DNA of 64,000 nt, from positions 558,001 through 622,000 of the forward strand of contig NZ_LT706985.1 of assembly GCF_900155645.1 (NCBI RefSeq), in the 5' to 3' direction. The notes under the pieces are model-generated. The model was not told where the DNA came from and searched no databases. It saw only the letters and a program-made list of their open reading frames with translations. This DNA comes from Vaginimicrobium propionicum (GTDB lineage: Bacteria; Actinomycetota; Actinomycetes; Propionibacteriales; Propionibacteriaceae). Of the stretch, positions 1 to 64,000 are shown piece by piece (position 1 is the stretch's first letter; each line of letters begins with the position of its first letter). The translations under genes were made by a program, and so were the position numbers.

Positions 1-418
1 TTCATCGGAGTTAGCTTGCGTCGTAAAAACATGTTGACCTCAAACTTTCAGGCTGACAATCAATTGACTGCTTGAATTATATGTGAGGGGCTAAACGCTC
101 AGCAACTTTTTTGGCAAATCTTGTCAACAAATCAGTTGGATTAGAGTCGGCAAAGGCAACACAATGTCCGAGTCGGCGAATAACTAAGTCGCTTAGATCG
201 CCATTTGTTGCACACAAACCAAGCAATCAAGGCATTATTCCTAACCATTTTCAGGCACTTCTCAGCTCTAGCCCCTAGACGTCAAGCTCAGCCGCTACGA
301 TACCTGCATGTTCTAGGGGCTATGAAAAAGGAAAGGATGTTTCACATTTTGGGCGACGAAGCCCAAATTTTTGGATATTAAATCAACAGAATTGATTTTT
401 AACTGTTAGGACGACATC
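1..418. promoter_or_regulatory. Left-edge intergenic region and 5' leader of gntP
   Basis: No convincing gene is visible in the first 418 bases. An 11-bp perfect inverted repeat (TAGCCCCTAGA at 269-279 and its complement at 312-322, 32-nt loop) lies about 100 bases before the permease start. It has no T-run after it, so it could be an operator or an RNA hairpin rather than a classical terminator. A short Shine-Dalgarno AGGA at 408-411 lies 7 nt before the GTG start at 419. Confidence 0.45.
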
Positions 419-1798
419 GTGGAAAATTGGGAACAAACCCTTGGAGCGGGGCCGCTCCTAGGTATTGCCGCAGCAGGCATTCTGATAATTCTTTTTCTGA
501 TCATCAAGTTTAAGCTGCACGCTTTTATCACCCTCGTACTTGTGTCGGTGTTGACTGCAATCGCAGCTGGCATTCCAACCGGTTCACTCTACGACGTAGT
601 TATGGGCGGGTTCAGAAGCACCTTGGGGGACGTAGGTATTCTTGTCGGCTTTGGTGCCATGCTCGGTAAGCTAATCGAACACTCCGGAGGTGCCCAAGCA
701 TTAGCTGACGCCATGATTCGCCGCTTCGGTGAAAAGCGCGCGCCACTGGCTCTTGGGCTAGCGTCACTACTACTGGGCTTCCCCATGTTTTTCGATGCTG
801 GTTTAGTCGTCATGCTGCCAATCGTCTTCGCGGTTGCAGCTCGCGTTGGTGGGCCAATCCTGCTTTACGCTTTCCCGACCGCTGTGGCGTTCTCGGTCAT
901 GCATGTCTTCGTGCCGCCGCACCCCGGCCCAGTCGCAGCATCTACTTTCTTCGGCACAAATCTCGGCATTTTAATAGTGGTTGCCGTCATTATTGCCTTA
1001 CCCACTTTCTACGTGACCGGTTATTTGTGGGGCAAATTCGTCAGCAAGAAATTCAATTTCACTGAGGTGGTTGGCGCCGCATTCGGTCATGACGGCCGGG
1101 ACGTCAAGAACCCACCTAAGCCTAGGACCATCGTCGCTATCTTGCTGTTGCCGATGATGCTGATTTTCTTAAATACCGGCGTTGATTTCGCCGTTAAGGC
1201 CGGTGCAATAACGGGTCATGAGCTTTGGGCTCAAGCGTTTACGTTCGTCGGCAAGAGCGGTATCGCTTTGCTTATCTCTGTGCTCGTCGCACTGCCGATT
1301 CTGGGTGGTTTTCGCGGGCTCAAGGGCAGCGCCCTAGAGCAATTGATCGATTCTTCTTTGGGGCCGATTGCCTCGGTGGTATTCATTACTGGCGCTGGCG
1401 GAATGTATGGTGGCGTGCTACGCGCTTCCGGTATTGGTGATGCTGTGGCTCACATCATGGGCGATCTAGGTATTCCAGTCATCTTGGCTGTTTATCTGGT
1501 GGCCGCATTGCTGCGTATCGCTCAAGGATCGGCCACTGTCGCTTTGACCACTGCCGCTGGGTTGATGGCGCCAGCGGTGCTCGCCGGTGGCTACTCCCCC
1601 GTTCAGATTGTTGCCATAACACTAGCCTGCGCAGCCGGGTCTGTATTTGCCTCCCACGTCAATGACTCCGGATTCTGGCTTGTCGGCAGGCTGTTGGGCA
1701 TGGACGTGAAGACCATGCTGAAAACTTGGACAGTGCAGCAGGCGCTGCAATCTATGATGGGTTTCGCGCTAGCGTCAGTTGTTTTCGTTATCTTCTAG
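419..1798 (+). CDS. gntP: GntP-family gluconate/idonate:H+ symporter
   Basis: A 459-residue, almost entirely hydrophobic protein with about 12-14 membrane segments. It should import gluconate or a related sugar acid across the cytoplasmic membrane by proton symport. It carries the GntP hallmarks: an N-terminal GPLLGIAAAG stretch, a GxxLGxLIEHSGGAQALAD segment near residue 80-95, and MHVFVPPHPGPVAA near residue 160. The length is typical for the family. The GTG start is supported by AGGA 7 nt upstream. The neighbouring reverse-strand dehydrogenase resembles L-idonate 5-dehydrogenase, so idonate or 5-ketogluconate is a plausible substrate, but this rests on context. The family call is firm; the substrate is not. 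Confidence 0.9.
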   Translation: MENWEQTLGAGPLLGIAAAGILIILFLIIKFKLHAFITLVLVSVLTAIAAGIPTGSLYDVVMGGFRSTLGDVGILVGFGAMLGKLIEHSGGAQALADAMIRRFGEKRAPLALGLASLLLGFPMFFDAGLVVMLPIVFAVAARVGGPILLYAFPTAVAFSVMHVFVPPHPGPVAASTFFGTNLGILIVVAVIIALPTFYVTGYLWGKFVSKKFNFTEVVGAAFGHDGRDVKNPPKPRTIVAILLLPMMLIFLNTGVDFAVKAGAITGHELWAQAFTFVGKSGIALLISVLVALPILGGFRGLKGSALEQLIDSSLGPIASVVFITGAGGMYGGVLRASGIGDAVAHIMGDLGIPVILAVYLVAALLRIAQGSATVALTTAAGLMAPAVLAGGYSPVQIVAITLACAAGSVFASHVNDSGFWLVGRLLGMDVKTMLKTWTVQQALQSMMGFALASVVFVIF

Positions 1799-1826
1799 GG
1801 TCACGCGAGTCAACGTAGGTAAATGC

Positions 1827-1867
1827 AGAGTTGCTCCCCAGAGGCGAAACCTTTGGGGAGCAACTCT
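1827..1867. terminator. Bidirectional terminator between gntP and the idonate dehydrogenase
   Basis: An 18-bp stem (arms 1827-1844 and 1850-1867, including one G-U pair) closes a 5-nt CGAAA loop. The outer arm is AGAGTTGCTCCCCA and its exact complement. It sits between two convergent genes whose stops are at 1798 and 1875, so it can end transcription from both sides. Confidence 0.85.
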
Positions 1868-1874
1868 TTGACGC

Positions 1875-2897
1875 TTAGCTCAGTTTTAACATCACTTTTG
1901 ACGAGCCCGTCGAGCGGTCGGCCGCGACACGGAAGGCTTCCACTGCGTCTGCCAGGTCGAATTCGTGGGTCATCAGCGGTGAGACATCAACGTCTTTCAA
2001 CATTTCTAAGGCATCCGTTATCTCGTCAATGAAACGGTAAGAGCCAAGATAATTAATTTCTCGCGTGACAAGTTGGCCGAGTGAAATCGGGGTTTCCTTA
2101 CCCGGTAGATTGCCAACTTGAATAACCGTTCCACCTCGGCGGGTGGCCAGCAACACGTCACCTATCGCCTGCGGGGCGCCAGACGCTTCAAAAGATATTT
2201 CAACACCAACGGGCAGCTTGTCGCCGGCGGCTAAGTGCACCAGATCATCGGCACCCATTCGTCCAGCAATCTCTAGTGCGGTCTTAGATAAGTCCGCCGC
2301 ATAGACAATTTTTGCTCCACGTTGTTTTAAAGTAGCCACAACGAGCGCCCCGACCGGCCCACTTCCATTGACCAAAACGCGCTTTCCACTAACATTACCA
2401 GCGCGATTGACAGCATGAATGGCGACGCCAAGAGGCTCGGCTAGGGCTGCTTCTTTGGTAGACACGCCGTCTGGGATTGGTCGCAATTGGTCAGGACGCA
2501 CTATGCGGTACTGACTAAACCCGCCTTGCTCATGGGGCAAAAACGCCGCAGAGCCGAAATAACGCACCTCAGGCCAAAGATTAGTTCGCTCCTTAAGGTC
2601 AGCGGGCATTGTGTGATCCCCGACCAGCGTCGCCGGGTGGATTGTCACCGGCTCGCCGACATTAATGCCGGCAACATTCTTGCCAACTTCGGCCACTTTT
2701 CCACCGACTTCGTGACCAAGAATCAAAGGCTCACGCAACTGAGCCGTACCAGACAGTCCCGTTCTCACGTAAGCCAGATCGGAGCCGCAGATGCCACCCC
2801 ACTCCATTTCTACGAGCACATCGTCTGACCCACAGACCGGATCTGGCACATCATCAATACGTAAATCATTGGCGGCGTGTACTACAACGGCTTTCAT
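1875..2897 (-). CDS. Medium-chain dehydrogenase, L-idonate 5-dehydrogenase-like
   Basis: A 340-residue zinc-type medium-chain alcohol dehydrogenase that would oxidise a sugar acid or polyol with NAD(P). Visible features are the catalytic zinc ligands in GGICGSD (near residue 35) and LGHEVGG (near 62), a FGSAAFLPHEQGGFSQY segment very like E. coli IdnD, an AEPLGVAIHA motif, and a Rossmann GSGPVG. The four-cysteine lobe that holds structural zinc in IdnD and many relatives is absent: that stretch has no cysteine. The ATG at 2897 is preferred over an upstream TTG because GAAGGAG lies 7 nt before it. It follows the Nramp-like gene by 27 bases and is probably co-transcribed with it. Confidence 0.8.
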   Translation of the reverse strand: MKAVVVHAANDLRIDDVPDPVCGSDDVLVEMEWGGICGSDLAYVRTGLSGTAQLREPLILGHEVGGKVAEVGKNVAGINVGEPVTIHPATLVGDHTMPADLKERTNLWPEVRYFGSAAFLPHEQGGFSQYRIVRPDQLRPIPDGVSTKEAALAEPLGVAIHAVNRAGNVSGKRVLVNGSGPVGALVVATLKQRGAKIVYAADLSKTALEIAGRMGADDLVHLAAGDKLPVGVEISFEASGAPQAIGDVLLATRRGGTVIQVGNLPGKETPISLGQLVTREINYLGSYRFIDEITDALEMLKDVDVSPLMTHEFDLADAVEAFRVAADRSTGSSKVMLKLS

Positions 2898-2924
2898 AAC
2901 TTTCTCCTTCAAATCAACAGATAA

Positions 2925-4340
2925 TCAAGACATCACTTTTGCGATTTGATCCACAAGTCCCAAAATGCCAACCCCAAAGACGGAAATTGACGAAATGGCT
3001 AGATAGATATTCCACGGCAGCTTATCTTTGATTCTGTCGTCGGTTTCAGTTCGGTTCAGATATATGGTGGCCACGACCACTGCCATCAAGAAGATCGCAT
3101 TGCCGATACCAGCCAAGATGATGAGCGCCAGCGGGGACTTGAAGACGATGGCGGTCAGACCCCAAATAATGGGTAACACAATTACTAAAGCGCGCTGCCA
3201 GCGATTGCGCGCGTGAGTTTCTTTCCAGTTAAATACGTTAAAGACCGCCAAAGTGTTGGTGATTTGACGTGAGAAGCCCGGCGCGTTGGCGAGTATGGTC
3301 TTGAATAACGCGATCGCTGCACCGACCAGAAATACGGTGGCAGCTCCGGCCCCGATAGTTGAGCTGAATATCTGCGAAATAACCTCCAGCACCTTGTTGC
3401 CCTTAGGTTCGAGACCTTGTGGATGCAAAACCGCAGCACCCAAAATATAGAAAGCCGCAGTTGAGGCAGTATATATAACCCAGGACACCCAGGCGTCAAT
3501 CTTCATGACCTTGATCCAGCCACGAGCACGATTAGCCCAATCTTCGGAGCCGTCATTCGGCCCAGTCCAAGCGGCATAACCTTTCTCTACAACCCAATAT
3601 GTATAGGCGGTGATTTCGCCCGCACCAACACCCGTCATGCCAAACATGCCCAAGGCGAAACCCATCGCGCCAGCGGCGATGCGGAAGGTCATGCCGTAAC
3701 CAAGGTCACTTGCCGTCCATTTGAATGGCGTGAATTCAACCCCGATGACCATAGCCACCACACCCACGGTAACCAGCACCACCAGCACAGTGGCGACTTT
3801 TTCGACGATGTCATATTTATTCGCCGCATGGATTGCGATTGTCAGCACCACCATGACGAGAATCCAGAAACCGAGCGAGGTTGTCGAAAGGGGGTCTGCA
3901 CCGATTGGCAAAACCATCGACATGGCGAGTGCCCCTGCACCAAGGACACCACCTTGACCGATAATAATCTGCAAAAACATGAGCAGACCGATATAGGAAA
4001 TCCAGCCGCGCTTGCCGATTTTCGGCGGCACCTGGTCATAGCCCGTCATTGCTGTCTTCCCGGTGGAAATTGACCACCTAGCCAACTCAATCTGGACGGC
4101 GACCTTAACGAAAGTGGATAAGAAAATCAGCCACAACAGCATGAATCCAGCCTCAGCGCCAAGCGTGGTCGCCGTCAATAACTCGCCGGAGCCGACAACA
4201 GCCGCACTCGTCACCATTCCAGGGCCAAGATAACGCAAACTAGCACCAAATGTTTTTGGCGGCTCGAGGATATTTTTTGGATCCAAAATATAGGGATCAT
4301 TGGCGGGTCCAGCTAGCGCTGAATTACTAGTGTCGCTCAT
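2925..4340 (-). CDS. Nramp-superfamily transporter lacking the canonical metal-binding motifs
   Basis: A 471-residue integral membrane protein with about 11-12 helices and an overall Nramp layout. The first helix reads GPGMVTSAAVVGSGE where Mn/Fe Nramp transporters have a DPGN motif. The sixth helix region reads FGMTGVGAGEITAY rather than the usual MPHN type. The residues that coordinate Mn/Fe in characterised members are therefore not evident, and the substrate may be something else. The ATG at 4340 is chosen because AAGGAG precedes it; upstream in-frame codons lack such a site. The downstream dehydrogenase on the same strand hints at a shared sugar-acid role, which is inference. Confidence 0.75.
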   Translation of the reverse strand: MSDTSNSALAGPANDPYILDPKNILEPPKTFGASLRYLGPGMVTSAAVVGSGELLTATTLGAEAGFMLLWLIFLSTFVKVAVQIELARWSISTGKTAMTGYDQVPPKIGKRGWISYIGLLMFLQIIIGQGGVLGAGALAMSMVLPIGADPLSTTSLGFWILVMVVLTIAIHAANKYDIVEKVATVLVVLVTVGVVAMVIGVEFTPFKWTASDLGYGMTFRIAAGAMGFALGMFGMTGVGAGEITAYTYWVVEKGYAAWTGPNDGSEDWANRARGWIKVMKIDAWVSWVIYTASTAAFYILGAAVLHPQGLEPKGNKVLEVISQIFSSTIGAGAATVFLVGAAIALFKTILANAPGFSRQITNTLAVFNVFNWKETHARNRWQRALVIVLPIIWGLTAIVFKSPLALIILAGIGNAIFLMAVVVATIYLNRTETDDRIKDKLPWNIYLAISSISVFGVGILGLVDQIAKVMS

Positions 4341-4550
4341 CTGGGCTCCTTCGCGATATTGGCGACAAAAATAAGTAAATAAAACAGTAGACCGGTAGTA
4401 ACAAGCCCGCAACCGACGCACTATAACCGATTGACAATGGCTTGTAAGGGTGTACGCCAGAGATTTTCAGTTGGGGATTGCTGCAACCGCCGGCACCCTC
4501 ACGAGATACTAGGAGGCATCCAGCAGCTAATTAGACACCAAAGTCAAAAT

Positions 4551-5813
4551 TCAAAACGCATTTACTTTCTTGTATGTTGTGCTTCTGGCAGCACCTGTTC
4601 GCGAGATTACCTTTGCTTTGAGAAGTGAATTCAAAGCCCGGATTGTCGTGTCCTTTCCTAATCCCGAGCGGGACTGAATACCGGTGCGCGAATGCGGGTT
4701 CCCATCCTCCAGAACGCCCAACACGAGCTGTTCATTTTCTTCTAAATCGTTTTTGGAAGTAACGGTAGGCAGGACAACCGTTACAGACTGCTGCCTGACG
4801 ACAAATTGAGGCTGAGAAACACTAGCACGGTATGCATATTTGATGCGGGTTATCCCTGTTCCGAACTTTTCTATGTAACCCAACCGAAAGAAAACTCCAG
4901 CCAATATAGGGTTACGAAGAAGTGAGAACTTACCGTCAAGGTATTCCTCCACACTAATTCCCGAAGGCAACCCCCCCGGAGAAACTACCTCAAGCCGGTC
5001 ATCATACATACTGATACGTATAGGAGCCGGAACGTCCCATGTGCGATGCACGAGTGCGTTAGCTAAGGACTCGCGGAAGGCGTCCTCAGGAATACTCTGC
5101 ACTACAGAACGACTGGAACCTTTAACGACCTCATATCTGTACCAACGATTAAACATCTCCAACGATAAATGAAACTGTGTCAAAATCGAGGTACCAGAAA
5201 AGTCACGACGCTCTCGAAACTCGTTTATATTTTCGCCAAAACGAGCGGCATCGACCCCAGCGAAATCATTTTTATCAGCGATAAGATATGCCGCATTGTT
5301 ATACCCGAAGTCGTCGCCAAACAATTCAAGGGTCTTAAGCACATCTTTGCTAATCCCTCGGATTCCCAATGCTCGAGCCATTTCTTCCTCTAGCACAGAG
5401 AACTTCATATTTTGATTTTTTGCTGGTAGCTGCTCAAAGGATTGGTTAGTTCCCTCAAGTACAAGACGCCCGTACTCTAGTCTGCTGACTTCGACAGTCG
5501 AAGAGTCAGCTCGACGGTACGCCTTGGCGCGGTAAAGATAAGGTTTATATGCTCCTTCAAATATCTTTAACGAAACAGTCTTATCCTCATTCAGAAATAG
5601 AGAAAACTCTGGAACAGGATTAATAGTGGTGTTAATTTTGTTTTCAATTCTTAACATCAAATCTTTCGGATTGTCTACACCGACAACCAGACCATCGTCA
5701 TCCACTCCAAAGACAATGGTTCCGCCATCGTAATTCGCAAAGGCGCTAACCGTCTTCAAGAACGTATCGCTAAGCTCACGCTTGTATTCAAGATTCTTAT
5801 TCTCTCGCAGCAT
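4551..5813 (-). CDS. AlbA_2 (Schlafen-type) domain / winged-helix regulator
   Basis: A 420-residue cytoplasmic protein of the family often annotated as ATP-binding or RecG-related HTH regulator. Residues 5-120 form the AlbA_2 (divergent AAA-4) domain, with LEYKREL near the start and NYDGGTIVFGVDDDG at about residues 27-41. A middle ATPase-like segment has FRESLANALVHR near 245. The last 65 residues look like a winged helix. The start is well supported by AAGGAGG 8 nt upstream. Members act as transcriptional regulators, and some sit in defence loci; nothing here fixes the target. Inverted repeats just upstream suggest autoregulation. Confidence 0.75.
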   Translation of the reverse strand: MLRENKNLEYKRELSDTFLKTVSAFANYDGGTIVFGVDDDGLVVGVDNPKDLMLRIENKINTTINPVPEFSLFLNEDKTVSLKIFEGAYKPYLYRAKAYRRADSSTVEVSRLEYGRLVLEGTNQSFEQLPAKNQNMKFSVLEEEMARALGIRGISKDVLKTLELFGDDFGYNNAAYLIADKNDFAGVDAARFGENINEFRERRDFSGTSILTQFHLSLEMFNRWYRYEVVKGSSRSVVQSIPEDAFRESLANALVHRTWDVPAPIRISMYDDRLEVVSPGGLPSGISVEEYLDGKFSLLRNPILAGVFFRLGYIEKFGTGITRIKYAYRASVSQPQFVVRQQSVTVVLPTVTSKNDLEENEQLVLGVLEDGNPHSRTGIQSRSGLGKDTTIRALNSLLKAKVISRTGAARSTTYKKVNAF

Positions 5814-5828
5814 CTTCGCATCCTCCTT

Positions 5829-5876
5829 GCGACGATTCTACTAATCGTCGCACACCTTTTGCAACGATTCGTAGAA
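5829..5876 (-). promoter_or_regulatory. Putative operator of the AlbA_2 regulator
   Basis: A perfect inverted repeat GCGACGATT-ctact-AATCGTCGC (5829-5851) is followed about 10 bases later by a related copy beginning TTGCAACGATTC. Both contain the core TTGCRACGATTC. They lie directly upstream of the reverse-strand regulator start at 5813, the usual place for autoregulatory binding sites. Confidence 0.4.
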
Positions 5877-5968
5877 TCTAAACGAAGTGCGCGACTAGCG
5901 CACGAAAATCATTATGCCGAGGCTCAGTTACAGCAAAACGACGCGACACAACCGACCTAAGCTCAGAT

Positions 5969-6005
5969 TTGCTTAAGTTTCTTAATCGTTAATATACTTA
6001 ACCAC
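5969..6005 (+). promoter_or_regulatory. Promoter of the marR operon with overlapping palindrome; likely leaderless
   Basis: TATACT at 5993-5998 is a good -10 element and ends only 7 nt before the ATG at 6006, which has no Shine-Dalgarno. Transcription starting at the usual distance would begin at the start codon, giving a leaderless mRNA. TTGCTT at 5969-5974 is a candidate -35 with slightly long spacing. The palindrome TTAA-TCG-TTAA (5982-5992) adjoins the -10, as expected for a MarR repressor site. Confidence 0.5.
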
Positions 6006-6491
6006 ATGAGTGAAGATTTAAACCAGGACGGCACCCGCGTCGCGCAGTTCGACCGACTGATCTTTCAACTGCACCGGCTGGTTTTTGCGTCCAGTGACCT
6101 GATAAACCGTTACTCCTCGAAGCTGGGGCTGCACGGTAAGGACGGCGAGGCTCTGCTGCAGATTTGGCAGGCGGAGCTGCTCGGCAATCCACTGTCCCCC
6201 TCTGACCTAGCTGGTCAACTTCATCTGACACGGGCGGCCGTCAGCTACCTGACCGACCGGCTGGTCGCCTCCGGTTACGTGCGACGCCAAGCAGATGAAA
6301 GTGACCGCCGCAAAACGGTGTTGCGCATTTCTGAGCTGGGCGGGCAAATAGGTCACGATTTCACTGCCCCGATGGAAGCCGGGCTTAGCGGGTTATTCGC
6401 CAAGCGCTCCACCGAAGAGTTAACGATTTTCACTGACATGCTCAAGCAATTTGTTGAGTCTTTAGATACCTCTAATGACGTCAATAAATAG
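6006..6491 (+). CDS. MarR-family transcriptional regulator
   Basis: A 161-residue winged-helix protein. The central part LTRAAVSYLTDRLVASGYVRRQ followed by ESDRRKTVLRIS is the MarR recognition helix and wing with its usual D-R-R-K turn. MarR proteins bind as dimers to palindromic operators and are released by small phenolic or drug ligands. The gene is followed after 33 bases by a DHA2 efflux pump on the same strand, so it most likely represses that pump and itself through the palindrome at 5982-5992. Confidence 0.88.
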   Translation: MSEDLNQDGTRVAQFDRLIFQLHRLVFASSDLINRYSSKLGLHGKDGEALLQIWQAELLGNPLSPSDLAGQLHLTRAAVSYLTDRLVASGYVRRQADESDRRKTVLRISELGGQIGHDFTAPMEAGLSGLFAKRSTEELTIFTDMLKQFVESLDTSNDVNK

Positions 6492-6524
6492 TTGTTAACC
6501 CGATATTTAAGATTAGAGACCAAA

Positions 6525-8417
6525 ATGACTTCCACAGCTACTCTCTCAAAAGAAAACTCAGCTGCCGGCGATGACCTTAACAAGGACGTTAAAACAGATT
6601 TTGTCGCGCCGAAGCGCTGGGGTCTGGTGCTGGCTCTTTATCTGGCCGGCATTGGTATGGGTGCCCTCGACATGGGGATTGTCAATCCGGCCAGAACCGT
6701 CATCCAAAACGGTTTGGGCGTAGGTGACAAGGTTGGCGTCTGGATTTTTACTATCTATACCCTCGCCTATGCGGCAGCCATTCCTGTCATCGGCAAAATA
6801 GCTGACATCATCGGACGCAAACCCGTATATGTGCTAGCCATAGGCCTATTCGGGCTAGGTTCTCTAGGGTGCGGCCTAGCTCAAGACTTCTCTTCCCTCG
6901 GCTTACTGCTGGCTTCGCGGGCGATTCAGGCAATTGGCGGCGGCGGCATGGTTCCAGTGGCTACCGCTGCCGTAGGCACTATCGTTCCACCTCCAAAGCG
7001 TGGCATGGCCTTAGGCTTAGTTGGAATGGTCTACGGTGTCGCGTCTGTTTTTGGCGCCTCGGCCGGATCGCTTATTCTCGATATTGCCGGACAAGCTAAT
7101 TGGCAGTGGATTTTTTATATTAACGTGCCTATCGCCGCTATTGTGGTGGCGCTGGGAATCTGGGCACTCCCCCAAGAAATTCAAAGCTCGTCACGTAAAC
7201 TTGATTTACCCGGCGTATTCATTCTGGTAGTAATGATTACTTCTCTGTTGTGGGCATTCCAGAATTTGGATTTCACACAAATTGGCGAATCCCTGAAAGA
7301 CACCAACGTCTGGCTTGGATTGCTTATATTCCTGGTATTAATTCCAGCATTTTGGCTCGTCGAGAGACACGCTAAAGATCCAATTATCGAGTTAAGTTAT
7401 TTCGCCACACTCAATGTTGGCACAACACTGCTATTCGGCGCGGTAGCCGGCATTTTAATGATGACTGTGATGTTCATCCCCCAATTCGCTGAGAACTCTA
7501 TGCGTTTACCTTCGGGCGCCGGTGGCTATCCGACAATCATCGTCGGCTTAGCTTCGGCTATTGGCGCTCCGCTTAGCGGACGTTTAACAGATCGCTTCGG
7601 TCCGCGCCTCATTCTCGGTCTCGGCACAGCAATTTCTGCTCTCTCCGGCTTCCTCCTTATTTATTGGGCTAGCCCACACCCTGGTTTTTGGTCTACCTCG
7701 GTTTCAATATTCGTTATGGGTTTAGGGTTGGGCTTTTTGATGGGGGCGCCACTGACTTATCTCATCTTGCATCTAATCCCCGCCTCGGACGCAAATTCGG
7801 GTCAAGCAACCCTTTCATTAATACGCTCACTAGGAACAACACTCGCTCCAGCTATTCTGGTTGGGCTATTGGCAACCGCCATGGGCGGGCTGTCTGGCAA
7901 AGTCATGGACGCTATGCCAGAGATGCCGGCTATGCCAGCAATGTCTGCATCAGGGGCTCAACCAGGAATGCCTCCGATGGGTGCTAAACCTGAAAACGTA
8001 GGTGACCCTCAGCCCTCAAGCGAAAACTTACAACCAGACATGAGCTTTGACATGTCTGATTTGCCTGATTCTTTACAAGATGAAATAAAGACTGCGGATG
8101 TGACCAATGTTGTTGATCGAACGAAAGACATAGCGAACTACATTTTCGATGACATGGGGAAGAAAATGGAAGAAAAAATGGGTATGGTTCCCCCGAGCTT
8201 CCAAACCATGCAAAATCAGTATCTGCAAGACATCGAAAACAATCGTGAACAAATAGAGACCGCATTCCAGTTAGGGCTTAACGAAGGATTCGCCCGCCTC
8301 TTCTGGTTCTACACCATATTATCGCTCGCCGGTATTCTGCTACTAGCCGGAATACCGTCCAAAAAGAGTATTGACGAAAAGATTGCTTTGGAGTCGAAAA
8401 CGGCGCAACTAACCTAA
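6525..8417 (+). CDS. DHA2 (EmrB/QacA-type) MFS multidrug efflux transporter with Met-rich loop
   Basis: A 630-residue, 14-helix drug:proton antiporter. Motif A is visible as GKIADIIGRKPVY near residue 90, and the family's motif C region is a glycine-rich stretch near residue 180. Between the last two helices (about residues 455-590) there is a long hydrophilic insert rich in methionine and proline, with repeated MPAM/MPEM units, then an acidic amphipathic part. A large loop there is known in actinobacterial DHA2 members, but the Met density is unusual. The ATG at 6525 is used rather than the TTG at 6492. Regulation by the upstream MarR protein is likely. Confidence 0.87.
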   Translation: MTSTATLSKENSAAGDDLNKDVKTDFVAPKRWGLVLALYLAGIGMGALDMGIVNPARTVIQNGLGVGDKVGVWIFTIYTLAYAAAIPVIGKIADIIGRKPVYVLAIGLFGLGSLGCGLAQDFSSLGLLLASRAIQAIGGGGMVPVATAAVGTIVPPPKRGMALGLVGMVYGVASVFGASAGSLILDIAGQANWQWIFYINVPIAAIVVALGIWALPQEIQSSSRKLDLPGVFILVVMITSLLWAFQNLDFTQIGESLKDTNVWLGLLIFLVLIPAFWLVERHAKDPIIELSYFATLNVGTTLLFGAVAGILMMTVMFIPQFAENSMRLPSGAGGYPTIIVGLASAIGAPLSGRLTDRFGPRLILGLGTAISALSGFLLIYWASPHPGFWSTSVSIFVMGLGLGFLMGAPLTYLILHLIPASDANSGQATLSLIRSLGTTLAPAILVGLLATAMGGLSGKVMDAMPEMPAMPAMSASGAQPGMPPMGAKPENVGDPQPSSENLQPDMSFDMSDLPDSLQDEIKTADVTNVVDRTKDIANYIFDDMGKKMEEKMGMVPPSFQTMQNQYLQDIENNREQIETAFQLGLNEGFARLFWFYTILSLAGILLLAGIPSKKSIDEKIALESKTAQLT

Positions 8418-8507
8418 GCAAAACCGCTGCAGCGAAGCTATCCGGGACTCTCAATGCTTCGAAACTGTGTTCGTTCTCACAGAAATAGTGGGCCTAGTTA
8501 TGCTGTA

Positions 8508-9278
8508 TTAACCGCATTTCGAATCCCGCTTATCGAATAACAAATTGATTTGCCCGTTGGCCTTTACAGAGCGTACTTTTAATTTGTAAATGGGTTCTAA
8601 TATGTCTGGGATAAAAACCTCGGTGGGTTTGCCTTTAGCCACCAGCCGACCCTGATTCAGCAGCATTATCTGATCACAACAGCGGGCAGCTAGATTAAGG
8701 TCGTGAAGCACGATTACAGTCGTTCGGCCAAGGTCTGCTATTAGATCGAGCAGCGCGAATTGGTGATACAAGTCGAGGTGATTTGTCGGCTCATCTAAGA
8801 GCAAATGGTTCGATTGCTGGGCTATCGCGCGCGCAATCACTACCCGTTGGCGTTCGCCACCGGAAAGCTCTGTAATCAATCGATCAGCAAGTGCGGTCAG
8901 TGAGACGCGTCCCATAGCTTCGTCTATTAAATCCTGATCCGCATTATCTCCATAGCCAATTAAATTGCGACGGGCCAGCCGACCCAGACCGACTGCGTCG
9001 CGTACCTTCAGCGGCAGAACCGAATCACGTTCTTGGGCTACGACGGCGACTTTCTGGGCAATTTCTCTACGGCTAAGTTCAGCGAGATTCTCTCCATCAA
9101 TGAAGACATCTCCGCAGTCAGGAGTTAGAGAACGGTGCAGTGCCATCAACAAGGTTGATTTGCCGCAACCATTGACTCCCACAACACCAACCACCTCACC
9201 GTCAGACACGGTGAAGTTCACGTCTGATATGACGCGACGTTTTCCACGGCTGACGGTGAGGCGACTGACTTTAATCAT
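8508..9278 (-). CDS. btuD: Corrinoid ABC importer ATP-binding subunit (BtuD/FecE type)
   Basis: A 256-residue ABC ATPase powering import. It has Walker A GVNGCGKST (about residues 34-42), signature LSGGERQR (near 140), Walker B HLLLDEPTNHLDL and switch histidine in VIVLHDLNLAARCC. The family serves iron-siderophores or cobalamin. The riboswitch at the head of this operon points to cobalamin. Its start overlaps the end of the binding-protein gene by one base, so translation is probably coupled. A close paralog lies at 36820-37587. Confidence 0.85.
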   Translation of the reverse strand: MIKVSRLTVSRGKRRVISDVNFTVSDGEVVGVVGVNGCGKSTLLMALHRSLTPDCGDVFIDGENLAELSRREIAQKVAVVAQERDSVLPLKVRDAVGLGRLARRNLIGYGDNADQDLIDEAMGRVSLTALADRLITELSGGERQRVVIARAIAQQSNHLLLDEPTNHLDLYHQFALLDLIADLGRTTVIVLHDLNLAARCCDQIMLLNQGRLVAKGKPTEVFIPDILEPIYKLKVRSVKANGQINLLFDKRDSKCG

Positions 9279-10273
9279 TATTTCTTCAACAGTTCTCCGA
9301 GCTTCACGGCACCGTCAACTGAGAGAGTGGTCGGCGGATCAGTCAACACGAACGGCAGGTAAACAACCTGGTCATTCTTAACAGCCTGCAAGCCATCAGC
9401 GCCGGCATAGCTCTTAAGAATCGTCTTTGCCTCTTCTGGTGTCGAAGAATCGGCCATTAGGACAATCCACTCCGGATCCTTCTCTAACAAAGACTCCATG
9501 GAAGCCTCAAATACCCGCTCTTTCGAGTCGTCATATACGTTCTTAAGCCCGTTTACCTCAAAAATGGGCTGAACCATAGAGCTAGTGCCGTAAGTGTAGA
9601 ACTCCGTGGTGCCAGGCATGACGAAAAGTGCGGCTGCAGAGGCAGAGGCGTCTGAAGGAGCATTCTTTTCAACATCCTCGAGACGTTTCTTCACCTTATC
9701 CTTGACTTCCTTAGCCTTGTCCTGGACTCCGAACATCGTGGCTATCTTGTCGATTTCGCTATATACGAGGTCGTAGGAAGCGTGATCTGTGGTGTAACCT
9801 GGGCACATAGCGTCGGGCGAATAAAGCGGGACGCCAGATGCTTTTAGCTTCTCACGATCAGCACCCTCATCGTAACCGAATACCACATCAGGATTGACGC
9901 TTAAGGCGGCCTCTGTGGAGACCTTTGCGCCACCTGTTCCGGTATCGCCCGCTTCGAGCTGTGGAATTGCGTCCAACGCCTTGTTCATTTCAGGATAGCT
10001 GTCATCTATGCGGCGATTTCCCGATTTTGCCACCACCTTGTCTGCCAGTCCCAGGTCATAGAGTATTGAGAAATCGGTTTCTGATAGCAACAAAATGCGC
10101 TCTGGGGCTTTTGCGAACTCCACAGACTCGCTGCAACTGGTTATTGTTACCGGAAACCCAGTCTGATTGGCTGAAGACGACGCTGAAGATTTGTCACCAC
10201 CAGCGCCGTTGCCCGAACAGCCCGCAAGAAGTAAACCAAGCGTTAGTACGCTGGCTACGAGTTGTTTCTTCAT
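9278..10273 (-). CDS. btuF: Corrinoid-binding lipoprotein of an ABC importer (BtuF type)
   Basis: A 331-residue substrate-binding protein. The first 19 residues form a lipoprotein signal ending in LLLAGC, so it should be tethered to the outer face of the membrane by a diacylglyceryl cysteine. The remainder is a TroA/BtuF fold: FAKAPERILLLSETDFSILYDLGL, a GDTGTGG stretch, and the C-terminal VVYLPFVLTDPPTTLSVDGAVKLGELL. The C-terminal segment is nearly identical in the paralog at 37588-38571, showing that the two operons are related by duplication or share a recent ancestor. Cobalamin or another corrinoid is inferred from the riboswitch. Confidence 0.85.
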   Translation of the reverse strand: MKKQLVASVLTLGLLLAGCSGNGAGGDKSSASSSANQTGFPVTITSCSESVEFAKAPERILLLSETDFSILYDLGLADKVVAKSGNRRIDDSYPEMNKALDAIPQLEAGDTGTGGAKVSTEAALSVNPDVVFGYDEGADREKLKASGVPLYSPDAMCPGYTTDHASYDLVYSEIDKIATMFGVQDKAKEVKDKVKKRLEDVEKNAPSDASASAAALFVMPGTTEFYTYGTSSMVQPIFEVNGLKNVYDDSKERVFEASMESLLEKDPEWIVLMADSSTPEEAKTILKSYAGADGLQAVKNDQVVYLPFVLTDPPTTLSVDGAVKLGELLKK

Positions 10274-10282
10274 TTTCCCTTC

Positions 10283-11347
10283 CTAACTTGTACGCCGCTG
10301 TCTCTTGATGAGAACAACCAAACACGGCGCACCGATTAACCCTGTTATTACCCCAATCGGCAACTCTGCCGGCGCGAATGCAACCCGAGCCACAGCATCC
10401 ATCCAAACCAAGAAAAGTGCAGAAGCGAGCGCCGAACCGAGCACTAAATAGCGATGAGAATGACCGATGAAGGAGCGAATTACGTGCGGAATGATTAAAC
10501 CTACGAAACCAATTCCACCGGCAGCGGCAACAGCTATTGCGACCGCCGCTGAAACAAAAATCAATAATAAAACACGCATGCGTACCGCATTGACGCCAAC
10601 GGATTCAGCCGTCCGGTCACCACTTGCGAGAGCGTCAAGGATAGGCCCAAAAACCGCCATTACAGCGGTGAAGACGATGGCTATCATCACTAGGATTGGC
10701 AACTGCGGCCAATGCGCCCTGGCTAGCGAACCGAGCATCCAAAACATGACTGCCTGCGATGTTTCTGGACTGCCTGAAGAAAAAATTAGTAGGTTAGTGA
10801 CCGCTTGGAAACCGAAGCCGGCGGCTAGACCTGCGAGAATTAACTGCAAAGGCGTAGAGCCATGGCCAGCAACTATCATGACCATAAAGGTCGCAATCAG
10901 CGCTCCCCCAAAGGCCATGCTCCCAGTAACTAGGTAGTTTGACGCACCCAGAACAATTATCGACAAAGCTGCCCCAGTCGATGCCCCACTTGAAACACCC
11001 AAAACGTATGGCTCAGCTAAAGGGTTGCGTACGAGAGCTTGCAGAACCACTCCGGCCACACCAAGTATCGCACCAACCGCCATGCCAGTGATTATTCTGG
11101 GAACCCGGTTTTGCCATATGATTGCGTCAATTGCTGGAGTCCAAGTAACTTCCTGGTTCACTCCCAGATGATTTAGGCTAACCCCTATTATGTCGCTTAT
11201 GTGAACGTTTGCCGACCCGAAAGCAAGGGAGACGAGCGGAGTAACAATCAGCAATATCAGAAGCGCCGTCAACCGGACGTTACGTGCCCACTTGTTTCTA
11301 CGCCGCCGCCGGAGAGTGCTTTCCGCGACGGTAGCACTTACCTGCAT
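10283..11347 (-). CDS. btuC: Corrinoid ABC importer permease (BtuC/FecCD type)
   Basis: A 354-residue membrane permease with about ten helices, first gene of the operon. Family motifs include RVPRIITGMAVGAILGVAGVVLQALVRN preceding LAEPYVLGVSSGAS, and the coupling-helix region GGIGFVGLIIPHVIR (written here as separate stretches). The ATG at 11347 has only a weak ribosome binding site, consistent with expression being gated by the RNA element upstream. It is followed after 9 bases by the binding-protein gene. Confidence 0.86.
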   Translation of the reverse strand: MQVSATVAESTLRRRRRNKWARNVRLTALLILLIVTPLVSLAFGSANVHISDIIGVSLNHLGVNQEVTWTPAIDAIIWQNRVPRIITGMAVGAILGVAGVVLQALVRNPLAEPYVLGVSSGASTGAALSIIVLGASNYLVTGSMAFGGALIATFMVMIVAGHGSTPLQLILAGLAAGFGFQAVTNLLIFSSGSPETSQAVMFWMLGSLARAHWPQLPILVMIAIVFTAVMAVFGPILDALASGDRTAESVGVNAVRMRVLLLIFVSAAVAIAVAAAGGIGFVGLIIPHVIRSFIGHSHRYLVLGSALASALFLVWMDAVARVAFAPAELPIGVITGLIGAPCLVVLIKRQRRTS

Positions 11348-11395
11348 ATAAATACTTTCGGTTCGACCGTATCGCGCGGTGCAGCGTTACCTTCC

Positions 11396-11473
11396 CTGGC
11401 TTCAAGGTCGGACTCAACTTACGTTTTACCGTTGCGCGTCAGTTTTGGGATTTCACCAAATTCTCTCTGCCAG
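11396..11473 (-). promoter_or_regulatory. Cobalamin riboswitch before the first btu operon
   Basis: Reading the reverse strand, the leader contains in order GAGAGAATTTGGTGAAATCC, CAAAACTG, the near-invariant GCGCAACGGTAA, and AGTCCGACC. These match the conserved core order of actinobacterial cobalamin (B12) riboswitches. A closing P1 helix is visible as CTGGC (11473-11469) with GCCAG (11400-11396). It ends about 50 bases before the permease ATG. The same core occurs before the paralogous operon. Established for the class: adenosyl- or methylcobalamin binding shuts off expression. Confidence 0.85.
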
Positions 11474-11581
11474 CTGTCAAAATAAGACTCACATCTATTC
11501 GACCAGTACATGATTTCACAGTCACGCCTATGTGCACAACCACATACGCAATAAATCGTAGTTTTGCTTCTTCCAAAATAA

Positions 11582-11616
11582 TTTGGGTCGCTCCTCAATT
11601 AGAGGAACGACCCAAA
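11582..11616 (-). terminator. Hairpin after the remnant sortase-substrate gene
   Basis: Two 15-nt arms (11582-11596 and 11602-11616) pair with one mismatch around the loop AATTA. It follows the stop codon of the LAKTG fragment at 11633 on the reverse strand. The downstream T content is weak. Confidence 0.6.
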
Positions 11617-11632
11617 CTTTAGTTATCGGCGA

Positions 11633-11773
11633 TTAGTGCCTGCGACGGCGAACTGCGGCGGCAGCCAAACCAGTTGCGAGGATACCTGGCACCCCAACTG
11701 GCAGCACCGTTGCGCCAGTCTTTGCTAGTTTCTTCATTTTCTTGCTCTTCTTAGGGCTAGCGCCTAAGTCGGC
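11633..11773 (-). pseudogene. Remnant of an LPXTG-like cell-wall-anchored protein (C-terminus only)
   Basis: An open stretch of about 46 codons without its own good start encodes a lysine-rich linker, then LAKTG, a hydrophobic segment of about 20 residues, and a tail of RRRRH before TAA. This is the layout of a sortase sorting signal, with LAKTG in place of LPXTG. Immediately upstream the frame is closed by TGA, and the preceding bases in another frame still read DDLGAIGEP, so the rest of the gene seems to be lost or shifted. It is probably non-functional. Confidence 0.6.
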
Positions 11774-11874
11774 TCACCAATCGCGCCCAGGTCATCCGGT
11801 GCATGTGTCATCCGTCCAGGCTCCAATTTCATAAACTAGAACTTGTACTCGCGCGCCAGAAATGAGGTTTACCC

Positions 11875-12621
11875 GTGAACCACAACGATGAACACGTAGT
11901 TTTCGCCCATCGCGGACTGAATACTGTGGCGCCGGAAAACACTATGGCAGCCTTCCGTCTTGCCCATGAGCGCGGCGTAGCCTGGCTGGAAACCGATGTA
12001 GATGTTCTTGGGGACGGGACAGTCATCATCTGTCACGACACCACGCTTGATCGCACCACGAATCGCTCGGGAGGCTACTACGACCTAACCGCCGCAGACC
12101 TAGAAGACATTGATGCCGGCAGTTAGTTTTCACCAAAATATGCGGGAGAAAAAATCCCGCAATTTAGCGATTTAATCCAGTTCATGAATGAGACTGGCAT
12201 GAATTGCAATATCGAGGTCAAGTCGAATGAAGCCGGTAAAGCTATGACCTTAATGCTCATCAATAATTTACTGAGCGAATTGAAAAATCTAAACCCGCGC
12301 AATCGTGTCATTATTTCGTCGTTTAATCATGTACTGCTCTACGAGCTAAAGAAGAAAGCCCCAAAGCTTCCCGTAGGCTGCCTATACGATGCGTCCACGC
12401 TACGCGCAGACTGGAAAAGCGTTCTTGAGTTGGTGGGCGCCGACTACATTCACCCAGACAATACTGGGCTAACCCGTGAAAAGGTTCGCGCATTTCGAGA
12501 CGCCGGTTTCGGTGTCAATGTATGGACGGTCAACTCCCCCGCCAGAGCAAATGAACTATTCAATTGGGGCGCCACCGGTGTTTTCAGCGATGTAGCTGAC
12601 CAGTTATTGCCAACTCCATAA
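11875..12621 (+). pseudogene. Glycerophosphodiester phosphodiesterase broken by one amber codon
   Basis: Two parts in the same frame, 11875-12126 and 12127-12621, together give a full-length GDPD of about 248 residues. The first has FAHRGLNTVAPENT (catalytic His and Arg) and LETDVDVLGDG, with HDTTLDRTTNRSG after it. The second continues with EVKS and HPDNTGL. They are separated only by TAG at 12124-12126, where relatives such as UgpQ have tryptophan in DAGSWFS. A single TGG-to-TAG change explains it. The enzyme would hydrolyse glycerophosphodiesters to glycerol 3-phosphate. Start GTG at 11875 with GAGG nearby. Function is probably lost unless the amber codon is suppressed. Confidence 0.85.
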
Positions 12622-13077
12622 CGACAGCGCGACATTTGCCTTTCTTCAGCACGCTGTGGCGGGCAGAGCACTACTGCCGACATTAATCGGAACGTCTGTT
12701 GGATTCGCGTGTGCCGGAGCTAGATTCATAGAAGCGAAAGCAATTACCAGGAAGCAGGCGATGGCATACTTAAACGATGCAATAGCTTTTTTTACCTTTG
12801 ACAGCCTTCACGACTAATTACCTCTAGCAGAATTGACAGCGCTTATCGGAGACTAACTGTCGATCTAAGGTGGTTGCAAAATTAGCCACTTTATAGGTCA
12901 GCTTTTGACGCTTAAGATTAGCTAATTAATTTCAGATTCTCATCATTGTCACACCGATTAATTTTAGATAGTTGAAGACTTGCCCTCCTTGTAGGATGGG
13001 TTGGCAGCGCAACCTGGCAGACAAAGAATAAGCCTTGTTGGTCGAGTTTCAACGCCGCAACAAAGCTGGAGGATGAT
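12622..13077 (+). promoter_or_regulatory. Long intergenic region and leader of mgtE
   Basis: No gene is visible over 456 bases. The last 100 bases before mgtE can fold: TGCC at 12981 can pair with GGCA at 13003, TCCT with AGGA around TGT, and GGTT (12999) with AACC (13011). Magnesium transporter genes are often preceded by Mg-sensing leaders, but I cannot match this to the M-box or another named class. GGAGG at 13068-13072 is the ribosome binding site for the ATG at 13078. Confidence 0.35.
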
Positions 13078-14427
13078 ATGGATTCGAGACTTTTACAAGT
13101 CTTAGAGACAAGACTTCATAAGGCTTTTCAATCACAAAATTTGCAAAAGATTAACCAGATTGTTTCTGCAGCACCTGTCCGTGAAATAAAGGTGCTGATG
13201 GAAAGATCAAACTTCCATCAACGTGCCTTGTTATTTAGGACTCTCCCCAAGACAACAGCGATAGCTGTTTTTGATTTGCTTGACCCTGCCGTCCAAGCTG
13301 ACCTTGTTAGTGCGCTACGAGATGATCACGTATCTGCCGTTGTAGAAGCAATGGATCCGCATGACCGAGCAGAATTGCTTGACGAATTGCCAGCGTCTGT
13401 TGCCACAAAGATTTTGGCTGGCCTCAGCCCAACCGAACGTGACCTTACTGGCATTGTGCTGGGGTATCCAGAAAAATCTGTTGGACGAAGAATGAGCCCG
13501 GAATTCGCTACACTCCACCCCACAGATAGTGTTGAAAAGGCTCTAGCCCACCTAACAAAAGTGCTGGACGACGTAGAAACTATCTACACGGTGCCCGTAA
13601 CTTCAGCCGAAAAGAAACTTGTAGGCGTAGTAAGCCTTAGAGACATTATGCGCGCCGACAAAACTGCCCTCATCAAAGATGTGATGAAACGTGACGATAG
13701 CGTTAACGCGACTCAACCAGCAGAATATGCGGCCCGGCTATGCGCAGATCGACACCGGCTAGCTTTACCTGTTGTCGACCAAGAGAATCGACTGGTCGGC
13801 ATTCTGCCACTAAGTGACGCCCTAGACATCCTGGAAGATGCCAACAACGAGGATCAAGCACGCATCTCAGGCGCAGAGCCACTTCGCAGACCTTACCTAG
13901 CCACGCCGATAGGTGACCTAGTCAAGGCCAGAGTTGTGTGGCTTTTAGTGCTAGCTATCGGAGCCACTCTAACTATTCACGTCCTAGAAACATTCGAATC
14001 TACCATCACCCAAATGGTTGTGCTGTCTGTTTTCGTGCCGCTGCTCATCGGCACCGGCGGCAACACCGGGAATCAGGCAGCCACAACCGTCACCCGCGCT
14101 ATCGCGTTGGGCGACATAAAGATTGGCGACGGACTCAGAGTGATCTCAAGAGAAATCCGAGTCGGAGCACTATTGGGCACACTCATTGGAACCATCGGAT
14201 TCGCGATAACCAGCCTTTTTTATGGTCCACAAATTGGCGCAGTAATAGGGCTGACCCTACTATCCATATGCACACTGGCTGCCACTGTCGGCGGCGCTAT
14301 GCCCCTGGTGGCACGCAAGTTCGGCATAGACCCAGCAGTATTCGCCAACCCATTCATCTCAACACTGCTAGACGCATCAGGTTTAGTCATCTACTTCTTA
14401 ATCGCAAAAGCCGTCATAGGTATATAG
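13078..14427 (+). CDS. mgtE: MgtE magnesium transporter
   Basis: A 449-residue MgtE, a gated Mg2+ channel of the cytoplasmic membrane. The order is standard: an N-terminal superhelical domain (about residues 15-120) with LLDELPASVATKILAGLSP, two CBS domains (about 130-255; VVSLRDIM and GILPLSDALDILEDANNED), a plug helix, and five membrane helices. The family signature is present as GTGGNTGNQAATTVTRAIALG near residue 325 and the pore-lining end GLVIYFLIAK. Length is typical. In known members the cytosolic domains close the pore when Mg2+ is high. Confidence 0.93.
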   Translation: MDSRLLQVLETRLHKAFQSQNLQKINQIVSAAPVREIKVLMERSNFHQRALLFRTLPKTTAIAVFDLLDPAVQADLVSALRDDHVSAVVEAMDPHDRAELLDELPASVATKILAGLSPTERDLTGIVLGYPEKSVGRRMSPEFATLHPTDSVEKALAHLTKVLDDVETIYTVPVTSAEKKLVGVVSLRDIMRADKTALIKDVMKRDDSVNATQPAEYAARLCADRHRLALPVVDQENRLVGILPLSDALDILEDANNEDQARISGAEPLRRPYLATPIGDLVKARVVWLLVLAIGATLTIHVLETFESTITQMVVLSVFVPLLIGTGGNTGNQAATTVTRAIALGDIKIGDGLRVISREIRVGALLGTLIGTIGFAITSLFYGPQIGAVIGLTLLSICTLAATVGGAMPLVARKFGIDPAVFANPFISTLLDASGLVIYFLIAKAVIGI

Positions 14428-14453
14428 GAGAGCCACAAACCTTTTTCTCTTTT

Positions 14454-14486
14454 GTCTGGCGAGCCGTCAACTACAGCTCGCCAGAC
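14454..14486. terminator. Terminator between mgtE and the FtsX-type permease
   Basis: A perfect 11-bp stem GTCTGGCGAGC (14454-14464) with GCTCGCCAGAC (14476-14486) and an 11-nt loop lies between the convergent genes mgtE and the ABC permease. Confidence 0.8.
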
Positions 14487-14545
14487 AGATAGATAACAAT
14501 ATGAGTGCACTGCGAATTCGGTAACTGAAGTGAGGAAATCAGTAT

Positions 14546-16012
14546 TTAGTCGTTGCGTCGAATATGTCTTTCAAGAATCATCTTGTGCAATGGGTGACAT
14601 GCCCAAACTGATAACGCAGCAACTAATAAGCCACTGCAGATTATTAGGGTCATGATGCCAACACCGTTGTCGGGAATATCTCCTCCCAATTTCTGTTGTA
14701 TCTGAATCATCGGAGATGCAGCGGCAAAACCCAGCAAGGTGCATCCTAAAACGGCAACAATCAGTGGCCCAAAAGTCTCTAACCAAATGGCTTTCAACTC
14801 AAAGCGCCTTGGCGCACCCATCCTAGCTAGCGCCCGAGATTGATCTGCTCTTTCAATTACGGACGAAGCCTGACCAATCAGCATCGACGTCGAACAAAGG
14901 ATAAAACCAACAATGATGGTGATGGCAGCTCCCTTATTGAAGTCCCACTGTGCAGAAGAGAAAAAATTTTCTACGATCTCGTCCGCGTCGCCGACTCTCG
15001 TCAGCGTAATCGGCATCATCGATATGTATCCGCCTATGAAGGCTAGTAACCCCATGCCAGAGGCTCTTCTCCAGGTTGCTATCGGGTCTGCAATGATGCT
15101 CCGGGAAGCAAGCAGGATGGGCGCAGAGCCGAACTGCGTGAGGACCCTTGCCAAAAGCTGTATTAGGTACGGCCCAAGCAGGTTGAATCCAAGCACGATG
15201 GCAAGAATGATTGAACCGATAATAATAAAAGCCGTGACGACGTTTCCTAATCTCATTACCTGATTGGCGATGAGAGCTGCACCTACGATAACAACGAATG
15301 CCAAGACTCGCCAGCGCCTAACTGCAGGCTTATTTGTCTTCCTAGCAACTCCCAGCGGAGAAATTCTAACCTGCTGGAGACCCCACCAGGAGGATAGAAG
15401 GCAAAGAGTGATTATTATCGCCAAAACTGCCAGGCCTAGCCACCATGGAAGGAGCATTTCCGCCGGTCTAATTTGCTGAGCCTCCATCTCTAGGTTGCTC
15501 CACGCAGGTATGGTCAACAAATATATGGCCGCACCGAGAACACCCCCGATAACTGACTGGATAAGGGATTCAAATAGCGTCATTTTGGTCACTTCTGCAG
15601 AAGACAATCCGAGAAGTCTTAGCGACGCTAAGCGCCTTTCCCTGCCTTTAGCACCCAGCACAGCCGCCTTGGAGGCTAGTGAAACCGCAGAGGGAATAAC
15701 GAGTGCGCAAGCAAGCAGCGCCAAACAGAAATAGATCATAAAAACTATCTCGTAGTAAGTTGGGTCTATTTTCAGCAAGTCTGCCATTGTGCCTGTGGGA
15801 GCCTGCCAACGTCTATAAAACATCCAGGTGCCAGCCGCAACGGTTAATGCCAGCGCAGAGCAGACGGTGTATGCCAGTATCGAAGCGAAATACAGTAATG
15901 ACTCGCCCTGACGCTGCGAAAATCGGGCGCGAGTTAACTGCATTGTCAGACCAGACAGACCGGGCGTTCTACCTTCGAGATTCAAATTTTTGGATGTTAC
16001 CTCCGTAGTCAT
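14546..16012 (-). CDS. FtsX-like ABC exporter permease
   Basis: A 488-residue membrane protein with about eight to ten helices in two halves. A cytoplasmic start includes FSQRQGESLLYFASILAYTVCSALAL, and a GAKGRERRLASLRLLGLSSAEVTKM stretch matches the FtsX-type coupling segment (quoted in two parts). A second copy of that segment, RSRALARMGAPRRFELKAIW-like, lies near residue 395. Such permeases with a LolD-type ATPase export drugs, peptides or lipids. It begins two bases after the stop of its ATPase gene, which is broken, so the transporter may be inactive. A divergent two-component system probably controls it. Confidence 0.8.
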   Translation of the reverse strand: MTTEVTSKNLNLEGRTPGLSGLTMQLTRARFSQRQGESLLYFASILAYTVCSALALTVAAGTWMFYRRWQAPTGTMADLLKIDPTYYEIVFMIYFCLALLACALVIPSAVSLASKAAVLGAKGRERRLASLRLLGLSSAEVTKMTLFESLIQSVIGGVLGAAIYLLTIPAWSNLEMEAQQIRPAEMLLPWWLGLAVLAIIITLCLLSSWWGLQQVRISPLGVARKTNKPAVRRWRVLAFVVIVGAALIANQVMRLGNVVTAFIIIGSIILAIVLGFNLLGPYLIQLLARVLTQFGSAPILLASRSIIADPIATWRRASGMGLLAFIGGYISMMPITLTRVGDADEIVENFFSSAQWDFNKGAAITIIVGFILCSTSMLIGQASSVIERADQSRALARMGAPRRFELKAIWLETFGPLIVAVLGCTLLGFAAASPMIQIQQKLGGDIPDNGVGIMTLIICSGLLVAALSVWACHPLHKMILERHIRRND

Positions 16013-16733
16013 TTAGACCATCTCCTGCATTGCGTCTATGCTGCGGTCAGCGTGAATTAATCCATCTCGGATTTCAATTAGCCTCGAACACCAACGAGCT
16101 ACGTTTGCATCGTGAGTGACAAGCACTAATGCTGCCCCTGACTGTTTGACAACAGCTGTCAACATTTGCATCATCTCGTGCCCGGTAGCTTGATCTAGGG
16201 CTCCGGACGGCTCATCGGCGAATACCACCCCCGGATTTCCAACTAGTGCTCTAGCAATCGCTACTCGCTGCGCTTGACCCCCAGACATATCGCCCGGCCT
16301 GCGATCTTTTAGCTGGTAGATTCCCAGTTTGCTAAGCATCTCATCGGCAGACCTTAGAGCTTTGGACTTAGATACTCCAGTCAGCATTAGCGGCAGCGCA
16401 ACGTTCTCTCTGGCTGGCAGCTCGTAAATCAGTTGGCCATCTTGAAAGACAAAACCGAACTGCCTGAGCCGCAGTCGCGACCGTTTGGCATCATCTAGTG
16501 AAGATATCTCTGTACCCAGGTAATTCACTGTTCCTTGGTTAGGCACCAGCACCCCACTCCAGCACCCCACTCAAACAGTGCAACAGTGTGGATTTGCCCG
16601 AACCTGAAGGCCCCATGATAGCGACCGTTTCTCCCCGACCAATCTGCATCGTTATCCCAGCTAGCGCATGCACATCGCCGAAATCCTTTGTTATGTCGTT
16701 TGTGCTCAGTACGACTTCAGTGTTTTTGTTCAT
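16013..16733 (-). pseudogene. LolD-type ABC ATPase gene frameshifted by a 13-bp tandem duplication
   Basis: The N-terminal part (16733 down to about 16560) has Walker [11 protein letters not shown] and runs into a stop soon after LSGVLEWG. The rest continues in another frame with Q-loop, signature MSGGQAQRVAIARAL, Walker B VVFADEPSGALD and switch histidine VTHDANVARW. The junction holds two exact copies of a 13-bp unit (16546-16558 and 16559-16571, forward strand CCAGCACCCCACT). Removing one copy restores an uninterrupted 235-residue ATPase reading [16 protein letters not shown]. The gene is therefore one slippage event away from intact. Confidence 0.9.
16546..16571. repeat. 13-bp perfect tandem duplication inside the ABC ATPase gene
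   Basis: Two adjacent identical copies of CCAGCACCCCACT on the forward strand, plus one further shared C. Because 13 is not a multiple of three, the second copy shifts the reading frame. Loss of a copy by replication slippage would restore it. Confidence 0.95.
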
Positions 16734-16770
16734 AGCAATGATTTCAGCCCAATTAGCTTCTAGTGTGAAC

Positions 16771-16807
16771 AGTGCCAGCTAGTGTTTTCGAGGTAGTGCC
16801 AGCACTA
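16771..16807. promoter_or_regulatory. Repeats in the divergent promoter of the exporter and the two-component genes
   Basis: AGTGCCAGC occurs twice (16771-16779 and 16795-16803). The second copy sits in a perfect palindrome TAGTGC-CA-GCACTA (16794-16807). The 93-base divergent gap between the ATPase (16733) and kinase (16827) is the expected location for the response-regulator sites. Confidence 0.45.
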
Positions 16808-16826
16808 CTGTATTGATTAACTAACT

Positions 16827-17570
16827 GTGGCTACCATTGTGAAAATGATCTTCCGTCGTCGCAAATCTCTGGTTTCTAACGAGGATGAGGCTGCCGAGAA
16901 GATAGCCAGCTTGATTAAATCGAGAAAGGTCATCGTAGACGCATACGAGATTGAAAGACGTCGCATAGAACGAGATTTACATGATGGTACCCAGCAGTTC
17001 TTGGTTCTTGCAGCGATGAAGATTGGCGAAGCGCAATTGTCATTGCCCCCAGATTCGCAAGCTTCCACATTGCTAGCGGACGCTAAAGACGCTCTCCAAA
17101 CTGGTTTGGACTCGCTTAGGAAAACTGTTCGGGGCATTCACCCGCAGGTACTAAGCGAACTGGGTCTTGAAGCGGCTATCTCGGACATAGTCAGCAGATC
17201 TGGCGGAAAGGTGCGTCTCGTTTGCCCTAATCCCCTGCCTGAAATGCCGGAGGGTGTGCTAGCCACAGCCTACTTTTTCACTAGCGAAGCAATAACAAAC
17301 GCAAGTAAATACGCTCCTGAGGCAAACGTAACTGTCCTATTGGCCGCTGATGATAACTTGCGAATATCCGTAGTCGATAATGGCTTAGGCGGAGCGACAT
17401 TGATCCTCGGCCACGGCTTAGCAGGCATGCATGAGCGGCTGGCCGCGTTCGGAGGGCAAATGGAGATTTCTAGCCCGTCAGGTGGCCCAACTAACGTGAG
17501 CGCTAAGATTCCTCTTTTGATAGAGCGTGGAAAATCGATTATCAAATTGAATGGCGATGAAAATGGTTGA
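16827..17570 (+). CDS. Soluble NarL-type histidine kinase without a sensor domain
   Basis: A 247-residue kinase. The HisKA_3 phosphoacceptor is ERRRIERDLHDGTQQ near residue 50, followed by the HATPase region: SEAITNASKYAP (N box) near 155, VVDNGLGGA, and GHGLAGMHERLAAFGG. No membrane helix or sensor domain precedes it, only a short basic N-terminus. It is either a cytosolic sensor or has lost its sensing part. It overlaps the response-regulator gene by 20 bases. The start could be GTG 16827 or a nearby in-frame ATG at 16845; neither has a clear ribosome binding site. Confidence 0.82.
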   Translation: MATIVKMIFRRRKSLVSNEDEAAEKIASLIKSRKVIVDAYEIERRRIERDLHDGTQQFLVLAAMKIGEAQLSLPPDSQASTLLADAKDALQTGLDSLRKTVRGIHPQVLSELGLEAAISDIVSRSGGKVRLVCPNPLPEMPEGVLATAYFFTSEAITNASKYAPEANVTVLLAADDNLRISVVDNGLGGATLILGHGLAGMHERLAAFGGQMEISSPSGGPTNVSAKIPLLIERGKSIIKLNGDENG

Positions 17571-18234
17571 CCGCTCCCCTCGTTTGTTGTTAGCTGATGA
17601 CTCGGCATTGCTTCGGGAAGGCCTAGCTGGTCTCCTCGAACGTCAGGGCTTTAATATCGTTGGACATTGCAGCGATGCTGATGAACTTCGGGAATGCCTT
17701 ACATCACTGGCCGAAATGAACCAGCTGCCTGACGCTTTGATTACAGATGTCCGGATGCCGCCTGGAATGAGCAGCGATGGCCTACAAGTGGCTTTGGATT
17801 TCAAAGCTAAGTTCCCTGATTTGTCGGTATTAGTACTCAGCCAGTTCGTCGCACCTGGACATGCCCAACAGCTTTTCGCGCTACCACAAGGCCTTGGAGG
17901 CTCGGGATATTTATTGAAAGATCGGATTAGCGACGTCGTCGACTTTATTAACTCGCTTCGAATAGTCATTTCAGGTGGCATTGTTATAGATCCCGAGGTA
18001 GCTAGAGCAATGATGACAACCTCACGCTCTGGACTAGGTGATTTAACACCGAGGGAATCCGAAGTATTGGAGCTAATGGCTCAAGGCATGTCCAACAACC
18101 AAATCGCGCAGCAGCTTTTCTTATCAACTGCCGCAGTAGCAAAACATGTATCAAACATTTTCTCTAAATTAGGTTTGCAACCAGGCGAAGAGAACAGACG
18201 GGTACGAGCCATATTGAAGTTCTTGGCACAGTGA
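17551..18234 (+). CDS. NarL/LuxR-family response regulator
   Basis: A 227-residue regulator. The receiver domain has LLADDSALLREGL, the phosphorylated aspartate in DALITDVRMPPG, and K in YLLKDRISD. The C-terminal LuxR helix-turn-helix reads LTPRESEVLELMAQGMSN followed by NQIAQQLFLS and VAKHVSNIFSKLGL. It pairs with the overlapping kinase and most likely controls the divergent ABC exporter via the repeats at 16771-16807. Start choices at 17551, 17557 and 17563 all lie within the kinase 3' end. Confidence 0.88.
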   Translation: MAMKMVDRSPRLLLADDSALLREGLAGLLERQGFNIVGHCSDADELRECLTSLAEMNQLPDALITDVRMPPGMSSDGLQVALDFKAKFPDLSVLVLSQFVAPGHAQQLFALPQGLGGSGYLLKDRISDVVDFINSLRIVISGGIVIDPEVARAMMTTSRSGLGDLTPRESEVLELMAQGMSNNQIAQQLFLSTAAVAKHVSNIFSKLGLQPGEENRRVRAILKFLAQ

Positions 18235-18322
18235 GTCGCCCAAGCAGCCACAGCCAATAGCGACGTCTGTGGCACCGTTTCGACAGGCCGAAAACCGCTT
18301 ATAGCAGCCTAAAGGTAAATAA

Positions 18323-18670
18323 TTACAACTGCAGGTGTAAACGTAAGGCCTCGTCAAGGGCGAATTGTTGTCTCATGGATAGCTGGCCGATTTTCTTGCC
18401 GATACGGCGAACATCAACCGAACGTACTTGTTCTGCCTGCGCTTTAGAATCCTCCCCCAGCCCAGTATCGGCTGAGTCTAGCAAAGTTTGAAACGGGTAA
18501 ACACGCATAGTATTGCTCGTCAGCGGAACGACGGTCACTACCCCACGCCCCAATAGTTCAGCCGTATCATTTGCATTGTTATTACTCACGATGACACAGG
18601 GACGCAGCTTGTTTGATTCACTTCCGACAACCGGGTCAAGATTTACCAGTCGGATTTCACCGCGCCGCAT
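18323..18670 (-). CDS. MazF/PemK-family toxin
   Basis: A 115-residue toxin starting MRRGEIRLVNLDPVVGSE. It has the PemK/MazF fold marks: RPCVIVSNN, then VVTVVPLTSNT, and EDSKAQAEQVRSVDVRRIG, where the conserved glutamine-rich stretch precedes an arginine. MazF toxins are sequence-specific endoribonucleases. The ATG at 18670 is chosen over longer versions because the domain begins there and it overlaps the antitoxin end by 14 bases, the classical operon arrangement. Confidence 0.85.
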   Translation of the reverse strand: MRRGEIRLVNLDPVVGSESNKLRPCVIVSNNNANDTAELLGRGVVTVVPLTSNTMRVYPFQTLLDSADTGLGEDSKAQAEQVRSVDVRRIGKKIGQLSMRQQFALDEALRLHLQL

Positions 18671-18896
18671 GGCCAAGTTCCTCAAACCCGTCGTTGACGG
18701 CAGTGTCCCAAGCCAGGTTGTCAGAGTCGCTAGCCCATTCACGCCATGCACTCGCATAAGCGTCGCGAAGATTTGGATCCACCAAACTCTTCAAAGCCAG
18801 TTGAACGCCGGCAGACCTAGACGCTAGACCTGCCTCACTAACGATACGATCAAGCAGTTCTAGGTCACTATTAGACAGACTAACACTTAGCTTCAT
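18657..18896 (-). CDS. Ribbon-helix-helix antitoxin partner of the MazF-like toxin
   Basis: A 79-residue protein beginning MKLSVSLSNSDLELLDRIVSEAGL, a ribbon-helix-helix DNA-binding start. The acidic and aromatic C-terminal part (WREWASDSDNLAWDTAVNDG) would wrap the toxin. It precedes and overlaps the toxin gene. Expected to neutralise the toxin and repress the operon. Confidence 0.82.
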   Translation of the reverse strand: MKLSVSLSNSDLELLDRIVSEAGLASRSAGVQLALKSLVDPNLRDAYASAWREWASDSDNLAWDTAVNDGFEELGHAAR

Positions 18897-19609
18897 ACCT
18901 AAATGCTACCACAGTAGCAACGGCGTAGTCCGAAAAAGCATTCACAGTATTCTTAGGGTTAATACCCAAAATTTTGCGCTAATTAATCATGCTGCTTTTG
19001 TCGGGCTATTTGTTTCCATCAACGATTTAGGTAAGAAACCTACAAACGTATCCAGTTTTTCCGTTCTGTCCACGAGAATTTCTAGCACGGTAAAGAGCTA
19101 TCCATAAAACATTGAGGTCGTACTGTACGAATGGATAATGATTGTCTTACCAACGATGGTTCATGTTAAGCGACGAGCAGTTAACGAACTCTGCCGTAGA
19201 TTTGACCTGATGGTTTAATAGTTGAGTCATCGGCACGAGAATTCACTCATCGATACCGTCCGTGAGTCAGACGCAAAGAACATGATGAATCTATACGCCT
19301 GAACGAACGATAGTGAAGTTCGTCGCGCCAACGGGATATTTCTAACGTCCTCGAACCTTTGTCAGCATAATTTGATTGCCCGACGTGATAATTATTCCGA
19401 GGGTAGGGATTCACTGGTATGAATTCGAGGTACGAACGATTTCCCGAACGTCGAAGAGACGTAATCGAGGTTTGGCCTCTATAACAAGGCCACGATTTAG
19501 ATTAACTCCTGAATATGTTTTGCCGAATTACTATGCTAAGTGGCACCGGTTAAGTTAAACGGTTAGTTGATGATATTACGCTTTCAGATATGAAATCAGA
19601 AAGAACGAG
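18897..19609. other. Intergenic region of about 710 bases
   Basis: No gene or RNA that I can recognise. It includes the promoter region of the MazF-like operon on the left and of the darT1 operon on the right. A 60-codon open frame at 19376-19558 has no family resemblance and is left out. Confidence 0.4.
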
Positions 19610-20317
19610 ATGAAAGAGATTTTGCATTACCTAGAAGAACGAGGGGTTAATTATCTGGTTCATTTCACCCCTTTATCTAACTTGGAGAATATTAAAAGTA
19701 AGGGCATTGTTCCTCGCAGCGAGCTCGAAGCCTCAGATGACACACAATTTATAGCGCTGGATGAATTGCGACTTGACTGTCGGAAAGACATGTCTTGCTT
19801 CTCGTTCTCGTTCCCGAACTTTAAGATGATGTACCGTTACCGCGAAAAATTAATTAAGAGCGGTTCAGACATCGCCCTACTCTTCATTCCGATTTCACCG
19901 CTCTCTGACCTATCTGAGGAGCAGGTGTTCTTCTACCCGACTAATGCCGCTTCAAGTCTCTCCAGAAGCATGAGGGTGGAAGATCTTAGAGGTTTGCGCG
20001 CGGTTCAGGCCATGTTTGCCGAAGAAGCCACGACGAAATCAGGCCAGGTATTCTCACGGTCTGCTGTGAAACTACCGTCATGTTTGACGACTGATCCGCA
20101 GGCGGAAGTACAGATTGCTGCAACGATTCCGTGGGCAGCCGTGTCGTTCATCGCCGTTAAGGGGTATGAGAGAAAGACGCAGCTACGGGAGAGCGGACTT
20201 CACCCCAAAATTTACGGGACGTGGCGTGTCAACGATGATCCTCAGCTAAATGTGTTCAACGTTCCCGATGTTTGGAGAGCTTGGGCTGAAAAAACCGAGG
20301 TGCCAAATGGCGAATAG
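19610..20317 (+). CDS. darT: DarT1-type DNA ADP-ribosyltransferase toxin
   Basis: A 235-residue DUF4433/DarT protein. The NAD-binding start YLVHFTPLSNLENIKSKGIV has the family histidine. Then come SCFSFSFPNFKMMYRYREK and VFFYPTNAAS, which are typical of the DarT1 branch, and DPQAEVQI, whose glutamate aligns with the DarT catalytic residue. DarT toxins ADP-ribosylate bases in single-stranded DNA and block replication; in phage infection they act as a defence. The ATG at 19610 has a poor ribosome binding site. The next gene overlaps it by 11 bases and encodes the matching NADAR antitoxin. Confidence 0.82.
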   Translation: MKEILHYLEERGVNYLVHFTPLSNLENIKSKGIVPRSELEASDDTQFIALDELRLDCRKDMSCFSFSFPNFKMMYRYREKLIKSGSDIALLFIPISPLSDLSEEQVFFYPTNAASSLSRSMRVEDLRGLRAVQAMFAEEATTKSGQVFSRSAVKLPSCLTTDPQAEVQIAATIPWAAVSFIAVKGYERKTQLRESGLHPKIYGTWRVNDDPQLNVFNVPDVWRAWAEKTEVPNGE

Positions 20318-21011
20318 GCCAGTATTCAAGACATCGCATGACATCCCGTTTGTATCAGAAGTGAATACAGAATTTGAATTTCACCCGGGCTTCTCTATCC
20401 AGCAGAAACAACGCTCGATCACTAGTTTGCATGAATCATTCCTGCAAAACTATCCAGGACTTCGAGTGCTAGAGATATCGTCCAAAAGCAACTTTGAGCT
20501 GGGAGTTAGACTCAGCGCTTTTAATTTGATAATCCACCAACCTGGCGTTGGGGATTACTCAGTTGAATCAGCATTTCAGGCTTCAAAAGTTTTTGAGCTG
20601 GGTGGACCTTTTCAGGATCTACTAAGAGTATCGAGTCGGGACGCGAAGAGAGACTCCCGGCTCAGGAGTAGCGGCCAACTTCTAGGGTTCAAGTTTTTTT
20701 CCCGGGAATTCCCGTTAGAGCCAAAGACGTACTTCTATGACTGGCTCTACGCTTCCACCCTTTGGAGGAAACAGGAATTATTGAGAGAGGTTGTCCAGTT
20801 CGACGCATTCACTGACATCGAATACAACCCTAAAAAATCAGTCAACTGTCAAGCACGATCAGTGGCCAAAGTTGTCGGGTTATGGCGTCGAAACCTTCTG
20901 GCGGCAGCTTTGGAAACACCCGAAAAATTCTTGACGGTAGGCTACCCGGAGCGCCAAGAAAAATCCGCTGAAGAAAATAAGGACGAGACGAGACAGGACT
21001 CACTTTTTTAA
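20307..21011 (+). CDS. NADAR-domain antitoxin of the DarT1 system
   Basis: A 234-residue protein starting MANRPVFKTSHDIPFV. It holds the NADAR features: YSVESAFQASKVFELGGPF near residue 85 and SSRDAKRDSRLRSSG after it. NADAR enzymes hydrolyse ADP-ribose from nucleic-acid guanosines, and DarT1 toxins are found with NADAR-type antitoxins rather than the macrodomain DarG of DarT2. The ATG at 20307 lies inside the end of darT, so the pair is translationally coupled. The charged C-terminus (EKSAEENKDETRQDSLF) is poorly conserved. Confidence 0.8.
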   Translation: MANRPVFKTSHDIPFVSEVNTEFEFHPGFSIQQKQRSITSLHESFLQNYPGLRVLEISSKSNFELGVRLSAFNLIIHQPGVGDYSVESAFQASKVFELGGPFQDLLRVSSRDAKRDSRLRSSGQLLGFKFFSREFPLEPKTYFYDWLYASTLWRKQELLREVVQFDAFTDIEYNPKKSVNCQARSVAKVVGLWRRNLLAAALETPEKFLTVGYPERQEKSAEENKDETRQDSLF

Positions 21012-21327
21012 AAATTAACGAGTTAAGCGGGTTTCTGGCTGCAGCAGTTTCAGAGAATTGACGGTTTGAAAATCTCGAGGGCATCATCCTGTCAACTCAG
21101 TGTGCTAGTGGTTGCGTGGACGCAGGTATGGATACAAATGCACGAAACTGCTGATGTCCTAAACTTGCGGTTAGCCACGTCCAGGATTTGGTTAAGGCAA
21201 TCGGCGTTTTGGTTAAGGAAACGCCAAGTTTAGTTTTGGAAATCGCCGTGCTGGTTTTGAAAAATGCCCCGTTGGTTAAACGTTGCTACATCAACGAAAG
21301 ACCGCCCTCACTATATGGCGTTTAGAT
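21012..21327. repeat. Degenerate 21-25-nt direct repeats, possibly an IS end
   Basis: Around 21186-21285 the sequence repeats ATTTGGTTAAGGCAATCGGC, then TTTTGGTTAAGGAAACGCC, then a degenerate TTTTGGAAATCGCCG and TTTTGAAAAATGCCC, ending TTGGTTAAACG. Spacing is about 21-25 nt. IS21-family elements carry multiple short terminal repeats of this kind, but no transposase is next to it. No gene is seen in this gap. Confidence 0.4.
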
Positions 21328-21679
21328 TTAGGCCAGGTATATTTCCTGGTTTTGCCCGTCTTTGAAGCTAACGGTCGCGGATCTGTCCGTGCCGATTCCG
21401 ATGTGGCTCGTGAAAGCATGGAGGGCTGCGGTGTCACTTTGGAGCGCGAGGTATTGCTCACGGGCTTTCATAGCGTGAATGATCAGCTCGTTACCGCTGT
21501 CGAAAGTCAAAACAACTACTTCCAAGGCGCGTCCTTTGGTGTCGAAACCGAGGCGCAGTTCCCGCTGCGGGTTTTGGCTCAATCCAGTGTGGAAACGTGG
21601 CAACTTGCAGGATGTCATCGTCGTTGATGCGCTGCTTTTTGGCGTGTTTGCGAGCGGTTTCCCAAATATTGAGGCTCAT
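21328..21679 (-). pseudogene. Frameshifted toxin gene partnered with an intact antitoxin
   Basis: The start at 21679 gives MSLNIWETARKHAKKQRIND, then DDILQVATFPHWIEP. At about 21580 the frame breaks. The next frame continues NPQRELRLGFDTKGRALEVV and LTFDSGNELIIHAMKAREQY. Joined, this is a BrnT-like actinobacterial toxin of about 90 residues ending at MKAR-x-QY-x-L, followed by extra sequence. The toxin is therefore probably inactive. It overlaps its antitoxin by ATGA. Confidence 0.7.
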
Positions 21680-21924
21680 GCCAAGGCTGCCTCGCGAATC
21701 AGGGCAGAACGGGTCATATGCCTGGCTTCGGCGCGGGCATCAAGCGTCGCCAGTTCTTCGGGTGTGAATCGTACCGCAACCACCTGACTGGGGGCATCGC
21801 CGCGCCCGGGACGTCCCCGCCCGCGTTTTTTCATGGCCGCGACATCGTAACCAGCCTCGGCTTCTGCGACCCATTGCTCAATTTGCGCTTCCGTAACCGG
21901 TACATTCTTGATTGTTTCTTTCAT
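21676..21924 (-). CDS. Antitoxin with C-terminal ribbon-helix-helix
   Basis: An 82-residue protein with an acidic N-terminal half (VTEAQIEQWVAEAEAGYD) and a basic RGRGRPGRGDAPSQ linker. It ends in a CopG-like ribbon-helix-helix, VVAVRFTPEELATLDARAEA followed by HMTRSALIREA. The gene is intact although the downstream toxin is broken. It likely represses the locus. Confidence 0.75.
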   Translation of the reverse strand: MKETIKNVPVTEAQIEQWVAEAEAGYDVAAMKKRGRGRPGRGDAPSQVVAVRFTPEELATLDARAEARHMTRSALIREAALA

Positions 21925-22185
21925 ACTATTATTGTAATACGTTATTTCTTTTGTTCAACAGGTTCCTCGGGTTGCGTCACCGAGTAAGTCACCTCCCCGG
22001 GATAGTGACCAAGAAAAGCTGTTGAAGGGAAAACTGTAAACCAAACCTACCGCAGTCTCTAGGCAACGACCTCCAGGACAAAGCGGCTCGTCCCGTTCTT
22101 TGGGGGTCGTTCCCGTCTAGCCACCACAGTCAGCACGTTTAATCTTGTTTGCGAATGGGTTCGCGCAGGCTGTGATCTTGAGAGT

Positions 22186-22527
22186 ATGACCAGGCGCGAC
22201 CTTTCGCGTTTCGTGGTCTTGTTTACCTGGCTCGACCCCCAATTCGCAGGGCTTGATATTCAGCGCACTACTAGCCGCCTGGAAGGCGGGGTTAACGCCG
22301 CGATGCGACGCATGCTAAACGCTAACCGAGGCCTATCCGAGCCCCACATGAAAACAGCGGTCGAATGACTGTCAAACCACAAATCTATCGACCCGGCAGA
22401 CCCTATCACCTGGCTGACTCATCACCGCCATAACACCAGCCAACCCAAGCCGCTTCCAGCCACCAACGACCCGACCGGCTACGACACCGCCTTTCAAGAC
22501 GGCTCGCTACACATCCGCAAAGGCTGA
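22186..22527 (+). pseudogene. C-terminal remnant of an IS1249/IS256-like transposase
   Basis: The first part reads RTTSRLEGGVNAAMRRMLNA and RGLSEPHMKTAVE, then TGA where tryptophan is expected (EW), and the same frame continues SNHKSIDPADPITWLTHH to a final TGA at 22525-22527. This resembles the end of IS1249-type transposases. Only the last third is left and no terminal repeats were found. A 34-bp piece (22193-22226) recurs with two mismatches at 31531-31564. Confidence 0.6.
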
Positions 22528-22639
22528 GCCAGACGATAAAATCAAGCCACGACACGCCCGGCAGAGCACCACATTTTGGCCGCTAACCCTAGTTTCTGTG
22601 GCTAATTATGCAGTTACCGCCTTTTATCCAAAAACACTT

Positions 22640-23548
22640 TCAGTCAATTAGCCGATTGAAAAATTCTTCCTCGCTGATGACCTCGATAGGCGAGCCATTG
22701 TCACGAAACTGCGAGGCTTTGAGAAGTTTCCGAGATGCAGACGATCCTTCAACCCAGGAACGGGGATTCGGAATGCCCACCACCAACAGCGTAGTTTTCT
22801 TCGTCAGGTTCTTGTCCGCTAGCCCACCCATAGTAGTTACTAGCTGTTGCACGGCAGCGCGCTGGCCGTGTTTTAAAGTTCCAGTAAAAACTACGTGTTC
22901 ACCTTCAAGAGCACGCGAGTTTCCGTAGCGCCCTATCAACTGTTCGGCGGCAAGCTGGTCAGCAAATATGCCGGAGCGCTCGCTCCTTCGAGCGTTGCCA
23001 GTCGGCGGACATAGTTCTTCGAGTTTCTCGTAACCGAACTCTTGCTGCATCCTGGCGAAAATCATTCCTGCGGCTTGAGCATCAGAAACCGCATGGTGAT
23101 GATCAAAGGGTTGATCGGGGAAATAGTAGCCAAAAACCTCGTCAAGAGATTTTCGTTCCAACTTATCGGCAAGAATCTTTCTAGCCAATCGCACGGTACA
23201 AAAACGCCTATTTGATATTGCCTGAGTGCCGTACAAGTCCGACAAATCCGAAAGCACGTACCCGTCGAAGGCCATGTTGTGAGCAACGATCGGCCTTTCT
23301 CCAATGAAGGAAGACACCTGATCCGAGATCTGCGACCATTGTGGAGCATCCGTCACATCTTCAGCGGTGATGCCGTGAACCCAAACGTTAACGGGGTTGA
23401 AGTAATCGACCTCGGAATGCGGATGAAGTAGCTGATAGTACCTATCGACGAGTTTCCCCTTCGCATCAAAGAGAGCTAAGCCCACGGCGCATGCAGAACG
23501 ACGCTGCTCATTGGCAGTCTCAAAATCAATAGCGACGAACTCCCGCAT
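22640..23548 (-). CDS. DnaQ-like 3'-5' exonuclease with C-terminal BRCT domain
   Basis: A 302-residue protein. Residues 1-165 are a DEDDh exonuclease: EFVAIDFETAN (DxE), IVAHNMAFDGYVL (D) and HHHAVSDAQAAG (H and D). Residues 215-300 are a BRCT domain as in ligase-like proteins: LEGEHVVFTGTLKHGQRAAV, then TTMGGLADKNLTKKTTLLVV. The combination is common in actinobacteria and Firmicutes as a DNA repair or proofreading-type nuclease. The ATG at 23548 is preferred because GGAGAG lies about 8 nt upstream. Confidence 0.88.
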   Translation of the reverse strand: MREFVAIDFETANEQRRSACAVGLALFDAKGKLVDRYYQLLHPHSEVDYFNPVNVWVHGITAEDVTDAPQWSQISDQVSSFIGERPIVAHNMAFDGYVLSDLSDLYGTQAISNRRFCTVRLARKILADKLERKSLDEVFGYYFPDQPFDHHHAVSDAQAAGMIFARMQQEFGYEKLEELCPPTGNARRSERSGIFADQLAAEQLIGRYGNSRALEGEHVVFTGTLKHGQRAAVQQLVTTMGGLADKNLTKKTTLLVVGIPNPRSWVEGSSASRKLLKASQFRDNGSPIEVISEEEFFNRLID

Positions 23549-24098
23549 AAACACTCTCCATTGACGCAAGGGATAGCTCTTAAGGGAAGTATAAGTGAGT
23601 ATGGTTCAGCGCTCACAAGTAAACTCTTAACAAGCAAATGAGCGCTAGATATTGAGGCTAATCCGCCGAGCCCTAGAGATACCGTTAAAGCAACCCTCAA
23701 TTTGCAATCCCAAATGAAATAAAGACGAAGAACTAGAAATTAGTTAACATTAATTCACCCAAAGTAAATTGATTTGACTAGTCTAAACATAAAAACCAGC
23801 ACATTTAGCTGTAACACCATTGTTTGAAATATGTCATATCTCCATGATGAATTAGAAGCATTAGCTCAGCCTGCCTGAGTTCTCTTGGTGTTGGGCTGAT
23901 CTATTCCCCCAGGATCCTGGCGTGACGGGCAGACATATAAACGCCGTTTTACGCAGCGAACAGCATTCTTTTGGAAAGCAACCGTGGCGTGCTTAATTTT
24001 TGAGCATCTAACAGCTGTGGGGGCGCAAAATTCACCTACCATAGATTCAGAGTACGCGTTGACGTGCGAGTAGATGGGGCAAGGAAGGGCGCGCAGTA
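23549..24098. other. Divergent intergenic region of 550 bases
   Basis: AT-rich in its middle (about 23700-23830). It holds promoters for the exonuclease (leftward) and the helicase (rightward). AAGGAAGGG at about 24080 precedes the helicase ATG. No RNA gene or repeat is recognised. Confidence 0.4.
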
Positions 24099-27000
24099 AT
24101 GAGAGGCTTAGATGAAATTGAACTGTATCTTTTGACGTGCGCGCAACTGATGGGGGCTAAAGCGAGTGATGATGGAGATAGAGCTCGTTTAGTTAGAGAA
24201 AAAATCTCGGAAATTCAAGGGAACTATTCTCTTCAATGGTATTACCGGTATTACCTGCATGAAGATCTGCAATACGGCGACCTGCATGAAGATCTGCAAT
24301 ACGACGGTCCTGCAAATTCATTGCCTGCAGCAAAGCTAAATCTACTGAAAGCGTTTTTGCAACAGGCGTCGCGTCTGACGGGGGAAGCTGATGTGTTCCC
24401 ACTATTGCCTGAAGCTAAATTTCTACGAGAAAACCTTGATTCATGGAAGAATCAAGCTCAAGGCATCTCAGAGGAGCTTAGCAACAATCAGGAAGAATGG
24501 TTTCTAGGTGAAAATCTATTAAACGACTCACAGGTAAAAGCAATCGCTAAAGCCCTCGCTTATCCGATTTCTTTTGTGCAAGGCCCTCCCGGCACCGGGA
24601 AAACGATGATGATCGTTCGCCTTATCGCATTGGCTGTCGAAAAGGGGATGAAAGTCGCAGTTGTTTCCACCAACGGAACTGCTGTCGAAAATGTTTATAA
24701 GAAGCTCGAAAACATTTGTTCTGGTGGGGAAGAAAAATACGGTAGCCGTCTTTACGAGGCTGCAAAGAAAAGCGTCAAGTTAGGCAACTCAAACGAGCGT
24801 TGTAATGGAGCCTCGTATGTCTATCCATGGTTTAAGGTGACCTGCGGAAAAGGAAATGCAGGGAGACCATTCGTTTCCTTTAAAAAGGAAGAGAACGCGC
24901 CGCATGACTATGAAGGAATAGACACCCCGAATGACAAGGGGCAGCGCTCAGGATGGGAGAAGAGGCAGCGGTTCAAGGACTTTACCGACGATTTTCCGGT
25001 CGTGTTGTGCAAGATTCACTCACTTAAAAAGTGTTTCATCGACGGGGCTTTGCCAGACAATAAATTTGATCTTGTCATTGTAGATGAAGCATCACAAATC
25101 GATTTGATCGTCGGGCTAGTTGCGTTGAGTTCCGCCAAACGCATGGTTGTTGTTGGCGATGAAGAACAGCTCGCCCCGATATACAAAAATCGCGCAGATC
25201 TTATCGGGCGTCCTTGGCAACAGAGCAAAGACCCGCATGAACCCGTATGGAAGGAAGACAGCTGGTATACCGCTCCCCGCTGGGAAGAAGGCCGGAAGCA
25301 ACTTCAGAATTTCAAAGGTTCTGAACTGGAGATCTGCCTTGATGGAGACAGAAACAGCACTCGCCAGGACGAAAGTTTTCTCACTGTCACGAAAAAAGTG
25401 TTTGCGCAGCTGTATGGAACTCAGGATGCTGAAACCTTCCTCAATGTTCATTATCGATGCCACCCAGGGATCTTTGGTTTTTCGAAAAAGCTCATTTACG
25501 AAAAGGCAAAGTTCACGTGTGACTGCCAAAGGGAAAAAGCTAGGGCAGATAGTAAATCTATCCGTCTCCCCGAGCAAAAGAATTGGCCTGTATATGCAGA
25601 CGTTGTTTGCCCCATATCAATTACGTGGTACTCAGGTGACTATCGGGAGAAGCTAGCTTCACAAGGAGATCCGAAAGAAAGTGCAAGCCCACAGAATAAA
25701 CGCCAACTAGAAATCTTGAAATTCGATCATCTTCGTCACGTAGCAGAGTTGCTGCAAAAAGGTGCCGATGAAGGGAAAGGCGCGACTGTCTGTGTTCTTT
25801 CTCCTTATAAACGGCAGGTGGAAGAATTTTCGAAACTGCTAGCTGAGTTACTTGAGGCCTCCAACAGCTGGAATGGGGATGAACACAAAGAATCTGAAGA
25901 AGGTGAGGGTACTCTACCGGAGCTTCCGTCAGGATTCGAATTCACATTAAAACAGATGAATGATAGAGTTAAACGCCTTACCGTTCACAAAGCTCAAGGC
26001 CAGGAATATGACGCGGTTTATCTGCTCCCAGTCGACGATGGCCAATGGGAAGGCCAATGGAGTCAGGGAAAAAGGTTAATCAACGTCGCCGTATCTCGAG
26101 CGAAGAATGAATTACATGTAATCCTGTCTACGAAAATGTTGGATTACGAAAGACAAGTTGAGCTCACAGGCAGTTTTACGCCAGTAAAGTACCCCGTGCC
26201 TAAAGATCCAAACGAGGGGGAGCTCTACTTACGACTACTAGAACGATACGTTCGTTGTACTCAAGGAAAAAATTATCAGCACGAACTATTCGGGATCCGC
26301 CAAACAAGCGTTCGGTCGATCCTCGATGATCTGACCCGCTACCAAACACCTGACGATAATGACAAAGAAGGATCAGCCCCAGAAGATTGCGTGCAAGTTG
26401 AGCTGGCAAAAGTGTTGGCCAAAATCAATTCGTCTCTAGATACCGAAGTCGAACTTTACCGAGAAGTCGTAATCGGTAAAAAAGAAGACGCTAAGGCGGG
26501 GTCTGAAAACACCGAAGATCCTCACAGAGCCCCGGATATACAAGAAGAAAAAAATCAAGCCCATCTAACGCTGGCCGGAGAAATAGTCGACGCCAAAAAG
26601 TTGATTGACAAGGTTAGAGGAAAAAGGTTCGATTTTTGCTTGGCCGACAAGAAAACAAAAAGAATTTTACTCATCATCGAAGTAGATGGCGAAAACCATC
26701 GAAATCCAAATAATGAGAAAATCAAAGAAAGCGACAGATTAAAGAACGAATTCATCGAAAAAATCGGCGGAGAGGTCTTGAACCCAGAGAACTCTTCCAC
26801 CCAACCAAGCAAGTATCCGATTCTGCTCAGAATCCCGACGGACGGAACCTCCAAATGGGAGACGGATGATCTGCTTAAAACTGGACGCAACCAACAACGA
26901 GCAACTTGTGTAGAACATCAAGATCTCAATCTAGATACCCTAAAGCTAGCTAATTTTGAGGACTACCAAGCCCGCACGATAGAAGCGTTGATCAAATTAG

Positions 27001-27461
27001 CTCAGAAGAAAGCTCACGAAAATCCCGTAACCCTCGTCGTTGAGCCGGAAGAAGAAAACGAGACTGGCCCTTCACGGGAAGGAGGCGAATTCAAACGGCT
27101 TCTCCAGTTCCAGGAAGAGTGGAAAAAATTGGAAGCTAAGTGGGGCGAAAAAGGAGTTCCAGTTCCCGAAGTTATGAAGTGTGACGCTGTCTTCGCTGAA
27201 GTGGAGCAACCTTGGATGAATTTGCAAAAAGCCCTAGAAAAACAAGGGTTCTTAGAGAAATGCATTGACGAAGAGAACCGCTGGAGGCCAACGCCAGCAG
27301 GTAAAGCACTCGGATTACGTAGGTACGTAGATCAAGACAAAACAGGCAAAAAATTTTCCAACCTCGAATACTCCAGAACGGCCAGGGTTTACTTGCGCTA
27401 TAACTTACATTCAATTCTCGGGGATCCTAGAAAAGAACGCTTGCAACCCGATAATCGCTAA
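24099..27461 (+). CDS. SF1 (Upf1/DNA2-type) helicase fused to a DUF2726-like nuclease
   Basis: A 1120-residue protein. The helicase core has Walker A QGPPGTGKT (about residue 162), LVIVDEASQID (about 326), VVVGDEEQLAPI, NVHYRCHPGIF, VHKAQGQEYDAVYLLPVDDG and INVAVSRAKNEL (motif VI), the set of Upf1-like SF1B enzymes. From about residue 770 a DUF2726-type PD-(D/E)XK domain follows: GKRFDFCLADKK and LLIIEVDGENHR with D, E and D in nuclease positions. A C-terminal winged-helix-like region ends WRPTPAGKALGL. Near residue 55 nine residues are duplicated (LHEDLQYGD). It stands alone in a defence-rich stretch, so an antiphage role is plausible but inferred. Confidence 0.82.
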   Translation: MRGLDEIELYLLTCAQLMGAKASDDGDRARLVREKISEIQGNYSLQWYYRYYLHEDLQYGDLHEDLQYDGPANSLPAAKLNLLKAFLQQASRLTGEADVFPLLPEAKFLRENLDSWKNQAQGISEELSNNQEEWFLGENLLNDSQVKAIAKALAYPISFVQGPPGTGKTMMIVRLIALAVEKGMKVAVVSTNGTAVENVYKKLENICSGGEEKYGSRLYEAAKKSVKLGNSNERCNGASYVYPWFKVTCGKGNAGRPFVSFKKEENAPHDYEGIDTPNDKGQRSGWEKRQRFKDFTDDFPVVLCKIHSLKKCFIDGALPDNKFDLVIVDEASQIDLIVGLVALSSAKRMVVVGDEEQLAPIYKNRADLIGRPWQQSKDPHEPVWKEDSWYTAPRWEEGRKQLQNFKGSELEICLDGDRNSTRQDESFLTVTKKVFAQLYGTQDAETFLNVHYRCHPGIFGFSKKLIYEKAKFTCDCQREKARADSKSIRLPEQKNWPVYADVVCPISITWYSGDYREKLASQGDPKESASPQNKRQLEILKFDHLRHVAELLQKGADEGKGATVCVLSPYKRQVEEFSKLLAELLEASNSWNGDEHKESEEGEGTLPELPSGFEFTLKQMNDRVKRLTVHKAQGQEYDAVYLLPVDDGQWEGQWSQGKRLINVAVSRAKNELHVILSTKMLDYERQVELTGSFTPVKYPVPKDPNEGELYLRLLERYVRCTQGKNYQHELFGIRQTSVRSILDDLTRYQTPDDNDKEGSAPEDCVQVELAKVLAKINSSLDTEVELYREVVIGKKEDAKAGSENTEDPHRAPDIQEEKNQAHLTLAGEIVDAKKLIDKVRGKRFDFCLADKKTKRILLIIEVDGENHRNPNNEKIKESDRLKNEFIEKIGGEVLNPENSSTQPSKYPILLRIPTDGTSKWETDDLLKTGRNQQRATCVEHQDLNLDTLKLANFEDYQARTIEALIKLAQKKAHENPVTLVVEPEEENETGPSREGGEFKRLLQFQEEWKKLEAKWGEKGVPVPEVMKCDAVFAEVEQPWMNLQKALEKQGFLEKCIDEENRWRPTPAGKALGLRRYVDQDKTGKKFSNLEYSRTARVYLRYNLHSILGDPRKERLQPDNR
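24253..24306. repeat. 27-bp in-frame tandem duplication in the helicase gene
   Basis: Two adjacent 27-bp copies (24253-24279 and 24280-24306) differ at one base. They add nine residues (LHEDLQY plus two) to the N-terminal part without breaking the frame. Confidence 0.92.
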
Positions 27462-27713
27462 AGTGGGGGCGAAAAAATACACTTTCTTGCGCCGCACTCG
27501 CTAACGCAAGAGGGTGTGTGGTTAAAGGTCTGTGTTAGCTAGTTCAGCTTGAGGGGGTCTAGCCAGGCTAGCTAGAGGTTATCGGTGGCGCGTCGCAATA
27601 ATCCAAAGAGCTAAGCACCTACCAGAGGCTCCTGACCAGGACTTAGCCATGCTATTGCTAAATCTCGGCTATCTTTAAGTCTGATTTCAAATTGCGACAG
27701 CACTGGATCCGTC

Positions 27714-28007
27714 TTGCATGATGTAGCACACGTTGAAGTAGCTATCCCGAATTCTTATAACTACGCCTTCAGCACTCGCTGGTCAGGCAGCCGCTCGTGG
27801 CTGCTAGATCCTTGCTCGCCTGTACAGGAAAAATTAGAACATAAACGTCGCGGAGGACTTGTCGATGTTAATGCCCGTAACCGGGCGGTATCAGTGAGGC
27901 GGTGGCCCGTACGCATTCAACAACGAATATGGGGCGATCTCATTGCCGAGCTGCCGTTTGGTTTCTGGCGGCGCTTAACGGATGCGGCTCACGAGAAGAC
28001 GATCTGA
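27714..28007 (+). pseudogene. Truncated Abi-like gene
   Basis: An open frame of 97 codons with HVEVAIPNSYNYAFSTRW and later DLIAELPFGFWRRLTDAAHE, which resembles the E-V-x-L-R-N and E-L-x-FGFW motifs of Abi-like proteins. It has no convincing start and ends with TGA right after HEKTI, where relatives have tryptophan. The surrounding 27462-28195 gap holds nothing else that I recognise. Probably a decayed remnant. Confidence 0.45.
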
Positions 28008-28195
28008 GCGCCCTAACTAAATCAAGCATTCCCTAAAGGAACCATCCGTAAACAAGTCGAAGTTCGCACTCATTTTGACCTCAGAAGAAGGTTCATTATG
28101 CACGCCAGAAACTGCACCCATAGCAAGAGATGTAGTGAGAAATGTTTCTTGACAGAAAGATTCTCTCATTAATCGATCTGTACTTGCAGGAACGC

Positions 28196-28479
28196 CTAGA
28201 ACAGGTCATCGTGAGAGCCAGTTCGAGTGAGCACAAGAAGCAACTCGCTATGTTCCACACGGTAGATCAGCAGCCAATCACCTTCAAGGTGAATTTCTCG
28301 GTATCCTTTCCGGTTTCCCTGCAATGCATGGTCGCGATAGCGGGTGCGCAGCTCGTCACGGTTTTGCCGCATCAGAGCTTCGATAGCTCCGCCAGCTTCG
28401 CGGCATCGTAATGTTTTTTGAAAAGAGCCTTGGCGTCACGCTTGAACTGATTTGTGCGGAAGACGCTAGTCAGCTTCAT
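28196..28479 (-). pseudogene. Frameshifted YafQ-family toxin
   Basis: From an ATG at 28479 the frame reads MKLTSVFRTNQFKRDAKALF, then KKHYDAAKLAEL, and closes. One frame over it continues EALMRQNRDELRTRYRDHAL and GDWLLIYRVEHSELLLVLTR, then TGSHDDLF and a stop at 28196. Joined, this is a YafQ/RelE-type mRNA interferase with its conserved W-L-L-I-Y and TGSH ends. A single indel near 28385 disables it. The start lies inside the end of the antitoxin gene. Confidence 0.82.
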
Positions 28480-28720
28480 TGAGATCTGCCATCAGCTCAG
28501 CGCCATTTCGAAACGAAGCACCAGAGCGAGACTCAACTTCAGCTCTCGCCAAGGCGCTAGTTGGACTCTCGCGGTGTGGCGTGAACGGGATACCATTGCT
28601 AACAATCGACTGCCTCAAAAACATATTGATAGCAGTGCTCATATCTAACCCGAGATCACGGAACAACTCCGCGGCCTGAGCTTTCGTCTCATCATCCGTC
28701 CGGAAAGAAACATTAGCCAT
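28466..28720 (-). CDS. RelB/DinJ-family antitoxin
   Basis: An 84-residue antitoxin, MANVSFRTDDETKAQAAELF, then RDLGLDMSTAINMFLRQSI, a RelB/DinJ ribbon-helix-helix. The C-terminal part would bind the YafQ-like toxin, whose gene overlaps its 3' end but is frameshifted. The antitoxin itself is intact and could still act as a repressor. Confidence 0.88.
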   Translation of the reverse strand: MANVSFRTDDETKAQAAELFRDLGLDMSTAINMFLRQSIVSNGIPFTPHRESPTSALARAEVESRSGASFRNGAELMADLNEAD

Positions 28721-28859
28721 CTAAATCACCTCGCTACGCGCAGTGAGCATTACCCTGCACACACAATAGCATGAATTATGCAATACTTTGAACACTTTAC
28801 AGGCTAGCTTTTCTGCCTGTGCCTGCGCAGCTGAACACCTTTCGCACGCGCCAGATATG

Positions 28860-29777
28860 TTAAACATTTTGTATCAAAATGAGCGTCCTAGTGGAGGATA
28901 TTTGAGCGAATGCGAGCGTCAAAGACTCAAACTTCTGCGCATCACCCTGGGAGATATCACCCAGCTGTTTAAGCCAGATCTGGGACTCCTCAGCGGTCAT
29001 GCCGACCCCCATCAGAGTCTGAGTGCCCTTAGCCAGATCCTCCATACCAAACGGAGTATGGGCAGCCTCGAGCTTGAGGTTGTTGACTAGTTTTTGGGCT
29101 TTGGCTTGATCTCCCAGCATCGTGGTAAACGATGTGGTGTATTGCTCCATGCGGGCGTTGTACTCCACACCATCTTTCATCGCACCAGCAAAGCTCTTAA
29201 CGATAGAACCGATGGCATGCCCGATAGCCTTAACCCCACCAATGATCGCCTCGGCTGCGAGGTTGGCTTTGAGCACGTCACCGAAGATGCGGGTCTTGCC
29301 CGAGGTGTAGTCCATCTCAGAGCCCAACTCATCCACGGCGTTTTCTAGATGGGCAGTGTCTTTGGCGGCAGTCTTGGCGTCGTCCCCGGCTCCGTCGGCC
29401 TCATCACCGAATTTCGACAAGGCAGCATTGTCGTCCTTCAGCTCGCCCTCAAGGTCGTTCAGGGTGGCTTGAGCGTTATTGAGCTGGATCCGCCAATTCT
29501 TCGTTCGCGAATCATTCTCCCCAAAAGACGAGGCAGCATTCTCAAGTGCAGACCGCAGTGTTTCAACCTTGGCTCGCTGCGCCTCAATCTCCTTAGCCAA
29601 CACCTGATTCTTAGCCGTCAAAGAGGAAACCGAGACCTCGTTGTTATCAAACGCCGAAGCCGCCAGCTTCATCTCCGAACCCAAAACCCGCATTTCGCGG
29701 TTTATGTCGGTGATCGCGCGCTTAAACTCCCGCTCAACCTCCAAACCAATCTTCAAACCGAAACTGGAGTCAGCCAT
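28860..29777 (-). pseudogene. Phage tail tape-measure protein, N-terminal fragment
   Basis: The first 305 residues of a tape-measure protein, which normally exceeds 700 residues. It has FGLKIGLEVEREFKRAITDI, a long coiled-coil region, then LGDQAKAQKLVNNLKLEAAH and QLGDISQGDAQKFESLTLAF. It breaks off after AQISST into foreign sequence GTATCAAAATGAGCGT (forward strand), a motif also found at an IS21-like end at about 41620. It marks a decayed prophage tail module. Confidence 0.82.
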
Positions 29778-29859
29778 AATGGGCTCCTTTGAGTGAAAAA
29801 AATTTGGGTATTAGGAAGTTCTTTTAGCCCCTGGAGCGTGTAAACTGATCCTCACCAGT

Positions 29860-29904
29860 ACCGGCTCGCCCTCCCGCCTTCGGTGGGATGTGGTCAGAGC
29901 CGGT
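29860..29904 (+). ncRNA. Hairpin leader of the Abi gene, candidate RNA antitoxin
   Basis: ACCGGCTC (29860-29867) pairs with GAGCCGGT (29897-29904), and the inner arm CCGCC/GGTGGG closes on a TTCG loop. The hairpin lies 30 bases before the Abi start. A matching hairpin with the same ACCGG/CCGGT ends precedes the second Abi gene (59075-59106). Conserved structured RNAs upstream of abiF-type genes are known, and some act as RNA antitoxins of HEPN nucleases; assignment here is by position and shared structure only. Confidence 0.5.
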
Positions 29905-29933
29905 CTTCGCATATATCGGTATGCGGGGTGAAG

Positions 29934-30878
29934 ATGGCGGGTAAACCCTGGACAAGCATCAACAGGCAAATCCAGATACTGGCTGAGCGGGGGTTGAGCG
30001 ACGCGCCTGATTTTGAACGTTATTTGTCTCAGGTGGGCTACTACCGGCTTTCAGGCTACACATACCCACTACGCCAATACGCAAGCAAGAAACAAGACAC
30101 TAAACAAGAAGGTAATCCGCGTCGGCGTCTTGATTCTTTTGTGCCAGGCGCACGAATGAGCCACGTTATCGCGCTTTATGAGTTTGACGAGCAGTTACGC
30201 CTAGCGTTGTGGCAGGCGCTTTCAAAGCTAGAGATAGCCTTACGCTTCGATATCGGGCACACCTTCGGTAAGACTGACCCGTATCTGCACATGCATGTAA
30301 GCAAGCTGTGGAAAACCGGGTCGCGGCGTGCCAGAGCCCAGAAATTCGTTAAGAAACTGGCTGACACCCAGCAGCGTTCTAGCGAGGAATTCGTTAAACA
30401 CCACCATCTGGCCTATCACGATCAAATGCCGATCTGGGTCATCACCGAGATCTTAGAGTTCGGATCTTTAGCCAACCTGTATTCGCTGGCTCCTTTTGAG
30501 CAACGACGGCAAGTGGCAGACCAATACCAGGCCAGATCTGACGAATTGGAATCATGGCTACGAGTCATGAATTACCTACGTAATATTTGCGCACACCACG
30601 CCAGACTATGGAATCGGCAAGTAGTCATTCGACCCTCAATTAAATACCGCAGGAAAGACCCTAACCTGAGTCCTTGTTTAGGTCGCGACGACAAAATATT
30701 TGCCAGCCTCACCCTGGCCGCATACCTGCTAAAGCACAAGAACCTAACCGGGCAGATAAGCCTTATAGCCTCCGCGCTATCTAATTTCCCACCCGACATT
30801 CCACAATGCCAGATCACCGATACCGGTGCGCCACGACACTGGCAAACCCTTCCGATCTGGTCAAAATACTGCCCCTAA
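29934..30878 (+). CDS. Abi_2 (AbiD/AbiF) family HEPN protein
   Basis: A 314-residue abortive-infection protein. It begins MAGKPWTSINRQIQILAERG and has YLSQVGYYRLSGYTYPLR, ALYEFDEQLRLALWQALSKL and the HEPN RNase motif RNICAHHARLWNR (R-x4-H) near residue 215. HEPN nucleases cut RNA, and Abi_2 proteins stop phage growth at the cost of the cell. The ATG at 29934 is chosen because GGGGTGAAG lies just upstream. It sits between decayed phage tail genes on the opposite strand, as a moron-like cargo gene that stayed intact. Confidence 0.87.
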   Translation: MAGKPWTSINRQIQILAERGLSDAPDFERYLSQVGYYRLSGYTYPLRQYASKKQDTKQEGNPRRRLDSFVPGARMSHVIALYEFDEQLRLALWQALSKLEIALRFDIGHTFGKTDPYLHMHVSKLWKTGSRRARAQKFVKKLADTQQRSSEEFVKHHHLAYHDQMPIWVITEILEFGSLANLYSLAPFEQRRQVADQYQARSDELESWLRVMNYLRNICAHHARLWNRQVVIRPSIKYRRKDPNLSPCLGRDDKIFASLTLAAYLLKHKNLTGQISLIASALSNFPPDIPQCQITDTGAPRHWQTLPIWSKYCP

Positions 30879-31108
30879 ATCCCCACCGGAATCACATCAT
30901 CAATAAACCACGCCCTCGCGGGCTGTGCCCTGCCAGTTTCGATGCGCCAACAATCCACCAGATCAAGCAACTCACCAAACACAGCAAACTCGACCTCGGT
31001 GCGAAACATGTTGAGGTGGGCTAGCCCGACATAAACCAGCCTGGTGAAGGCCGCCTCATCACTATCTAGGACTCGACCTTGTTCTGGTCTTTTGAGGCCG
31101 GTTCTCGG
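30875..31108 (-). pseudogene. Second tail-assembly chaperone-like phage fragment
   Basis: A reverse-strand open stretch without a start codon reads GLKRPEQGRVLDSDEAAFTR, then LVYVGLAHLNMFRTEVEF and ends WFIDDVIPVGI. It overlaps the end of the preceding phage frame in the +1 frame. This is the arrangement of tail chaperone pairs (G and GT), where the second is made by ribosomal frameshift. It also overlaps the end of the Abi gene by four bases. Confidence 0.45.
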
Positions 31109-31430
31109 TAGCGATAGCTCGTCTGGTGTCTCGTTGTAGAGCTTCGCTGATCGCTGCCCGATAATCAGCTAAATCAGCTGGCACGGTGAGCAGCTCCACC
31201 GCATCCTCACTCAACTCAGCACGCCGGTTATCGGGGTGGGTCAGGTTGTGAATCTGTACTGACTGATTGGCTAGTAGCGTGATGAGCCAAATCACCTCAC
31301 TCAGCGACTTATCCACATCCTCGGAGGTTTCCAGGGCATCGCCTAGATGTTCGAGTCCGCCATAACGCTACGCAATTAACCGAGTCACGAGGGTCGTCAG
31401 GTTTAGTTCGCAGTCTTGGTCGTCAATACT
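31062..31430 (-). pseudogene. Tail-assembly chaperone-like phage gene with an internal amber
   Basis: Reading the reverse strand, DDQDCELNLTTLVTRLIA is followed by TAG and, in the same frame, RYGGLEHLGDALETSEDVDK, then SEVIWLITLLANQSVQIHNL and AVELLTVPADLADYRAAISE. This pattern is typical of the small protein coded before the tape measure in Siphoviridae of Gram-positive bacteria. The internal stop and lost 5' end indicate decay. Confidence 0.6.
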
Positions 31431-31620
31431 AAGAACAGCGCTTCGCGAATCATCCACGCCACTCGTCGTATTCGTTTTCTTTTCCGCATGCCACGGTTTC
31501 CTTTTTCTTTAGTGGCTTGCGGCTCGGCTAGGCGCGGCCTTTCGCGTTTCGTGGACTTGTTTACTAAGGCTACCCTTACTAAGCTAACGTCAGCGTTTCG
31601 AATATCGGAAAGGTCTGGAT
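31431..31620. repeat. IS debris
   Basis: A 34-bp piece (31531-31564) matches 22193-22226 of the transposase remnant with two mismatches. The flanks do not match, so it is a small broken copy. No complete gene is present. Confidence 0.45.
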
Positions 31621-32034
31621 ATGAAAGATAGGATTCTCGCTTCCCTGCCCGCTATAGTGCTGGGTTTACTGATCGCGATTGGCCCTCAAACGTTCGTGCG
31701 GGTTTGCGCAGTCACCGAAAAACCCATGAAATGTCACTGGATGGCGCAGGCCTCTCTTGGCATCGGAATCGTCATCGCATTGGTTGGCGTGGTCGCGCTG
31801 CTGGTCAATGCAAGTGTGCGCATCGGTTTGAACATCGCGGTGTTCTTTATGGGTGGCCTCGAGATCGCGATCGCCACCTTTTTGATCGGCACCTGCAAGA
31901 TGCCAAGCATGCACTGCTCGGCTATCACACGTCCGTTCCTGATTGTGGTTAGCGTCGTCTTAATGATTGCCGTACTGATTGCGTGCGGGGCGGATATAAA
32001 GACAAATGCGATGAAGGCAGGCGAGAAAAACTAA
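31621..32034 (+). CDS. DUF4418 family membrane protein
   Basis: A 137-residue protein with four predicted membrane helices and conserved small motifs typical of DUF4418: CAVTEKPMKCHWMAQ after the first helix and CKMPSMHCSAITRP before the last. Function is unknown. Its stop is directly followed by the GTG start of an FtsX-like permease and then an ATPase, so it is likely an accessory subunit of that transporter. Confidence 0.82.
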   Translation: MKDRILASLPAIVLGLLIAIGPQTFVRVCAVTEKPMKCHWMAQASLGIGIVIALVGVVALLVNASVRIGLNIAVFFMGGLEIAIATFLIGTCKMPSMHCSAITRPFLIVVSVVLMIAVLIACGADIKTNAMKAGEKN

Positions 32035-33249
32035 GTGTATGTCCCACACATCACCCTCGCGCGGCTTCCTGCACGCAACCTGAAGCGCAACCCATTTCGC
32101 ACGGCAATGTTAGTCCTGGTGGTGGCGATACTTTCTTTCGGCACTTTCGCCGGTTCCTTGCTGTTGGCTAACTTTAATTCGGGGCTGGCAAGCGTTCGTG
32201 ACCGGCTAGGCGCCGACCTGATGGTTGTGCCCTCTAAGGCGTTGCACGAGGCAGAGGCAGTCATTTCGTCGGGAGAGCCGAGCACGTTTTATTTCTCCGA
32301 CGATGTCTTTTCCACCATCAACAAGCTGCCCGGAGTCAAGCGAGCCACCCAGCAGTTCTATATTTCGTCTCTCGAAGCGTCGTGCTGCGACTCAAAGCTG
32401 CAGATAGTTGGCTTCGACCCACAAACCGATTTCATTATCGAGCCTTGGATCAAGACGCAGTACGACGGCACGTTGCAGGACGGGCATATCATTGTCGGCT
32501 CCAACGTGATGGCCTTCGAGAATGAGACGCTGAAACTTTTTAACCATGAGTGGCCAGTCGCCGCAAAGCTGGCCAGCACCGGCACTGACAAGGACAATTC
32601 GGTCTTCGTCAACCCGCAAACCGCGAAACTATTGACCTCGTACGCCGCTAAGGCTGGCGAGCGGGAGGCTCTCGAGGCCCCACAAGATGCCGCGTCCAGT
32701 GTCTTCGTCGATGTCCAGGACGGCTACAGCCTCGACGAGGTGGCTCAGATGATAACCAGCCACGATAACCTTAAAGATGTCTCGGTGATTTCGGGGGTGT
32801 CTTTGACATCCAAGCTGAAAAATAGCCTCAACTCAATCGCGAACTACGTTTTGATATTTCTGTGTCTGTTTTGGCTCATCGGCCTGATCGTTCAGGTTGC
32901 CGTGTTCGCTTCGTCCGCCAATTCCCGCAAGGGTGAATTCGCGTCGCTGAGAATTATCGGCGCCACGCGCTCAAACCTGATCGGCCTGGTTATCAAGGAA
33001 TCTTGCCTTATCGGTTTGGTCGGCGGGCTGGCAGGAATTGGCCTTGGCGCACTGGTAACGATCTCGTTTTCCACGCTGATCTCGGGAAGTTTCGGGATGC
33101 CCTATGCGCAGGTTTCTGCACCGCACGTGTTGGCTCTCGCGGCGGGGTGTCTGCTTTTCGCGGTGGTAGTCTGCGTTTTCGCCTCAGCCATTAGCACAGC
33201 CCGAATGATGCTTGGCGAAACCTATCTGACCTTGCGGGCAGGAGCGTGA
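32035..33249 (+). CDS. FtsX/MacB-type ABC permease
   Basis: A 404-residue protein with one N-terminal membrane helix (RNPFRTAMLVLVVAILSFGT), an extracytoplasmic MacB-like domain of about 230 residues, and three C-terminal helices with the FtsX coupling segment EFASLRIIGATRSNLIGLVI. Topology is that of MacB or DevC transporters that move lipoproteins or peptides or act as mechanotransmitters. An extracytoplasmic Cys-Cys (ASCCDSK) is present. GTG start, zero gap to the DUF4418 gene and one base to the ATPase. Confidence 0.85.
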   Translation: MYVPHITLARLPARNLKRNPFRTAMLVLVVAILSFGTFAGSLLLANFNSGLASVRDRLGADLMVVPSKALHEAEAVISSGEPSTFYFSDDVFSTINKLPGVKRATQQFYISSLEASCCDSKLQIVGFDPQTDFIIEPWIKTQYDGTLQDGHIIVGSNVMAFENETLKLFNHEWPVAAKLASTGTDKDNSVFVNPQTAKLLTSYAAKAGEREALEAPQDAASSVFVDVQDGYSLDEVAQMITSHDNLKDVSVISGVSLTSKLKNSLNSIANYVLIFLCLFWLIGLIVQVAVFASSANSRKGEFASLRIIGATRSNLIGLVIKESCLIGLVGGLAGIGLGALVTISFSTLISGSFGMPYAQVSAPHVLALAAGCLLFAVVVCVFASAISTARMMLGETYLTLRAGA

Positions 33250-33250
33250 A

Positions 33251-33940
33251 ATGCTACTTGAAACCAAGAACCTAACACGCCAGTTCGTGCGCAGATCTAT
33301 GCCGTTTTTAGCCGTGGACGACGTCACGTTTGGCCTTGCCGAAGGCGAGTTCGCAGCGATCATCGGACGCAGCGGAAACGGTAAGACCACATTTCTAAAC
33401 CTGGTCACCGGCTTACTTAAGCCAACCAGCGGCAGCGTGCGCGTTGACGGCGTAGAGCTTTCAGCGTGTTCGGACGCGCAGGTTTCTAGGCTGCGAAACC
33501 AGACCGTTGGCTTCGTCGCGCAGCAGCTAAACCTAATTGCCAGCCTAACCGTGCTTGACAACGTCATATTGCCCGCAACGATGGGAAAGGATTGGCGCAA
33601 ACCAGCCGCCGACACAAAGATCTTCGACAGGGCTCTGGAGCTGTTAGACAGGCTTGACATTAAAGAGCTTTCGCAGGCGATGCCCAAGGAAATCTCCGGG
33701 GGCGAGATGCGCCGGGTCGCAATAGCTAGGGCACTTATTAATAAACCAGCGCTGCTGATTGCTGACGAGCCCACGGGTGACCTGGACTCTAAGAGCACCG
33801 AAACCGTCATGAGGCTGTTTCGCGACCAGGCGAACAGCGGCGTGGCCGTGTTGATCGTCACGCACGACGACATGGCGATCGGGTTTTCTGACCGCGTCTA
33901 CCAGATGGAAAAGGGCAGAATCGGGCTGCGGGCGAACTAA
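33251..33940 (+). CDS. LolD/MacB-type ABC ATPase
   Basis: A 229-residue ATPase with Walker A GRSGNGKTT, Q-loop VGFVAQQLNL, signature ISGGEMRRVAIARAL, Walker B LLIADEPTGDLD and switch histidine VTHDDMAIGF. It completes the three-gene DUF4418-permease-ATPase operon. The substrate is unknown. Confidence 0.9.
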   Translation: MLLETKNLTRQFVRRSMPFLAVDDVTFGLAEGEFAAIIGRSGNGKTTFLNLVTGLLKPTSGSVRVDGVELSACSDAQVSRLRNQTVGFVAQQLNLIASLTVLDNVILPATMGKDWRKPAADTKIFDRALELLDRLDIKELSQAMPKEISGGEMRRVAIARALINKPALLIADEPTGDLDSKSTETVMRLFRDQANSGVAVLIVTHDDMAIGFSDRVYQMEKGRIGLRAN

Positions 33941-34129
33941 CTGCCGGTTGCCTGCAAAATCAGCGAGATCAGCGGCTTGACCGTCAACTAGATGTCCAGA
34001 GGAAAAGCCTCCAGCCCGCGCATCTGATAGATGTCCAGCCACTGTTGAAGCATGGAGAGCAGCCCCAAAAAACATAAGTAAGAATGCATGTTTGAGGCGC
34101 ACTGGGTTTTGTTCCGCTTCTTATACGGG

Positions 34130-34836
34130 GGCTAGTTGTCTGGCTTGGGTTTGATTGTAGTAATCAATTTTTTTCTTGGGGGTGAGGTATTCCAGGTCTT
34201 CGTGGATGTGGATGTTATTCCACCAGTACACCCAATTCATGGTCGCCCACTCGACTCCAGTGCATAAGTGCCAGGTCTAGTTGTAGATCAACTCGGTCTT
34301 GTATAAGCCGTTGATGGTCTCGGCTAGCGCGTTATCGTAGGAATTTCCAAAAGTTCCGGTCGATGGCCTGATACCGGCATCTGTTAGCCATTGGCTGTAT
34401 CTAATGCTTATGTATTGGGATCCGTGGTCGGCGTCGTGATGGATTAGGCTTGCCAGATTGTCTTTAGCGCAATTGATTGCCTGTTCTAAGGCCTCTAACG
34501 GTAAAGCCTAAGTGGTCATAGTCGCCCGCGTTGACCAACCACTATCTTGCGGCTAAACACGTCGGTAACAAACGCTGTGTAAACAAAGCCCAACAAGGTG
34601 CGAACGTAGGTGATGTCGGCGACCCACAACTGGTTTGGACAGGCGGCTTTGAAGTTAAGGTTTACTAGATTCAAACGGGTATCTGGCTGGGACGATGGCT
34701 TTGTGGTGAGAGGTTTGCGGGTTTTCGCCGCTCGATAACCGCGCGAGGTCAAAAACTCTCCTGGCCGTTTGGCTAGTTCCCGGCAGACGAACTCGACCGA
34801 AAAATGATCACGATACAGATCAATGAAGGTGGTCAT
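34130..34836 (-). pseudogene. IS3-family transposase OrfB, broken
   Basis: The first part has LTTKPSSQPDTRLNLVNLNF and NQLWVADITYVRTLLGFVYT with the first catalytic Asp, then FVTDVFSRKIV (second Asp). After a frameshift near 34520 and further stops the DDE end is still readable: HHDADHGSQYISIRYSQWL, FGNSYDNALAETINGLYKTE (last Glu) and IHEDLEYLTP. It is inactive. Confidence 0.85.
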
Positions 34837-34849
34837 TTCGTCCCGGGGT

Positions 34850-35140
34850 GGTCGAGCTCCGAGGCGAAAAAGCCGATGCTGCTTTAAGCAACTCGTTCAC
34901 CCTACGCAGTTCAGCATTCTCACGACGTAACCGGCGTAACTCCACTGATTCACTAGCAGCCCCCGGCGTTACCGCCTCGGCATCTCGACGCCAACGCCGT
35001 AGCGTTTCAACAGCAATCCCTGGCTTAGGCGCAATCTGTTTGATCGCTTAATGCTGACTAACAACACGATCTTCCAGCAAACGATCATTAACCAGCCGAA
35101 CCGCACGATCACGAAAATCAGCTGAATACCGTTTAGGCAT
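34850..35140 (-). pseudogene. IS3-family OrfA with an internal stop
   Basis: From ATG at 35140: MPKRYSADFRDRAVRLVND, then LLEDRVVSQH followed by TAA, then AIKQIAPKPGIAVETLRRWR and a leucine zipper-like ELRRLRRENAELRRVNELLK. A TTTTTC run near its end would be the usual -1 frameshift site into OrfB. Confidence 0.8.
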
Positions 35141-35217
35141 ATTTAGATCCCCTCAAAAAGTTTCGAGTCGGAACTAAACCCAGGACGCTTCAGGTGGGTT
35201 ATTTTGTTCCATGCGTT

Positions 35218-35484
35218 TTATTCATAGTGTGTCCACATCCGCAACACGAGAACTGTTTTTTGTTCTGGTAATACTTTGTAGACCAGACGGTGTTGGATAT
35301 TGATTCTTCGTGAATAGTAGCCGGATAGGTTTCCGACAAGCTTTTCGTAGCGTGGCGGATTAGCGAACGGATCTTGAGCCAAAACTTTTAATAGTTTTTG
35401 TGTCTTTGGTTTAAGACCGCTACTGGCAAGTTTTTTGGCGTCATTTTGTGCGGCTTTTGAGTAGACGACTTTCCAGTTACTCAC
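35218..35484 (-). CDS. YoeB-family toxin
   Basis: An 88-residue toxin, KVVYSKAAQNDAKKLASSGL at the start, then PPRYEKLVGNLSGYYSRRIN, QHRLVYKVLPEQKT and the terminal VLRMWTHYE. These are the Txe/YoeB marks, including the basic R-R-I-N-x-Q-H-R-L-V-Y core and the C-terminal H-Y. YoeB cuts mRNA in the ribosomal A site. It overlaps the antitoxin by four bases and appears intact. Confidence 0.92.
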   Translation of the reverse strand: MSNWKVVYSKAAQNDAKKLASSGLKPKTQKLLKVLAQDPFANPPRYEKLVGNLSGYYSRRINIQHRLVYKVLPEQKTVLVLRMWTHYE

Positions 35485-35723
35485 CAGTGCAGCCTATTAC
35501 TAGCAGCTTCAATACCTTCTTGATCGGCATCGATAATTGATTGACCCATACCTGGGATCGAGTTTAGGTAAAGGGTTTCTTGGATCGCGCTCCAATCGTC
35601 TTCACCTATTAATACGGCATTGCCACGTTTGCCGGTGATGGTGATGGTTTGAGATTCTTCGTTGGCTTGATCTACGAGCCGGTATAGGTTGGCTCGAGCT
35701 TTGGTAACACTTATGGCAGTCAT
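35481..35723 (-). CDS. YefM/Phd-family antitoxin
   Basis: An 80-residue protein, MTAISVTKARANLYRLVDQA, then ITITGKRGNAVLIGEDDWSA and a C-terminal helix for toxin binding. It is a typical YefM DNA-binding antitoxin that would repress this operon with YoeB. Confidence 0.92.
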   Translation of the reverse strand: MTAISVTKARANLYRLVDQANEESQTITITGKRGNAVLIGEDDWSAIQETLYLNSIPGMGQSIIDADQEGIEAASNRLHW

Positions 35724-36064
35724 TTTCCTCCTTCTTTAGTTAGTACGGTTTAACGTACATTAATGAGTATAACTGTAACTAGGTGAAAAAATAACCCACC
35801 TGTTTTCAGGTGGTTTTTGGGTATTAACCCCATTTTTCAACCCCCAACTCGGGCAACACTGCCCGTTATTGATCGTATGACCTACGGTATCGGCAAACTC
35901 CGACAAAAATTTCCGACTAGGAGTCAAATACGACCGTGGTATTGGAACTTTTTAACAATTTCGCGCGGGCACAAGACCGCCCCCGAACATGCGAAAAGCA
36001 GTTCGGGGGCGGTCTCGTCTAGCCACTATTGGCGAGGCGTGAAAACTACAGCGGGCATCAAAAA
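35724..36064. terminator. Intergenic region with two terminators
   Basis: At 35796-35818, CCACCTG-TTTT-CAGGTGG is followed by TTTTT on the forward strand, and on the reverse strand by GTTATTTTTT. At 35975-36014 a perfect 14-bp stem GACCGCCCCCGAAC (35975-35988, partner 36001-36014) with a 12-nt loop follows the methyltransferase gene and should end the second btu operon. The reverse complement of 35788-35802 recurs at 35191-35205, so CAGGTGGGTTATTTT brackets the toxin-antitoxin genes as an inverted repeat. Confidence 0.75.
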
Positions 36065-36820
36065 TTAGGCGCTGATGCGGCCAAAGATGATGCGGTCGTC
36101 AAACCACTGGTAGATCTGTGCGGTCTCCACAAAGCCAGCGGCTTGCAGCGCGCTTAGATGGAAGTCCACATTAACCTTGATTGACGGCCTATCGTCGGCC
36201 CAACGCTCGTGCCACAGCTTCGCCTCTTCTTGCCAGCCAGGCATTTCCAGGGCGGTCTTCCACCAGGCATCCCAGGATAGTGCGCCCTCTTCAAGGAATT
36301 TGTTTTGGAAAGTATCGCGGACGTCTTCTGCAGTTTTGCGCAGATAAGGCTGGGTGACGGCATCGTAAAACAGATGGTCGCCGTTCATGAATACTGCACC
36401 CGGGTTCATCATTTTCCCAAGGCGCAGATAGAGGGCTGCTAGCTGATCGGGACTCAGCCAGTGCAGTGCCGTAGCGCTAATCACGCCGTCAAAATCCGTG
36501 CCCACTGAGTCAGGCAGATTCGGGGAAGTAATGTCTTCGTCGATGAACTGAATCTTGTCGAACTTATTGGTTTCGCGGCCCAACCGCAGCAGCACTGGGT
36601 CTCGGTCTACCGCGACGACACTCGAATCGGGAATCGCCTGCATGACCGCAGTGCCCAGGCTGCCCGGCCCGCAAGCCAGGTCCAGCACCTTGATAGGTGT
36701 GCCCTTTTCTGCGCGAACTTTGCGCAGCACATCGATCATGGCGCGGGTGCGCAGGTCGCGTAATTCAATGAAGGCTTTCTGCTGGTCGTGCCAGGCGGCG
36801 AGTAGTTCTTCGGGGCTCAT
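36065..36820 (-). CDS. SAM-dependent methyltransferase in the second corrinoid uptake operon
   Basis: A 251-residue class I methyltransferase. Motif I is VLDLACGPGSLG (about residues 45-56), followed by VVAVDRDPVLLRLGRE and ISATALHWLSPDQL. The C-terminal half is typical of small-molecule methyltransferases of the methyltransf_25 type. It overlaps the ATPase gene by one base at the end of a cobalamin-riboswitch operon, and has no counterpart in the first btu operon. It could act on a corrinoid, on a precursor, or on an unrelated metabolite; the substrate is unknown. Confidence 0.82.
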   Translation of the reverse strand: MSPEELLAAWHDQQKAFIELRDLRTRAMIDVLRKVRAEKGTPIKVLDLACGPGSLGTAVMQAIPDSSVVAVDRDPVLLRLGRETNKFDKIQFIDEDITSPNLPDSVGTDFDGVISATALHWLSPDQLAALYLRLGKMMNPGAVFMNGDHLFYDAVTQPYLRKTAEDVRDTFQNKFLEEGALSWDAWWKTALEMPGWQEEAKLWHERWADDRPSIKVNVDFHLSALQAAGFVETAQIYQWFDDRIIFGRISA

Positions 36821-37587
36821 TAATTTTTCCTTTCGCTTTTAGAAAAAATGAGGTGGGGTAGGCCATCGTGGGTGGTGACGTCAACGTCGATTCTGTAGAC
36901 GGGGGTGATTATCTCTTTTTTCAGTACCTCGCATGGGCGGCCACTTGCCACGATCTTTCCGTCGCACAACATTAAAATTTCATCGCAACACTGCGCGGCC
37001 AGATTTAGATCGTGCAAAACGATTATCGTCGTGCAATCCAGCGATTTTACTAGGTCGAGTAGCTCGAACTGGTAGTGCAAGTCTAGGTGGTTGGTTGGCT
37101 CGTCTAAGAGAAGATAGTCGGCCTTCTGAGCGATTGCCCGCGCAATGGCGACACGTTGGCGTTCGCCACCGGAAAGTTGCGTTATCATTCGCTGACTCAG
37201 CTCGGTGATCGAAACCCTAGAAAGCGCCCTGGCCACGATTTCTTGGTCGGCGTTATTGCCGTAGCTGGGCAGCGACGAGCCAGCCAGCCGGCCAAGCATT
37301 ACGTAGTCGTAAACCGAAAGCGCGAGCGTATCCTCGTGCTCTTGGGCCACCACCGAGATTTTCTCGGCGATCTGGCGGCGCCTCATTTTCGAGATGTCTT
37401 TGCCGTCCACCTCGACGCGCCCACCGGCAAGTTCCAGCGCGCGAAACAGCGAAAACAACATGCTGGACTTGCCCGAACCGTTTGGCCCGACTATGCCGAG
37501 CACCTTGCCTGTCGAGGCGGTCAGAGTGGCGCCATCGACGACCAGTCGATCACCTCGACAGACTCGGATATCAGTTGCTTGCAGCAT
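36820..37587 (-). CDS. btuD: Corrinoid ABC importer ATPase, second copy (BtuD type)
   Basis: A 255-residue ABC ATPase closely related to the one at 8508-9278: Walker A GPNGSGKSS (Ser replaces the usual final Thr), signature QLSGGERQRVAIARA, Walker B LLLDEPTNHLDL and IIVLHDLNLAAQCCDEIL. It sits directly after the binding-protein gene (one base apart). Confidence 0.86.
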   Translation of the reverse strand: MLQATDIRVCRGDRLVVDGATLTASTGKVLGIVGPNGSGKSSMLFSLFRALELAGGRVEVDGKDISKMRRRQIAEKISVVAQEHEDTLALSVYDYVMLGRLAGSSLPSYGNNADQEIVARALSRVSITELSQRMITQLSGGERQRVAIARAIAQKADYLLLDEPTNHLDLHYQFELLDLVKSLDCTTIIVLHDLNLAAQCCDEILMLCDGKIVASGRPCEVLKKEIITPVYRIDVDVTTHDGLPHLIFSKSERKN

Positions 37588-38571
37588 TTACTTCTGTAGC
37601 CTGTCGGCCAGAGCGCTCGCACCGTCAACCGAAAGGGTGGTCGGCGGGTCGGTCAGCACGAATGGAAGGTGCACGACCTGCTTGTTCTTGCTGGCCTTCA
37701 TGTCGGAAGCACCCTCGAAACCGGCAAATGTATCAAGCGCAGGCCCAGCCTCCGGATTTCCGCTGAGCAGGACAACCCAGTCCGGATCCTTAGCAAGCAG
37801 GTCTTCCATCGAAATCTCGAAGACACGCTTGGGGCCATCGGCGTAAACGTTCTTCAGGCCATTTGCCTCGAAGATCGGCTCAACCATGGAAGAAGCGTTG
37901 TACGCTTTGAAGGTTTTCGAGCCAGGCGTTATGTATAGAGCAACGGCGGTCTGGCCGGCAGCAGGCGAGTCACCCTTCAGCTTCTCAACTTTGCTATTCA
38001 CCTGTTCCTTGACCTCTTTGGCCTTATCTTCGACTCCAAACATGGTGGCGATTTTGTCTACTTCGTCGTTCACCAGGTCGAAGCTAGCTTTCTTAACGTT
38101 GTAGTTAGGGCAGTAAGCGTCGGGCGAGTATAGCGGAACCCCGGCAGCGGCCAGGGCCTTGCGGTCGGCGCCTTTGTCGAAGCCGATGACCAGGTCGGCG
38201 TTCAGGTCAAGCACCGACTCCGTGGAGACGGCCGCACCGCCGGAGCCGGTGTCGCCGGCCTCGATCTGCTTGATCTTCTCCAACTTGGCCTGCAGTTGTG
38301 GCTTAACATCCTTGATCTTCAGCTCGCCAGCGCGGGCAACAATCTTGTCCAACAAGTCCAGGTCGTCCAAAATCGATACGTCGGTGTCGGAAAGAACCAG
38401 GACGCGCTCGGGGGCCTTGTCAAACGTCAGGGTTTCGTCGCAGCTTTTAACCTGGATTTTGCCGGGTGCTGACGAACTCTCTGCGGCCTTCTTGTCTGCA
38501 GCGGACTGCCCACAAGAAGCTAGCGGGACAGCTAGAGCCAGCGCCGCTAGTGCACAAACTAACTTTTTCAT
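37588..38571 (-). CDS. btuF: Corrinoid-binding lipoprotein, second copy (BtuF type)
   Basis: A 327-residue lipoprotein with signal ending VPLASCGQ. It shares with the 9278-10273 protein the stretches FDKAPERVLVLSDTDVSILD, EAGDTGSGGA, VVHLPFVLTDPPTTLSVDGA and ATMFGVEDKAKEVKE. The two are paralogs by eye, with the pocket-lining parts more different than the ends, so they may prefer different corrinoids. Confidence 0.86.
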   Translation of the reverse strand: MKKLVCALAALALAVPLASCGQSAADKKAAESSSAPGKIQVKSCDETLTFDKAPERVLVLSDTDVSILDDLDLLDKIVARAGELKIKDVKPQLQAKLEKIKQIEAGDTGSGGAAVSTESVLDLNADLVIGFDKGADRKALAAAGVPLYSPDAYCPNYNVKKASFDLVNDEVDKIATMFGVEDKAKEVKEQVNSKVEKLKGDSPAAGQTAVALYITPGSKTFKAYNASSMVEPIFEANGLKNVYADGPKRVFEISMEDLLAKDPDWVVLLSGNPEAGPALDTFAGFEGASDMKASKNKQVVHLPFVLTDPPTTLSVDGASALADRLQK

Positions 38572-38603
38572 TCGTTTACTCCTTTTCTTTTTGTTTCCGC
38601 TGG

Positions 38604-39656
38604 TTACTTCATTCGCCTAACCAGCAAGACGATGAATGGAACGCCAACCATGCCGGTGATTACCCCGATCGGCATCTCAATCGGGGCGAAGACTATCCGC
38701 GCGAACGTGTCGGCGATAACTAAGAAGAATGCTCCCGCCAGGGCGCAACCAAGCGTCAAAACTCTGTGCGAAGAGCCGACGATCGAGCGCATTACGTGCG
38801 GAATAATTAGGCCGACAAAACCTATTGTGCCCGATGACGCAACAGCGATGCCGATTACGGCAGAGACGGGAATCAGGATCGCCAGCCTCGCCTTGGTTGG
38901 CTCGATGCCAACCGATTGGGCCGTGCGATCTCCACTGGACAGGGCATCGAGAACTGGGCCGATAAGTGCGATGCCAACCGCAAAGATCACTGCGGTGATT
39001 ATCAGTGGAACAGCCTGTGCCCAGTTTGCGTGAGCCAGCGAGCCAAGCATCCAGAACATGACGGCTTGAGTTGCCTCCGGGGTGCCCGAAGAGAAGATGA
39101 TGAAGTTGGTTAGAGCATGGAAGCCAAAATTTGCCGCTAGACCGGCGAGAATCAATCGCAGCGACGATCCGGAATTGCCCGTCACCAGAAGCAGAAATAG
39201 CGTCGCCGCCAGCGCGCCCGCGAATGCGGCCAAGCCAACCGCCCAAGAAGCGATAGACCCGAACAGAATTATCATTGCAGCAGCGCCCGTTGACGCGCCC
39301 GAGCTGACACCTAATACGTATGGTTCGGCCAGCGGGTTGCGCACTACAGCCTGCATTACGGCACCTGCGATCCCCAGAATTGCCCCGATGGCTAGGCCAC
39401 ATATGATCCGGGGTAGACGGGTTTTCCAGACGATCGCGTCGACGTTCTGGCTCCACGTGATGTCGACGTCCAGACCGGGGATATGACTTTTGATGACGCC
39501 GATGATGTCGCCGACGGACACGGCGGCCGGGCCAATAGAGATCGTAACCAGTGGCAAAGCGAGGACTGCCGCCAGCAAAGCGAAGAGAATCAGCCTTTGT
39601 CGGCGCCTCGTCTTGCCGTAAAGCTCAAGTGTCTTTGCGGTGGCTACATCGCTCAC
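38604..39656 (-). CDS. btuC: Corrinoid ABC importer permease, second copy (BtuC type)
   Basis: A 350-residue FecCD-type permease, first gene of the second operon. Shared family segments are TRLPRIICGLAIGAILGIAG, NPLAEPYVLGVSSGASTGAA and GTIGFVGLIIPHVMRSIVG. Its closest visible relative in the window is the permease at 10283-11347. A 32-base gap separates it from the lipoprotein gene. Confidence 0.87.
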   Translation of the reverse strand: MSDVATAKTLELYGKTRRRQRLILFALLAAVLALPLVTISIGPAAVSVGDIIGVIKSHIPGLDVDITWSQNVDAIVWKTRLPRIICGLAIGAILGIAGAVMQAVVRNPLAEPYVLGVSSGASTGAAAMIILFGSIASWAVGLAAFAGALAATLFLLLVTGNSGSSLRLILAGLAANFGFHALTNFIIFSSGTPEATQAVMFWMLGSLAHANWAQAVPLIITAVIFAVGIALIGPVLDALSSGDRTAQSVGIEPTKARLAILIPVSAVIGIAVASSGTIGFVGLIIPHVMRSIVGSSHRVLTLGCALAGAFFLVIADTFARIVFAPIEMPIGVITGMVGVPFIVLLVRRMK

Positions 39657-39704
39657 AAATCTTCTTTCTGCTCGTGCCGTCTTGCGCGACCCACAAAAAT
39701 ATTA

Positions 39705-39793
39705 GATAGCTCAGGCATTCGGACTTGTTCGCTAAGCGACTTCACCGTTGCGCGACAGTTCTGGGTTCAAACCAGTATTCCCCTGTAGCTATC
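39705..39793 (-). promoter_or_regulatory. Cobalamin riboswitch before the second btu operon
   Basis: On the reverse strand the leader shows GATAGCTACAGGGGAATACTG, trimmed here to its blocks GATAGCT, ACAGGGGAA and CTGGTTTGAACCCAG, then CTGTCGCGCAACGGTGA, AAGTCCGAATGCC and AGCTATC. GATAGCT (39793-39787) pairs with AGCTATC (39711-39705) to close P1. The order of blocks matches the B12 riboswitch core including GCGCAACGGT and AGTCCGA. It lies 48 bases before the permease ATG. Confidence 0.9.
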
Positions 39794-39984
39794 GAGATAA
39801 TGATAGCAACAATAAATAAAAAGATATCCGTGGAGACCAGGGGGCACGTGTCGAACTCGTCCTTACGCGAGATTATCTGTTGCTCGTGGCATTGGCGGCG
39901 TAGGTCGTAGGTGATACAGGTAGTTCGAGTTGCGTCGATTTGGCAATTAACCCCCAAATCTTTGGGCTAGCGCCTCCGAAAAAG

Positions 39985-40017
39985 TTGGCCTGCAACTCGG
40001 AATAAGTGGCAGGCCAA
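39985..40017 (-). terminator. Terminator of the leucine-rich surface protein gene
   Basis: A perfect 9-bp stem (TTGGCCTGC 39985-39993 with GCAGGCCAA 40009-40017) is followed on the reverse strand by CTTTTTC. It lies 18 bases past the stop at 40035. Confidence 0.85.
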
Positions 40018-40034
40018 AAAGGGCTTAATAAGCC

Positions 40035-41223
40035 TTAGGCATTACGACGACGAAACAGCCACCCAGCAGCGACACCCGCCGCCACGACAGCTCCCACACC
40101 AGCAAACCCGAACGAAGACTCGCCACCAGTCTTAGGCACCTTCTTCACCTTCACCACAGTAGGCTGCGTGGTGGGCTGGCCACTAGGCTCTGCGGTAGGC
40201 TGCGTGGTGGGCTCGCCACCAGCCTTTTCCCATTTCGCATACACGGTTACATCAGCATTGATAGGTTTCGTGAAATCAAAGGCGGTGGCAAAGGTGTTAT
40301 CCGTGTACCAGCCCTTAAACTCCCAGCCCTCAGCAGTGGGAGCCGCTGGAGCGCTAGCCAGCTCGCCCTCAAATACACTTTGGGCAGCAACCTGGCTGCC
40401 GTGACCACCCATATCAAAACTCACCGAATAAACCTGGGCAACCATCACCTGCAAGGTAACCGGCATTAACCGATACCTACCGTTGTCAGTGTCGTAATCA
40501 TAGGTTACCTTAGAGGCGCCCTCGTCAACCTTCAACCGGCCATCAACGATAGTAGCGCCTTTTAGGTTGCGCACCTTACCTGCATCAAATTCAGCCGACA
40601 ACTGGTTCACAGGCACCAGACGAGATGACCGAGGAAGACGCACCGCCCGACTCTGATCAAAGTGACAATCACGACCCAGATGGGTATTGGCGGATAAATC
40701 AACAGCTGTCAACTGATTACGGCTTAAATCAAGAAAATCCAGGTTAGTGTTGGCCGACAGATCAACAGCTGCAAACTTATTAGAGGCTAAATTAAGCTTT
40801 GTCAGGTTAGTGTTGGCCTTCAAATCAACAGCTGTCAACCGATCATTATAGGATAAATCAAGCTCTGTCAGGTTAGTGTTGTGCGACAAATCAACAGCTG
40901 CCAACCGGTTATTGTTGCCGTTATACTCATTGCTGGCGTTAAGGGTCGTTAGCTTGGTGAAGTGCTCCACACCTTTCAAGCTCGTGATTGACCTGTTAGT
41001 AACATTGATTTCAGTGGCGGCGTTTGCTTCAGACTGCTGCAAGATGCCATCACTATTAGTGTCAAGCTCGGTAGATACGTAGTTACGGAAGTTAGCGTCT
41101 GGGAAGTTAGTAGCGTCGATAGCTACATCGGCGGCATAGGCGGAGCCCGTGAACTGGAACGCCATCACCAACCCAACTAAAACAGCCGACCCCCCCAATC
41201 GAACGGCGCCACACAGTAGACAT
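40035..41223 (-). pseudogene. Leucine-rich-repeat, sortase-anchored surface protein with a poly-G frameshift in its signal peptide
   Basis: The main frame (41198 to 40035) codes a signal-peptide core ending GSAYAADV, an EF-hand-like dockerin-type start, and about five 21-22-residue leucine-rich repeats of the form LTAVDLSANTNL. A conserved LVPVNQLSAEFDAGKV linker, an InlB_B (Listeria-Bacteroides) repeat with FKGWYTDNTFATAFDF, and a Thr/Pro/Gln stalk follow. The sorting signal is VPKTG plus hydrophobic helix plus FRRRNA. The good ATG at 41223, with AGGAG 9 nt upstream and MSTVWRRSIGG, is out of frame because of a run of seven G (41190-41196). Six G would give a normal signal peptide. The alternative TTG at 41198 lacks the charged N-region. 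Confidence 0.8.
41190..41196 (-). repeat. Poly-G tract (seven G) at the frameshift
   Basis: Seven consecutive G on the coding strand, placed between the initiating ATG and the hydrophobic core of the signal peptide. Loss of one G, or gain of two, joins the ATG to the coding frame. Confidence 0.9.
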
Positions 41224-41907
41224 CACCATCATCTCCTCATCACAATTAAGCTAAAAACGTCCCCAACGAACCCAAAACGCCAGGAACAGTACAAGCGCAT
41301 TGTTTCATATTTGTAGAGGCGCGTCTATACCCAGGTCAAAAACACCAGGTCAATAAACCGCTCTGCTTACACCCATCACAGTCAACAACGAGCGCCACCG
41401 CATTCCAGCGCCGCACTATCCCGCCCCGCACGCAGCCACTACAGTCGGCAACGAGCGCCGCCGCATTCCGGCGACGCACTGTTTCGTGATCGACAGCGCT
41501 ACGCGCACGATCACGCGTTTTCTATTTCCGGCGAAGCCCAACTGGGTTCGAATCCGCAGCGTCAAATAAATTGAGGTTCTGACCCAGGGGTCAGAACCTC
41601 AATTTGTTACTTACACGTTCATTTTGATACACGACTTCAGGTGTGCGCAAAGCAGCCGAGGTGTGTGCAAAATCGGGGGTAGTGTGCGCAAATGCTAAGC
41701 GCCAAGTGCGATTTCTCGCTTACTCTTTCACCTGAGCATTTTCTGGTCAGGCTGAGAAGTGCCGAGGCTTGACTGAGGCGTCGGCGACTAGTGAAGCGAG
41801 TTATTCAGGATTCCATCCCAGACGATCCGCAGAGATGGCAAGCGCAGACCTGCTTTTACCAAACAGCTACCTACCTTCATTGGCGCAGATTTGTGATCTA
41901 TCGATTC
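41224..41907. other. Intergenic region with repeats, a long hairpin and an IS21-like end
   Basis: A 40-bp direct repeat starting ACAGTC occurs at 41378-41417 and 41441-41480 with a few differences, inside an open but unrecognised frame ending at 41567. A 17-18-bp hairpin lies at 41568-41605 (AAATTGAGGTTCTGACCC and its complement), which can serve as a terminator either way. At 41641-41692, GTGTGCGCAAA-like units repeat three times at 20-21-nt spacing next to GTATCAAAATGAACGTG (reverse strand), resembling an IS21-family end. No complete gene is present. Confidence 0.5.
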
Positions 41908-42513
41908 TTATGGAGCGATAAAACTCCACAGGTATGTGAAGGTGCCATTTTCGAGCAGAATATACAGTCCGAGGCCGATAAATACGATCGGTACGATGAT
42001 TTTCTCGTATTTTTCCACGGTTTCCCCAATGGCCGGAACGGATGCCAGACGTCGCGACAGCAGACACAGCAATAAAATCCCCAGGATAAACACAATGAGG
42101 ACGACTAGAATCTGGATCGGAGTTTTCCCCGTGAAATACGGGATATAGATTCCAAGATTATCCCCACCCATAGCGACGGTGAGGCCGGTAAAGGCAAGGA
42201 TTTTTGAGCCTTCCCCGCTCAGTTTTGATTCGAGATCGTCCTCGTCAACGTCCTCGTCTGCGAAAATGGCTCTAATGCCAAGCGCGATCGGGATGAGACC
42301 CAGTAGCCCGATAATCCAATCCTGTGGAATGAAGTTAAGGAAGTAGGCTGCGACCAGGCTGATTACAACCAGGATTCCTGTTCCTAGATATTGCCCGAAA
42401 TAGATTGATTTTATGTGTCTCTTGCCCTGGGTGACAAACAAAATAGTCAGGATAACCAGGTAATCGATTGATGTTGACACGAACACCAGGACGGAAGAAA
42501 AGACAGTTTCCAC
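41908..42513 (-). CDS. cadD: CadD-family cadmium resistance transporter
   Basis: A 201-residue membrane protein with six helices: [14 protein letters not shown] in helix 1 with the family aspartate, [14 protein letters not shown], and [14 protein letters not shown] later, all typical of CadD. A charged loop [13 protein letters not shown] separates the halves. CadD exports Cd2+ in Gram-positive bacteria. It ends the reverse-strand arm of the metal resistance locus and is probably co-transcribed with arsR-arsC, 56 bases upstream. Confidence 0.85.
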
Positions 42514-42569
42514 AAGCGGTGCTTTCCAACTTTAGGGTTAGGGTTATTTAATTCTGCGGATGGATGCGA

Positions 42570-43313
42570 CTAAATGCGTTCAAGTAAGTTCTTGACCCGC
42601 TTCGTGATGTCATCGCGGATTTCACGTACAGCTTCTATTGGTTGTCCAGAGGGATCAGCGACGGCCCAGTCCGCGTAGTGTGTGCCGGGGAAAATCGGGC
42701 ACGATTCCCCGCACCCCATCGTTATTACCCAATCGGCTGCTTTTACTTTCGCTGGGTCTAGTTTTTCTGGCTGCGCAAACGGCTCTAACCCGATTTCGGC
42801 GAGGGCGTCGCGCACCTCGGGGTGTACTTCCTCGGCCGGTTCGGTGCCCGCACTCATGATGGTCACGTCAGAGCCGGCTAGTTCTTGCGCAATGGCCGCT
42901 GCCATTTGTGAGCGACCAGCGTTTTTCCTGCAGGCAAAAAGGATTCTGGTCACGGCGGCTCCCTTTCGACTTGTGGGTTGTTGAGGCACGTGTTTAGCGA
43001 CAACGTCAAGGAGTCGAGTATCAAAATCCGGGGCGATCGAATAGTAAGCCCACTTACCCTGCTGTTCACGGCCTAATATGCCAGCATTTACCAGCCTGGT
43101 GAGATGGTGTGAAATGGTTGACCGACTGATATTAAAAACCTCGGGAAATGAACATGCACACACCGGGTTCGGTGAACAGCGGTATATGAACAGAGCCAGT
43201 TGCAGCCGCGTGACATCACTGAGTGCCGCAAAAATATCTGCCACGTCCTGACATTGACCTTCGCCGGCGATTGCAGGTGCGGGGCAACAATTCGGAGCGT
43301 GTTGGCTAGTCAT
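42570..43313 (-). CDS. ArsR repressor fused to an ArsC-type arsenate reductase
   Basis: A 247-residue fusion. Residues 20-110 are an ArsR winged helix with a metal-site VCACSFPEVFNISRSTISHHL (quoted to 21 only as VCACSFPEVF and NISRSTISHHL). Residues 122-247 are a low-molecular-weight phosphatase-like ArsC: ILFACRKNAGRSQMAAAIA holds the CX5R loop, and the Cys of CGESCPIFPG is the second redox residue. The loop differs from the usual C-x-G-N form by K before N. The ATG at 43313 abuts the operator and has no Shine-Dalgarno, so the mRNA may be leaderless. It would sense arsenite or antimonite and repress both arms. Confidence 0.85.
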   Translation of the reverse strand: MTSQHAPNCCPAPAIAGEGQCQDVADIFAALSDVTRLQLALFIYRCSPNPVCACSFPEVFNISRSTISHHLTRLVNAGILGREQQGKWAYYSIAPDFDTRLLDVVAKHVPQQPTSRKGAAVTRILFACRKNAGRSQMAAAIAQELAGSDVTIMSAGTEPAEEVHPEVRDALAEIGLEPFAQPEKLDPAKVKAADWVITMGCGESCPIFPGTHYADWAVADPSGQPIEAVREIRDDITKRVKNLLERI

Positions 43314-43390
43314 ACACAAACTCTATCACACGTTTCGACGCCCATCGAAACGTGTGATAGAGTTTGTGTCGATTCGACAATCATCGAAAT
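43314..43390. promoter_or_regulatory. Divergent ars promoter with two nested ArsR operators
   Basis: A perfect 25-bp inverted repeat (43314-43338 and 43345-43369) with spacer CGCCCA contains TTTCGA-N6-TCGAAA. A second weaker site, TTCGA-CAATCA-TCGAA (43373-43388), follows with the same 6-base spacer. This spacing and the TCGAA halves identify the ArsR sites. They cover the space between the arsR-arsC start and arsD, so the repressor can block both directions. Confidence 0.8.
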
Positions 43391-43404
43391 GTAAGGAGTT
43401 AACT

Positions 43405-43773
43405 GTGCGTCAAATCGATATCTACGAACCGGCTTTGTGCTGTTCTTCCGGGGTATGCGGAACCGACGTAGATCAGGCTCTCGTTGATTTCAACGCGGCG
43501 CTGACCGCCCTGGATAAAGAGGGCATTACCGTCACCAGGCATAATTTGGCGTCTGCCCCTACTGATTTTGCGACTTGCGAGCCAGTTCGCGCATATATTG
43601 AGGTAGCTGGCACAGACGGCCTGCCAGTTACTGTGGTTGATGGCACTATCGTTGCTACTGGTTCTTACCCGCAACTTGATCAGCTCCGTCAATTCGCGGG
43701 GGCAGCCCTAGAGGGAAAGACGACTTTTCCCGTCGTTGAGTCTGGTTGTTGTGGCGGAAGTGGGTGCTGCTAA
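43405..43773 (+). CDS. arsD: ArsD arsenite metallochaperone
   Basis: A 122-residue ArsD. The GTG at 43405 with TAAGGAG upstream places cysteines at 12, 13 and 18 (ALCCSSGVCG), exactly the arsenite-binding residues of ArsD. The rest is the thioredoxin-like fold with FATCEPVRAYIEV and PVTVVDGTIVATG, and the C-terminal vicinal pairs GCCGGSGCC. ArsD hands As(III) to ArsA. Its stop overlaps the arsA start (TAATG). Confidence 0.92.
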   Translation: MRQIDIYEPALCCSSGVCGTDVDQALVDFNAALTALDKEGITVTRHNLASAPTDFATCEPVRAYIEVAGTDGLPVTVVDGTIVATGSYPQLDQLRQFAGAALEGKTTFPVVESGCCGGSGCC

Positions 43774-45539
43774 TGTCCCTTCCTGAACTGAGCACCAAGT
43801 TTGCGTTTTTCACCGGTAAAGGTGGAGTCGGAAAGACTACGGTTGCTTGCTCTTTAGCCACCCGAGCGGCAGGTGAAGGTAAGCGAGTGCTGCTAGTATC
43901 AACTGATCCAGCCTCGAATATTGGGCAGGTATTCGGCCGTGAGATCGGATCGGGCGGAGCAGAGCTAACCGACCTTGTGCCCGGCGCTATCAGTTTTGAT
44001 GCGGTAGAGATTGATCCGGAGGCAGAAGCGGAGCGGTATCGCGAGTCTATCCTGGGTCCGGTTCGTGGCCTGCTGCCACCCGAGGTGCTAGCAACAACCG
44101 AAGAAACCTTATCCGGTTCCTGTACGGTTGAAGTCGCTAGTTTTAATCGATTCGTCGACTATCTAACCAACGAAGACATTACTAGCCGCTATGACCACAT
44201 CATTTTCGATACCGCCCCGACCGGACACACTCTGCGGTTACTGTCCTTACCTGGTGATTGGTCTAGTTTCATTGATAAAGGCGCGGGTGACGCCTCGTGT
44301 CTGGGGCCGATGTCGGGGCTAGAGAAGAACCGGCAAACCTACCACGAGGCGGTCGCAGCTCTGTCCGAACCGGCACAAACTTCACTGGTTCTGGTGGCCA
44401 GGGCTCAAATCTCGACCCTGCAAGAAGCTAACCGTTCCACCGGTGAACTACTTGAGATGGGAATCAAACCCGCACTGTTGGTGATCAACGGGATCCTGCC
44501 AGCTAGCGCCGCTACCGATCAGCTGTCGGAGTCTATTCACGCCCAGGAACAGGCACTACTTGATGGCCTTGCCGCAAATACTAAGCTGAGCGCAATCAAC
44601 GGCATTCCAACGGTACGGATCGAGTTGAATGCCACCCCGGTGATGGGGGTAGACGGCCTGTTACATCTGGGCGAGGATGACGGTAATGAAACTTCGATCG
44701 CAGGTCCCGCACTAGAGCCGGGCTTTACGCAGTCCATTTCAAATTCGCACGTTGGTTTATCCCAGCTGGTGGATGCGCTAGCAGAGGGGAAACCGAAACT
44801 CGTCTTGTGTATGGGCAAAGGCGGGGTTGGGAAAACCACCGTGGCGCAAATGCTGGCATTGGAGCTCGCTAAGCGCGGCAAGCCAGTGCATCTGTCCACA
44901 ACAGATCCTGCGAATCACCTCGATGTTTCCCTCGAAGATCGCATCAAAGGTTTGACGGTGTCATCTATCGACCCTGACGCGGTGACGGCTAGCTACCGTG
45001 AAGAAGTGCTCGCCACCAAAGGCGCTTCTCTCAATGCCGACGGGTACGCACAGTTGGAGGAAGACCTGCGCTCCCCATGTACGGAAGAAGTGGCCGTTTT
45101 CAAAGCATTTTCTGAGGTCGTAGCAACGGCCCAAGACCAGTGGGTCGTCCTCGACACCGCCCCCACCGGGCACACCCTGCTATTACTGGACGCAACTGGG
45201 TCCTACCACCGCGAACTCATGCGCCAATCCGGACGTGACGATTCCGCGACCACGCTCCAACAGCTGCAAGATACGGAAGTGACCCGGCCAATCCTCGTGA
45301 CACTGCCAGAAACCACGCCAATGCTCGAGGCACAATCCCTCGCAGCCGACCTGTCGCGAGCAGGTATTGAGCCGTGGGCATGGGTAATAAACCAGTCACT
45401 CCCAGCAACCGAGACGTCATCACCGTTCCTGCTACGACGAGCCAATGCGCAACAGGAGATAATCAACTCGGTCGCTGATCAGGCAGGGGTACAAGTGGTT
45501 CAACTGCCCGTCATGCTCGACCATGAACTATGCAAATAG
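43773..45539 (+). CDS. arsA: ArsA arsenite-translocating ATPase
   Basis: A 588-residue ArsA with two homologous halves. Each has a deviant Walker A (FFTGKGGVGKTT near residue 12 and CMGKGGVGKTT near 345) and the signature DTAPTGHTLRLL or DTAPTGHTLLLL. A metal-binding cysteine appears as SGSCTVEV and SPCTEEV in the two halves. It should power efflux of arsenite with an ArsB or Acr3 pump, but no pump gene is in the window. ArsD and ArsA without a pump is unusual unless the pump lies elsewhere. Confidence 0.93.
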   Translation: MSLPELSTKFAFFTGKGGVGKTTVACSLATRAAGEGKRVLLVSTDPASNIGQVFGREIGSGGAELTDLVPGAISFDAVEIDPEAEAERYRESILGPVRGLLPPEVLATTEETLSGSCTVEVASFNRFVDYLTNEDITSRYDHIIFDTAPTGHTLRLLSLPGDWSSFIDKGAGDASCLGPMSGLEKNRQTYHEAVAALSEPAQTSLVLVARAQISTLQEANRSTGELLEMGIKPALLVINGILPASAATDQLSESIHAQEQALLDGLAANTKLSAINGIPTVRIELNATPVMGVDGLLHLGEDDGNETSIAGPALEPGFTQSISNSHVGLSQLVDALAEGKPKLVLCMGKGGVGKTTVAQMLALELAKRGKPVHLSTTDPANHLDVSLEDRIKGLTVSSIDPDAVTASYREEVLATKGASLNADGYAQLEEDLRSPCTEEVAVFKAFSEVVATAQDQWVVLDTAPTGHTLLLLDATGSYHRELMRQSGRDDSATTLQQLQDTEVTRPILVTLPETTPMLEAQSLAADLSRAGIEPWAWVINQSLPATETSSPFLLRRANAQQEIINSVADQAGVQVVQLPVMLDHELCK

Positions 45540-45570
45540 CGATTTACCGAAGCTAAGTCGTAGTCGTATA

Positions 45571-45629
45571 GGTCACCTCGTGTCTTCTGCCAATTTTAAA
45601 TTGTTGGACAGACGAGGTGGCCGTTTTTA
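45571..45629 (+). terminator. Terminator after arsA
   Basis: GGTCACCTCGT (45571-45581) pairs with ACGAGGTGGCC (45612-45622) including one G-U. The inner CCAATTT pairs with AAATTG. It is followed by GTTTTTA. Confidence 0.75.
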
Positions 45630-46068
45630 TTCCGAGACTTGAATGGCTTGAATCCTCTTTTGCAACCCAGCTCAACACAGCAATTTCGCGTAACCCCGAT
45701 TTTGAAGCAAACACACGAATTTTGAAGCAAAACAGCAAAACAAAACCTGCTAGCGCGAAATTGTATCAACACCAGCAGGCAGTTAGTTACGGGATTGCTG
45801 GTATTAATACAAATATGAGGGTTGTGGAGACTAAGCAAATATGCCTGTTTTCCCTTGTCATCAAGCCAAGGTGGGGACTCGGGGCTTGACCGGCTACACC
45901 TTGTGTCAGCGCCGAATTTAGCGCCTGAAAGCAGTTACCCGAAAAAGCCGAAAACTTTGCGCGTGCTAATGCGCTCAAACCTTAGTTTTGCGCAAAGGTC
46001 AGGCTTTTGCGAAAATGTCGCTTCCGAAATGGCAAGCGTGCTGAGCCGTTATACGACCACCAATAGAT
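45630..46068. other. Intergenic region after the ars operon
   Basis: No convincing gene. A short direct repeat ATTTTGAAGCAAA occurs at about 45700 and 45719, again resembling an IS21-like end. The rest may be decayed restriction-modification sequence, because the remnant to its right reads leftward into it. Confidence 0.35.
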
Positions 46069-46401
46069 TTAGCGCAAGCTCATCAGGTACTTTTTCACAA
46101 AGTTCTGAAACTCCACTTCATCAAGCTTTTCGCCATCTGCGCCAACTGGGAATTTTTCCCACCTCGTACTGCCCGTTTTAGACACTGTTCTGTACCACTT
46201 TTTGATGTCGGTGCCATTACGGATAGCTGAACTGGACGAGTTTTCTGAATTGTCGCGGTTTTTAATCTGTAGAGACTCCCAGTCAGCTCCAGCTTGTTTG
46301 CTTGGACGAATAAAGTCGACAGCTCTTACTACTTCGCCCGCACACCAAACCCAATCATCATCTGTACATTTATTATCAGAACCCGTGAAATTATATCGTA
46401 A
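46069..46401 (-). pseudogene. C-terminal fragment of a SinI-family type II restriction endonuclease
   Basis: An open stretch of 110 codons without a start, on the reverse strand. It reads GEVVRAVDFIRPSKQAGADW, LQIKNRDNSENSSSSAIRNG and TDIKKWYRTVSKTGSTRWEK, then FVKKYLMSLR and TAA. The Q-I-K-N-R-D-N-S-E-N-S-S-S core is characteristic of SinI-type enzymes (R.SinI recognises GGWCC). The N-terminal part is replaced by AT-rich sequence from about 46402. No cognate methyltransferase gene is seen in the window. Confidence 0.65.
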
Positions 46402-46565
46402 TTATTTTAATACACTATTCAATTACCAGCTCTACATAATCCCCATCTTCCTTATTGTCTACATGCTTATTTACGATTCCAAGAGGAACGAATTAGACCT
46501 ATAAAATTGAGTGAAAAAATGGTATAATATTAAATAAGTATTTGATTTTGGAGGTGTTTAAATTC

Positions 46566-46985
46566 ATGAATGAAAGAGAGAAAATCATTCGTTTATGGTT
46601 TGATATGTGGCTTACACAAAAAGACTTAGGAATAGATGATATTTTTTCAGATGATGTGATTTATATTGAGAGTTGGTGTCCTAAGTATGAAAATCGGCAA
46701 ACAGTAAAGCACTGGTTTAATGAGTGGAATACAAGAGGAAAAGTTCTTGCGTGGGATATAAAGCAATTTTTTCATAAGGATAATCAAACTATTGTAGAAT
46801 GGCACTTCAAAAATAAAATGAATGAGGGGAAAGTTGAAGAATTTGACGGTATCTCTTTGATTGTTTGGACAGCCGATAATAAGATAAAAGCATTGAAAGA
46901 GTTTGGTTGCAATTGTAACAACTACAATCCTTACAAAGAGAGTGAAACACCATTATTTAGAGATGAAAAAGCAAATTGGTTTTAG
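46566..46985 (+). CDS. NTF2/SnoaL-like protein on the AT-rich block
   Basis: A 139-residue protein, MNEREKIIRLWFDMWLTQKD, then DIFSDDVIYIESWCPKYENR and WDIKQFFHKDNQTIVEWHFK. This is the alpha+beta barrel pattern of SnoaL-like NTF2 proteins. The function cannot be told; the fold hosts isomerases and many proteins without known ligand. The ATG at 46566 follows GGAGG. Its stop overlaps the ribosome binding site of the next gene. Confidence 0.7.
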   Translation: MNEREKIIRLWFDMWLTQKDLGIDDIFSDDVIYIESWCPKYENRQTVKHWFNEWNTRGKVLAWDIKQFFHKDNQTIVEWHFKNKMNEGKVEEFDGISLIVWTADNKIKALKEFGCNCNNYNPYKESETPLFRDEKANWF

Positions 46986-46996
46986 GAGATAGAATA

Positions 46997-47614
46997 TTGA
47001 TAGAAAGTAGACCTGAGTTTGACAAAATTACATCGTTTGATGAGTTTAATAAATACTATTGGTATCGTGAAGAACTTTCACGGATATGCAAGTCATTAGG
47101 ATTAGAATACAGAGGTACAAAACAGGAACTCAATTATATTATTGAGCAGTACTTTAAGGGTGATTTGATTAAAAAGTCATCAATAAAAAATGAAAAGAAA
47201 CAAGTAGAAACTATTACCTTAGATACTCCATTACTTGAATGCGGGTTCTCCTTTAACATACATTTCAGAGAGTATTTCTCAATTTTAACAGATGTTTCGC
47301 CATTTAAATTTACTGCTGATATGGCTACTGCTTGGAGAAAAGTAAAAAGAGAAAATGATTTGAGTTTTACAATTCAAGATATGCTAAAAGTTTATTATGG
47401 AAAATCAAATTATGCGAAGTATGATAATTCAGTTTGTCAATGGAACCAATTTTTAACGGATTTCTGTGCAGACAAAAATAGTTGCAAATATTCGAACAAA
47501 TTAAAAGTAGCCTCTATTCTTTGGAAAGAAGTCAGAAATTCAAAAAATGAAAAAATTTATTCAAAGAATCTTTCGACTGAATATGCAGATAAGATAAAAG
47601 AGTATTGCAGGTAG
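46997..47614 (+). CDS. SAP-domain / DUF6434-type protein on the AT-rich block
   Basis: A 205-residue protein. The N-terminal SAP-like motif (FNKYYWYREELSRICKSLGL and GTKQELNYIIEQYF) suggests DNA binding. The second part, LLECGFSFNIHFREYFS and ADMATAWRKVKRENDLSFTI, matches proteins annotated DUF6434 in Firmicutes. The TTG at 46997 is chosen for its AGGAG 8 nt upstream. Function unknown. Confidence 0.6.
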   Translation: MIESRPEFDKITSFDEFNKYYWYREELSRICKSLGLEYRGTKQELNYIIEQYFKGDLIKKSSIKNEKKQVETITLDTPLLECGFSFNIHFREYFSILTDVSPFKFTADMATAWRKVKRENDLSFTIQDMLKVYYGKSNYAKYDNSVCQWNQFLTDFCADKNSCKYSNKLKVASILWKEVRNSKNEKIYSKNLSTEYADKIKEYCR

Positions 47615-47753
47615 GATATTTTTGGCTTGCTAAACTAACAAGTCAATAAAAGCTAACACGAAAGCAGTAAATCAAAAAAGGTTTACTGTTTTTTATTTGC
47701 CTAAAAATGGAAAGAAGGAAAATCTTTTTCTAGGAAGGAGAAGTTGTCGCTCA

Positions 47754-47960
47754 TTAGTTGTCTCCTTTGATTTCCATAATGTCTGCCGGCTGGCAGGCAA
47801 GAGTTTCGCAGATGCGCACGATAATGTTGGTTTGGATGTTGTCTCCTCTACCTAGTTTGGCAAGGGTGGCTGGGCTGAAACCTGCTGCTGTGCGCAGTTG
47901 TTCTTTCGTCCATCCTTTGTCGATGAGAAGTTTCCATAGTTTGTTATAGGACAGTCGCAT
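47754..47960 (-). CDS. XRE-type HTH regulator of the ABC-3C operon
   Basis: A 68-residue Cro/CI-like helix-turn-helix, RLSYNKLWKLLIDKGWTKEQ, LRTAAGFSPATLAKLGRGDN, ending IMEIKGD. It is the last gene of the ABC-3C operon and overlaps the ATPase stop by one base. It probably regulates the operon. Confidence 0.85.
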   Translation of the reverse strand: MRLSYNKLWKLLIDKGWTKEQLRTAAGFSPATLAKLGRGDNIQTNIIVRICETLACQPADIMEIKGDN

Positions 47961-49681
47961 TATTTGTTCTCCTCATCGGTTTCGTCTTTCTCTTCGTTCC
48001 AGGTAAATCCATAGAGTGCGTGCTCGTTTTCACCTAGTTTGATGACTCTTGACCTGTTAACGATTTCTTCTGCTTCCGCCCGATATTTCGGGGTGGCATC
48101 GAATGAGAAGAATATTTGTTTAGGGTGGCCATCCTCGGAGGTAAGTTCCGCTACTCGTTCATAGAGTGTGAGCAGGTTACCAACAGGGAAATATGCGAGT
48201 TGTTTGATGAGCACGGAGTCGTGGATCAGGATGGGCAACTTGGTTAATTCTAGGATAGCTAAATCAAATGAAATCAGGTTCTTGGATTGCGAACCGGCCC
48301 CGTTGTCTCCTTGAGATGAAAAGGTATACCCCGCTTTACCGCGTGATTCTTTGAAGCTAAATAGTGGCGGTTTACGCTTTTTATTCGGATAGAGGGCTTG
48401 AACGAATTCTTTGGTGAGCCGGTTGATGTTGTGCTCGATATCGCCGAGAATGCGCGGTCGTTGTTCTTTGAGAGCTTTGTTTGTTTCTTTGCGCAGCTTG
48501 TCGAATTCGCGCATTTTGTCATAGGCGTCGATTTGAGCTTCAAGACGTTTAATGGTGGCTGCTAGCTCACCGTTTTCTTCGTAGGTTTTATCATCGAGCT
48601 CAACTGATTGTTTGAGCTGGTGAATTTCTCGTAGCCGTTGGTTAATCTCGTTGTCCAACACAGCAATTACGCGACGATATTTTTCTGCCTGTTCGTTAAG
48701 CTGGTCTTCATAGACGCCGACGAGAGCTCGGTGATAGTACTCGATAGTTTCGAGTTTCTCTTTGTTTACGTTCGGGAAGAAGTTATAGAACTCTTCAAGG
48801 TCATCGGTTGCGAGCCTTGATTCTCCCGATAGCGTTGCTTCAACTATCGATAATTTTCCTTTAAGAACAGAACGTTTGCTCTGCAGCGAGCGCAACTGAG
48901 TCTTCATGTGTTGCTCTTCGCTTTTCGCTTGCTCTGCTGCCTGGAAAAGATCGAGGTCTGCTGTCACTCGCAGTTGTTGAAACGCAATCCGTGCTTGCGT
49001 TAGTTCTCGCTCGGCTTGGTCGCGTTCTTTCTTATTTCGTATTTTCACGTATTGACTAAGCCCTGTTTTAGCCATCCCTTCAAGCGAAGAGTAACTGAGG
49101 TTGGCTGCTTTGAGGTCTTCCTCGAGTTGTTTGAGCTTTCCGTACACGCCGAAGAGTTTCTCCAGCGCAAACACACCCTGTTCATCGGGTTGTGCAGGAG
49201 CGGCTTTAAGCGGCTTTTTCAACATGGCAAGTTGCTCGGTATCGATTCGAACGAACCGGCCTATTAATTCTCGAAGAGTCGAATCGGGAATGTCTAGACC
49301 GTATTGTTCAGCAAGAAATACTCGATAATCGTCTATCTGCCATTCTTCTTTTCGTTCTTTCCATTCAGGATCAAAGTATTCTTGAACGAAACCTGGGCGT
49401 GAGGTATCGCGGGAGAAATACCTGTCTTGTTCTCCGAAACGGAAGGTGAAGCAAATAGTGTGGTGGCCGACAGCATCAGGATCGGTAATGACGTCAGATT
49501 TTGCGAAATCTGCACCACCGAAAGCGTAATCCACTATGGAGAGCAAGGTAGATTTGCCGATAGAGTTCTCGGCTTCAGCTCCTCCCTCGACGACGTTCAG
49601 ACCAGGGTGAAAAACTATGGGCGGGCGAGGCTCGCCCGCGTCGTTGAATCTGTCAGACCATACGTTAATCAGCAAGCGCAA
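47960..49681 (-). CDS. ABC-3C system SMC-like ATPase (DUF2326)
   Basis: A 573-residue SMC/Rad50-like ATPase. Walker A lies in AENSIGKSTLLSIVDYAF at about residues 36-53, and a hook-less coiled coil spans about 185-395. A C-terminal DUF2326 head has SQSKNLISFDLAILELTKLP (signature region) and ILIHDSVLIKQ with the Walker B/D-loop, then IFFSFD. In ABC three-component systems this subunit senses a nucleic-acid or protein threat and licenses an effector. The TTG start at 49681 overlaps the middle-component gene by 17 bases. Confidence 0.85.
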   Translation of the reverse strand: MRLLINVWSDRFNDAGEPRPPIVFHPGLNVVEGGAEAENSIGKSTLLSIVDYAFGGADFAKSDVITDPDAVGHHTICFTFRFGEQDRYFSRDTSRPGFVQEYFDPEWKERKEEWQIDDYRVFLAEQYGLDIPDSTLRELIGRFVRIDTEQLAMLKKPLKAAPAQPDEQGVFALEKLFGVYGKLKQLEEDLKAANLSYSSLEGMAKTGLSQYVKIRNKKERDQAERELTQARIAFQQLRVTADLDLFQAAEQAKSEEQHMKTQLRSLQSKRSVLKGKLSIVEATLSGESRLATDDLEEFYNFFPNVNKEKLETIEYYHRALVGVYEDQLNEQAEKYRRVIAVLDNEINQRLREIHQLKQSVELDDKTYEENGELAATIKRLEAQIDAYDKMREFDKLRKETNKALKEQRPRILGDIEHNINRLTKEFVQALYPNKKRKPPLFSFKESRGKAGYTFSSQGDNGAGSQSKNLISFDLAILELTKLPILIHDSVLIKQLAYFPVGNLLTLYERVAELTSEDGHPKQIFFSFDATPKYRAEAEEIVNRSRVIKLGENEHALYGFTWNEEKDETDEENK

Positions 49682-49889
49682 TCACCCCGTTTTCAACATC
49701 AATCGTTATTTTTCTCAATGCGAGCAGTAGAGTGAGTGCTTCTATAAGTTCACCCGTCCCGCCTACCTGTTTCACTAGATCAAAATGTAAATCAATGAGG
49801 CGCATCGGATTATCTAAGTGATTCAGGATTCGCGGAAAGTTGGCGAGGGTTGATTCGTCGAAAGTGTAGAGCTTGTTAGGCAATCGCAT
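49665..49889 (-). CDS. ABC-3C middle component (MC6-type)
   Basis: A 74-residue protein, MRLPNKLYTFDESTLANFPR, then IDLHFDLVKQVGGTGELIEA and LTLLLALRKITIDVENGVI. This is the small winged-helix-like middle component of ABC-3C systems, coded between effector and ATPase. It overlaps both neighbours, so the three are made together. It likely bridges the ATPase and the effector. Confidence 0.78.
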   Translation of the reverse strand: MRLPNKLYTFDESTLANFPRILNHLDNPMRLIDLHFDLVKQVGGTGELIEALTLLLALRKITIDVENGVIALAD

Positions 49890-51027
49890 AGTCTGCCTCC
49901 ACGTCTACATCTGGGCGGAATACCTCACAAATATGGATGAAGTAGCTGATGAGAATGCCACACACATAAATGCCGCTTCCCGTGTGATTGTTCATCCAAT
50001 CGCATAGTTGCCTGAACTGCCCGGGCTGATCCAACCCCGAGCTTTCGAAGGTCAGCCACGCCCCTTGAACTTGATTGCACAGTCGAGTGAACTTGAGCTG
50101 TTCTCTCGCTTCTTTAGATTTCAGCTGAGTGACGATAAAAGGCTTGTAGACGGATACAGCATCAGTTGCTTGGGAAAGCAGATCAGCATCGTGAATTTTC
50201 TGCTCAAGGTCGACTGCCTTGAATTTGGGATCTAGTATGCGTTGCTCATAAGGAATGTTGGAAACCGCGTCCAACAGCAGGCTGATTTCTGGTTCAAGCC
50301 CCAAAGGCACGACATTGTCGGCAAGGCGATGTTTAGCAAGAAGACGTGCAAGGTTAGCTCGTAGCTGTTGTTCTTCTTTTTTCGTGTGAGCCAGCTGGTA
50401 TTTTTCGCCATGCTCGGTGCATAACACTGCGAAATCATCGCGTAAAGGTTCTTCAATGCCTTCGTCGAGAAGCACAATCACGTAGGAGGCCTTGGATTTA
50501 TCGTGCGATTCGATATTGAGGGTTTTTCCGCACTGCAGACAACCATCCGATAAGACAAGAAGTTCTTCTCGATACCTAGCCTTCGCAGCTAGTTGGCGAA
50601 TACGAATCCGTGCTTGCAAATCAGGCTTTTTTATTTTTGCGAGCCGCTCGAGAATGTCCAGCAGAATTAGACAGGCATCTTCAGCCACGTGCGTTAAGCG
50701 AATCCTTACTCCAAAACTCTCAAAATTGAGACGGATGAGATTCTGCGCTGGCTCATCTAAATCCTCAATCAGACAAATGAGATTATCTATATTCAAGCGA
50801 GAATAAATTGCGTTTGCTAGCCCTTTGCTAAATCCCGCGTCGCGTGACATAAGCGAGGTAAGTACATCATCGGATATTGAGGCCGTGCTTGTGGGGTCGT
50901 TTCGCGTATTCCATTCCCCCTCATTGACAGTAGTAAACATGGAGATCAGTTCACGCGCATAACTAGGCCCATGGAGGTTGCCAGGAACAACAGGGCGTAC
51001 TGATTTAGCCCACTGGTGGAACTGCAC
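49876..51027 (-). CDS. ABC-3C effector / C-terminal-component protein with zinc-ribbon-like insert
   Basis: A 383-residue protein, first of the operon. N-terminal 110 residues show FHQWAKSVRPVVPGNLHGPS and a helical region. In the middle, DGCLQCGKTLNIE and FAVLCTEHGEKYQLAH make a C-x2-C/C-x2-H site like an HNH or zinc-ribbon element. The last 110 residues (GAWLTFESSGLDQPGQFRQL, YVCGILISYFIHICE) are like the ABC-3C C-terminal domain that docks on the ATPase. A nuclease role is plausible but unproven. GTG start at 51027 with GGAGGTGA upstream. Confidence 0.72.
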   Translation of the reverse strand: MQFHQWAKSVRPVVPGNLHGPSYARELISMFTTVNEGEWNTRNDPTSTASISDDVLTSLMSRDAGFSKGLANAIYSRLNIDNLICLIEDLDEPAQNLIRLNFESFGVRIRLTHVAEDACLILLDILERLAKIKKPDLQARIRIRQLAAKARYREELLVLSDGCLQCGKTLNIESHDKSKASYVIVLLDEGIEEPLRDDFAVLCTEHGEKYQLAHTKKEEQQLRANLARLLAKHRLADNVVPLGLEPEISLLLDAVSNIPYEQRILDPKFKAVDLEQKIHDADLLSQATDAVSVYKPFIVTQLKSKEAREQLKFTRLCNQVQGAWLTFESSGLDQPGQFRQLCDWMNNHTGSGIYVCGILISYFIHICEVFRPDVDVEADYAIA

Positions 51028-51274
51028 TGTTCACCTCCTAACGAAGTTTTCTCAAAAACTCTCAAAGTTTTGCCTCAACGTTTCTCAAAGCTTGCGAAAG
51101 CCCATTATTTAACCTTTTCGTGAAGCCCAGCGATGGGATTCGTTGTGGCGGAATGACGAGATAGTCGCCTTTCATTATATCGAATCAACCTGCGATGTGT
51201 GAAGAGAAACTTCACATACGCATGAATAGACGATTAGAAGGCGACGTTCTCAAGCATCCCGCACACATCTATTA
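51028..51274. promoter_or_regulatory. Divergent region between ABC-3C and the phage operon
   Basis: A hairpin or operator TGTGAAG-agaaa-CTTCACA lies at 51198-51116 as read across 51198 to 51216. This is the likely location for both promoters and for a repressor site. No gene is present. Confidence 0.45.
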
Positions 51275-51480
51275 GTGAGGTCACCACGAGCCAGCGCGCA
51301 ATCGGTGCGTGGCAACCTCACGACCGACAAATAGCGACAAGCAATAAGTCGGGAGATCTGCGGAGCAGCCAGCACTGGCCATTACCTTCATAGGCGATGG
51401 CTTGTTGCTGGGTTTGTTCTTGCAGGTCGACCTCATAACTGAATATCGCTCCGTGGATCTCCCGGAAGGGAAATCCACAA
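51275..51480 (+). ncRNA. Structured leader with alternative pairing that hides the ribosome binding site
   Basis: Several helices can be drawn: GTGAGGT (51275-51281) with ACCTCAC (51315-51321), inside it CCACG with CGTGG, then CCGAC (51324-51328) with GTCGG (51349-51353). Directly before the ATG at 51481, GTGGAT-C-TCCC-GGAA-GGGA-A-ATCCAC (51453-51478) folds over the Shine-Dalgarno GGAAGGGA. The strand GATCTCCC (51456-51463) can instead pair perfectly with GGGAGATC (51351-51358), which would free the ribosome binding site. The two pairings exclude each other, as in an RNA switch. I cannot match it to a named class. Confidence 0.5.
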
Positions 51481-52017
51481 ATGAAAGTACAAATCCGTTA
51501 CGAAAAGCAAAAGTTCGATGTGAAGAAACCTGCAGAGTATGTGGAGGTTGAGGTGAGTGATGGCGAGGTGGTCTCGATGATTGAGGCTGATTATCGTCAG
51601 CGCCGCGATATGGCGCAAAGCCTTGAATTGGTGCAACGGCGTTCTATTGAGGAGATTGTCCGGGAGGAGATTAATAAGCCGGAGTATAACCAGGCGAAGC
51701 AGTGGGTGCGCAATACGGATTCGTGTTGGCGTGCTCCTTTGGCTGGTGGCGGCAATATTTTTGATGAGTTGGTCGACCAGTATGGTCACATGAAAGCGTT
51801 CGATGATCCGTTTGATGACGTGGACACACGGTTGACGGTAGAGAGTGCTTTGGCTGGATTGGATGAGCGTGAGCGTTTCATCGTTATCCAGAATCGTTTG
51901 AATCAGGTGCCTTTGACTGTGGTGGCGGCTGAGCTTGGAATTACTCAACCTCGTGCCTCGCAATTGTTGAAATCTGCGCGGGCGAAGATTGCCGCCGAAA
52001 TTGGTCTTGATTTCTGA
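51481..52017 (+). CDS. Phage-type sigma-70 region 4-like DNA-binding protein
   Basis: A 178-residue protein. The C-terminal third is a sigma region 4 helix-turn-helix: ESALAGLDERERFIVIQNRL, then LTVVAAELGITQPRASQLLK. The N-terminal part has no match to sigma region 2. Such proteins open the early region of prophages in Gram-positive bacteria and probably control it. Its start is covered by the hairpin of the leader. Confidence 0.75.
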   Translation: MKVQIRYEKQKFDVKKPAEYVEVEVSDGEVVSMIEADYRQRRDMAQSLELVQRRSIEEIVREEINKPEYNQAKQWVRNTDSCWRAPLAGGGNIFDELVDQYGHMKAFDDPFDDVDTRLTVESALAGLDERERFIVIQNRLNQVPLTVVAAELGITQPRASQLLKSARAKIAAEIGLDF

Positions 52018-52040
52018 TTTATATTTCGGCTCCCTGGAAG

Positions 52041-52091
52041 CCCTCCTAGTGAAGGAACACAGCGTGAAGGCAGTGGGTCTCACTGGGAGGG
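52041..52091 (+). terminator. Hairpin between the sigma-like gene and the next gene
   Basis: CCCTCCTAGTGA (52041-52052) pairs with TCACTGGGAGGG (52080-52091) with one T-G pair. No T-run follows, so it may be a processing or attenuation hairpin. Confidence 0.5.
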
Positions 52092-52113
52092 TTCTTTCAG
52101 GAAGGAGCCGGTG

Positions 52114-52395
52114 ATGAACCGGAAACTACGTGTGAAAGTCAGTAAGCATTCTGACCCGGATGCTGTGGCATCGGTGGGTATGCGCCGCCTGTCAAGAAGG
52201 GTGCTGCGCAAGCTCACGGGTCAGAGTAGGCGGTGTGCAGTGTTACTGCCGGGGCGGGATGTGCAATCCATCGAAATCATCGACAACGACCAAGCAACGT
52301 CTTCTCACAAGCGGCGTGGTTCGTTTGCGGATGAGGATTTCGAGTCGTTCATGAAGGCCGTATTTGGTCCTGATCAGGCAGATGAGGTGGCGTGA
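52114..52395 (+). CDS. Small phage protein of unknown function
   Basis: A 93-residue basic protein, MNRKLRVKVSKHSDPDAVAS, then RVLRKLTGQSRRCAVLLPGR and a C-terminal DFESFMKAVFGPDQADEVA. I do not recognise a family. GGAAGGAG lies 6 nt before the ATG, and its stop overlaps the next start (TGATGA), so it belongs to the phage operon. Confidence 0.7.
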   Translation: MNRKLRVKVSKHSDPDAVASVGMRRLSRRVLRKLTGQSRRCAVLLPGRDVQSIEIIDNDQATSSHKRRGSFADEDFESFMKAVFGPDQADEVA

Positions 52396-52793
52396 TGACT
52401 CCAGTGAACCATGTAGCCAATATGCGTCAAATTTTCGCCAATCTTCGCCAAGATTTGAAAAGCCTGCAAGCCGAAATAGAAGCAACCGAGAACGACCTGC
52501 TGCATTGGATGGAATCAGGTATCGAAGCGGACTATATGCTCACGGACGAGCCCGATGAACCCGAAACCGTCGAGAATCAAAAACCAGAACCTGTCAGCGA
52601 ATCTCAGCCGCAGGTCAAGCTGCTGCCGCTGGAGGAAGTGCGCGGCGTGTTGGCGGATTATGCACGCTCGGGTTTGAATGACTTCATCAAAGCCAAGATT
52701 CGCTCGTTTGAGCATACGAAGCTTTCACAGTTGACGGTGGAGCAAGCCAACGCGGTGCTCGCTGCCGCCAAGGCTGAGGCTGGTGGTGCGTGA
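52395..52793 (+). CDS. Small phage protein, often mis-annotated as rrp5-like
   Basis: A 132-residue acidic protein with an N-terminal coiled coil (NLRQDLKSLQAEIEATENDL) and a C-terminal PLEEVRGVLADYARSGLNDF plus LTVEQANAVLAAAKAEAGG. The C-terminal helix pair is common in prophage replication operons of Gram-positive bacteria next to DUF2800 genes. Its role is unknown. Confidence 0.7.
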   Translation: MTPVNHVANMRQIFANLRQDLKSLQAEIEATENDLLHWMESGIEADYMLTDEPDEPETVENQKPEPVSESQPQVKLLPLEEVRGVLADYARSGLNDFIKAKIRSFEHTKLSQLTVEQANAVLAAAKAEAGGA

Positions 52794-53929
52794 TGCCACC
52801 GCAAAAACACGCACTCTTGAGCGCCTCGTCGGCGCATCGTTGGTTGCACTGTCCCCCATCCGCGAAACTCACCGCAGGAGTGACAGAGGCTCCAAGTGAA
52901 GCTGCACTGCAAGGTACGGCGGCTCACGCGTTGGCAGAGCATAAGTTGCGCCGAGCACTCAAGCAGCAATCTAAACGCCCCGTCTCCAAATACGAAGATG
53001 ACGAGATGAATACCCACACCGACGATTACGTGGCTTACGTGCTCGAACAATACGAGCAAGCAAAACAGACAACGCCAGGAGCTGTCATCTACATCGAACA
53101 ACGCCTCGACTTCAGCCATGTCGTGCCTGGTGGCTTCGGCACAGGCGACTGCCTCATCGTCGCAGACGGCACACTGCACGTTATCGATTTGAAATATGGC
53201 TTGGGCGTGCTGGTAGAAGCTGAGTGGAACCCGCAAATGATGCTCTACTCGCTCGGTGCACTTGCCTTGTTCGACGCTCTTTATGACATTGAGCAGGTGG
53301 CATTAACGGTTTTTCAGCCACGGCGCGAAAACGTATCCACTTGGACGATTAGCGTCACTGAGCTGAACAAGTGGGCCGAGCAGACGCTCAAGCCTGCCGC
53401 CGAACTAGCAGCTAACGGTGAGGGCGAGTTCTGCGCCGGTACCTGGTGTCAGTTCTGCCGTATCGCCTCCACCTGTAGAGCCAGGGCTGAAGCGAACCTT
53501 GAGCTGGCTAAATTCGAGTTCGCACCGCCAGCAGAACTCAGCCCAGCTGAGGTGGCTGATGTGTTGGCGCAAATACCAGAACTCACGCGGTGGGCGTCAG
53601 ATGTGCAGGACTATGCCCTCAGTCAAGCCCTAAGCGGTGAGCGGTACGAGGGTTTCAAGTTGGTTGCTGGTCGCTCGATCCGCAAATACACCGATGAGAC
53701 TGCGGTGGCTGAGGCTGCGAAAGCTGCAGGCTACCGCGATATCTATAAACGATCACTGCTCACTATTACCGCGATGGAAAAGCTCATGGGAAAGAAACAG
53801 TTCTCTGAGATTCTCGGGGATCTGGTGGTCAAGCCCGAGGGCAAACCCACCCTGGTTCCCGTCACTGACAAACGCCCCGAGCTGCAGATCAGCACGGCGG
53901 CTGACGATTTCACAAACATCGACAAATAA
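52793..53929 (+). CDS. DUF2800 Cas4/RecB-like nuclease
   Basis: A 378-residue PD-(D/E)XK protein. It has LSASSAHRWLHCPPSAKLTA and AALQGTAAHALAEHKL at the start, the nuclease core GFGTGDCLIVADGTLHVIDL followed by KYGLGV (D-x-D-x-K type), and four cysteines (CAGTWCQFCRIASTC) that resemble the iron-sulfur site of Cas4/AddB relatives. DUF2800 genes accompany phage polA and DUF2815 and probably act in DNA end processing or recombination. Confidence 0.85.
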   Translation: MPPQKHALLSASSAHRWLHCPPSAKLTAGVTEAPSEAALQGTAAHALAEHKLRRALKQQSKRPVSKYEDDEMNTHTDDYVAYVLEQYEQAKQTTPGAVIYIEQRLDFSHVVPGGFGTGDCLIVADGTLHVIDLKYGLGVLVEAEWNPQMMLYSLGALALFDALYDIEQVALTVFQPRRENVSTWTISVTELNKWAEQTLKPAAELAANGEGEFCAGTWCQFCRIASTCRARAEANLELAKFEFAPPAELSPAEVADVLAQIPELTRWASDVQDYALSQALSGERYEGFKLVAGRSIRKYTDETAVAEAAKAAGYRDIYKRSLLTITAMEKLMGKKQFSEILGDLVVKPEGKPTLVPVTDKRPELQISTAADDFTNIDK

Positions 53930-53952
53930 CGAAAAGAAAGAAGGTAACGAAA

Positions 53953-54525
53953 ATGTCGAACCGCGTGAACACCAAGAATAAGAAGAATAATCCGACCAAG
54001 GTTATTACCGGCGAAACACGTTTGAGCTACGCAAACGTGTGGGAAGCAAAATCTATTAACGGCGGCAAGCCGAAGTACTCGGTATCGCTTCTTATTCCTA
54101 AAGATGATGCTGTAACTATCGATGCGATTAATGCTGCTATCGAGGCAGCAATCACCGAGGGTATTGGGAAGTTCGGTGGGAAGATCCCGCCACGCGCATC
54201 TTTGAAGCTGCCGCTACGTGATGGAGATACTGAGCGTGACGATGACGCTTATGCCGGACATTATTTCGTGAATGCCAACAGTATTAATGCTCCGCAGATC
54301 GTGGATCAAGACGTAAACCCAATCCTTGATCGCTCCGAAGTTTATTCTGGCTGTTACGGGCGAGTTTCCATCAATTTCTACGCTTTCAACACCAACGGTA
54401 ATCGTGGCGTGGCCTGCGGTCTTGGCAATATTCAAAAGACCCGTGATGGTGAGCCACTCGGCGGGCACGTGAGCGCATCCTCCGAGTTCGATACCTGGGA
54501 TGCAGACGAAGACTTCCTCGCCTAA
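53953..54525 (+). CDS. DUF2815 single-stranded DNA-binding-like protein
   Basis: A 190-residue protein, VITGETRLSYANVWEAKSIN, then KYSVSLLIPKDDAVTIDAIN, and YSGCYGRVSINFYAFNTNGN near the end. DUF2815 proteins are phage ssDNA-binding or Erf-like partners coded between DUF2800 and polA. RBS AAAGAAGG precedes the ATG. Confidence 0.85.
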   Translation: MSNRVNTKNKKNNPTKVITGETRLSYANVWEAKSINGGKPKYSVSLLIPKDDAVTIDAINAAIEAAITEGIGKFGGKIPPRASLKLPLRDGDTERDDDAYAGHYFVNANSINAPQIVDQDVNPILDRSEVYSGCYGRVSINFYAFNTNGNRGVACGLGNIQKTRDGEPLGGHVSASSEFDTWDADEDFLA

Positions 54526-54544
54526 AGCAAACCAATCCACTCAA

Positions 54545-54575
54545 GGGGCGGAGTCAAGTCGGTTGGCTCCGCCCC
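54545..54575 (+). terminator. GC-rich hairpin before the phage polymerase gene
   Basis: GGGGCGGAG (54545-54553) pairs perfectly with CTCCGCCCC (54567-54575). It lies in the 71-base gap between DUF2815 and polA. It lacks a T-run and could tune read-through. Confidence 0.55.
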
Positions 54576-54596
54576 ACTCACTCGTTAAGGAACCTT

Positions 54597-56519
54597 ATGC
54601 GCACCTTAAGTATCGACATCGAAACTTACTCGCCAATCAACCTCACCAAAGCCGGAGTCTACAAATACTGTAACCACCCTGACTTCAAGATTCTCCTTTT
54701 CTCCTACGCGATCGACAGTTGCACGGTGCGCACAGTGGATCTAGCATCTGGAGAGCAACTCCCCGCAAAGATTCTTAGAGCACTTGATGACCCTGCCGTG
54801 GTTAAGTGGGCTTACAACGCCGCTTTTGAACGCACCTGCCTCAGCGCCTACCTCGGACGACGACTTGATCCAGCTGGTTGGCGGTGCTCCATGGTGTGGG
54901 CGGCAACCCTTGGCCTGCCACTTTCTCTTAAAGATGTCGGCAAAGTGCTGAATCTCGATGCTCAAAAGATGGATGAAGGTAAAGATCTCATCAAGCACTT
55001 CTGCGTACCGGATGACAACAGCCATCAGCGTCTGCCCGGCAGCGACCCGGATGGCTGGAGGCTCTTTAAGACCTACAATGCCCGCGACGTGGAGGTAGAA
55101 ACCCAGATTAGGAGCAAGCTCGCCAACTTCCCAGTACCTGATTACCTCTGGGAGCAGTATGAAGTGGATCAGCGGATTAATGACCGCGGTATCCGTATCG
55201 ACACCACACTGGCCGCAAACGCTATCGCTATTGACGAAGAACACCGGGCGCAAGCACTCGCCCGTGCGCAAGAACTCACCGGTCTGGATAATCCTGCCAC
55301 ACCATTGCAGCTACAAGAATGGCTGAAACAGCATGGCTGCCCGATAGAGTCGATGGCTAAAGAATCAGTCGATGATGCCCTGGCATATGCCAGTGGCGAG
55401 GTGAAAGAAGCTCTCGAACTGCGCCAGGAGTTATCGCGCTCATCCGTGGCAAAATACCGCAAGATGATGGATGCCGCCTGCATCGACCAAAGGGCGCATG
55501 GTCTGCTCCAGTTTTATGGGGCTAACCGTACAGGGCGGTGGGCAGGCCGTCTTGTGCAGGTGCAAAACCTACCTCGGAACTATCTGCCCGACCTTACCCA
55601 AGCACGTGGCTTGGTGCATGACGGTAACGGTGAGGCACTCGATATGCTTTATCCTTCCGTGCCCGATACTCTCAGTCAGTTGATTCGCACCGCATTCATC
55701 CCCTCGAAGGGTCACCGGTTCATCGTCGCCGATTATTCGGCGATTGAGGCGCGGGTGCTGGCGTGGCTTGCTGGTGAGGAAACCACGCTTGCCGCGTTCA
55801 AGAACGGTGAGGATCTTTATTGCGCGACCGCTTCGACGATGTTTGGTGTGCCTGTGGAAAAGCACGGAGTCAACAGTGAGCTTCGGCAGAAAGGAAAAAT
55901 CGCTGTTCTTGCTTGTGGCTACAACGGCTCTGTAGGTGCGCTCAAAGCCATGGGCGCTTTGAAGATGGGACTAAGCGAGGACGAGTTACAGCCCATCGTG
56001 GACGCTTGGCGGCAAGCCAACCCTAATATTGTGCAGCTGTGGCACGAGGTCGATAATGCCGCTACCAGAGCAATTAGCACCAGCAGACCGCTCACGCTGC
56101 GCAACCTGGGTTTCGAGAAGAAATCTGGGATGCTCTTCATCACTCTGCCAAGCGGTCGGCGTTTGGCATATGTGAAGCCAGGTATTGGCGTGAATCGTTT
56201 CGGAGGCACCTCGATTACTTATTGGGGTCAGGGAGTGGCTCGCAAGTGGCAGAAACTAGAGACTTACGGTGGAAAACTGGTCGAGAACATCATTCAAGCC
56301 ACCGCCAGAGACCTCCTCGCCGAAGCCATCACCCGCATTGAGAATGCCGGTCACCGGATCGTGATGCATATTCACGACGAAGTCGTCATCGACGAACCCA
56401 TCAATTCCGGCACCACCGTTGCTGACATATGCACCCTCATGAACGAGCTACCCCAATGGGCTAAGGGTTTACCGATTGATGCAGCCGGGTACGAATGCGG
56501 CTTCTATCAGAAGGATTAG
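54597..56519 (+). CDS. Phage family A DNA polymerase
   Basis: A 640-residue polymerase. The N-terminal 3'-5' exonuclease starts RTLSIDIETYSPINLTKAGV. The polymerase motifs are A (IVADYSAIEARVLAWLAGE, about residue 375), B (RQKGKIAVLACGYNGSVGAL, about 430) and C (IVMHIHDEVVID, about 595). There is no 5'-nuclease domain. It is the replicative enzyme of this phage-like module. Confidence 0.92.
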   Translation: MRTLSIDIETYSPINLTKAGVYKYCNHPDFKILLFSYAIDSCTVRTVDLASGEQLPAKILRALDDPAVVKWAYNAAFERTCLSAYLGRRLDPAGWRCSMVWAATLGLPLSLKDVGKVLNLDAQKMDEGKDLIKHFCVPDDNSHQRLPGSDPDGWRLFKTYNARDVEVETQIRSKLANFPVPDYLWEQYEVDQRINDRGIRIDTTLAANAIAIDEEHRAQALARAQELTGLDNPATPLQLQEWLKQHGCPIESMAKESVDDALAYASGEVKEALELRQELSRSSVAKYRKMMDAACIDQRAHGLLQFYGANRTGRWAGRLVQVQNLPRNYLPDLTQARGLVHDGNGEALDMLYPSVPDTLSQLIRTAFIPSKGHRFIVADYSAIEARVLAWLAGEETTLAAFKNGEDLYCATASTMFGVPVEKHGVNSELRQKGKIAVLACGYNGSVGALKAMGALKMGLSEDELQPIVDAWRQANPNIVQLWHEVDNAATRAISTSRPLTLRNLGFEKKSGMLFITLPSGRRLAYVKPGIGVNRFGGTSITYWGQGVARKWQKLETYGGKLVENIIQATARDLLAEAITRIENAGHRIVMHIHDEVVIDEPINSGTTVADICTLMNELPQWAKGLPIDAAGYECGFYQKD

Positions 56520-57064
56520 TTGATACTCCAGAGCGGGTTCTGCTGCCAGTTTTCTGGAATACCGAGATGGCTCGGTGGTAGTGGCTCAAGAATTGGGTAA
56601 CTAGCTATCACACTAGAAAGCAGAGCCGGGTCACCGATATTAAGCTTTACAAGCAAGTATTGGACAATTGTGAGCTGACCAAACAGACGGTTCATCACCG
56701 AAGCTACAGCATCCAATTCAGGATGTGCCCCAATCTTCGGTAGGCGCGGCTTGAGAGCATAAACCCTGTTAAACATACGCGCATGGTGAGCCGAATAGTT
56801 ACGCAAAATATTGAGACTTTTCAGCCAGGAACCAAACTGTGCCCCGTTCAAACCCACCCGACCAGCAATAGTCTCGCGCACCGGCATTGGCGCTAACTGA
56901 AACAAGTATGACAGTGAGCCCCAGTCCATCACTTCTACCGCTGCCCAAATCGGCAACTGGCCACCATATTTCTGGTTATGGTGCATCACGAAATCTTCTC
57001 GCGACCCCGTTAATTCTTTACGATACCGCTTCAGCCACTGCTCATATTTCCACATGAAACAAGT
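56516..57064 (-). pseudogene. C-terminal part of a split Abi_2 HEPN gene
   Basis: It begins inside foreign sequence and becomes Abi-like from WKYEQWLKRYRKELTGSRED. It then has QLPIWAAVEVMDWGSLSYLF and the HEPN motif LRNYSAHHARMFNRV (R-x4-H), ending IPENWQQNPLWSI. About 60-70 residues of the middle are missing compared with the intact Abi at 29934-30878. The N-terminal half lies 1.7 kb away at 58785-59040. It overlaps the polA stop by four bases on the opposite strand. Confidence 0.85.
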
Positions 57065-57116
57065 GAACACTAAGTATGTCAAGTAGCTACGTTCGTATGT
57101 AGGAACATATCCATGA

Positions 57117-57153
57117 ACTTTTTAACGATAGCTTAAGGTTATCGTTAAAAAGT
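57117..57153 (-). terminator. Terminator at the edge of the AT-rich island
   Basis: A perfect 14-bp stem ACTTTTTAACGATA (57117-57130) with TATCGTTAAAAAGT (57140-57153) and a 9-nt loop, with a T-run within the stem in both directions. It follows the hypothetical gene ending at 57303. Confidence 0.75.
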
Positions 57154-57302
57154 ATTACCTCGACAAACTGAAAGTTGGGCGTTTATTCCCCCGCAAAACT
57201 TCGGTTAAAATCCCAAATAGAAATCCCTTGTCGATTCCACTCATTATTTCGTCTCTCAGAAAACGCACCAGATTACTGAGAGTTTCACCTCTATGACTTA
57301 GT

Positions 57303-57986
57303 TTATTTCTCATAGTAAAATGCTCTGCTATACAAAAAATGTATATTAGCGTCATTTAGATAATCTTCATATTTTCTTTTTTTTCCATCATCTACATATC
57401 TATCATAGCATTCGTACAGTATTCTATAATAGTTCAGTTGATTTATCAATCTCTCACTAACCGTTTTTTCTTTTAATATATCCTCACATTTTTGAAAACA
57501 ATCAACTATTGTATTATCTTCAATTATGCATCCATCTGGAAAATGATGTGCCCCCCAACCTAAAATATCCAAGTATGAATCAAACAGCAAATCAATTGTT
57601 TTCTGGTCACACTTCATATTTGAATAAGCAATCTCAAGGTATTTTACTGCCGCTTGATATCCCTGCTTATGATTTCTGAACAACTCATAATACCATCTGC
57701 ATTCCGGCATTTTCTTCTCTTCGCAACGTGGTGTAATCCACATTAGGATATACTCTTTTAATTCGTATGGAATGTCTGCATTTCCCCGGTCTTTCAAAGT
57801 ATCCCATACATCACTATCACAATAATCCGAAAGAAATTGTGTTAATATTTCATCTTGATTTTCGTCTGACATTTCTCTTAGATGACCAACGATTGCTTGC
57901 ATTTCTTTGTTTGCAAGTTTTTTTAACCCGTTATGATAAATATCCAAATATTTATATAAATTATTACTGAAATCACAATACACCAT
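57303..57986 (-). CDS. Hypothetical protein of immunity type
   Basis: A 227-residue, largely helical, acidic protein starting MVYCDFSNNLYKYLDIYHNG, with YELKEYILMWITPRCEEKKM and DSYLDILGWGAHHFPDGCII later. I do not recognise the family firmly. Size, charge and the SMI1-like neighbour suggest an orphan immunity protein from a polymorphic toxin system of Firmicutes, which is inference. AAGGAG precedes the ATG. Codon use is strongly AT-rich. Confidence 0.6.
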   Translation of the reverse strand: MVYCDFSNNLYKYLDIYHNGLKKLANKEMQAIVGHLREMSDENQDEILTQFLSDYCDSDVWDTLKDRGNADIPYELKEYILMWITPRCEEKKMPECRWYYELFRNHKQGYQAAVKYLEIAYSNMKCDQKTIDLLFDSYLDILGWGAHHFPDGCIIEDNTIVDCFQKCEDILKEKTVSERLINQLNYYRILYECYDRYVDDGKKRKYEDYLNDANIHFLYSRAFYYEK

Positions 57987-58292
57987 TCTGTCTCCTTAAA
58001 CCTCAAGGCTTATGTACTGTTCGTCATATGACTAACAAAAGAATCTATCCCCAAAGTGCATTTATTTTATCTGGCAATAATTCTATCTCTGTCCCAAGCA
58101 CAGCAGCATCATCTTCATTTCAGCCCAGTTTTATAGGTCTAAATCGTTCCTCTTTGGATAACTTCTGACGTAACATCTTTTCTCGGTTCTCAAGGTGTAT
58201 TCTGTTATTGATTAGGCGTTATCTGCCCGATAAACTGGAAGTTAGCAAGTACACATTATATCAATATGAACTTCACGAATATCCATTATTGG
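57987..58292 (-). pseudogene. Intergenic stretch with a decayed gene end
   Basis: Between about 58209 and 58045 the reverse strand reads NRIHLENREKMLRQKLSKEE, then RFRPIKLG, TGA, and in the same frame NEDDAAVLGTEIELLPDKIN before TAG. It looks like the end of another immunity-type gene broken by a nonsense codon where tryptophan is likely. Nothing else is recognised here. Confidence 0.4.
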
Positions 58293-58763
58293 CTATTTAA
58301 TTTGATCGTCAAGCTCAATACCCTGTTCCGCTAAACCAAAAACTAACTCCTTAAAACTTTCTGCAATAATTTCTAAATCATCAACCGATGTCACATATAC
58401 ATCATGTGGCAAAACAACAATTTTGTCTGTTTCCTTTAAAATACAAACTAAACTTCCATCACCTAAACCGCCAATAGGAAAAACAGTATTATTTGATATG
58501 TTGCTTTCTTCGTCGTCGCTATAGTTTGCAATAAAAGCAGGGTATTCACAGCCTAATTCCTCTAAAGTGAAAATCCATGGATCAACAAAATGGCAGCCAC
58601 CAAATTCCTTGAGTAAATATCGATATTCTGACGGAATTGGTTCGAATTTGTTTTCAAACTCAGATATGTCTTTTTCGGACTCCGGGTGATATTTTCTGTG
58701 CGTGTCAGCCATAACGCTATAAGCTTTTCTTAGTAATTTAATCTCTGCTTTTGTTAATTCCAT
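58293..58763 (-). CDS. SMI1/KNR4-family (SUKH) immunity-type protein
   Basis: A 156-residue protein. MELTKAEIKLLRKAYSVMAD is followed by PIPSEYRYLLKEFGGCHFVD and IFTLEELGCEYPAFIANYSD, then VFPIGGLGDGSLVCILKETD, the SUKH pattern of I-P-x-x-Y/F and W/G-rich turns. SUKH proteins neutralise contact-dependent or polymorphic toxins. No toxin gene is adjacent. GGAG lies 8 nt before the ATG at 58763, just inside the junction with the Abi fragment. Confidence 0.78.
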   Translation of the reverse strand: MELTKAEIKLLRKAYSVMADTHRKYHPESEKDISEFENKFEPIPSEYRYLLKEFGGCHFVDPWIFTLEELGCEYPAFIANYSDDEESNISNNTVFPIGGLGDGSLVCILKETDKIVVLPHDVYVTSVDDLEIIAESFKELVFGLAEQGIELDDQIK

Positions 58764-58776
58764 ATGCTTTCTCCAA

Positions 58777-59040
58777 TCAATACACAGCATCAATATCAGC
58801 AAGAGTTGTGCCAGGAATAAACACATCACGGCGCACGCCATCTGCCCCTATCTCACGCCACGAGTACCAATGCCCGGAAAGCCGATAATAATTCACTCGT
58901 TCCAACAGATTCCGTGCCAACTGATCGGACTCAATCACCATCCCGCGAGAGCGTAACAAGTTGATCTGCTCGCCGTGCGTCTTGAACGCCTTACCGCTCT
59001 CGGTAGCGCTCTGCACTTGTCGGCTCTGCTGCGGGCTCAC
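58777..59040 (-). pseudogene. N-terminal part of the split Abi_2 HEPN gene
   Basis: From a GTG at 59040 with AAGGGAGG upstream: KAFKTHGEQINLLRSRGMVI, then NLLERVNYYRLSGHWYSWRE and FIPGTTLADIDAVY, where the Abi frame is cut at the foreign junction and TGA follows. In the intact relative the next residues are ALYEFDEQLRL-like. Without the C-terminal HEPN motif this piece cannot be a nuclease. Confidence 0.85.
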
Positions 59041-59074
59041 GTCGGCACCTCCCTTGAGCCTAGAAATGATGAGG

Positions 59075-59106
59075 ACCGGCCCTGGACCCTCGCGGGCGGA
59101 ACCGGT
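59075..59106 (-). ncRNA. Hairpin leader of the split Abi gene
   Basis: On the reverse strand ACCGGTTCC (59106-59098) pairs with GGGCCGGT (ending at 59075) around a GC-rich middle. It lies 34 bases before the GTG. Ends and position match the hairpin at 29860-29904 before the other Abi gene, which supports a conserved RNA element. Confidence 0.45.
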
Positions 59107-59246
59107 CTTGATGCATCAATCATAACCCATATCCCGTTAACAGCCAAGCAAATTTCTCGCCTGTCCTATCAGGTTTTGCCTGCCTATTTTCAAAGTCACG
59201 TTTATATTTCACTCTTCTCGAAGCCCTCCTTGTAGAGGGTCAGCTC

Positions 59247-60050
59247 ATGGCTCTCACCTACAAACTATGGGAAGGAGAGCTATTGACCGGCTCCACACTA
59301 CAAGTGTTCACCAACAGCCAATTCGGCCAAATCCGCACCATCACTAACGATGGAACCATCATGTTCTGCGGCCGTGACGTCGCGAGCGCTTTGGGATATA
59401 CAAATCTGAATAAGGCAGTGCAAGATCATTGCAAGGGGGTTCCATTTCGTTACCCCCTTGAAACGTCAGGTGGGATTCAACAGATTCGTTTCATCACTGA
59501 AGGGGATGTTTATCGCCTGATTGTCTCAAGTCACCTGCCGGGCGCGGAACGTTTCGAGAGATGGGTGTTTGATGAGGTGCTTCCATCGATTCGTCGGACC
59601 GGTTTGTACGCGATTGATGAACTACTCGACAATGATGAGCTGCTCGAACAAGCGCTCACGCGTCTACGTGCCGAGCGTGTCAAGCGTCTTGCTGCTGAGC
59701 AGGCGTTGCTCGAGGCAGCACCGAAGCTCTCCTACTACGATATCGTGCTGCAATCGCCGTCGTTGATGCCGATTACTGCTATCGCCAAGGACTACGGGCT
59801 GAGTGCGAAGAAACTCAACCGACTGTTAGCTGATGAACATATCCAGTTCAAACAGTCAGGCATCTGGTACCTGTACGCCGAGTATGCGAAATGTGGCTAC
59901 ACCCAATCCAAAACCCACCTGCTGGAAAGCGGCAAGACGGTGATGCACACGTATTGGACGCAGAAAGGCCGCCTGTTCATCTATGACCTGTTGAAAAACC
60001 GCTGCCACATCCTGCCGGTCATCGAACGACAAGCAGGTGAAACCAAATGA
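59247..60050 (+). CDS. BRO-N / KilA-C phage antirepressor
   Basis: A 267-residue protein. BRO-N domain: FGQIRTITNDGTIMFCGRDV, ASALGYTNLNKAVQDHCKGV, FITEGDVYRLIVSSHLPGAE and FERWVFDEVLPSIRRTGLY. KilA-C domain: ITAIAKDYGLSAKKLNRLLA and HTYWTQKGRLFIYDLLKN. Such antirepressors switch temperate phages to lytic growth. It follows a short hairpin CCCTC-cttgta-GAGGG near its start and overlaps the next gene by four bases. Confidence 0.9.
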   Translation: MALTYKLWEGELLTGSTLQVFTNSQFGQIRTITNDGTIMFCGRDVASALGYTNLNKAVQDHCKGVPFRYPLETSGGIQQIRFITEGDVYRLIVSSHLPGAERFERWVFDEVLPSIRRTGLYAIDELLDNDELLEQALTRLRAERVKRLAAEQALLEAAPKLSYYDIVLQSPSLMPITAIAKDYGLSAKKLNRLLADEHIQFKQSGIWYLYAEYAKCGYTQSKTHLLESGKTVMHTYWTQKGRLFIYDLLKNRCHILPVIERQAGETK

Positions 60051-60505
60051 ACACACTCCAAAATGACCGACCACTAATCAGTGATCTAACACCGTGGCGT
60101 AACTCCAAAGGCTACGCAGACCCGACTGCATATAGGGCGCTGCGGGCTCTGGAAATATCCGAATTCGGCCACCGTCCCTTGACCTATATCTGCTCACCTT
60201 ACTCCGGGGACGTGCAGATGAATGTGGAGTTGGCACGGGATCTTTCGGCTTATGCGGTGCGCTGCCGGCGTATCCCACTCGCACCTCACCTGCTGTTTCC
60301 GCAGTTTATGGATGATACCGATCCGTGGGATCGCGAGCTTGCCATGTTCATGGGTCGCGTGCTGCTTTCTAAGTGCGAGGCGATGTGGGTATATACCCCG
60401 CGTGTTTCGCCCGGCATGAAAGCCGAAATTTCCTGGGCACACCAGTTCGAACTCCCGATTACTTATTTTGACCATAATTTTGCGGAGGTGAACCTCAATG
60501 ACTGA
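60047..60505 (+). CDS. DUF4406-like phage protein
   Basis: A 152-residue protein, LTYICSPYSGDVQMNVELAR, then RRIPLAPHLLFPQFMDDTDP and CEAMWVYTPRVSPGMKAEIS. This is the nucleoside 2-deoxyribosyltransferase-like fold annotated DUF4406 in phages. The enzymatic role is unknown. It overlaps both neighbours by 4-8 bases. Confidence 0.8.
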   Translation: MNTLQNDRPLISDLTPWRNSKGYADPTAYRALRALEISEFGHRPLTYICSPYSGDVQMNVELARDLSAYAVRCRRIPLAPHLLFPQFMDDTDPWDRELAMFMGRVLLSKCEAMWVYTPRVSPGMKAEISWAHQFELPITYFDHNFAEVNLND

Positions 60506-62741
60506 CTTCATTTTGTGCACGACTAATCTGGTGAGCGCGCAACGCAACCTCAAATACCCGAATCATCGGCACATCACGAGCGCGGCTGATTTGAAGAACG
60601 CTGTGGCACGTGACCATGTGGCGGCCGAATATGAGGGCGATATTCGTTCCACCGACAGGTTCTTGCAATCCACGTGTGTGGTGATGGACATCGATAACGA
60701 CCATTCCAATAGCCCGGCTGATTGGGTTACACCGGAATCGCTCGCTCTCATCTTCCCGGGCGTCGTTTTGGCGACCGCGACCTCGCGGAATCATTTGAAA
60801 CCGAAGGGTGAAAAGACCGCCAGGCCGCGCTTCCACGCCTATTTCCCAATCAAGCCGGTAACTGACGCTGCAGTCTATACGGGGATCAAGAAGAAGCTTG
60901 CCTCCTATACCGGAATCTTTGACCGTAACGCTCTCGATGCCGCCAGATTTATTTACGGAAACCCGACAGCTGAGGTCACCTGGGTAGACGGTGCTCTATC
61001 CATCACCGATTTCCTTGATGCTGACGCGTTCGCCGCACTCGAAATGGCTGCTGGTGAGATTCGGGAAGGTGCCAGGAATGCGACCATGAGTGCTTTCGCT
61101 GGGCGAGTGATTGTGCGTTTTGGCAATACTGAGCAAGCACGCCAGCTTTTCGAGACGAAAGCACAAACCTGCGTGCCACCCCTACCAGATAGTGAGTTGG
61201 AGGCGATCTGGGCCTCGGCTCTCAAGTTTGGTGCAAAAGTAGCTGCGACACCGGGTTATATTCCACCCGAACGCTACGCTGAAATCCAAGGTCTGCGTCC
61301 CACCGATTTCACCGATGTCGGTCAAGCCACCGTGCTGGCAGACGAATATGCGCAAAAACTCGCATTCTCTGAGGCCACAGATTGGTTGGTATATAACGAC
61401 TCGTTTTGGGAAGAAACCAGACCAGGCTCGCGCGCCATCGCCCAAGAACTCACCACGCGCCAATTAGAGCAAGCCGCACAGCTGCTCAAGAAAGCCCGCG
61501 CGGCGTGCGATTCCACTGGGGTCACTCAGTTACTGTCGGCAATGAGCCTGACCAAAGCGAAAAACCTATTCACTAACGTGCAGTGGACCGCTTACGACCA
61601 GCTCACTAATGCTCAAGCCTACGAGAAATACGTGCTCAAACGCAGAGATAGCAAGGCGATTACAGCGTCACTGAAGGAGGCAGCTCCGATGCTGCAAGTC
61701 ACCCAAGCAGACCTTGACGCAGCCCCCTTCGCTCTCAACACTCCTGGTGGCACCATTGACCTCACCACCGGGCAAATGTACGAGCACGACTATGGGGATT
61801 TCATCACCAAACAAACCACCACCGATCCCGCCACCAAAGGCATGGACACGTGGTTGGCGGCGCTCGAGGTGTTCTTCCAAGGCGACCAAGAACTAATCGA
61901 CTATGTGCAGCGAATCGTGGGGCTGACCGCGATCGGCAAAGTCTACGTCGAAGCCCTCATCATCGCCTACGGCGACGGCAGGAATGGTAAATCGACGTTT
62001 TGGAACACAATCGCTCGGGTGTTAGGCACATACGCGGGCAACATCTCCGCCGATGCTCTCACTGTGGGTGTGAAGCGGAATGTGAAGCCTGAGCTGGCAG
62101 AAGCCAAAGGCAAACGCCTCTTGATCGCGGCAGAGACCGAGGAAGGAATGAGGCTCTCCACCTCTATCGCCAAGCAAATGGCATCCACTGATCTGCTTTA
62201 TGCGGAAAAGAAATATAAGGCGCCCTTCGCGTTCGCTCCTTCGCATACGCTCGTGCTGTATACAAATCACCTACCGCGCGTAGGTGCAATGGATGTTGGT
62301 ATTTGGCGCAGGCTGATCGTGATCCCATTCGAGGCAAAAATCGAAGGCTCCTCGGACATCAAAAACTACGCCGAACACCTCTACCAAAACGCCGCTGGTG
62401 CCGTTCTGCAATGGATCGTTGATGGTGCCCGCAAAGTGATCGATGACGACTTTGTTTTGAAGCCACCACCTAAAGTGCGTCGAGCCCTGGAGGCCTACCG
62501 GTTTGAGAACGACTGGATGACACATTTCTTAGACGATAACTGCGAGATCGACCCGAGCTTCACACAGCCCTCGGGCGAGCTTTATAGCGTCTATCGCGCC
62601 TACGCGCTCAGCGTGGGCGAATACGCCAGATCCACGTCCGATTTCTATTCAGCCTTGGAACAACTCGGATTCCGCAGACGCCGCACAAAGAACGCACGCT
62701 ATGTGGACGGACTACGCCTGAAGAGCGAATTCAACCTTTAG
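60498..62741 (+). CDS. Phage primase-helicase (AEP plus P4/D5-type helicase)
   Basis: A 747-residue fusion. The N-terminal primase part has STCVVMDIDNDHSNSPADWV with the D-x-D metal site and RPRFHAYFPIKPV. The C-terminal part is D5_N followed by an SF3 helicase with Walker A IIAYGDGRNGKSTFWNTIA (about residue 490), KGKRLLIAAETEEGMRLSTS with Walker B, and LVLYTNHLPRVGAMDVGIWR (sensor/motif C). It primes and unwinds DNA for the phage-like replicon. Confidence 0.9.
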   Translation: MTDFILCTTNLVSAQRNLKYPNHRHITSAADLKNAVARDHVAAEYEGDIRSTDRFLQSTCVVMDIDNDHSNSPADWVTPESLALIFPGVVLATATSRNHLKPKGEKTARPRFHAYFPIKPVTDAAVYTGIKKKLASYTGIFDRNALDAARFIYGNPTAEVTWVDGALSITDFLDADAFAALEMAAGEIREGARNATMSAFAGRVIVRFGNTEQARQLFETKAQTCVPPLPDSELEAIWASALKFGAKVAATPGYIPPERYAEIQGLRPTDFTDVGQATVLADEYAQKLAFSEATDWLVYNDSFWEETRPGSRAIAQELTTRQLEQAAQLLKKARAACDSTGVTQLLSAMSLTKAKNLFTNVQWTAYDQLTNAQAYEKYVLKRRDSKAITASLKEAAPMLQVTQADLDAAPFALNTPGGTIDLTTGQMYEHDYGDFITKQTTTDPATKGMDTWLAALEVFFQGDQELIDYVQRIVGLTAIGKVYVEALIIAYGDGRNGKSTFWNTIARVLGTYAGNISADALTVGVKRNVKPELAEAKGKRLLIAAETEEGMRLSTSIAKQMASTDLLYAEKKYKAPFAFAPSHTLVLYTNHLPRVGAMDVGIWRRLIVIPFEAKIEGSSDIKNYAEHLYQNAAGAVLQWIVDGARKVIDDDFVLKPPPKVRRALEAYRFENDWMTHFLDDNCEIDPSFTQPSGELYSVYRAYALSVGEYARSTSDFYSALEQLGFRRRRTKNARYVDGLRLKSEFNL

Positions 62742-62876
62742 CCCCTAAGTGGTGACACTATCTGTCGGTCTATAACAGAACTTTTCTAAAGAGCAATAAA
62801 AGCAAATATCTATATATAAAAAGTTATGTAAACGACTGGCAGAAAGCGTCACCACGTGAGCAGAAAGCAACACGTG

Positions 62877-63158
62877 ATGAAAGAACAACATTTAGAACAA
62901 GCACTCGTAAAAACCGTTGAGGCTTTGGGCGGGGTCTGCTGGAAACTAGTCAGCCCCGGAACCGCCGGTGTACCTGACCGAATCGTGCTGTTACCTGATG
63001 GGCATGTTGGCTTCGTGGAAGTCAAAGCACCCGGCGGCAAAGTCCGCGCAATCCAAAAACACAGACTAAGGCAGATGAAGCACCTAGGCTTCACCGCACT
63101 CGTACTCAATAACCCTGATGAGGTTGAGGAGGTGTGCCATGCAATACAAGCCGCATAA
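62877..63158 (+). CDS. VRR-NUC domain nuclease
   Basis: A 93-residue VRR-NUC: MKEQHLEQALVKTVEALGGV, then SPGTAGVPDRIVLLPDGHVG and FVEVKAPGGKVRAIQKHRLR. The catalytic set is D of PDR, E-x-K of VEVK and Q of IQ. VRR-NUC enzymes act on branched DNA and accompany SNF2 helicases in phages. The ATG at 62877 is preferred to the GTG at 62856 because the domain starts there. Confidence 0.88.
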   Translation: MKEQHLEQALVKTVEALGGVCWKLVSPGTAGVPDRIVLLPDGHVGFVEVKAPGGKVRAIQKHRLRQMKHLGFTALVLNNPDEVEEVCHAIQAA

Positions 63159-64000
63159 CTACCAACAGCTAGCAACGGCTTTCATTGAAGAACACCCGGC
63201 TGCAGCGCTACTGCTCGAGATGGGGCTTGGCAAGACCGTCATCACCCTGACAGCAATACAAGATCTCCTCTTCGACTCCTTTGAAGCCCACCGGGTGCTG
63301 GTTATTGCGCCGCTGCGCGTAGCAAGGAATACGTGGCCTGCCGAGCAAACAAAGTGGAGCCACTTACGCCAGCTACGCCTGGCAGTAGCTGTCGGCACCG
63401 AACGCCAACGCCGCCAAGCAATCAACTCAGGTGCAGACATCACAGTGATGAACCGGGAGAACGTTGACTGGCTTATTACCCGTAGTGGCATCAAGTGGCA
63501 GTGGGATATGGTCGTCATCGACGAACTCTCCTCCTTCAAAAACCATCGCGCCAAACGCTTTACCGCGCTCATGAAGATCCGCCCACAAGTAAAGCGCATC
63601 GTCGGGCTTACCGGCACCCCAGTCAGCAATGGGTTGATGGACTTATGGGCGCAGTTCCGGCTACTGGATTTGGGTGAGCGGCTCGGACGCTACATTTCCC
63701 GCTACCGCGATAAATGGTTCGATCCTGATAAGCGCAACGGGATGCAGGTGTTCACCTACAAGCCTAAACCTGGCGCTGAAGACGAAATCTACCGAGCAAT
63801 CTCGGATATCACGCTGTCGATGCGAACCAGCGACTACCTCACCCTCCCACCACTGACTGTCACGACCACCGAGGTGACCATGAACGGCAGGGAGCGCAAG
63901 GTGTATGACCGACTCGCAGCCGAGATGGTCGTCGAGCTGGGCGATGAGGTGATTGACGCGGCCAATGCTGCCGTCCTGGCTGGCAAGCTCACCCAACTAG
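63139..64000 (+). CDS. Phage SNF2/DEAD-type helicase, cut by the window edge
   Basis: An open frame from the ATG at 63139 (GGAGGTGTG upstream, 20-base overlap with the VRR-NUC gene) runs off the end, at least 287 residues. It has YKPHNYQQLATAFIEEHPAA, Walker A LLEMGLGKTVITLTAI, MVVIDELSSFKNHRAKRF (DEAH-type box as DELS) and IVGLTGTPVSNGLMDLWAQF (motif III). It is the helicase half of the SNF2/VRR-NUC pair typical of phage early operons. Confidence 0.9.
   Translation, partial: MQYKPHNYQQLATAFIEEHPAAALLLEMGLGKTVITLTAIQDLLFDSFEAHRVLVIAPLRVARNTWPAEQTKWSHLRQLRLAVAVGTERQRRQAINSGADITVMNRENVDWLITRSGIKWQWDMVVIDELSSFKNHRAKRFTALMKIRPQVKRIVGLTGTPVSNGLMDLWAQFRLLDLGERLGRYISRYRDKWFDPDKRNGMQVFTYKPKPGAEDEIYRAISDITLSMRTSDYLTLPPLTVTTTEVTMNGRERKVYDRLAAEMVVELGDEVIDAANAAVLAGKLTQL

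Follow-up and report, generated by a model that had tools for sequence, protein, structure and literature searches.

The 64,000-nucleotide stretch of DNA analysed here (the window) encodes an intact Abi_2 (AbiD/AbiF) HEPN protein preceded by a structured leader RNA, and comparison with relatives gives good support to the proposal of an earlier note on this DNA that a HEPN Abi protein stands here behind an upstream RNA of the abiF kind. With a probability of roughly three in four, we take the locus to encode an AbiF/AbiD-type HEPN RNase, carried by a prophage, with a class-specific inhibitory hairpin RNA at the head of its own transcript.

The gene (Abi gene 1) occupies 29934..30878 on the plus strand and encodes 314 amino acids from the ATG at 29934, with a GGGG ribosome site at 29925-29928, five bases 5' of the start codon. 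Its R-x4-H HEPN motif, RNICAH, lies at residues 216-221 (codons 30579..30596, plus strand), and its residues R216, N217, A220 and H221 do not vary in either of two alignments, one of 22 and one of 44 proteins; the description of the gene as intact, with its motif and a good ribosome binding site, thus held. The protein matches Pfam Abi_2 with an E-value of 4.8e-49 (167.6 bits against a curated cut-off of 25.6) and the PADLOC AbiD profile with an E-value of 2.2e-56 (189.6 bits), and a profile of 44 relatives, at positions 1-302, finds PbAbiF (8vz6_A) with an E-value of 3.3e-68. When an AlphaFold2 model of the protein (mean pLDDT 93.8) was searched with Foldseek, the single PDB match at E <= 0.001 was 8vz6, the PbAbiF dimer with its ncRNA, with TM scores of 0.80/0.84 and an E-value of 2.4e-14, as expected of the AbiF fold. 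Domain score, R-x4-H motif and fold therefore all place the protein in the AbiD/AbiF family (Pfam Abi_2).

Abi gene 1 sits between two ORFs on the minus strand, a tape measure ORF of 305 aa (28860..29777; PHROG tail length tape measure, E 1.7e-43) and a tail protein ORF of 84 aa (31062..31316; PHROG tail protein, E 9.1e-08), and both are short, in agreement with the earlier picture of decayed tail genes flanking it on the other strand. By eye, ORFs resembling the 84-aa tail ORF adjoin loci L028 and L234. Elsewhere in the window, a 1120-aa helicase-like ORF (24099-27461) gives a partial match to PADLOC MkoA (E 1.1e-39).

Upstream of the gene, the hairpin at 29860..29904 (plus strand) consists of an 8-bp outer stem with the arms ACCGGCTC (29860-29867) and GAGCCGGT (29897-29904), an internal loop G/UCA and an inner stem. 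The sequence 29858-29904 folds with -29.9 kcal/mol (z -4.4), and none of 200 shuffles folded as low. The arms and fold described previously were thus confirmed; given that the window holds 99 perfect 8-bp stems with loops of 10-40 nt, the stem alone is not above chance, and it is the conservation that constitutes evidence. A -10-like box, TAAACT, lies at 29841..29846 (plus strand), 19 nt before the hairpin. Of the 102 non-identical labelled leaders (see below), 74 have a TANNNT beginning at -17 or -18 relative to the motif and 86 have one beginning within -24..-14, against 25 of 406 control windows; the box is less regular in classes RF (6/13), F (10/16) and B (3/5). From a box at this set distance we infer a transcription start shortly upstream of the hairpin, by a few bases, so that the transcript probably begins with it. 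No U-tract was present in the bases right after the window hairpin, and in place of tandem RNA repeats of the type III kind there is a single leader match before each Abi gene of the window. A possible second hairpin holding the GGGG ribosome site (29906..29928, plus strand) was dropped, being seen in the fold only and absent from the L124 leader.

The earlier note had proposed a search with Rfam abiF models, and this was negative for both window leaders: RF03085 (gathering score 37 bits) has no match in the window at that score, none in the two leader stretches at E-values up to 10, and none across the host genome, with stricter filters, at E <= 0.001. The same model is found in 9 of 197 genomes of the host's taxonomic family, and four of the eight loci fetched hold Abi_2. 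A covariance model, R1, was made from 29 class A actinobacterial leaders with the window's own left out. R1 matches the leader of a second Abi gene at 59 kb with 62.3 bits (E 1.6e-18 in the window), which assigns that leader to class A, and matches the leader of gene 1 (29853..29913, plus strand) weakly, with 16.7 bits (E 0.0072 in the window and 0.225 in the genome); the latter was filed as class A'. In the 2.0-Mb genome R1 gives four hits up to E 1, all of them leaders of the AbiF-like kind, namely two of class A (at 1.26 Mb and at 59 kb), the A' leader of the window, and a solitary leader in locus L205. In other genomes 13 hits of 24-36 bits without Abi_2 nearby may be due to chance, so the 16.7 bits of the window leader alone prove nothing. 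The outer arms and a GGUCA are common to the window leader and those of L124, L234 and L205, while their inner stems differ yet still pair.

Relatives of the protein are encoded in 47 of the 197 family genomes, the host's own included. In genome and viral contigs, single-protein searches confirmed no relative, and an alignment query did find relatives. By eye, a hairpin lies shortly 5' of the gene in 28 of 29 listed family relatives (in L031 the leader is obscured by N) and in about 66 of 80 relatives' loci from genome contigs. The 14 loci without one are all from Pseudomonadota, and several of them start right behind another ORF; proteobacterial Abi_2 genes at L084, L092, L100 and L109 have no leader and directly follow an ORF that looks HsdS-like by eye. 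Regular expressions labelled 114 of 176 leaders, many of the 62 unlabelled ones showing a hairpin by eye, and the labelled leaders fall into classes A (60), F (17), RF (13), C (9), A' (5), B (5), E (3) and D (2).

Leader class and protein clade match closely, as a tree of 81 of the 173 proteins shows. The tree comprised 26 class A proteins (filtered at 80% identity and limited to that number), the remaining labelled proteins with six near-copies removed, and eight chosen unlabelled proteobacterial proteins entered as 'none'. On it 8 changes suffice for the nine labels (eight classes and 'none'), which is the minimum, compared with a mean of 49.7 for shuffled labels, none of 200 shuffles being as low; class F taken alone needs 3. 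The protein of gene 1 groups with that of L124 (support 100), and the pair is sister to class A (support 96).

While pairwise identity among class A proteins has a median of 51% and a minimum of 39% (1653 pairs), and stands at 35% to the window protein, both 12-nt halves of the leader are exact in 56 of 58 class A leaders selected by a pattern that allowed three substitutions. Judged from these alignments the class A leader is near-invariant in Actinomycetota, in part as a selection effect, given that the patterns allowed at most three substitutions. The internal-loop bases are fixed as firmly as the stem (in rows from the same pattern). In the inner stem, three of four pairs show changes on both sides, and the covariation score of 0.182 compares with 0.074 for shuffled alignments, none of 500 reaching it; the number of pairs changed on both sides (3 versus 2.1; 162/500) and that of further pair types (5 versus 6.0; 477/500) are not above shuffles. 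The outer stem is nearly fixed inside class A and changes in step between the classes compared, which excluded class C rows, the exceptions being one non-pairing arm variant each in A and E.

The second Abi gene of the window, on the minus strand, is broken. Behind its class A leader RNA (59066..59113) follow an N-terminal piece (58777..59040; PADLOC AbiD E 3.1e-12; aligned with the intact gene of L096, from Varibaculum cambriense), an insert (57051..58774) and a C-terminal piece (56516..57050; Abi_2 profile positions 93-184, E 9.8e-24). Relative to L096, 169 bases are missing and are replaced by the 1.72-kb insert, which has 34% GC and carries a SUKH gene (SUKH_6, E 2.5e-13) and a 227-aa ORF. 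The window thus holds one intact Abi gene of two, and the proposed RNA-controlled HEPN toxin pair retained by selection finds no support as a pair, there being no working one. The claim that the same hairpin ends recur at 59 kb is right for the outer five pairs, ACCGG/CCGGT, and wrong for the full arms ACCGGTTC/GGGCCGGT. Gene 2 is adjoined by a phage DNA polymerase gene (54597..56519, plus strand; PHROG E 4.6e-146) and, on its other side, by a BRO/ANT antirepressor gene (59247..60050, plus strand; Pfam ANT and Bro-N). Since L124 keeps its A' gene between polymerase and antirepressor, at the position of gene 2, the matching positions point to a phage slot for such cassettes.

Two further Abi loci occur in the genome. 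Abi gene 3, at 1.36 Mb, is intact and has a class C leader; near it, at 3328-3395 of L002, begins an ORF that by eye resembles a tape measure gene. Abi gene 4 (L203, 1.26 Mb) has a class A leader followed by a 73-aa, internally deleted Abi remnant, with one copy of a transposase-like ORF on either side. The solitary leader at genome positions 1599454-1599513 (L205, 1501-1560) scores 19.5 bits with R1 (E 0.026), is identical to the window leader in 54 of 62 aligned columns, folds with -25.4 kcal/mol and has a TACGCT 18 nt upstream. No Abi_2 was found within 3 kb of it, and the host genome therefore holds a toxin-less copy of the window RNA; its neighbours look, by eye, like a Fic-like ORF and a corrin-biosynthesis-like ORF.

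Leaders with no Abi gene behind them were also found in viruses, 'no Abi_2' being judged here within the stretch fetched around the leader. The strict class A pattern finds 18 stretches in IMG/VR, of which 8 precede Abi_2 (coverage being broken in four of the 8) and 10 do not (one of the ten, L214, having only 373 nt downstream). All ten orphans also fold with the inner stem, which the pattern does not require. They represent eight flank types, in three of which a tRNA gene on the same strand is at most 5 nt away (tRNA-Met in two cases; L219 is placed between tRNA-Trp and tRNA-Asn); at a base rate of 0.25%, taken from 91 loci, and with flank clusters treated as independent, this proximity has a P of 9e-7. 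One of these tRNA-adjoining orphans, L216, is distantly similar to Gordonia phages. A relaxed pattern gave 26 stretches, eight more than the strict one, among which L234 is a true orphan. L227, L228, L229, L231, L232 and L233 show no inner stem by eye and were set aside as chance matches, with no tRNA in the 400-500 bases scanned around them; L230 was not matched in the follow-up scan.

In the L234 prophage a class C leader, a class A' leader and a class A leader follow one another in tandem; by eye, a -10-like box precedes each of them, and no Abi_2 was found with the three. Beside them, at 2470-3117 (minus strand), is a 215-aa ORF with an RNRAAH, perhaps another HEPN protein judging from the motif. 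The A' pattern gave 12 stretches, 10 of which precede Abi_2, the others being L234 and L238, where the leader is cut off by a transposase-like ORF; in L123, from the same contig, a transposase-like ORF lies at 3300-4000 between the A' leader seen in L238 and the Abi gene. The class C pattern gave eight, of which two precede Abi_2, one is the L234 orphan and one (L285) is too short; L283, L284, L286 and L288, without an inner stem by eye, were rejected as chance. The class F pattern found none. BLAST of a class A hairpin against phages returned weak hits only, and those in the Curtobacterium phages Olliecat and Squircle (E 0.2) and Buldak (E 9), located 5' of the tail assembly chaperone, were not counted; in L225 and L226, from Curtobacterium phages, the intergenic sequence ahead of that chaperone shows a weak similarity. 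Against plasmids there was one clear hit, in Arthrobacter (E 3e-11). In bacterial genomes, 20 class A hits of at least 50 bits with sufficient sequence downstream divide into 13 before Abi_2, three before broken copies, one before a class C gene and three with none; the 20 are part of 35 R1 hits, apart from the 13 of 24-36 bits and two at contig ends. In this search the stretch in L265 scores 11.5 bits and is on the opposite strand, and coverage in L266 is limited to residues 2-226.

For the RF03085 type, a pattern describing one form of the motif finds at least 120 viral stretches. Eighty were fetched and three were too short; of the 77 judged, among the matches listed, none precedes Abi_2 or has it anywhere in the fetched stretch. 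As a control, an Abi_2 profile made without RF-class proteins finds 13 of 13 RF-class proteins. The loci among the matches listed form 44 flank clusters, 42 with enough sequence downstream, and for three clusters, with 18 loci, a tRNA gene is no more than 20 nt away (P 2e-4, clusters again treated as independent). The RF03085 gathering score is passed by 19 of 20 sampled orphans, L368 falling short. Nine other viral contigs have an RF leader paired with Abi_2, so the orphan rate is not 100% and the 0 of 77 should not be read as a general rate. BLAST with the RF hairpin matched 51 phage records, down to E 3. Of 11 phage loci fetched, eight pass the gathering score (Aeromonas PZL-Ah8, PT2 and T7-Ah; Salicola CGphi29; Rhizobium RHEph21; Synechococcus S-CREM1; Mycobacterium Thibault and ThreeRngTarjay), and Caulobacter RW, Rhizobium Pasto and Pseudanabaena Pan2 score below it. 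RF03085 RNAs are thus present in T7-like phages. None of the eight passing loci has Abi_2 in its 4-kb stretch, and only that of S-CREM1 is annotated, between tRNA-Asn and tRNA-Gly.

In the mechanism that we favour for the window system, the promoter just upstream would start the transcript a few bases before the hairpin, and much of the transcription would probably yield the short RNA alone, some reading on into the Abi gene. The short RNA would bind the HEPN dimer and hold the enzyme inactive; an infection that stops host transcription or removes the RNA would free the enzyme, which would then cut RNA and so halt the cell. We infer RNA binding, inhibition and toxicity by analogy with AbiF_Cd and PbAbiF, and the ncRNA of AbiF_Cd is reported to neutralise its toxin in cis and in trans (PMC12373285). 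An inverted repeat arisen by chance, as the abundance of comparable stems in the window might suggest, or a mere terminator is a very improbable account of the hairpin, since relatives keep the arms, the loop bases, the promoter spacing and the gene order. A leader confined to cis action, attenuating the Abi mRNA or switching its translation and not binding its own protein, has more to be said for it: the hairpin lies between promoter and gene, the 15 bases 3' of the motif average 46% T (114 leaders), and the 5'UTR of AbiD1 has been reported as a translation control (PMC12373285). We nevertheless consider such a role unlikely given that the internal-loop bases of class A are as constant as its stem within what the pattern admitted, that leader class follows protein clade, and that copies exist without a nearby Abi gene, one of them in the host genome.

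These orphans suggest, by analogy, that phages, and the host bacterium too, maintain antitoxin RNAs that stand alone and would act against these toxins. We propose that the toxin-less RNAs of phages, including T7-like ones, are AbiF-type antitoxins that would serve as decoys, holding host HEPN Abi enzymes inactive while an infection proceeds; prophages may stack several specificity classes, as in L234 (C, A', A), in a slot that holds the toxin in relatives, and a bacterium, like the host with its L205 copy, may hold a solitary copy too. Taken as a whole, class stacking included, we regard this proposal as evenly balanced between true and false. Toxin-less copies of the motif are at hand in phages (10 of 18 class A stretches; 77 of 77 RF loci judged among the matches listed), RCd22 is reported to act in trans (PMC12373285), a property that a decoy needs, and, where an orphan all but adjoins a phage tRNA gene, as some do at a distance of a few bases, the RNA could be released in the course of tRNA maturation. 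The toxin-less leaders could instead be idle relics of lost Abi systems. The host genome does have leaders before split or deleted Abi genes, and two loci hold a leader of one class before a cassette of another (in L028 a class A leader in front of a class C gene, in L124 a weaker class A copy of 48.2 bits ahead of its own A' leader). Against decay speak the inner stem kept by all ten strict class A orphans unasked by the pattern, the sampled RF orphans that still reach the Rfam gathering score, the six orphan flank types within 20 nt of a tRNA gene, and the occurrence of such RNAs in T7-like phages. Loss is real for the broken and displaced cases and fits less well with the tRNA-adjoining and T7-like copies; as a general account of the orphans we think it rather doubtful.

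The present results extend RNA-leashed AbiF systems, which are proposed kin and ancestors of Cas13 (PMC12165695, PMC12737573), to an actinobacterial group with leaders invisible to the Rfam abiF model. If the orphans are decoys, then AbiF-type defence would be common enough for unrelated phages to keep an RNA of about 37 nt against it, the leader classes would be orthogonal toxin-antitoxin specificities, and the decoys of a phage would tell which Abi class it meets. No such reading of AbiF-type orphan RNAs was found in the literature searched.

Among the closest known systems, AbiF of Clostridioides difficile with RCd22 (PMC12373285) shares the Abi_2 HEPN protein, the prophage setting, the order of promoter, RNA and gene, and the R-x4-H motif; RCd22 is described as having two RF03085 motifs and a terminator, whereas the window has one hairpin of a class that RF03085 does not detect. 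PbAbiF (8vz6) has the same fold over nearly the full length at 28% identity in the Foldseek alignment, a likeness of the proteins only. The type III toxin-antitoxin system ToxIN would work in a like manner, with an RNA antitoxin upstream of an RNase, and its toxin is of another protein family than Abi_2. Repeated RNA units make up the ToxIN antitoxin (PMC8860590), in contrast to the single hairpin of the window system. The abiF sRNA of S-CREM1, one RF03085 RNA amid the tRNA genes of a lytic cyanophage, is given no antitoxin-decoy reading in the available part of its source text (PMC9964418). The orphan leaders, as proposed here, would join other phage mimics of host defence RNA: PhiTE carries a ToxI-like RNA (PMC10853763), and the Racr RNAs of phages act against CRISPR by mimicking its repeats (PMC10651486). 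Those RNAs mimic ToxI or CRISPR repeats, whereas the orphan leaders resemble the leaders of AbiF-type systems.
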